From IMG/VR virus record IMGVR_UViG_3300025727_000053, positions 1 to 23,399 of that record: a stretch of DNA of 23,399 nucleotides; one strand, given 5' to 3'. Positions 1-23,399 of this stretch are shown here, one piece after another. How positions within the stretch are numbered: position 1 is the stretch's first letter; each line of letters starts with the position of its first letter. The DNA is from a virus. The translations under genes were made by a program, and so were the position numbers. The notes beneath the pieces were generated by a model. That model made no database searches, was not told where the DNA came from, and saw only the letters and a list, made by a program, of their open reading frames with translations.

Positions 1-89
1 TCGTATATACATATCGCTATCAGCACTATTACTGCGGCTACTGCTAACAATATAATTAGGATTGGAAACCTGAAAAAGTAATAGCTCAC
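1..89 (-). CDS. Partial membrane protein running off the window
   Basis: A GTG at 89-87 directly follows the TGA of the upstream gene, in the same frame. It opens a frame continuing to base 1: 29 residues beginning MSYYFFRFPIL and continuing with IILLAVAAVIVLIAICIY. This is a clear signal-anchor or transmembrane helix after a short start. There is no strong ribosome site; translation would be coupled to the preceding gene. It could be a spanin, holin or signal-anchored endolysin. The assignment depends on the unseen remainder. Confidence 0.5.
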   Translation of the reverse strand, partial: MSYYFFRFPILIILLAVAAVIVLIAICIY

Positions 90-278
90 TCACAGCTTTA
101 TTGCTTCGATAACGCCTAGCTGTGTAGCGACCGCATAACCCAGAGCGCCATAAACGCAAGCCTTTATCTGAATCAATTGCGTATTGATGTTCGTAAGCGT
201 TTTTTCTAGGTCGTCGATTCGCCCGCGATGTACTTTTAGTATGGTATCCATTTCGCTACATTTCTCCGGTGTACTCAT
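90..278 (-). CDS. Small tail-anchored coiled-coil protein, XhlA-like (probable lysis gene)
   Basis: 62 aa. Residues 10-38 form a heptad-like helix (ILKVHRGRIDDLEKTLTNIN), followed by a hydrophobic segment (CVYGALGYAVATQLGVIEAI) near the C-terminus. This layout, coiled coil then C-terminal membrane anchor, is that of haemolysin XhlA-type lysis proteins and some holin partners; I see the layout, not a sure family match. The start overlaps the upstream stop by 4 bp (ATGA), with GAG as a weak ribosome site. Two cysteines (7 and 41). Confidence 0.6.
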   Translation of the reverse strand: MSTPEKCSEMDTILKVHRGRIDDLEKTLTNINTQLIQIKACVYGALGYAVATQLGVIEAIKL

Positions 279-550
279 CGCATCAACTCGTCTAATTGTC
301 GTTGATATCTGTCGATTTTTGCCTTGTCCAAGTTGCTTGGATTATCCAATAGTTGGAGTTCAAAGATTTTATCTTCAAGGTCGTTCTTCCTGATGTTGCT
401 AAACTCTTTTTTTGTTTGCGTCTGCGCTTGATCGAAAGTCTCTGCTGACACATATCTAGCATCTGCCCAGAGCAACGCACCTATCGACATCGTTATAATT
501 GAAATTCCGGCACTCATTATTATCCCTAACGTTGTTGTTGTTTTATCCAT
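275..550 (-). CDS. Small membrane protein with coiled coil (probable lysis gene)
   Basis: 91 aa from ATG 550, which overlaps the previous stop by 8 bp; a TTG one codon earlier is possible. One transmembrane helix at about 8-29 (LGIIMSAGISIITMSIGALLWA), followed by a long charged amphipathic region (AQTQTKKEFSNIRKNDLEDKI, in parts) likely to form a coiled coil. Single N-terminal TM plus periplasmic coiled coil is the plan of inner-membrane spanins; a holin accessory is also possible. Context after the fibre genes and beside two other small membrane genes points to a lysis cassette, but no endolysin is inside the window. Confidence 0.6.
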   Translation of the reverse strand: MDKTTTTLGIIMSAGISIITMSIGALLWADARYVSAETFDQAQTQTKKEFSNIRKNDLEDKIFELQLLDNPSNLDKAKIDRYQRQLDELMR

Positions 551-860
551 CAACTATCCACGCTTGCGTTTCTTCGTTCCACATATACATCTGGTCATCG
601 TCCGGCATTGGGGTTGGTGCATCCCATCGGCAAGTATCTTCGTTCAGTACCCATGACGGATATTGCTTCGGTGGAATAAAAGCGTCACGAACTTTGTCGT
701 ATGAGTATCCGATTCCTGCGTAGTTCTTGCGGAAGTTTCCGTTGTAGGATGTTTGTACCCAGAGAAATGAATCTCCAACGTAACCGGAGTTTATAAAATC
801 TTGTTCAGCTACTATGACCTGAGTGACTACGTTGTTTTCTAACTTTGCGAAATGGCTCAT
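543..860 (-). CDS. Conserved phage fibre-associated protein ('SHFAK' type)
   Basis: 105 aa. Starts MSHFAKLENNVVTQVIVAEQ and has FLWVQTSYNG, FRKNYAGIGYSYD, AFIPPKQYPSWVLNEDTC and MYMWNEETQAW. I recognise this protein from many phage genomes, mainly aquatic ones; other versions have a Gly/His-rich insertion between 'QTSYN' and 'RKNYAG', reduced here to one short junction. Function is not established; the order just after the adhesin resembles fibre assembly (Tfa-like) genes, and the C-terminal WVLDE..C.W pattern is compatible. It starts by overlap (ATGA) with GAGG 8 nt upstream. Confidence 0.75.
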   Translation of the reverse strand: MSHFAKLENNVVTQVIVAEQDFINSGYVGDSFLWVQTSYNGNFRKNYAGIGYSYDKVRDAFIPPKQYPSWVLNEDTCRWDAPTPMPDDDQMYMWNEETQAWIVDG

Positions 861-2977
861 ATTGCGTACCTCACTACTACTATGCCGGAGCCACCTGCCT
901 CATTGGAGGAGCTTACTCCTGCATTACCGCCGCCACCCCCACCACCACCGCTATTAACCGCACCAGCAGTACTCTCAGCACCAACGCCAGTGTTGTACCC
1001 ATAACCACCTCCGCCAGTACCCGGAACTCCACGAGTAGGATCGCCCCCACCACCTCCGCCACCGCCGTAATAAACTGATGTTCCATTGATGAAACTGCAC
1101 TGGAGTCCAGAACCACCAGCAGCACCGTTAGCAGCAGTGCCTGCTCCACCACCTCCACCAGACTGCTTAGCACCAGACCAACTGGTACTGGGCGGATTGG
1201 CTCCATTGTTTCCATGATAATTAGTGCCGCCTGAGATAGCTGATCCCCCTACAGCACCGGGATTGATACCGCCGCCGCCGCCTGAACCTCCATCGAGTCC
1301 ATGATCTTTAGAATCAATAAATCCTGCTCCACCTGCTCCGCCACCGATAGCGGTTGCGACTGATGAAAGTGCTGATGCAGAGCCATTATATCCAGTCTCC
1401 CGCACGTCGGGAGGAGATGCCCCTCCTGCACCGACAGTTACACTCAATGTTCCGACATCGAAACTCTCAGTGACTCCGCTTTTATATACTTGTCCTGCGC
1501 CACCACCTCCGCCGCCAGCATTATGCCCTGCGCCACCTCCTCCGCCGCCGCCTACAACCAGCACCTCCGCCACCCCACCATAAGTTACTACGAGATTGCC
1601 AGAACTCGTAAAAGTATGAGACCGGTAGTCAATACCGTCCTGCGTGTATTGGGTTTCTGTCCCACCACTCATTACTGCCGTATGGCTAACCGAACCCTCT
1701 CCATAACCAACATTAGCCCACCTATTCAGACCAGTAGTTGCATCTGTACAAATAAACGCTTCACCAGATGTGGAGTTAATCCAGAAGTGTCCTACTGCAA
1801 GGTTTGATGTAATAAGTGGGTCAGTTGTTGCTGTTGTAGAGTCGGTTAATTCTGCGAGTGTTGTTGCTCCACCACCTGTACCACCGGCACTAGCAGTCGG
1901 AGCTGTGATTCTAAATCGTGCTGTTGCATCTGCACCTGTGTTATTCGTGATCGTTGTCGTGAACTCGTCGGTGAACTGAACTCCCCAATCGTTGTATGTT
2001 TCTAGTTGCCAGTGTGTTGATGCTACTGAATAAGTTGCTTCGTATCGACTTGTGGGTGGTGTGAATGAAGCTGTATATTTTGCTACTCCTACAGACACGA
2101 TTAAATCGTCCATATAGCCGTTGAATGGATAACTGTCACCAGCGTAATACCCTCCCACTTTAGACGGGGTATTAGAAAAATCAGTGCTTGAAACCCATGT
2201 CGCGCCTTGCTGAGAGCCGTCGACAAACAGCATATGATTATTACCGGATTTCACAAAAGCAACGTGTTGCCACGTGTTTAGCACTGGGGCGGATGCGCCA
2301 TTTATCACAAAACCTGTGGAATGTATTGCCCAATTGCCGGGATTAGTTGCTATAGCAAAACCATTGGGGTTACCATCCGAAGTCCTAGAATCCCAATAAT
2401 GCGTGTAAGTCGGAACTGATGTGGTGTATGCCCAAAACTCTATCGTGAAATCATCAGTACCCGTTGCGATAGGCACTGACAGGCTCGATGATAATGGAAA
2501 TGCAAGAGAGTCGTATCCAGTCCACTTTTGTTGAGCCGAACTCAGAACCACTCCTGAATTTGTTATAGATATTAGCCCGACATTATCAGTGAGAGAACTT
2601 TGCACTACTAATTTAGTAGTGCTTGGCGTATAGGAATTTCCTGCAACCTCAACAAACTTCTCAATATAAACCGAGCGTAGATCGCTTGCATCAGCGACAT
2701 GGGTTAGTACAGTTGTTGCCCCGGTAGCTACCGTTAATGTCTCATCATACTCATCTCTACTAGCATCGTGGTTATCCCATATAACGCCTGCTGTTAGGTT
2801 GGTTGTGCCGCCTGTGCCGCCACCTGATCCGACAACCTGAACAATCGAGTCATCGGTATGCTTAGTGAACAATTTCCCGTCACTAGTATTTACGGCTAAT
2901 TCTCCGACATCTAAGTCAGACGAAGTCGGTTGCGCTCCGGCAGTTGAAGATTTCTTTGTTAGAATTCTGTTAGCCAT
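857..2977 (-). CDS. Tail fibre adhesin with LamG-like and polyglycine domains
   Basis: 706 aa, the largest fibre gene. Residues 1-48 (ANRILTKKSSTAGAQPTSSD, VGELAVNTSDGKLFTKH) form a fibre head module as in the neighbouring gene. Residues 155-310 form a LamG/concanavalin-like jelly roll: DDFTIEFWAYTTS, WDSRTSDG, NTWQHVAFVKSG, LFVDGSQQGA, GYMDDLIVSVGVAKY. A common fibre segment (LAVGHFWINSTSGEAF) lies near 393. The C-terminal about 235 residues (470-706) are polyglycine tracts between short strands (VVGGGGGGGAG, YGGGGGGGGD), ending SGIVVVRYAI. Such Gly-rich domains resemble gp38-type adhesins built as polyglycine II sandwiches. Both lectin-like parts suggest sugar receptor binding. AGGAAA precedes the ATG; its stop overlaps the next start by 4 bp. 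Confidence 0.85.
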   Translation of the reverse strand: MANRILTKKSSTAGAQPTSSDLDVGELAVNTSDGKLFTKHTDDSIVQVVGSGGGTGGTTNLTAGVIWDNHDASRDEYDETLTVATGATTVLTHVADASDLRSVYIEKFVEVAGNSYTPSTTKLVVQSSLTDNVGLISITNSGVVLSSAQQKWTGYDSLAFPLSSSLSVPIATGTDDFTIEFWAYTTSVPTYTHYWDSRTSDGNPNGFAIATNPGNWAIHSTGFVINGASAPVLNTWQHVAFVKSGNNHMLFVDGSQQGATWVSSTDFSNTPSKVGGYYAGDSYPFNGYMDDLIVSVGVAKYTASFTPPTSRYEATYSVASTHWQLETYNDWGVQFTDEFTTTITNNTGADATARFRITAPTASAGGTGGGATTLAELTDSTTATTDPLITSNLAVGHFWINSTSGEAFICTDATTGLNRWANVGYGEGSVSHTAVMSGGTETQYTQDGIDYRSHTFTSSGNLVVTYGGVAEVLVVGGGGGGGAGHNAGGGGGGAGQVYKSGVTESFDVGTLSVTVGAGGASPPDVRETGYNGSASALSSVATAIGGGAGGAGFIDSKDHGLDGGSGGGGGINPGAVGGSAISGGTNYHGNNGANPPSTSWSGAKQSGGGGGAGTAANGAAGGSGLQCSFINGTSVYYGGGGGGGGDPTRGVPGTGGGGYGYNTGVGAESTAGAVNSGGGGGGGGNAGVSSSNEAGGSGIVVVRYAI
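860..1570 (-). repeat. Glycine-codon-rich low-complexity tract
   Basis: Runs of GGN codons encode at least eight stretches of four or more consecutive glycines in the fibre's C-terminal domain. On the plus strand this appears as repeated CCACC/CCGCC. Such tracts can recombine or be misassembled. Confidence 0.7.
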
Positions 2978-2985
2978 AATTTTTC

Positions 2986-3837
2986 CTAGAAAGTGCCGCC
3001 GTCAAGAACCGCATCAGCATCCATTTTGAGTCCAATAGCGTTGGTGATTGTTGTCGCAAAGTTCTCGTCTGCGCCAAGAGCCGCAGATAACTCAGCCAAT
3101 GTGTCCAACGCTGCCGGAGCAGAGTTAACCAGGGCATTGATCGCTACAGTTGTCGCAGATGTGACGAATTGAGTCGTTGCCAGTTGCGTTGTGTTTGTAC
3201 CTGCTGCCGCTGTCGGTGCTGTCGGTGTTCCAGTGAATGCCGGTGAGTCTGTTCCTGCTCCACCACCCCCAGAAACAGCCGCAACTGCTGTGGTCACAAA
3301 AGCAGTGCTGGCTATCTGTGTTGTGTTGGTTCCTGCCGATGCAGTCGCAACATTTGCGATGCCGGTGAAGGTCGGACTCGCAAGTTTTGCGTAAGTCGAA
3401 TCAACCTGTGCTTTCGTATAGTACGCTGTGTTGTGGTCGTGACCGGTATCAGATTTCAGTGCAAGTGCCGCCGCATCTTCTATCTTGGTATTTGTAGTCG
3501 CTTGGTCGGCTTTCGCACCGACTGCTGTGTTGACTTCGGTCTTTGTGTACGTTGTAGACTGATTTGCTTTGGCATCAAGCAACGCATCTGTCGCTATTTT
3601 TGTGTAAGTGGTCGATTGATCGGCTTTCAACCCGACTGCATTATCCACTTGCGTCTGGGTATACACATCAGCCACATTCGCTTTTAGCGCTTGATCGCCG
3701 CCGATGTTTTTGATGTTGCCACCAGACTCACCAATAAAAAGATTCTTTGAGTTCTCAGAGTATGCAAGTTCACCCTCTACCAGAGATGTGGGTGTCGCTA
3801 CACTCAACGAGCGTTTGATTTTAATTACATTAGCCAT
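2986..3837 (-). CDS. Tail fibre protein with 19-residue repeats
   Basis: 283 aa. N-terminal module (ANVIKIKRSLSVATPTSLVE, GELAYSENSKNLFIG) is like the head domain of many fibres and Mtd-type proteins. Residues 58-133 are four 19-residue repeats beginning Y/NT(K/Q) (YTQTQVDNAVGLKADQST and relatives), suited to a triple-stranded fibre shaft. Two copies of SP.FTG...TA.AGTNTTQ.A.T.FVT follow at 154-182 and 198-226. The C-terminal PAALDTLAELSAALGADENF is a widespread fibre repeat, and it ends DADAVLDGGTF. Expected to trimerise and extend from the tail tip. AAGGGAA precedes the ATG. Confidence 0.82.
   Translation of the reverse strand: MANVIKIKRSLSVATPTSLVEGELAYSENSKNLFIGESGGNIKNIGGDQALKANVADVYTQTQVDNAVGLKADQSTTYTKIATDALLDAKANQSTTYTKTEVNTAVGAKADQATTNTKIEDAAALALKSDTGHDHNTAYYTKAQVDSTYAKLASPTFTGIANVATASAGTNTTQIASTAFVTTAVAAVSGGGGAGTDSPAFTGTPTAPTAAAGTNTTQLATTQFVTSATTVAINALVNSAPAALDTLAELSAALGADENFATTITNAIGLKMDADAVLDGGTF
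3157..3378 (-). repeat. Two-copy fibre repeat SP.FTG...AGTNTTQ
   Basis: Residues 154-182 and 198-226 of the fibre are two copies, 44 residues apart, of a SP(T/A)FTG ... AGTNTTQ(I/L)A(S/T)T.FVT unit, separated by a glycine-rich hinge (SGGGGAGTD). This unit is common in phage tail fibres. Confidence 0.75.
3439..3666 (-). repeat. Four 57-bp coding repeats (fibre shaft)
   Basis: Encodes residues 58-76, 77-95, 96-114 and 115-133 of the fibre: four units of exactly 19 residues sharing T-(Y/N)-T-K, central alanines and (K/A)A(D/N)Q(S/A)T. Divergent at DNA level, conserved in protein. Confidence 0.75.
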
Positions 3838-3848
3838 AGTAGTTCCCT

Positions 3849-4091
3849 TTAGAAATATCCACCGTTGAGCGACAACTCAGTTGGTGTTTGATTGTGAATC
3901 GTGTCCGCATCAAGACCACTTCCAGAGCCATCGACCGTTTTCAGTTTCGTGAGAATTTCACTCGCTGTTTCAGCCGTTGCCATGTTCGCGTTCTTGATTC
4001 GTTTGTTGATGCCATTGTCATTAATGACAAACTCCATCTCGTCTTTGGGGGTAGTCAGTTCCGGTAACCCGGAGATTGCTGAATCAGCCAT
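3849..4091 (-). CDS. Short fibre-head protein (stand-alone N-terminal module)
   Basis: 80 aa. The first 40 residues (ADSAISGLPELTTPKDEMEF, VINDNGINKRIKNANM) match the beginning of the 642-aa fibre (TDLPEV.....MEVLVDDAG..KKITRANF). The remaining part (VDGSGSGLDADTIHNQTP) resembles a fibre segment, and it ends LNGGYF. So it looks like a fibre N-terminus without body. GAGG lies 5-6 nt upstream of the ATG. It might cap or link fibre proteins, or be a remnant after loss of its distal part. A clean ribosome site and overlaps argue for an active gene. Confidence 0.6.
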   Translation of the reverse strand: MADSAISGLPELTTPKDEMEFVINDNGINKRIKNANMATAETASEILTKLKTVDGSGSGLDADTIHNQTPTELSLNGGYF

Positions 4092-4404
4092 TCAGACCTC
4101 GCTTTTCAGCCTTAAGCTGAAACTCCCATGCCGCATCAATGCCGGACGAGTTAACTGTTATTTGTGCAACGTAAACGGTATTGTGTCGCAACTGCAAATC
4201 GCTCTGCAAACTGAACGCATAGTCACCATCGCTAGTCGCAACATAATTCATAGCGACCGGAAACGATTGACCTGCAACTGCATTGCCAGATGTGTCATTC
4301 AGCGACAGCATCACAGTCGCGTCATTGACAACGACATTCGTTGCGGCATTCGTTAGCCCAGAAATCGACACGATATTGTCATTGCCGATGTACAAAGTTT
4401 TCAT
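4084..4404 (-). CDS. Small beta-sandwich tail-region protein, hypothetical
   Basis: 106 aa, with GGAGG and AGGA just upstream of the ATG. The pattern (TLYIGNDNIVSISGL, VMLSLNDTSGNAVAGQSFPVAM, YVATSDGDYAFSLQ, YVAQITVNSSGIDAAWEFQL) fits a single immunoglobulin-like beta-sandwich, similar in style to N-terminal domains of baseplate and fibre-anchoring proteins. No transmembrane segment. It lies between two other small fibre-region genes, overlapping each (4 and 8 bp). Function unknown; likely an adaptor or decoration of the tail tip. Confidence 0.6.
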   Translation of the reverse strand: MKTLYIGNDNIVSISGLTNAATNVVVNDATVMLSLNDTSGNAVAGQSFPVAMNYVATSDGDYAFSLQSDLQLRHNTVYVAQITVNSSGIDAAWEFQLKAEKRGLNG

Positions 4405-4634
4405 ATTCCTACCTCCAATTTTATCCTATCGACACCGTTCTCTTGCAGCAAATATCCGCCGTTTTCCAACAGCAGAAACGAATCCGGCAACACGGGCAAA
4501 ACAATCTCGTTAACTGCAATCGTGCCTGACATGCTGACTGCCACATTGAGTGACATATCGAGCGCAATCTTGCTATCAATACTCGTCTTTTTGAGTGCCG
4601 GTGCTACGCCAAATTGTGCCGTTGCATTTGCCAC
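4401..4634 (-). CDS. Small hypothetical tail-region protein
   Basis: 77 aa from GTG 4634, overlapping the preceding TAG (TAGTG). It has two visible parts: an alternating hydrophobic N-terminal segment (ALKKTSIDSKIALDMSLNVAVSM) and a C-terminal repeat of FLLLENGGYLLQENGVD, a 'LLLE(D/N)G' motif common in phage fibre proteins. No signal peptide or membrane helix is evident. It overlaps the next gene by 4 bp (ATGA). I do not recognise a function; by context an accessory fibre part. Confidence 0.6.
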   Translation of the reverse strand: MANATAQFGVAPALKKTSIDSKIALDMSLNVAVSMSGTIAVNEIVLPVLPDSFLLLENGGYLLQENGVDRIKLEVGI

Positions 4635-6562
4635 TAGAATCTCACCAACAGTTTATTGGTTGTCAGTGCTGTGCCTGCAAAGATCGACAGTTCACCCTCT
4701 CCAGTTTGCAATGCCCCATCGGGTGCTATCCACATTGGTGTTCCCGGCACTAGACCTGTATGCGTATTTTCAATTGACCCAACCGTGAGAATTAATGCAG
4801 AGTCACCACTTAGGAAATTGTCAGCAGCAAACCCTAGAAAATACCCATCAGCAAGCGACGAACTCATTCGTTCCTCACCCGGACGATAAAGCGATACATC
4901 TATTGATGCCCCGTTAGTGTAAGCCCACAATGCTTGATGTGCGTGTGTAACCATATGCCCAGAGACACTATACCCGGTCAATAGTGTGATTGTGCTACTG
5001 TAGCTGCCGACAATAACACTCGTTACATAGGTATTTTCATTGACATGCAGAGCGCCGATTAGTGAATGACCAGTGGAAAGCGAACCTTTCATGTATGTAA
5101 AAGCACTGCGCTCTGGATCATAAATAATCTCAATATCATCAGGGTGAGGTGTAGACCCGTTAGGGTGGTATCCGGGCAACCCATGATTATCGGTAGCATT
5201 GTCATGGATGATTGGCGCAGAAGAAGCGCTACTTTGTTCCACCCACAAAGAGTCGATATGATAACTTTTATTATATTCGTGCGGATACGTTCCCTGCTTG
5301 AACTGCATGAAAACTTGTAAGTTAACCATTACGCACTTGCTTGCTTCCCATGCTGTTGTTATTTTGTACTTCCCCGGTGCGAACCCCCAAGGTGAACTAG
5401 ACCAACCCCCTGTGTCCGTACCGGTGGTGTGCCATTCGCGCCCCGATGCCCCGTTAAATCCCCAATATTTTGTGTAATCCACACAGATGCAATAAATATC
5501 CATGTCAAAAGTGAGTGTTGTACCACTTTCGCCGAGCCAAGGCGCAAAAGTTCCTGCCGGTGAAAACGCATGAACAGCAGTAGCGTTCAGAAAACTGGTA
5601 TTATTACTGCTATTGAACGGTTGAAAAAGATCACCGACTACCGAAAGCGTTGACCCATTAAATGTGTAAATCCCGATTGTCCTGCGACCACCGTTGTTTG
5701 AATAGTAAGCGATATTGTAGGGATCGACCGGAGCCGCAAGATTTCCATAACCCGAAAATCCACCAAGCGCACCCTCAAGTGCAGAATCAAAAGCACCATA
5801 CGTCAGAACAACTTTATCGTTCACCGCATCATAAAAAGCGGAACTCTCGTAAAATGTCGCGTGATGCCCGTTATTGAAACTTTGTGCTGCGTTCCACTGT
5901 ATCGCCCCGGCAGTCAATGCTCCCACTTGAAACTTAGCACCATTTTCTGTGTCGTACCAAATCAATATCTTGTCATCGACAATACAAGTCGCAATGTATC
6001 CGTAATGTTCGTAGCGAACACCCCACAAAAAATCTGTGACTGACAATGAAGAATCAATATCAACAACGAAATCATCATCTGAAAGCTCGTTCGACACGGT
6101 GTGCCCGACGATATACTTTATTTCTGTTGTGCCTACCCGATCTTTAGCCTGAACACTATTGTTGCCAACGGTGTAAAAAATAACTGATTGCTCACGCACT
6201 GCGTCATAAACAGAATTTTGAATCTTCACCTGTGTGCCAGACGAAATTGATCCGATCTCGATGTGTTCTGTCGGAAATGCCTGCATGGATTCTCCAACAG
6301 ACGAAACAGTGCCGTCAGAGTTCAATACAATAGCATCGCCTGCTGTCAAATCGCCCAACGCTATCAATTCGACAGCGCCACCAACACCAACTCCACCACC
6401 GGCAGAAGTTCCTCCGGCAGTTGTTGTTCCGGCGGATGCTAATCCATCGACAAAGTTTGCTCTGGTTATCTTCTTGACAGTACCGGCATCGTCGACCAAA
6501 ACCTCCATCGCATTATCTGCGACCAAAACTTCTGGTAGGTCGGTTAATTTAGTCTGTGCCAT
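4634..6562 (-). CDS. Large tail fibre protein, beta-propeller-like
   Basis: 642 aa from ATG 6562, chosen because AGGAG lies 6 nt upstream; a longer frame to 6586 has none. Residues 1-45 (AQTKLTDLPEVLVADNAMEVLVDDAG) form a short N-terminal module shared with the 80-aa protein encoded at 3849-4091. A glycine/alanine-rich hinge follows (45-62). The body has recurring units like SVYDAVREQSVIFYTVGNN (117-135) and AFYDAVNDKVVLTYGAFDS (242-260), suggesting blades of a propeller or a repeated beta fold. The final residues (PDGALQTGEGELSIFAGTAL, then TTNKLLVRF) match ends I have seen in marine phage fibres. It probably contributes to receptor or glycan binding. Confidence 0.7.
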   Translation of the reverse strand: MAQTKLTDLPEVLVADNAMEVLVDDAGTVKKITRANFVDGLASAGTTTAGGTSAGGGVGVGGAVELIALGDLTAGDAIVLNSDGTVSSVGESMQAFPTEHIEIGSISSGTQVKIQNSVYDAVREQSVIFYTVGNNSVQAKDRVGTTEIKYIVGHTVSNELSDDDFVVDIDSSLSVTDFLWGVRYEHYGYIATCIVDDKILIWYDTENGAKFQVGALTAGAIQWNAAQSFNNGHHATFYESSAFYDAVNDKVVLTYGAFDSALEGALGGFSGYGNLAAPVDPYNIAYYSNNGGRRTIGIYTFNGSTLSVVGDLFQPFNSSNNTSFLNATAVHAFSPAGTFAPWLGESGTTLTFDMDIYCICVDYTKYWGFNGASGREWHTTGTDTGGWSSSPWGFAPGKYKITTAWEASKCVMVNLQVFMQFKQGTYPHEYNKSYHIDSLWVEQSSASSAPIIHDNATDNHGLPGYHPNGSTPHPDDIEIIYDPERSAFTYMKGSLSTGHSLIGALHVNENTYVTSVIVGSYSSTITLLTGYSVSGHMVTHAHQALWAYTNGASIDVSLYRPGEERMSSSLADGYFLGFAADNFLSGDSALILTVGSIENTHTGLVPGTPMWIAPDGALQTGEGELSIFAGTALTTNKLLVRF

Positions 6563-6860
6563 TTTGGACTCCTGTGATTTTTGCAACGAGCAACTGGCTA
6601 TTCAATGCCATGCTTTTCTTGTTTGATTCCACCATCTCATCACGGAATGACGAAATCGCTTGTGTTTGTCCTCTGTTGGTCTGGCTCATTTCAATCTGCA
6701 AAACCGGCATCCATGCGATGGCACAACGATATTCATCCAATTCTTCATGTGACTGAGGATTTTTGCCAACCACTTTTGTCCACCAGTGGCATTGATGGAT
6801 TTTGCCATCTTTGATTTCTTCACACTGGCTACCCAGAGGGCATGTTTTTACAATTTCCAT
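6549..6860 (-). CDS. Conserved four-cysteine phage protein, function unknown
   Basis: 103 aa. N-terminus has CPLGSQC (Cys7, Cys13), then HQC (Cys24) and YRC (Cys46): four cysteines in a zinc-ribbon or disulfide-like spacing, with WWTKVVGKNPQSHEELDEYRCAIAWMPVL between them. I recognise this layout (CPLGS.C..I.DG.IH.C.W...L.GK.P.....DE..CAIAW.P.L) from many unannotated phage proteins near fibre genes. The C-terminus is a helical tail (SFRDEMVESNKKSMAL). Its gene overlaps fibre genes on both sides (1 and 14 bp). Possible fibre chaperone or metal-stabilised tip part; this is speculation. Confidence 0.6.
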   Translation of the reverse strand: MEIVKTCPLGSQCEEIKDGKIHQCHWWTKVVGKNPQSHEELDEYRCAIAWMPVLQIEMSQTNRGQTQAISSFRDEMVESNKKSMALNSQLLVAKITGVQNGTD

Positions 6861-7384
6861 TAGCTTTTCTTACAGATCATAACGTCTACATACTTCAACT
6901 CAAGTTGAATACTATCTAGTGTCATTATTGACAGCAATCCCGATGACATGTCGAGAACATGCTGTTGCGCCCACTCACCCGGAACTGGTTTTGCAACCCA
7001 ATCTGAGAATCCGTCCGCACCTGTCTCCCCTCCCGGCACTCCGGAGACAACACGCAAAGCCGCATCATTAATGACTTCTTGAGTCCATCCTGCCGGAATT
7101 GCCACTTGATGAAAAACCATTTTCGTGCCAGATGCAAATGATGATGAAGCCCCACTGGTCGCAGTTGCGACAACGCTATCAATGATAATCAACCAAACGT
7201 CATCACCGGCATAAATTTTCAAACACGCATTGGTCGTGTCTACCCACAACATGCCGAATACTGGGTTTTGTGGGGGGGTCGCGCCCGTGTTAGTTGTCGC
7301 AAGTGCCATCAGTGCAGTGTTAATGTCGTTCCTAACCTCTGCGCCAGTGCCATTGTCGATTATAAAATCTGGTGTTTGTGCCAT
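6860..7384 (-). CDS. Tail fibre-like protein with collar-type C-terminus
   Basis: 174 aa. The N-terminal part (AEVRNDINTALMALATTNTGATPP, FGMLWVDTTNACLKI) is a widespread phage fibre module. The C-terminal part has MVFHQVAIPAGWTQEVINDAALRVVSG, the 'P.GW......ND..LRV' pattern of short tail-fibre/collar domains, and ends LELKYVDVMICKKS, like fibre tips with RYVDVI..K. It probably forms a small trimeric distal fibre or J-associated cap. A 2-bp gap separates it from the J part; its stop overlaps the next start by one base. A 7-C run within the gene (7272-7278) is in frame. Confidence 0.72.
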   Translation of the reverse strand: MAQTPDFIIDNGTGAEVRNDINTALMALATTNTGATPPQNPVFGMLWVDTTNACLKIYAGDDVWLIIIDSVVATATSGASSSFASGTKMVFHQVAIPAGWTQEVINDAALRVVSGVPGGETGADGFSDWVAKPVPGEWAQQHVLDMSSGLLSIMTLDSIQLELKYVDVMICKKS

Positions 7385-7386
7385 CG

Positions 7387-8574
7387 CTAAAATCCTGTCG
7401 CTTGATAATTGAATGTTGTTGGAACTGGCACATCGTTTACATCGACAAATGTCACAGTGAAACCAATCAGGTTTATGTTTGAAATCTCAAAACTGCCGAC
7501 TAAATCATGAGCCGAAATGCCAATAAATGGTGGTCTCTGAAACGGCTTGTCAAATGTCACAGTATGTACGCCAGTTGCATCCGTTTCGACACCAAAACCA
7601 CGCGCAGTCCGGTCAGGTACATTCGCGGTCACTCCAAGTTTCGTCACGCGCACGTTTGTGTTTTGCATCGGCGACGTTAGCACTAGCCGAAACTGAAAAG
7701 CGAACCCGGTCATCTCCACCCCGTCAATGAGTGGTTGCCAATCATCGTCATGAAATGTTTCGCTCACTGAACCCCTTGAGCGAATTTGAACTTCTTTCGT
7801 TACGCTACTCCCTGCGAGGGAATCCCAATCTGCCCAAGCATCGACTGTTGGCAGACGTTGGTCAAATTTATCTTCAAGCGATAAATCCTCACTATCTAGA
7901 ATAGTCTTGAACGTTACCGAGCCGACCTCGGTTAGCGTTAATCCATTGTCAAAATTATAGATTCCTTGCTCTGGAACACCGTAGCTATTCGTCACCAGAA
8001 TATCATCGCCAGTATTAGTGATAAGAGTATCGCCGTTATTCAACTCAACAAGAAACGGCTCAGGCATCAATTGCAGCGCATCATCAACCACTTCTGTCTG
8101 CCAGTGCGAGCCTGCAAATTCGATGTGCTGAATGAACTCCTGCAATTCGTTAAGTTGTTTTTCTTCTACTGTGGAAACTGCCGCAACATGATTCGGCGAT
8201 TCCATTCCTCCACGAACCACTTTCATCATGTAAGTGCCAATCTTATGCGGCGTTGCCGTCATGACATGCCCATAAGAAAGTGTTTTTATTTTTGTGCCAT
8301 CAGACCATTTGGCATCCACCAATTCTGATGTGTGACGAAGTTCTAGTTTAGCTTTTTGGTCAGTTATTTTGTTCCACTCAAGGTTTGCAACAGAGTCCGT
8401 CACGGTCACATTGAGATACTGCAAATCAGTCGGTGCGTCCTGATGCCCATCAAAAGTAATATCTCCGTAGTGCCATGCGCTAGGAACTCCTGCAACATTG
8501 ACTGTCCGAACTCGCAACTCAAACACGGTGATTTCGTCAACAACATTGTTGATATATTTGGTGTAACTGGTCAT
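7387..8574 (-). CDS. Tail tip protein J, C-terminal part (split gene)
   Basis: 395 aa. Begins with the second half of a fibronectin III domain (TSYTKYINNVVDEI, then FELRVRTVNVAGVPSAW), the natural continuation of the first J part. A second FnIII-like stretch follows (APTDLQYLNVTVTDSVANLEW, about 47-130). After a helix (KQLNELQEFIQHIEF) there are beta-rich portions, and the end (TGVHTVTFDKPFQRPPFIGI, then GFTVTF, TFNYQATGF) is a motif I know from the C-termini of J-like proteins. It would carry receptor-binding parts. The start ATG overlaps the upstream TGA (ATGA), with only a weak AAGG 10 nt upstream, so translational coupling is probable. Alternatively the split is an indel in an intact J gene. 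Confidence 0.82.
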   Translation of the reverse strand: MTSYTKYINNVVDEITVFELRVRTVNVAGVPSAWHYGDITFDGHQDAPTDLQYLNVTVTDSVANLEWNKITDQKAKLELRHTSELVDAKWSDGTKIKTLSYGHVMTATPHKIGTYMMKVVRGGMESPNHVAAVSTVEEKQLNELQEFIQHIEFAGSHWQTEVVDDALQLMPEPFLVELNNGDTLITNTGDDILVTNSYGVPEQGIYNFDNGLTLTEVGSVTFKTILDSEDLSLEDKFDQRLPTVDAWADWDSLAGSSVTKEVQIRSRGSVSETFHDDDWQPLIDGVEMTGFAFQFRLVLTSPMQNTNVRVTKLGVTANVPDRTARGFGVETDATGVHTVTFDKPFQRPPFIGISAHDLVGSFEISNINLIGFTVTFVDVNDVPVPTTFNYQATGF

Positions 8575-10757
8575 GACGAAGCAACCTTGTCGGTGTTTGA
8601 CTCAATCTCGTCAAGTCGAATCCACTCTCCGGTGCTGTGACTGCGATATTCAAATTCAGCGTAATCAGCAAACGGCTCGTTGGTTTCCCAAGTCACTGTC
8701 GCTTTTGTCACAAGCGTGTCATCAGGAGCAATATTGTCTAGGGATTTTGGTGCATACGTTATTTCCTCATTCCCCACCATATTTGTTGGCGGCAAACAAG
8801 TGTCGAGATTTGGTAGATTTGTGTCTGGCTTTATGTCATCGTGAATCACCAGATCGGACAAGTCATAAACTGATTCATCGTACTCTCGACACCCGATTAA
8901 GATTTCATCGTTGGGTTGCAACGACATTTTCAATATCCGAAACGGTTTAGCTTCCCACCCCGGCGTAGGATGTGTAACGTTGATAACATCACCGACCTCA
9001 ACAACTAGCCCAACGATGGTTGCCGTGAACTCTACATAGATTTGTTGTCGTGACTGTTTCAGATTAGCCAAGGCAATCTGTTGCGCTGTTGCCATGTCGC
9101 TTGTGAACGGCAGTTTAAGATCGGCTTGCAGAACAAGATTATTGTCGAGTTCTTTGAGTTCGTCACGCTCGACAACCACTTGGTCATCCTGCCACGTTTC
9201 TTCCTTGTTGAAAAATCTAGCCCTGACAGAGTTGAATGTGTTTGATTTATCCCCTAAAGAAATGCTCCATGAGCCAGTGATATTGTTTGCATTCGCTGTG
9301 CCAGTTACGGTCGTTGGCTTGTCTACGATGAGCCTATATTTGCCACCCGAAAAAACCATCATTCCTCTGCAACTTGTCAATAAGTCGCTCAAATTGCTCA
9401 TCGCTTTTTTATCTACATCGACCACGCCATTGCAGGTGTATCGTTTAGCCGCTAGGTCTTGTCCTTGAAACAATATATCAAGACTAGCACCTCTATCATA
9501 GTTCATAACCAAATCTGGATTGGTGACCACTTTGATGCTCGTCAACGCGATAGGGTCATTCAGAGTGATGGTAACCGTTGCTCCCCTGTGGCTTCGATTT
9601 CCTAACCAATAACTATCTGATGCGGATATTTCTCCACCGGGCAATCCGTGTGACGTTGCCAACAATGTCGGGTCAAGAATATTACCGACAGCAAATCTAT
9701 CGTCAAGGGTTTCAGATGCTTCAATCGTTACGCCGTTGCTGTAACTTGCCTTAGTTAATGAATGATCTATTCTGTCACCCACATCAAACTCAACACCATC
9801 GACCAATAAACGCAATGCCCCGAATGCAGGATGTGTCTCTGTAGCGCTAACCGTTATGATGATTTTTTTCACACCGCTAAATGTTGCCGGAACATCGCTC
9901 GTCACCGCGTATTCTTCTTGAGTCGCAACGCCTGTCTGATATGGCACAGCCAGTGTTGCAATGTCCTGCATCTTGGCATCGCTTGTGCCTTTCGTCACCA
10001 GTTCATCACAATAATCTGCCGCAACGATAATCGCCGCATCATCTATGTGAACTTCATCAATTCCGCGCCCATATACCTTGTTAGTCAGATAATCTCTAAT
10101 ACAAAGTGCCGGATTATCACTCCAAGCATCAGCGCCAGTTCTTGGGTCATGTACTTTCACGCCTTTCACATCGAACGTGAATGTTGGTATCCCGGAGAAA
10201 AAGACCTTTCTATCATGGTAGAGTCGAACGTATATATATGCCACCCCACTCAGTTTATGATTTGCAGTCCACTGGTCTGGCATGCGCTCAATCAGATTTT
10301 CATCGGCAACCTGATCCCATGCGCCAAGATGTTCGTTGAACTCTACAACCGGAACACCTCCATGAGATACGCCGAACCGCTCATTCACAACACCATCAAT
10401 TTCATACTGTGTGTCGTTAATCCAAATCTGTTCAAACGATTCAATTTCACCCTCGGCAATCGCAAGAACTATATGAAGTTCTCTATGATTCTTTTCGGAT
10501 GACCCAACAAAAACCCTAGTTGCTCCAACCCTACGCTCACCATAAATCACCTTTATTGGCGCAAGCGCAGACGCTTTATTTGCAAGCATTCCTTGGCTGT
10601 CCATGCTTGGCATGTCCTCGCCCAGAAGTTTTTGCATACCATAACTGACAGCCATAGCAACGCCAACTTTCGCCGCCGCAATAGCCACAGTTACCACTGT
10701 CGTTGCTGTACCATACGACATACCCATTGCCATCAGGTACGGGACTAACGCAGGCAT
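8571..10757 (-). CDS. Tail tip host-specificity protein J, N-terminal part (split gene)
   Basis: 728 aa from ATG 10757, chosen because GAGGT lies 6 nt upstream; a GTG 15 nt earlier lacks a site. Residues 1-45 are hydrophobic and glycine/alanine-rich (MAMGMSYGTATTVVTVAIAAA), like lambda gpI ends. Then comes the conserved J core: LANKASALAPIKVIYGERRVG, VFVGSSEKNHRELHIVLAIAEGEI, SGVAYIYVRL, and NPALCIRDYLT. Unusually, an insert-like beta domain occurs around 265-430. The C-terminus enters a fibronectin III domain (TVTWETNEPFADYAEFEYRS) but stops after ASS at TGA 8573-8571, in mid-domain. The missing half starts in the next ORF, overlapping by 4 bp. J recognises the host receptor and starts infection. 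Confidence 0.9.
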   Translation of the reverse strand: MPALVPYLMAMGMSYGTATTVVTVAIAAAKVGVAMAVSYGMQKLLGEDMPSMDSQGMLANKASALAPIKVIYGERRVGATRVFVGSSEKNHRELHIVLAIAEGEIESFEQIWINDTQYEIDGVVNERFGVSHGGVPVVEFNEHLGAWDQVADENLIERMPDQWTANHKLSGVAYIYVRLYHDRKVFFSGIPTFTFDVKGVKVHDPRTGADAWSDNPALCIRDYLTNKVYGRGIDEVHIDDAAIIVAADYCDELVTKGTSDAKMQDIATLAVPYQTGVATQEEYAVTSDVPATFSGVKKIIITVSATETHPAFGALRLLVDGVEFDVGDRIDHSLTKASYSNGVTIEASETLDDRFAVGNILDPTLLATSHGLPGGEISASDSYWLGNRSHRGATVTITLNDPIALTSIKVVTNPDLVMNYDRGASLDILFQGQDLAAKRYTCNGVVDVDKKAMSNLSDLLTSCRGMMVFSGGKYRLIVDKPTTVTGTANANNITGSWSISLGDKSNTFNSVRARFFNKEETWQDDQVVVERDELKELDNNLVLQADLKLPFTSDMATAQQIALANLKQSRQQIYVEFTATIVGLVVEVGDVINVTHPTPGWEAKPFRILKMSLQPNDEILIGCREYDESVYDLSDLVIHDDIKPDTNLPNLDTCLPPTNMVGNEEITYAPKSLDNIAPDDTLVTKATVTWETNEPFADYAEFEYRSHSTGEWIRLDEIESNTDKVASS

Positions 10758-11155
10758 CGCATCACCTCGCACTTGTCGATTTGACCGCCAAATCGTCCGG
10801 CAACTAATCCTTTGTGCCTGTCAATGGAGTACCCAAGACCCTCCAAGAAGATATGTGCGAACACAAAACTTTTCCCCTGCCGCAATATCAAGTCACCGTT
10901 TCGCAGTGTAGTGACTTGCTCCCAACCGAGCGTGTCTAAAATAGATCGCCAACTTGGAAAATCTTTGTAGAATTTGACCGCCTCACTGAATGATTTGTAT
11001 TGACCCTCAACGGACAACAACACATCGCTGTTCGATACTCTGTCCATCCATAAAATAGCTAGAGTGTTACAATCGTTAATTCCCCACGCAAACGGTTGGT
11101 TCCGAACCTCGCCCAACAATCTCGACAGAAACATCTGATCGCTGATGGTAATCAC
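10745..11155 (-). CDS. NlpC/P60-like tail tip peptidase, gpK-like
   Basis: 136 aa from GTG 11155 (GGGGA 5 nt upstream), overlapping the L-like stop by 4 bp (GTGA). The fold shows PFAWGINDCNTLAILW (likely nucleophile Cys29), LRNGDLIL (85-91) and FAHIFLEG with His101, the order of NlpC/P60 cysteine peptidases. Family members at the tail tip may cut peptidoglycan cross-bridges during DNA entry or process tip proteins. The third catalytic residue is not obvious. Lambda gpK also has an N-terminal JAMM domain, which is lacking here. It may be structural only if inactive. Confidence 0.78.
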   Translation of the reverse strand: MITISDQMFLSRLLGEVRNQPFAWGINDCNTLAILWMDRVSNSDVLLSVEGQYKSFSEAVKFYKDFPSWRSILDTLGWEQVTTLRNGDLILRQGKSFVFAHIFLEGLGYSIDRHKGLVAGRFGGQIDKCEVMRCLR

Positions 11156-11721
11156 TTAATTCCCCACTTGATTTCATCGAGGACTTGGTCAGAGTATTGA
11201 AATCCTTTATCAGTTGAGTCCCACCGAGATACTTGCTCATTGTGACTTGTGTGCCTACCCCCCCTGCGCTCAAAATCGACCCAGTGACTAGCCGCTTCAA
11301 TGCCGATAGAACAAGTGCCGGACTCAGGGTCTTCTGCGATGATAGGTTTATTGATTCGACCAGAAAATATTAGCACCGGATCAGCAACGGGAGTCATGGC
11401 AGAAGTCAGAAAGCATTTATACAAATCCATCTGTCTATCCAGATAATTCTCTGACAAGAACAGAGCAATCATCGACTGCTCAATACCTGATAACTGCGCT
11501 GTTATGTTTGATGTAATTAATTCTGACGTTTCTTCAATATCAGAAAAAGAAAGCAAATGACCAAGAGCGGTGTATATGCCGTTATTTGTCGTGAGTTCCC
11601 GGTTGAAATCAGTGAGTCGAACAATCGCATCATCCCAATGTAATTCCAACAGATGCACGACAATGCATTGATCTGCCCCGATTTCAGCAATTACATCTGC
11701 TGTCGCGCCCCTTGCCGCCAC
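11152..11721 (-). CDS. Minor tail protein, lambda gpL / DUF2163-like
   Basis: 189 aa from GTG 11721, immediately after the preceding TAA, with GAGG 8 nt upstream. Beta-rich protein with VHLLELHWDDAIVRLTDFN, then a hub-type segment (ALGHLLSFSDIEETSEL), FSGRINKPII and a C-terminal FERRGGRHTSHNEQ followed by DKGFQYSDQVLDEIKWG. The 'R.GR.t....Q......D.gF.y......I.WG' ending is typical of L-like tip proteins of lambda-type phages. It probably forms part of the tail hub beneath J. No cysteine cluster for an iron-sulfur site, known in lambda gpL, is visible here (only two cysteines precede the end). Confidence 0.75.
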   Translation of the reverse strand: MAARGATADVIAEIGADQCIVVHLLELHWDDAIVRLTDFNRELTTNNGIYTALGHLLSFSDIEETSELITSNITAQLSGIEQSMIALFLSENYLDRQMDLYKCFLTSAMTPVADPVLIFSGRINKPIIAEDPESGTCSIGIEAASHWVDFERRGGRHTSHNEQVSRWDSTDKGFQYSDQVLDEIKWGIK

Positions 11722-12285
11722 TTAGATCACCTCGACCAGTGACAATTGAAACGAATGAAACGAATGCACATCAATGGATGTATCTTGTTGATCGCTTGCC
11801 AGTGCAACCGTGAACTCAACTGATTCACACACGATGCTTTCTGATGCTTCAATATCAGCGTGTAACGGTGGCTCGATGTGAATGCTTGAACTATTCGGAA
11901 CATTAGTTACCATGTAGCATTTGTTGTGACCACTAAATTTGATGAAATCACCGGCGGTCAGCGATTGTGAACTTGTGCCGATGGAGTATGCTCCTGCCGG
12001 TTGGTTGATCCATACAGTGACCGCTGTATTTGTTCCAGTGGCGCTGTTGCCATAGTTACCCGGCACGAAAGTGAATGTCTCAAACTGCCCCTTACGCGCA
12101 ACAATGAATGCCCAAAGTGGCGCAAATTCAATTCTACTCATCGGCGGATATTCAGCTTCGATCAACCACCGGTGACCCCCACGCTGTCTGACTTGCCGCT
12201 TGCCAGAATGGGTTTCCGAGATTAGCGTGGGCGTGTGCGATTTGATCGTCAGTGATTTAAACTTTGGATTCACGGGTAATTGCAT
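11722..12285 (-). CDS. Minor tail protein, distal-tail-like
   Basis: 187 aa. Occupies the lambda gpM position after the tape measure. The N-terminal part has a recurring tail-tip pattern: ISETHSGKRQVRQRGGHRW, followed by EYPPMSRIEFAPLWAFIVARKGQFETFTF. The C-terminal part is beta-rich (FIKFSGHNKCYMV, FTVALASDQQDTSI, FHSFQLSLVEV). I remember similar proteins annotated only as minor tail or hypothetical structural proteins. A distal-tail role, linking tube and tip, is inferred from fold style and order. It starts by a 1-base overlap with the tape-measure stop and ends directly at the next gene's GTG. Confidence 0.7.
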   Translation of the reverse strand: MQLPVNPKFKSLTIKSHTPTLISETHSGKRQVRQRGGHRWLIEAEYPPMSRIEFAPLWAFIVARKGQFETFTFVPGNYGNSATGTNTAVTVWINQPAGAYSIGTSSQSLTAGDFIKFSGHNKCYMVTNVPNSSSIHIEPPLHADIEASESIVCESVEFTVALASDQQDTSIDVHSFHSFQLSLVEVI

Positions 12286-13931
12286 TATGCGGTGACTCCT
12301 GTCCTACCTTGTTTTCTATATGCCTGGTCAATCATGCCAACAATGTGTTTTTGATTCTTCATCAGGAATGCTGTGCCGCTTTGCGTATCAACGGCATTAA
12401 TTTGGAATGTGACATGAAGCGGTGCGCCACCATCCATCTCACGATTTGGAATTATTCGTCCTGCTGTATTGGGCCGGAACATTTCCTTGCCATGCTCACC
12501 CACGATGACTGACTGCCCTCCCTTGACTGTGCCACCTGCAGCAGCAAACTTTGTCGGCTCGCTAAAAGTGAAACCCTGTGTGTTTAGTGACTGTAATCCG
12601 AGCGATGATCTGTCTATAGAAACCGAGCCTGGTGATGCTGGTGCAATGCCTGGAAAGATGGCCGTTATCGCTTTAAGCAACTGCATCTTGATAATCATCT
12701 GTATCAGTCCTGCAATAACCGACTTCGCAAAGTCCTTGAACGATGCTTTTCCGGTCATCAGCGCATTGGTCAAACCCACGCTAATATCATCAATGAACTT
12801 AGTCGTAAACTTCGCCGCTTGCCGTTCCAGATTATCAAACCCCTGAGTGAGTTTGCCGAGTTCGTTACCAAACTCACCGAAATTAAAATCCGGCAACAGA
12901 CTCCACCCGTCATCACTCTTACTGGCATCCTTTACTTTATCGAGGGCATCCTTAGTTCCCTCAAGCGCAGTAATTTGGGTATTCAGAGATGTGATGTTTA
13001 GTAAAACATCTGTCTCCATTTTATCCAGGCCATCGGTGACTGTGCCGAGCGAAATACCAACCTTGTCCAAACCCTTACTGAGAAAATCATTCTGTACAAC
13101 GAAATCAACAATGGACCTGATTACTGCAATCACACCCAGATTGAATTTCTCGATCAGAATCAGAACCTCTAGGAACATGACTTTAAGTGCTGTCATTGGA
13201 GATGAAACCAGCAACGTCATGGCATCATTCAAACCCGTGATGGCCGGTGCGACAGACGCAGTGATCTTTGTGGCAACACCTCCAATCGCCTCACTCAGCC
13301 TACCCCATGAATCGTTCATGTCAGCAATCGCTTTCGCATTAGCGCCAGAAATAGTGCCACCGAGTTTGTCCAACTCTGATGATAGCTTGCTGACACCTTT
13401 GGCCCCGTTCTCCATCGTCTGTAAGAGCGCTACACCCTCACTATCGAACAATTTCATCGCCAGGCGAACCTTGTCCGACTGATTGCCGACTTTTGAGAGT
13501 GCTTCAGCTAAAACTGAAAATTGATCGTCCAGTTTCATCCCTGCTAACTTGCGAGCATCAATCCCCAACTCACGCAACGCACCTTGAGCCTCGCCAGCAC
13601 CGTGAGATGCCTCTGCGATTCTTCGGGTCATACGCTGCAATCCCATCGTCATGGTGTTGAAACTGACACCGGAAATCTTCGCAACGTAACCGAGTTTTGA
13701 GAGTGCTTCAGTGGTCGTACCGAGCCGCACACTGAGTTTGTGCATCTTATCGACAGACTGAGCAATGTTCTTGCCGACTAACCCACCGATGGCAGCACCG
13801 ACACCAGCCATTTGTGTTCTGATGCCACCGAATGAACGATTAAGACGGCCCATTTTACTTTCAACGCTCTTAAAAGCAGTCCGGGTATTGTCTTTCGCGT
13901 TGATGTGTAACTTGATGTCCTTACTTGCCAT
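12285..13931 (-). CDS. Tail tape measure protein
   Basis: 548 aa. Sets tail length and probably helps DNA pass the cell envelope. Features: basic N-terminal helical region (VESKMGRLNRSFGGIRTQM), glycine/alanine-rich part (VGAAIGGLVGKNIA), long predicted helices, repeated LSKLG/LDKLGG motifs, and two hydrophobic segments (about 244-277 and 405-435, including VIAGLIQMIIKMQLLKAI). The C-terminal portion (GGTVKGGQSVIVGEHGKEMFRP) matches the common tape-measure end where 'VGE.G.E.f.P' occurs. At roughly 1.5 A per residue the tail would be near 80 nm; this rule is an approximation. Stop and next start overlap by one base (TAATG). Confidence 0.93.
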   Translation of the reverse strand: MASKDIKLHINAKDNTRTAFKSVESKMGRLNRSFGGIRTQMAGVGAAIGGLVGKNIAQSVDKMHKLSVRLGTTTEALSKLGYVAKISGVSFNTMTMGLQRMTRRIAEASHGAGEAQGALRELGIDARKLAGMKLDDQFSVLAEALSKVGNQSDKVRLAMKLFDSEGVALLQTMENGAKGVSKLSSELDKLGGTISGANAKAIADMNDSWGRLSEAIGGVATKITASVAPAITGLNDAMTLLVSSPMTALKVMFLEVLILIEKFNLGVIAVIRSIVDFVVQNDFLSKGLDKVGISLGTVTDGLDKMETDVLLNITSLNTQITALEGTKDALDKVKDASKSDDGWSLLPDFNFGEFGNELGKLTQGFDNLERQAAKFTTKFIDDISVGLTNALMTGKASFKDFAKSVIAGLIQMIIKMQLLKAITAIFPGIAPASPGSVSIDRSSLGLQSLNTQGFTFSEPTKFAAAGGTVKGGQSVIVGEHGKEMFRPNTAGRIIPNREMDGGAPLHVTFQINAVDTQSGTAFLMKNQKHIVGMIDQAYRKQGRTGVTA

Positions 13932-14426
13932 CGTCCTTACTCGCTTTGTGTTTTATATATATCCCCCACCCATAGAACTCGCGTAGGTTCATCTGCATAA
14001 TCTCAGCGACCGTTTTGTGTAGATGCTCTGCAAGTTGGAATGCGAACATCACCTCTGGGTCGCTAATCAGTTTTTTTCAAGTTCCTCCACTGTAGGCTCA
14101 TCTCGTCCAATTTCGGTAGCAATCCTTTCAAGGACCTCGCAATTAACTTCCTTGGTAAGTTCGTCAATTTGAACCTTGCGGAAAACCGGCTTGCCATCCT
14201 CATCCCACATATTATAGACAATGGTCAGCGCATAACTTTTGGCCTTTTGACCGCTTTCAGCAAGTTCGGTAATTTCGCATTTCTGCTGCAAAGTCATGGT
14301 CGGTCTTATGTAGAATGTGGTTTCCCATTCTTCGACATAAAACGACCTCGGTTTCTGAGTAAGCACCTTGCGCTGATGCGCTTTCGCTCGCTCCATTACA
14401 CTGAGGCCTGACGTTTTATCCGTCAT
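13921..14426 (-). CDS. Tail assembly chaperone GT fusion via -1 frameshift
   Basis: A -1 slip at A AAA AAC (14076-14070) converts the 119-aa G product into a 168-aa GT protein. The shifted frame is open for 49 codons: it begins LISDPEVMFAFQ, continues QLAEHLHKTVAEI and MQMNLREFYGWGIY, and ends KDDGK before TAA at 13923-13921. The 'EF..W..Y' pattern near the end is typical of T-type extensions. It fills the otherwise empty 135 bp before the tape measure gene and overlaps that start by 11 bp. In lambda the T part recruits the tube protein to the tape measure. Shift efficiency cannot be read from sequence. Confidence 0.9.
14005..14064 (-). other. Candidate frameshift-stimulating stem
   Basis: AGCGACC (14064-14058) and GGTCGCT (14011-14005) are perfectly complementary 7-bp arms. 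The first begins 5 nt after the slippery heptamer, a spacing typical of stimulatory structures. The loop is long (46 nt), so either internal folding or a longer-range interaction is needed. Confidence 0.45.
14067..14426 (-). CDS. Tail assembly chaperone, gpG-like
   Basis: 119 aa, the zero-frame product. gpG-like chaperones coat the tape measure protein during tail assembly and are absent from the virion. The protein is acidic at the C-terminus (IGRDEPTVEELEKN) and has a compact beta/helical centre (YVEEWETTFYIRPTMTLQQK) of the type common in such chaperones. The recognition rests mainly on its position between tube and tape-measure genes and on the slippery A AAA AAC at its last codons, immediately before the TGA stop. 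Without the shift, translation ends at 14067; with it, the GT form is made. Confidence 0.88.
   Translation of the reverse strand: MTDKTSGLSVMERAKAHQRKVLTQKPRSFYVEEWETTFYIRPTMTLQQKCEITELAESGQKAKSYALTIVYNMWDEDGKPVFRKVQIDELTKEVNCEVLERIATEIGRDEPTVEELEKN
14070..14076 (-). other. Programmed -1 frameshift slippery site A AAA AAC
   Basis: In the zero frame the codons are GAA AAA AAC TGA, so the last A of GAA plus AAA AAC forms the classic X XXY YYZ heptamer in correct phase. The stop follows directly, which tends to slow the ribosome there. This is one of the most efficient bacterial slippery sequences known. Confidence 0.92.
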
Positions 14427-14828
14427 CTATGTAACCGTCAAAGTCTGCAAATCATCACGACCCTGGAATGAAAACGATGCCTCGATGTTGCCATCAAATG
14501 TCGCATTCCGTGACTTCGTTGTGACCAGTGCTGGACCTTTGTAATAAGTATCGCCTGTTGATGTTCCTGCTGGGTATAACTCCAGTTCAACATTACCATC
14601 CATAACTGTCTGACCTGTTGTGTCAGTTGGGTCCCACCAGCATTCAAATGATCCGGTCCATGCTTTGAATCCCGTCTTATAACTGCGCGTTGTCGCGCCC
14701 ATTGCGGTATCCTCAACAGTCTCCTGTTCTTCGTCAATCGACCATGACCGAACCTCGGCAACAGCAACCACTGTTCCACCGGCATCGGCTGCTTTCACTA
14801 TTCCATCGCGCCCACTATATGTAGCCAT
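14427..14828 (-). CDS. Major tail tube protein
   Basis: 133 aa. Hexameric rings of this protein form the non-contractile tail tube. The sequence follows tail-tube features: N-terminal GRDGIVKAADAGGTVVAVAEVRSWSID, where a strand pair precedes the acidic loop EEQETVEDT, followed by MGATTRSYKTGFKAWTGSFECWWD (the 'W.G.F...' strand) and a final ATFDGNIEASFSFQGRD. Lambda gpV is longer because of its C-terminal Ig domain, which is absent here, as in many tube proteins. AGGAG lies 7 nt upstream of the start. The stop TAG is immediately followed by the gpG start (0 bp gap). Confidence 0.88.
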   Translation of the reverse strand: MATYSGRDGIVKAADAGGTVVAVAEVRSWSIDEEQETVEDTAMGATTRSYKTGFKAWTGSFECWWDPTDTTGQTVMDGNVELELYPAGTSTGDTYYKGPALVTTKSRNATFDGNIEASFSFQGRDDLQTLTVT

Positions 14829-14837
14829 TTCTATCTC

Positions 14838-15278
14838 CTAAATCGCCACATCTGGCGTTTGCATTTTCGTAAAATAAGTAATCAGAAAGGTCATCGTGAC
14901 CACCCCGATTGGTACTTCACCATCACCGGTGAAGTTGATTTCTGTTCCAGCTAAATTGCAGTCACGGGTCAAGCCTCCTAGAGTTCGATCAGTAGCCAGT
15001 GCAGATTCAACCTCTGCCGACAGTTGATCCAGTTGGTTATCAATGGTCGCTGATGACTTAATGTAGCCTTCAACAATTAGTGATAAAGATCGGCCGAGCG
15101 TATCGCCCATCCCGTCCGTTTCTGAATCTTCGGTAGTGGTATAAACCAACAGTGCTGGCATTTCATCATCTTTCAACGGATAGATTCTCGACTTGAACAC
15201 TCTCGTTCCTGCCGTCAATAAACCTGTCACCGCATCACCGGCTGCATCTCTGATCTGGTGGCGAATATGATTAGGCAT
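14838..15278 (-). CDS. Tail terminator protein, gpU-like
   Basis: 146 aa from ATG 15278, chosen for GGAG 7 nt upstream and because it overlaps the previous stop by 8 bp; a longer frame to 15317 lies within the previous gene. The fold order fits lambda gpU: N-terminal helix (IRHQIRDAAGDAVTGLL), strand SRIYPLKDDEMPALLVYTT with the typical 'P..D..P.L.VY' pattern, a long central strand (SLSLIVEGYIK), a helix with DQLDQLSAEVESAL, and a closing strand VVTMTFLITYF. gpU caps the growing tail tube and provides the head-binding end. The order FII-U-V-G-T-H is as in lambda, although lambda's Z is not seen. Confidence 0.8.
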   Translation of the reverse strand: MPNHIRHQIRDAAGDAVTGLLTAGTRVFKSRIYPLKDDEMPALLVYTTTEDSETDGMGDTLGRSLSLIVEGYIKSSATIDNQLDQLSAEVESALATDRTLGGLTRDCNLAGTEINFTGDGEVPIGVVTMTFLITYFTKMQTPDVAI

Positions 15279-15576
15279 CTTGCAACTCCAAAACCAGTTC
15301 AACCATTCCAGTGCCATCCGGCCTGACTGTCACAACATTGTATTTCTGACTGCTAATCGTGAACTTATCACCGTGACCTGTGCCAACGATGTCGCTCGCT
15401 TTCGCAACCAGCAAAGACTGCCGACCCTCCACCCCAACTGTTCCAGAATCAATTTCAAAATACTCGTTCTGGAAGATCACATTGATTGACCGCTCTGACA
15501 ATCCTGACGGAGTGTAACTAGCAGCAATCGCGTGTTCAGTTGTCGCAAAGAACTGATCTAAATCTTCGTCAAACAT
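15271..15576 (-). CDS. Head-tail connector, lambda gpFII-like
   Basis: 101 aa (lambda FII is 117). It would bind the filled head and create the site for tail joining. The second half follows the FII pattern: VEGRQSLLVAKASDI, then GDKFTISSQKYNVVTVRPDGTG and a hydrophobic end strand (MVELVLEL), matching the FII order VEG..SLFV, GDTLTIG, DRVSPDDGG. The N-terminal helix FDEDLDQFFATT is likewise FII-like. Position between the capsid block and the gpU-like gene agrees. The start has GGAAGAAG upstream. Its stop TAA overlaps the following start by 8 bp. Confidence 0.75.
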   Translation of the reverse strand: MFDEDLDQFFATTEHAIAASYTPSGLSERSINVIFQNEYFEIDSGTVGVEGRQSLLVAKASDIVGTGHGDKFTISSQKYNVVTVRPDGTGMVELVLELQDA

Positions 15577-15775
15577 TCTTCGACTTCTTCCGGGTCGAGC
15601 GTTTCTTCACAATCTCACCATCACGACTCTCAGGTGCAGACGATGCCGTTGCCGGAACCGCTTTGCCCATGCGAATCAATGTCAGTGCATCTTCTTCGGA
15701 TAACTCAACCGTTTGCCCGGATTTAAGATCAAACCCACCGGCAGCCGTATTGCGTGTTATTGTTACTTTAGCCAT
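15569..15775 (-). CDS. Small head-region protein (hypothetical)
   Basis: 68 aa from ATG 15775, chosen for GGAGGG 6 nt upstream; the longer frame to 15805 has no comparable site. Residues 1-40 are compact (AAGGFDLKSGQTVELSEEDA, then LIRMGKAVP), a pattern I recognise from small proteins found next to capsid genes in many siphophages. The C-terminus is a basic tail (KKRSTRKKSKNV). It occupies the slot of lambda gpFI between capsid and FII, but has no gpFI similarity I can see. Possible DNA-end or capsid-interior contact through the basic tail is speculation. Its stop overlaps the next gene by 8 bp. Confidence 0.7.
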   Translation of the reverse strand: MAKVTITRNTAAGGFDLKSGQTVELSEEDALTLIRMGKAVPATASSAPESRDGEIVKKRSTRKKSKNV

Positions 15776-15785
15776 ATCGCTCCCT

Positions 15786-15825
15786 CCAATCAGAACCCCA
15801 GGCACAAGGCCCAGGGCATGATTGG
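15786..15825 (-). other. Intercistronic hairpin after capsid gene
   Basis: In the 62-bp gap after the capsid stop, arms CCAATCA (15786-15792) and TGATTGG (15819-15825) pair perfectly. Inside, CCC/GGG (15796-15798 with 15814-15816) and GGC/GCC (15801-15803 with 15809-15811) extend the stem, leaving a 5-nt loop. No T run follows, so it is not an intrinsic terminator. The base of the stem contains two G residues of the GGAGGG ribosome site of the next gene (15782-15787), so it may reduce its translation or protect the capsid mRNA 3' end. Confidence 0.5.
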
Positions 15826-15837
15826 TGCTGATGATGG

Positions 15838-17073
15838 TTATGCACCTTTAGCGAACGATTCAGCGTGTCTTACGCCAACATCCACTGCAAGATGAATACC
15901 CAATGTCAGAATACCGGTACTTGCGCTGCGCTCAGTTAGTACTTCTATCGCACCGAATTGACCGATGATTAGGTCTGACCAGTTACCGAATATGATGGTG
16001 CTGGCAGGACAGTTGGTAGTTGTTGCCACTCGGTAGCCGTTCATCTCATTAGACTCAATGACGAATCGACCAGAACCTGCATCTTTAGCAGTCTGCTTCA
16101 AAGCACCTGCCATTGATGGAGTAGTCACATAAGCGAGCGACCCGGTTAGTGCATTGTCTTGTGAAATTTGAGTTTCAATATCAACAATCTCCCCGAAAGT
16201 CGGAGCAGCCGCACTTGCCAAGGTCACAGAACCGATACCAGTGGCTTGTAATACGCCAGAGGGTTCGTTAGCACCACCACCGTTAAGGGCAGCAGTATCC
16301 AGAGCATTGGCAACACCGTTGGTGATGTCCTGGCGAATGATATTCTCAACACTTGGATCAGATTGAATCATCAAATTCCGTGTTATATCAACGTAAGCTG
16401 CTACGTTCTTCGGTGTGAGCGTCACTTGTCTGAAAGTTGGAGCGCCTTCTGTCGGTGCTGCACCCTCTGCGACCCAATACACATTTGTCTTAGCATTTAG
16501 TGCCGGAATTGCCACATTGCCCTGTAGGTTGCTCATCACTCTAGCACCCAATTGGCTGGTCACCATATTGGCGCGAAGTGCGTCAATGAATGAACTGCCC
16601 ATGTGGTCAGTGCCAACAATGTTGCCTGAATTGCTTGCTGCAAGATCACGACTCCATGCCATGTCAACGGGTAAGTAAAAACCACCGTTTGATTGACCGA
16701 CTCGTTGAGCAATCGTATCGCTCACTTCACGTTCAAGACCAGCGCCTGTCCAATCGCCAGAGGCTTGTGCTTGAATGGCTCGCATTAATGAATACTGCTC
16801 ACGCTCTGTGCGTGACATATCAACCGAGCGAACTGGTGCGTCCGGCATTACTGTCGGCTGACGTTTCATTTCGTCCTTTGTGCGGTCAAGTGCAACCTTG
16901 TTAAAATCATCAATCGGCATTCCATCCTCGATGGCCTTATCTGCGAGTTCACGCAAATACCCTGCATCTTTAGCCATTGCGTTGATGGTACTTACGCGCG
17001 TTTTTTCCTCAGTGAGTGCGGCAGTTCTTGCCTCGTTCTTCACTGCATCAATATCTATTGTTTGTTCAGTCAT
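15838..17073 (-). CDS. Possible internally started scaffold-capsid protein (in-frame)
   Basis: An ATG (Met177 of the fusion) sits exactly at the start of the delta-like helical region (MTEQTIDIDAVKN). It is preceded by AGGGAA with a 5-6 nt spacer, and by a linker of low complexity (HETQIHNTQGTV). Translation from here would give a 411-aa delta-plus-capsid protein without protease, the same size and order as HK97 gp5. This would let the phage make many capsid subunits per protease copy. The start is an inference from the site and the domain boundary. Confidence 0.5.
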   Translation of the reverse strand: MTEQTIDIDAVKNEARTAALTEEKTRVSTINAMAKDAGYLRELADKAIEDGMPIDDFNKVALDRTKDEMKRQPTVMPDAPVRSVDMSRTEREQYSLMRAIQAQASGDWTGAGLEREVSDTIAQRVGQSNGGFYLPVDMAWSRDLAASNSGNIVGTDHMGSSFIDALRANMVTSQLGARVMSNLQGNVAIPALNAKTNVYWVAEGAAPTEGAPTFRQVTLTPKNVAAYVDITRNLMIQSDPSVENIIRQDITNGVANALDTAALNGGGANEPSGVLQATGIGSVTLASAAAPTFGEIVDIETQISQDNALTGSLAYVTTPSMAGALKQTAKDAGSGRFVIESNEMNGYRVATTTNCPASTIIFGNWSDLIIGQFGAIEVLTERSASTGILTLGIHLAVDVGVRHAESFAKGA

Positions 17074-17601
17074 AACAGTTCCCTGTGTGTTGTGTATTTG
17101 TGTTTCGTGATCGCCAACCAAGTCTCGCCCAATCCCAACAGAAGTGTCTGCCGGTACTGATACGATGGATACCTCATGAGGCTGCCAATCGGTTGCTCGA
17201 TAAATCTCAGCATCCTTTTCACCCTCCACGTTCATTTCGTGAATGCGGTAGCCAACAGAAATGTTGGTACGGATGCCGTCAATTACGTCTTGCCAGATTT
17301 CTTCGGCTCGACTACTTTTGGAAAATCGAACAACGGCTGCGCCTCGTCCATTTTCTATCGTTGCGTTTTCTACGCGACCAATTTGGTCAGTCAAATCGTG
17401 ATCTAATAGCAGCGGTGCGCCCCCGTTCATCCGGTCCAGTCGAACACTGCCCGGCTGGTGGTCTAAGACCTCCTGGCCGAACCATCTTTCCACTGGTTCT
17501 TCGGATGAAAAAGATAAGCGAACAGTTCTGCTATCAGCATCAATCGCTGATCTGTCCAAATCAAATATTCTGTTTAAGTCACCTGTTTTAATCTTCGTCA
17601 T
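15838..17601 (-). CDS. Prohead protease-major capsid protein fusion (HK97 type)
   Basis: 587 aa from ATG 17601, chosen because AGGAGG lies 9 nt upstream; a longer frame to 17715 lies inside the portal gene and has no such site. Residues 1-160 are an HK97-family (U35) serine protease: likely His68 in LLLDHD, Ser115 in NISVGY, and PHEVSIVSVPAD at 141-152. Residues 177-290 are charged and helical, like the delta (scaffolding) domain of HK97 gp5. The rest is an HK97-fold capsid protein (REVSDTIAQRVGQSNGGFYLPVDM, spike and loop region with ISQDNALTGSLAYVTT, C-terminal FGNWSDLIIGQFG). It both matures and builds the shell. In most phages these are two genes; fusions are known. An in-frame internal start at 17073 may release capsid protein separately. 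Confidence 0.95.
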   Translation of the reverse strand: MTKIKTGDLNRIFDLDRSAIDADSRTVRLSFSSEEPVERWFGQEVLDHQPGSVRLDRMNGGAPLLLDHDLTDQIGRVENATIENGRGAAVVRFSKSSRAEEIWQDVIDGIRTNISVGYRIHEMNVEGEKDAEIYRATDWQPHEVSIVSVPADTSVGIGRDLVGDHETQIHNTQGTVMTEQTIDIDAVKNEARTAALTEEKTRVSTINAMAKDAGYLRELADKAIEDGMPIDDFNKVALDRTKDEMKRQPTVMPDAPVRSVDMSRTEREQYSLMRAIQAQASGDWTGAGLEREVSDTIAQRVGQSNGGFYLPVDMAWSRDLAASNSGNIVGTDHMGSSFIDALRANMVTSQLGARVMSNLQGNVAIPALNAKTNVYWVAEGAAPTEGAPTFRQVTLTPKNVAAYVDITRNLMIQSDPSVENIIRQDITNGVANALDTAALNGGGANEPSGVLQATGIGSVTLASAAAPTFGEIVDIETQISQDNALTGSLAYVTTPSMAGALKQTAKDAGSGRFVIESNEMNGYRVATTTNCPASTIIFGNWSDLIIGQFGAIEVLTERSASTGILTLGIHLAVDVGVRHAESFAKGA

Positions 17602-18970
17602 CAGGCGTGTCCTCCTTTTCGGTAATCGGTTGTAGTCCATACTGAGCGGCCAGTTCTTTCTCTTTCTGCAACTGGTCGTACACATCTTCCAAATCACGGC
17701 CCTGAGTCGCTGCAATGTCGGTGAGTGATGTAATGCCCATCTGATAAGCTAACTGATGGGCCTGCATATCCTTAACTGGATCGACCCATGTCCACCCTCT
17801 AGGCTGCCAGTTCACATTCGTAAGTCGCTTGAAATCGGTTGCGGCATAACCAAGATTCGTGATATTTGCCGATAGCCATGCTTCAAACACTCTGCGGTGC
17901 AGATGTTCAACAAAGAACGACTGCTGTTGTCTCCACCGGTCACGTTCTTCAATCGTGCCGGAGCGAATAGAGGAAAAGTTAACCTGTGTTAAATCACCGG
18001 ATAAGGCGTGATAACTGACCCCCAACCCGGTTGCGATACCTTTAAGGACCGCAGAAACATAATCAGCGAAAGCACTGACCGGATGCTGTGGGTCAATCAT
18101 GCCCATCTCAACGCCCACCGGTAATTCGGTCATACCAAGACCACCGATGTCGTTCGGCAATCCATAATCGTTCTTGTCATCTTCCAGCCAATCGCCGGTT
18201 GGTGTTTTGTAATAGCCGATCTTTTTGGCTGAGAACTCGGCAGCAATCATTTCTGCGCGTTCATAACGGTTCAGCATCAACAAATGGATCATGGCCGGTG
18301 CTAACCACGATGCTCCACGCATTTGACCGGCTCGGTCAGTGCGGAAGATGTGGATAATCTCATCGGCTGGAACCCGGTCATACTCAACGCGCGGATTCTG
18401 GAAGATGCCCCCCGGATGATCGCCCGGATGACTTTTCGATAGATGATAGGCAACCGGTTTCGCTTGTCGGTCAACCTCAATGCCCTGCACGATGCGGTTT
18501 TCTGTCTCAGTGCGGTCACGATTCAATGCGTGATCGAGATAATCGGCCTCATAGACCATCAGTTTCAAGCCGTCCGAGTTAATCAGACGTATTAAAACCT
18601 CACCATCCCTGGCAACAGACCGCACGACCAAACGCTGGATGTCATGCCATGACAGTCTGCCGTCTGCGGAGCATTGGCGAGGCCTGCCCCACTGCATCCA
18701 TGCGGATTCGATAATTCGATTGGTGCGCTGATCTAGTTTCTTTTTAGAGGTTCGTGCCTTTGCTTGCAGCCGAATACCTTGTTCACCGATCATATTGACT
18801 TCGACCAGTTGGAGATATTTGGCCGCATAGTCGTTGTTCTGTTCTAAATCTCTGGCCCTTGCTCTGAGCGCTGTACCTTGCTCACGCAAATCCTGGTTAA
18901 TCTCTTTCGATTCTGAAATCCAATCTTTAACAACATTCGGTGATGCTGCCGCAAACATTCTCTTACTCAT
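17588..18970 (-). CDS. Portal protein, lambda gpB family
   Basis: 460 aa. Forms the dodecameric ring at the head vertex through which DNA enters and to which the connector binds. The N-terminal half shows the family pattern with DLEQNNDYAAKYLQLVEVNMIGEQGI (about 40-65, written in parts: LEQNNDYA and VEVNMIGEQGI), an IDQLRRGxxN-like core replaced by IRLINSDGLKLM, the stem/clip region with EIIHIFRTDRAGQMRGASWLAP, and a C-terminal helical part with ATGLGVSYHALSGDLTQVNFSS that is a hallmark of lambda-type portals. The tail is acidic (EKEDTPDDED). A good ribosome site (TGGAG) precedes the ATG at 18970. The stop overlaps the protease-capsid start by 14 bp. Confidence 0.95.
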   Translation of the reverse strand: MSKRMFAAASPNVVKDWISESKEINQDLREQGTALRARARDLEQNNDYAAKYLQLVEVNMIGEQGIRLQAKARTSKKKLDQRTNRIIESAWMQWGRPRQCSADGRLSWHDIQRLVVRSVARDGEVLIRLINSDGLKLMVYEADYLDHALNRDRTETENRIVQGIEVDRQAKPVAYHLSKSHPGDHPGGIFQNPRVEYDRVPADEIIHIFRTDRAGQMRGASWLAPAMIHLLMLNRYERAEMIAAEFSAKKIGYYKTPTGDWLEDDKNDYGLPNDIGGLGMTELPVGVEMGMIDPQHPVSAFADYVSAVLKGIATGLGVSYHALSGDLTQVNFSSIRSGTIEERDRWRQQQSFFVEHLHRRVFEAWLSANITNLGYAATDFKRLTNVNWQPRGWTWVDPVKDMQAHQLAYQMGITSLTDIAATQGRDLEDVYDQLQKEKELAAQYGLQPITEKEDTPDDED

Positions 18971-19524
18971 CCACGAACTCCAAAACGGCCACGTTCGCGA
19001 ACCGATATTTCTGCCACTGTCTTATCGCGCATCTGTTCTAACTCGGTCAGATCACCAAATGACATCGAACGGCCTGCAATTGAATAACTGCTGCTAGTCT
19101 TGCTGGATAGGGTTTCTATAGCTGTTTCCAGATTCGATAACCGTTTCCGCAAGTGTGAAATTGGGTCAGCAGAGTCGGTGCTGGAATCTTTATCCGCAAA
19201 TACCTTGAACAACCCGGTGCCGAGAGTGACCCGTTGGCTGTCGCTGTTGCGGATAATGTAGGATTGCCACTGATAGGTGCCGGTGGTCCATGTCGCTGTA
19301 ACTGCTGATGCGATTTCGATCAGATAGTCAACGCCCGATGCGACTGCGGTGATTTCGATCTCTGAAAGTCCATCCCCCTCTTTACGAGCCGCATATTTCA
19401 GCGTGTAGTCAGTGTTGGGATAGGCGGCATGAATATCTGAGCGCTTGAAAGCGACTCGATCCCCGACAACGATTGAAGTCGGTTCTGTGACGGCATAGTT
19501 TGCCGTGAGGAATTGGTTCTTCAT
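18967..19524 (-). CDS. Head-tail joining protein with C-terminal gpW-like domain
   Basis: 185 aa. Residues 1-110 look beta-rich (alternating hydrophobic strands, TDYTLKYAAR, VDYLIEIAS, YQWQSYIIR), like an immunoglobulin-type sandwich. After a Ser/Asp linker (about 112-120), residues 121-172 resemble lambda gpW: helix (LRKRLSNLETAIETL), beta hairpin (SYSIAGRSMSFGDL), then helix (LTELEQMRDKTVAEI). gpW plugs the portal after packaging and prepares the tail attachment site; lambda gpW is only about 68 aa. The position immediately before portal matches the lambda A-W-B order. The stop overlaps the portal start by 4 bp (ATGA). The ribosome site is weak (TGAGA). The role of the N-terminal domain is unknown; I infer gpW function from the C-terminal pattern and order. 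Confidence 0.7.
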   Translation of the reverse strand: MKNQFLTANYAVTEPTSIVVGDRVAFKRSDIHAAYPNTDYTLKYAARKEGDGLSEIEITAVASGVDYLIEIASAVTATWTTGTYQWQSYIIRNSDSQRVTLGTGLFKVFADKDSSTDSADPISHLRKRLSNLETAIETLSSKTSSSYSIAGRSMSFGDLTELEQMRDKTVAEISVRERGRFGVRG

Positions 19525-19547
19525 AGGCTAATTTTCTCAAATCAACC

Positions 19548-19576
19548 TGTCTAGTATCCATAGTGAAAACTAGACA
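19548..19576 (-). promoter_or_regulatory. 8-bp inverted repeat in leader of gpW-like gene
   Basis: Perfect arms TGTCTAGT (19548-19555) and ACTAGACA (19569-19576) with a 13-nt loop, ending 24 nt upstream of the ATG at 19524. In RNA it would form a small hairpin in the 5' leader; in DNA it could be an operator. There is no T run after it, so it is not an intrinsic terminator. Confidence 0.4.
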
Positions 19577-19601
19577 ATCTTTAGATGAAACCCCCTACTT
19601 C

Positions 19602-19658
19602 CACCTAAATATCACCTAAATGTGACATTTTTCACCTAAATATGACATTTTTTAGGTG
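19602..19658 (-). repeat. Operator-like direct repeats (ATTTAGGTG on the coding strand)
   Basis: Three exact 9-bp copies of CACCTAAAT on the plus strand at 19602-19610, 19613-19621 and 19633-19641, plus an inverted 8-bp copy TTTAGGTG at 19651-19658. Copies 2 and 3 belong to a 20-bp tandem unit differing at one base (CACCTAAATG/A then TGACATTTTT). Centre spacing is 11 and 20 bp, close to one and two helical turns, so a protein array could bind one face of the DNA. The spacing and position argue for protein-binding sites. Confidence 0.7.
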
Positions 19659-19662
19659 TCAA
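19657..19662 (-). promoter_or_regulatory. Candidate -35 hexamer TTGACA
   Basis: Perfect sigma-70 -35 hexamer on the coding strand within the repeat-rich region. At 17 bp spacing the -10 position reads TTAGGT, a poor match, and lies inside one of the ATTTAGGTG repeats. This would fit a promoter needing an activator, or one blocked by a repressor at the repeats. The match could also be chance. Confidence 0.35.
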
Positions 19663-19723
19663 CCATAAACCCATTAAATTCGCGGCCTCCAGCATGGGTG
19701 ACACCCACTTTTTGATGGTTGAC
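19658..19723. repeat. 9-bp inverted repeat GTCAACCAT/ATGGTTGAC
   Basis: Perfect 9-bp arms at 19658-19666 and 19715-19723, 48 bp apart. The core AACCAT recurs twice more at 19746-19751 and 19760-19765, giving four copies in about 110 bp. Probably binding sites for one regulator, with one site overlapping the TTGACA element. Confidence 0.6.
19695..19707. promoter_or_regulatory. Perfect 13-bp palindrome, operator candidate
   Basis: TGGGTG-A-CACCCA: two perfect 6-bp arms around one central base. It sits midway between the arms of a larger inverted repeat (GTCAACCAT at 19658-19666, ATGGTTGAC at 19715-19723). This layout is typical of a dimeric repressor or activator site. It is too short, and without a T run, to be an intrinsic terminator. 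Confidence 0.5.
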
Positions 19724-19741
19724 GGTAAATAACTGGTCAGG

Positions 19742-19765
19742 TGCCAACCATTGACTGCCAACCAT
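19742..19765 (-). repeat. Tandem TGCCAACCAT elements
   Basis: Two exact 10-bp copies at 19742-19751 and 19756-19765, period 14 bp, just downstream of the Mor-like stop codon. They share the AACCAT core with the inverted repeat nearby. Likely regulator sites; no other function can be read from them. Confidence 0.5.
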
Positions 19766-19773
19766 CGAGTGTG

Positions 19774-20028
19774 TTAGTGCGAATTAATGATCTGATAGAC
19801 CCTTGCGCGGCTGATACCGAACCGCACCATAACTTGCTGAACATTACGGCCATTCCACATCAATCGTACTGAGCGAGAATCGACCCGGTTGCGTACCGGC
19901 ACATAAACATAGCCACTGGCATACTCTCTGCGAATGGCATCCCATAGCTTTTGTTCCAGTTCTTCCTGCGTATCATCGTCCAGACCACTATCAGCCATGA
20001 CTGTCGATATAATGTCAGCTAAAGCCAC
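19774..20028 (-). CDS. Mor-like transcription activator (small HTH protein)
   Basis: 84 aa from a GTG start. I chose GTG at 20028 because AGGAGG lies 6 nt upstream of it, whereas the longer ATG at 20055 has no ribosome site; the GTG overlaps the large-terminase stop by 10 bp. The N-terminal half is acidic and helical (dimerisation-like, DDDTQEELEQKL). Next comes a short beta element YVYVP, then the C-terminal helix-turn-helix with WNGRNVQQVMVRFGIS and VYQII. The same order (VYIP, then NGRNV, YGV, VYKAI) is found in Mu Mor and related C proteins, which activate middle or late promoters by binding dyads near -35. Family membership is inferred from that motif pattern. Directly downstream lies the only large non-coding region of the window, full of repeats, making this the likely regulator of the structural operon. 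It could instead be a structural or packaging accessory with a Mor-type fold. Confidence 0.8.
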   Translation of the reverse strand: MALADIISTVMADSGLDDDTQEELEQKLWDAIRREYASGYVYVPVRNRVDSRSVRLMWNGRNVQQVMVRFGISRARVYQIINSH

Positions 20029-21794
20029 GCTCCACCTCCTTGCGGTGAGTTCCATCGTTGTTTTGGTGGTTGCTCTGTTTTCTTCGGTTCATCGACAACT
20101 TTCTTCGTTGTCGGTGCTAACAACCGCAATGCAGCCAATGCGTACACCCGGCAATCAAGCGCTTCATTTCTTGGCCGTGTCTGAACCCATTCTTGCCGAG
20201 GTCTGCCTTTGTTGTACCGTGTTACCAACTTTTCAGCCGTTAATTGCTCAAAATACTCGTCATCATAGTCGGCCTGATTGGGGAAATGACAGTAAGCAGC
20301 GCCCGGCTCAGTTATCTTGAGTCGTGAATAGATAATTGATTTACCCTGATCGACCCCAATTGGCTCCGGTGCAAAGGCTCGTTTGCGCTTCTTCCGCAGC
20401 CTGGCGTTGCGTTTCTGTGTATCCTGAACCAACGGTAACCCTTGGCCTGACACCCCTTTGATCGCCCAGACCCATCGTTTGCGGTCAACCCAATTGTAAA
20501 CAAGTTGGGTGTTATAGCCTGAGTCGATGCACATACCATCCGGCTGCAAATCAGCAACGACATCATCAAGTGCTGACCAAACCTCTTGGCGTGTTGTGTC
20601 ACCGGGAACAATGATGTATTCCAACCCCCAAGATTCTTCACCCTCACCCCAGCCAACCAATTCCAACTCAATCCTGTCTTTTTGGACATCGGCCCCGATA
20701 GTCCTCCACAATATCGGTGGCTCATCATATTCCTCTCGCCTGAGTATCAGTGAATTAGGGTCGGCTTGCTCCCCTTGTTCTTCCCATGTCTCGCCCAGAA
20801 CCGTATTGACCCATGTCTTGAGTTGTTCTTCACCGACCTTTTTAGCCGCTAAGAAGTCAGCCACAGCATCGGACCATGAGTACCACCCAACCGGTGAATA
20901 CAGGCTGCTGAGATGGAATCCGGTAAACCGGCCCTCACTCGTTGCTCGCCATTCACCATCACTCAGTAACTTTGTCTTGTTCGACTCCGGCACAATCACC
21001 CCACAATGCTGACAAGTCATTGCTGCTGTGTCTGGGTCGTTGTCTGTCCAGGTAATCATCTTCCATTCCAATACCTGAAACTCACCGCACTCAGGACAGG
21101 GGATGAAATAACGCCTTTGGTCAGATTGCTCGTAATAATCCTCAATGGCTGAGATACCCTTGATTGTGGGTGTGGACACAATGAATATCTTGCGGTTACG
21201 TTTATAGGTTGCCGTCCTGCGAATCGCTAACTGGATCGGGTCACCCTCACCGTCCAAGTCCGTTGGATAGCCATCGACCTCATCCATGAATAGATAACGT
21301 GCTGGCATTGAGCGCAATCCAATGGCTGAATTTGCACCGGTCAGAATGAGTGTTCCACCGGGATAGTCTTTCTGAAATAGTGTGTTGCCGGAATCCCTCG
21401 CTCTAGCCACAGCAACCTTTGCTTTGACCTCTGGAATAGCATCAATCATCGGAGCAATACGCTGTTTGCTTGCTCTTTTAGCAGCGTCAACTGTCGGCAT
21501 AACGTAGAGCATCGGTGCAGGGGCATGGTGAATCGTGTAGCCGAGCCAGTTATTACCGGCCTCGGTTGCGCCAATCTGCGCCCCTTTCATGAACACCACA
21601 ATGCTCTCAGGCCGTGTTGCCGACAAGCAGTCCATGATTTCTTTCAGGTACGGTGTTCGCCGGGTGCGCCACTTGCCCGGCTCACTTGATGCAGCCTGAT
21701 CGAGCAGACGATACTGGTCAGACCACTCGGAAACAGTGACATCAGGTTCTGCCAGGATTGCGGCAGCAACAGAAGTACAGTAAGCACTAGCCAT
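20019..21794 (-). CDS. Terminase large subunit, GpA-type ATPase/nuclease
   Basis: 591 aa, the usual length for lambda GpA-family terminases. It drives ATP-dependent DNA translocation into the prohead and cuts concatemers. Visible parts: Walker A-like KGAQIGATEA at 70-79 (variant P-loop typical of the family), Walker B LFMDEVDGY at 168-176 with D171/E172, coupling motif STPT at 207-210, a four-cysteine zinc knuckle CPEC (233/236) and CQHC (261/264), and an RNase H-like nuclease with likely acidic residues D369 (GADVQKD), D424 (CIDSG) and D547 (EALDC). The C-terminus is proline- and lysine-rich. GpA-type terminases are usually cos-cutting, so cohesive ends are likely; this is inference. The start ATG overlaps the methyltransferase stop by 8 bp. 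Confidence 0.97.
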   Translation of the reverse strand: MASAYCTSVAAAILAEPDVTVSEWSDQYRLLDQAASSEPGKWRTRRTPYLKEIMDCLSATRPESIVVFMKGAQIGATEAGNNWLGYTIHHAPAPMLYVMPTVDAAKRASKQRIAPMIDAIPEVKAKVAVARARDSGNTLFQKDYPGGTLILTGANSAIGLRSMPARYLFMDEVDGYPTDLDGEGDPIQLAIRRTATYKRNRKIFIVSTPTIKGISAIEDYYEQSDQRRYFIPCPECGEFQVLEWKMITWTDNDPDTAAMTCQHCGVIVPESNKTKLLSDGEWRATSEGRFTGFHLSSLYSPVGWYSWSDAVADFLAAKKVGEEQLKTWVNTVLGETWEEQGEQADPNSLILRREEYDEPPILWRTIGADVQKDRIELELVGWGEGEESWGLEYIIVPGDTTRQEVWSALDDVVADLQPDGMCIDSGYNTQLVYNWVDRKRWVWAIKGVSGQGLPLVQDTQKRNARLRKKRKRAFAPEPIGVDQGKSIIYSRLKITEPGAAYCHFPNQADYDDEYFEQLTAEKLVTRYNKGRPRQEWVQTRPRNEALDCRVYALAALRLLAPTTKKVVDEPKKTEQPPKQRWNSPQGGGAWL

Positions 21795-22995
21795 TAACTA
21801 ATTCTGCTTTCTTACCAGTGAAATCCTCCCACCGCTTAACAATCACATCGCAATACTTTGGGTCTAGTTCCATCAGGTAAGCGTTGCGGTTGGTCTTTTC
21901 GCAAGCAATGAGGGTTGAGCCAGAGCCACCAAAGCAATCATGAATCACATCACCACCCTTACTACTGTTCAGTAATCCCTTTTCAATTAACTCAACAGGC
22001 TTTTGTGTTGGGTGTACATATTGCCCCGTCCCACCTCTGCTCATATACCACACATCCGACTGCGCTTTATCTCCATGCCATTGACCACCACAATAAAAGA
22101 TAAACTCATGTTGTGGTCGATAGTCACTACGACCAAGACCTATGCTTTTTTTATCCCATACAATACACGCTGACGGCTTGAGACCAATTGAAGTTAATGC
22201 CGCATGGAACTCGGCGTAAGTTCTCCATGTAAAACAAATATAAGATGCGACTCCACTTTTAGCACCCATAATGGCATTGCTAATGCTATCTGCCACCATT
22301 GCCAACAAGTCATCTCCTTTTAAATCATCGCCTATTATCATTCCGTGCGCTTTTACAAGCGCACCTTTGGTTGTAGAGCCAGCCGCTCTCCCACCGCCGT
22401 ATGCCATTCCGTATGGTGGGTCAGTGAATACCATGTCAGCCTTAACACCACCCATCAACAACTCAACCGCATCGATGCTGGTGCTATCGCCACACATCAA
22501 TCGATGATTGCCAAGTTGGTAAATATCGCCCAGCTTGGTGGTCGGTTCTTCTGGAACTTCTGGAACTTCATCTTCGTCCGTTAATCCCTCAACCTCTGGA
22601 TTCGCATCCATAGCATCGAGTTCATCAATCGTGAATCCAAGCAAATCAATATCAAAGTCGAGCGCTTGTAGTTCTTCGATCTCAATCGACAACATCTCCA
22701 AATCCCAATCAGCGTTCAGTGCTAATTTGTTGTCAGCGATTATGTACGCTTTCTTTTGTGCCTCTGACAAATCACCCAACCGAATACACGGCACATTCTT
22801 TAGACCTAACTTCTGCGCTCCCATTAGTCTGCCATGCCCGGCAATGATGCCGTTATCTTTGTCGATGAGGATTGGATTGGTGAACCCGAACTCCTTGATG
22901 CTTGCCGCTATCTGACTGACCTGATTGCTGTCGTGAGTCCGTGAGTTGTTGATGTAAGGTATTAAGTCATCTGCTGCTATTTGCTCAACTTTCAT
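21787..22995 (-). CDS. ParB-domain DNA methyltransferase, beta class (N4-cytosine/N6-adenine)
   Basis: 402 aa. Residues 1-95 are a ParB/sulfiredoxin-like nuclease-fold domain with the box IIAGHGRLMGAQKLGL (about 50-65). An acidic linker (about 130-152, EDEVPEVPEEP) leads to an amino-methyltransferase: catalytic motif IV TDPPYGMAYGGG at 191-202, HPTQKPVEL at 328-336, and SAM-binding motif I CFGGSGST at 354-361. Motif IV precedes motif I, the order of beta-class N4/N6 enzymes. DPPY fits adenine-N6 best but does not prove it. It most likely modifies phage DNA against host restriction, or acts in epigenetic control; the ParB part may guide DNA binding. No restriction endonuclease is adjacent, so it looks like an orphan enzyme. 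It sits between small and large terminase genes, overlapping both (11 and 8 bp), so it is co-expressed with packaging. Confidence 0.93.
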   Translation of the reverse strand: MKVEQIAADDLIPYINNSRTHDSNQVSQIAASIKEFGFTNPILIDKDNGIIAGHGRLMGAQKLGLKNVPCIRLGDLSEAQKKAYIIADNKLALNADWDLEMLSIEIEELQALDFDIDLLGFTIDELDAMDANPEVEGLTDEDEVPEVPEEPTTKLGDIYQLGNHRLMCGDSTSIDAVELLMGGVKADMVFTDPPYGMAYGGGRAAGSTTKGALVKAHGMIIGDDLKGDDLLAMVADSISNAIMGAKSGVASYICFTWRTYAEFHAALTSIGLKPSACIVWDKKSIGLGRSDYRPQHEFIFYCGGQWHGDKAQSDVWYMSRGGTGQYVHPTQKPVELIEKGLLNSSKGGDVIHDCFGGSGSTLIACEKTNRNAYLMELDPKYCDVIVKRWEDFTGKKAELVNG

Positions 22996-23338
22996 TCAAT
23001 GTTTCCGAAATAGTTTGTAAGGTGTCGCGTATCTCTCGCCTGAGTTCCTGCAATATCTCATGCTCAGTTCTACCAACCAACAACGATGCTACTCGGTCCG
23101 GCAGGGCCATGAATGAATCCCTTGTGAGTCTGCCCACAAAATCAGCATCGGCCATCACTTGAGTCTTTTCGATCAGTTCGCCACGTTTCTCACGTTCACG
23201 CAATTCAGCGAGATTGGCGAGATGTGTCTTTTCCTTTGCTCTGGCATTTGAGTAAAACACGAACGCCTTGCCAGTGGCATCTGCAACTGTTTTGGGCTTG
23301 CCACCAGCACCAGTTCTCTTACCCCCATGTTCAGCCAT
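22985..23338 (-). CDS. Phage terminase small subunit (probable)
   Basis: 117-aa protein expected to bind the packaging site and hand the DNA to the large terminase. It begins with a basic, glycine-rich stretch (GGKRTGAGGKPK) typical of small-terminase N-termini, continues as a charged helix (around residues 30-60, LAELREREKRGELI), and ends in a helical part with LPDRVASLL and an amphipathic tail suited to oligomerisation. Family assignment (Nu1/small-terminase-like) rests on these motifs plus position: it is the first gene of the packaging block, one gene upstream of the large terminase. The ATG at 23338 has no strong Shine-Dalgarno sequence. Its stop overlaps the methyltransferase start by 11 bp. 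No cos or pac site is recognisable in the 61 bp upstream inside the window. Confidence 0.75.
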   Translation of the reverse strand: MAEHGGKRTGAGGKPKTVADATGKAFVFYSNARAKEKTHLANLAELREREKRGELIEKTQVMADADFVGRLTRDSFMALPDRVASLLVGRTEHEILQELRREIRDTLQTISETLNES

Positions 23339-23399
23339 GCTTTGAACCCATCAAAATGAAAGCAAATAACACTAGCGAAATACCGCGCTGCGTATAACC
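23339..23399. other. Upstream edge, nothing recognised
   Basis: The 61 bp before the small terminase gene. On the coding strand it is AT-rich near the ATG and has no clear promoter, hairpin or open frame. The cos/pac site usually lies near here in GpA-type phages but cannot be identified. Confidence 0.3.

Follow-up and report, generated by a model that had tools for sequence, protein, structure and literature searches.

A Mor-type protein encoded between the packaging and head genes of this virus very probably starts transcription of the structural genes, binding a conserved dyad in place of a -35 element so that the message would begin at or near the start codon of the head-tail-joining (HTJ) gene. 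This reading comes from comparing the window, a stretch of 23,399 nucleotides from an IMG/VR record, with about 200 related loci gathered by scans for the terminase large subunit (TerL), HTJ and Mor. Sequence comparison supports the Mor family assignment, the dyad, the spacing of the -10 hexamer, the linkage between mor and the dyad, and the covariation between protein residues and dyad bases. A Mor-type switch would thereby stand at an unusual spot, the terminase/head junction, in a group of mostly uncultivated phages. The features of the locus are collected in Table 1.

Table 1. Positions of the features at the terminase/head junction, numbered along the window.
Feature	Position	Strand	Evidence
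HTJ gene, 185 aa, first of the proposed structural unit	18967..19524	-	PHROG 5774, 7.3e-25
Predicted transcription start, on the HTJ start codon or a few nt from it	19524	-	Inference: -10 at -12..-7 from ATG; weak Shine-Dalgarno in mor loci
-10-like hexamer GAAAAT, at +12 from the dyad (+11 in most relatives)	19531..19536	-	-10-like signal in 20 sites
Dyad TGTCTAGTTTTCACTATGGATACTAGACA, proposed Mor operator replacing the -35 element	19548..19576	-	Position test, covarying arms, absence from 52 mor-less loci
Three CACCTAAAT repeats	19602..19641	+	Seen in the window and close relatives only
Four ATGGTTGRC-type repeats	19655..19765	19655, 19740, 19754 on -; 19715 on +	Seen in close relatives only
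mor-like activator gene, 84 aa, GTG start	19774..20028	-	Pfam Mor match, homologues, PDB profile matches
Recognition-helix codons, residues 74-82 (R74 A75 R76 V77 Y78 Q79 ...)	19783..19809	-	AlphaFold2 helix 74-82; residues 75, 76 and 79 covary with dyad bases
Shine-Dalgarno AAGGAGG of mor	20035..20041	-	Sequence and L003 alignment
gpA-type terminase large subunit, just upstream of mor	20019..21794	-	Pfam GpA_ATPase 1.7e-96, GpA_nuclease 1e-77

The mor gene and its surroundings

The genes run in the order TerS, ParB-methylase, TerL, Mor, gap, HTJ, portal, protease/capsid and tail. mor and the 3' end of the TerL gene share 10 nt, and the GTG start codon of mor is an ATG at the same place in a 93%-identical relative, L003. 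The preliminary description, made from the window alone, had pointed to a repeat-rich gap of 249 bp between mor and the head and tail genes (19525-19773), which both the gene order and the repeat counts bear out. This gap contains no credible ORF, and we found no sigma-70 promoter in it and no known RNA family in the window. The same description had called the operon otherwise gapless, which is incorrect: the minus-strand operon has one other gap, of 135 nt at 13932-14066, located after a 119-aa ORF (14067-14426). The remainder of a G/T-type tail-assembly chaperone, reached by frameshifting, may be encoded in this second gap.

A Mor-type helix-turn-helix had also been proposed for the 84-aa protein, and profile searches confirm the Mor match. 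Pfam PF08765 (Mor) matches at 30.2-30.7 bits, above the curated cut-off of 24.9 bits, PHROG 532 ("late transcriptional activator") matches at 1.7e-9, and Pfam Mor is found in all 13 homologues scanned (E<=0.1). When a profile of the homologues is compared with the PDB, chains of Mu C and Mor rank at the top (9l0x and 9vw8 best, with 1rr7 and 9l0y among the top matches). Comparison of a predicted structure with Mor, the check suggested at the outset, points the same way more weakly: the first seven Foldseek matches of the AlphaFold2 model (pLDDT 82.5, pTM 0.44) are all Mor or C, but they are weak (E 0.011 or worse, TM ~0.42). Judged by its sequence, the 84-aa product is a Mor/C-family (PF08765) protein. 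Proteins of named phages match it only weakly, and we found no DNA similarity of the window to named phages.

The window phage has a circularly permuted sister genome, a 35.5-kb contig (L193/L194) that is 99.8-100% identical to it and probably complete because its ends overlap. This contig carries an integrase-like gene at 28453 and a repressor-like gene at 24312, both named by eye.

A conserved dyad linked to mor

HTJ-bearing loci fall into two classes, those with mor between TerL and HTJ and those with no mor. In the window and its relatives, mor is followed by a dyad of 26-28 bp, as in the mor-class example GTCTAGTTTTTGCCTTAAAACTAGAC upstream of HTJ, and in most loci 22-24 nt separate it from the start codon. 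The arms of the window dyad read GTCTAG...CTAGAC (19549-19575) and lie about 37 nt upstream of the HTJ start codon. In 11 of 12 mor lineages the dyad scores best when centered -36.5 to -38.5 relative to the start of HTJ; in the window, the best position ties with one other place, and in L118 the dyad is weak and its position ambiguous. The summed score of this position test is 105 as opposed to 58 +/- 4.2 for shuffled sequences, none of which reached 105 in 2000 attempts. The two arms also covary across the alignment (0.341 versus 0.116 when shuffled, 0/500).

The dyad is tied to the presence of mor. Its mean score is 8.77 in mor loci and 4.95 in mor-less control loci (p 2e-7), and a covariance model built from the mor-class sites has no match at E<=1 in 52 mor-less loci (358 kb). 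The same model matches the held-out loci L171-173, L177 (two copies), L179 and L180, while the sites of L174 and the prophages are not convincingly detected. A pattern scan of IMG/VR, which sought exact matches to a near-consensus dyad at two spacings, returned nine contigs. L008 and L091 were already in the design set, and three of the five further distinct sequences (L177, L179 and L180) are new loci with mor, dyad and HTJ. Neither mor nor a terminase gene occurs close to the pattern matches L176/L178 and L181/L182, which we regarded as unrelated. Mor homologues that are not accompanied by the dyad occur in L165-L170, beside a terminase-like gene, and in L227. On this comparative evidence, the likely operator is the dyad at 19548-19576. 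The sister genome shows only this one dyad.

Several relatives have extra genes inserted downstream of mor or HTJ, ahead of the structural gene that comes next (L177, 2900-7200; L157, 4700-5100; L090, 5300-6000), and in L157 and L177 a second copy of the dyad precedes the gene that follows the insertion. In L177 this second copy stands upstream of protease/capsid, behind the inserted gene. Terminator-like hairpins, identified by eye, are present just upstream of this copy and of the dyad in L090.

Probable promoter geometry and recognition of the dyad

A -10-like hexamer accompanies the dyad at a nearly fixed distance. At 11 nt after the dyad, the mean match to TATAAT is 3.65/6 over 20 sites and 4.0/6 over the held-out sites (0/5000 shuffles), compared with about 1.1 to 2.3 at other offsets. 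The pattern xAxxxT occupies this +11 position in 13 of the 20 sites, including 6 of 7 held-out ones. The window hexamer is a poor match and stands at +12 instead of +11, L218 lacks a -10 where one is expected, and L180 also departs from the pattern. The end of the hexamer is 6-8 nt from the HTJ start codon in most sites (10 nt in L174 and in the first copy of L177). The Shine-Dalgarno sequence upstream of HTJ is also weaker in mor loci than in mor-less loci (mean -0.7 versus -4.7 kcal/mol, p 2e-6). The closeness of the hexamer to the start codon, together with the weak Shine-Dalgarno, suggests that the structural message is possibly leaderless; an exception is L157, whose first copy has a Shine-Dalgarno-bearing leader. 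In the window, the -10 region upstream of HTJ also lies within a second inverted repeat, AGGTTGATTT...AAATTAGCCT (19525-19548), and short inverted repeats of this type occur at other positions in L092 and L115.

The two classes of loci differ at the -35 position. Loci that carry mor lack a -35 hexamer correctly spaced relative to the -10, and two of them contain TTGACA only as the right arm of the dyad. By comparison, an exact TTGACA occurs in the 90 nt upstream of HTJ in 21 of 40 sampled mor-less loci, frequently with a properly spaced -10. What sets the classes apart is how many loci have the exact TTGACA; the mean best TTGACA and promoter scores do not differ between them (p 0.40 and 0.13).

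To look for covariation between protein and DNA, we paired every Mor column with every arm position across 16 loci. The highest-ranking pairs all involve the recognition helix: base 5 goes with residues 79 and 76, and base 3 with residue 75. Permutation, a procedure that ignores phylogeny, gave a maximum as high as the observed one in 1 of 300 runs. At residue 75, A or S goes with C at base 3, R with G, and Q with A (left arm only); at residue 79, Q or D goes with A at base 5 and R with C. Independent changes on the HTJ tree are concordant with the base in 4/4 and 3/3 cases, or 7/7 in total, which are small numbers (sign tests, p 0.125 and 0.25 for each alone). The prophages L221 and L225, Mor loci of bacterial genomes that were fetched later, fit both the residue-base code and the +11 hexamer; their dyads came from the output of a generic inverted-repeat scan. 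L213, L226 and L218 fit the code wholly or partly, with dyads that, like that of L174, were chosen by eye with the model in mind. The L097 dyad reads GTCGCA, for which the code would predict A or S at residue 75 and R at residue 79. Residues 75 and 79 of the Mor recognition helix thus appear, from this covariation, to read dyad bases 3 and 5. Natural variation here yields a probable DNA site, a promoter geometry and a residue-to-base code, and so turns an annotation into exact predictions for the bench.

In the scheme that we infer, which extends to binding, activation rather than repression, the start site, leaderless translation and temporal order, Mor would be translated from the packaging (TerS-methylase-TerL) message. 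A Mor dimer or higher oligomer would then bind the dyad just downstream of its own gene through the recognition helix of its helix-turn-helix, so that the dyad occupies the place of the -35 element with the -10-like hexamer 11-12 nt further on. Bound Mor would recruit the host RNA polymerase to begin the HTJ-portal-capsid-tail message on the HTJ start codon or very close to it, and this message may be leaderless.

Two other roles for the dyad seem highly unlikely to us. It could form an RNA hairpin in a message that reads through TerL, Mor and HTJ, acting in translation or mRNA processing with no promoter in the gap. The covarying arms, the location 22-24 nt upstream of the start codon in most loci and the folding of the region as RNA (z -2.64 versus shuffles) are all consistent with a hairpin, but a hairpin would not require a TATAAT-like hexamer at fixed spacing or covariation with helix-turn-helix residues of the neighboring protein, nor does it call for presence in mor loci only or for copies right after terminator-like hairpins. 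The Mor-like protein could alternatively be a repressor at the dyad, or solely an autoregulator, with another factor driving the structural genes. Activation and repression look the same in sequence, and the dyad does overlap the -35 region, yet the characterized relatives Mor and C are activators (PMC4390567, PMC4461284), and there would be little to repress because mor loci have no -35 hexamer properly spaced to the -10. The dyad also lies downstream of mor and not upstream. Activation from the dyad is the reading that we retain.

The preliminary description had the activator working from a site in the gap, which the mor-linked dyad with its -10 and the helix covariation support, but it had pointed to the repeats as that site and had suggested checking relatives for the co-occurrence of mor and repeats. 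Within the window, all three copies of CACCTAAAT (expected 0.16) and all four copies of ATGGTTGRCRSY (expected 0.06) fall inside the gap, a clustering well above chance that recurs nowhere else in the 35.5-kb sister genome, and both families are kept with few changes in the 93% relative. That CACCTAAAT and the ATGGTTGRC repeats are Mor operators is nevertheless barely credible, and we rejected them as such: they are confined to the window and its 93-100% identical relatives, they are absent from the other mor loci, with gaps down to 46 bp, and between the window and L088 they are slightly less conserved than the dyad (92.3% versus 100%, 30/30 identical).

Relation to Mu and possible exchange of the switch

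The closest characterized counterpart is Mor of phage Mu, whose element of 16 bp has two 5-bp inverted repeats centered at -43.5 and replaces the -35 (PMC4390567; footprint data in PMC4287176). Both systems share the Pfam Mor family, a dyad standing in the place of the -35 and a recognizable -10 (PMC4390567), and in Mu, as proposed here, the target promoter lies directly downstream of the activator gene (AF083977: mor 8781-9170, middle promoter Pm 9163-9233). The 16-bp, -43.5 architecture is not found here; the dyad is 26-28 bp long and centered near -37 from the predicted start, or -36.5 to -38.5 from the start codon, and its sequence differs as well. Mu Mor has 129 aa and controls the middle operon, whereas the 84-aa protein is encoded inside the packaging/head operon. 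Mu C, another member of the Mor/C family and the source of the best PDB profile matches (9l0x and 9vw8), switches on the late genes from several separate promoters (lys, I, P and mom; PMC4461284), in contrast to the one dyad in the sister genome of the window phage. In seven named phages, namely Mu, Pasteurella AFS-2018a, Pseudomonas Bise and Tom33, Shewanella MuM16-1 and two Vibrio phages, we saw no similar dyad downstream of mor.

The lambda Q antiterminator and the RinA-type activators are functional analogs, in which one late regulator controls the packaging and morphogenesis genes, although to our knowledge they are unrelated to the Mor-like protein. The switch proposed here differs from them in its location between the terminase and head genes and not upstream of the late operon.

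The portal phylogeny places the window clade beside a clade that mostly carries TTGACA (SH-aLRT 94). A single Mor clade was rejected, as this tree needs 2 to 5 state changes for mor. We see about an even chance that the activator gene, dyad and -10 form a portable module that has been swapped several times with ordinary TTGACA promoters where packaging genes meet morphogenesis genes in lambda-like phages, with a leaderless structural message, HTJ made chiefly from Mor-activated transcripts, and operator recognition by a simple code (residue 75, A/S-C and R-G at base 3; residue 79, Q-A and R-C at base 5). Since this junction carries Mor with its dyad in some relatives and a consensus promoter in others, the group is suitable for studying the exchange of regulatory modules.

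A further difference among close relatives concerns the ParB-methyltransferase fusion between TerS and TerL (window 21787-22995, L003 405-1595). Its best BLAST segment in L003 is only 61% identical, as opposed to 95-99% for its neighbors TerL, Mor and HTJ, which suggests that the specificity part of the fusion has been replaced.
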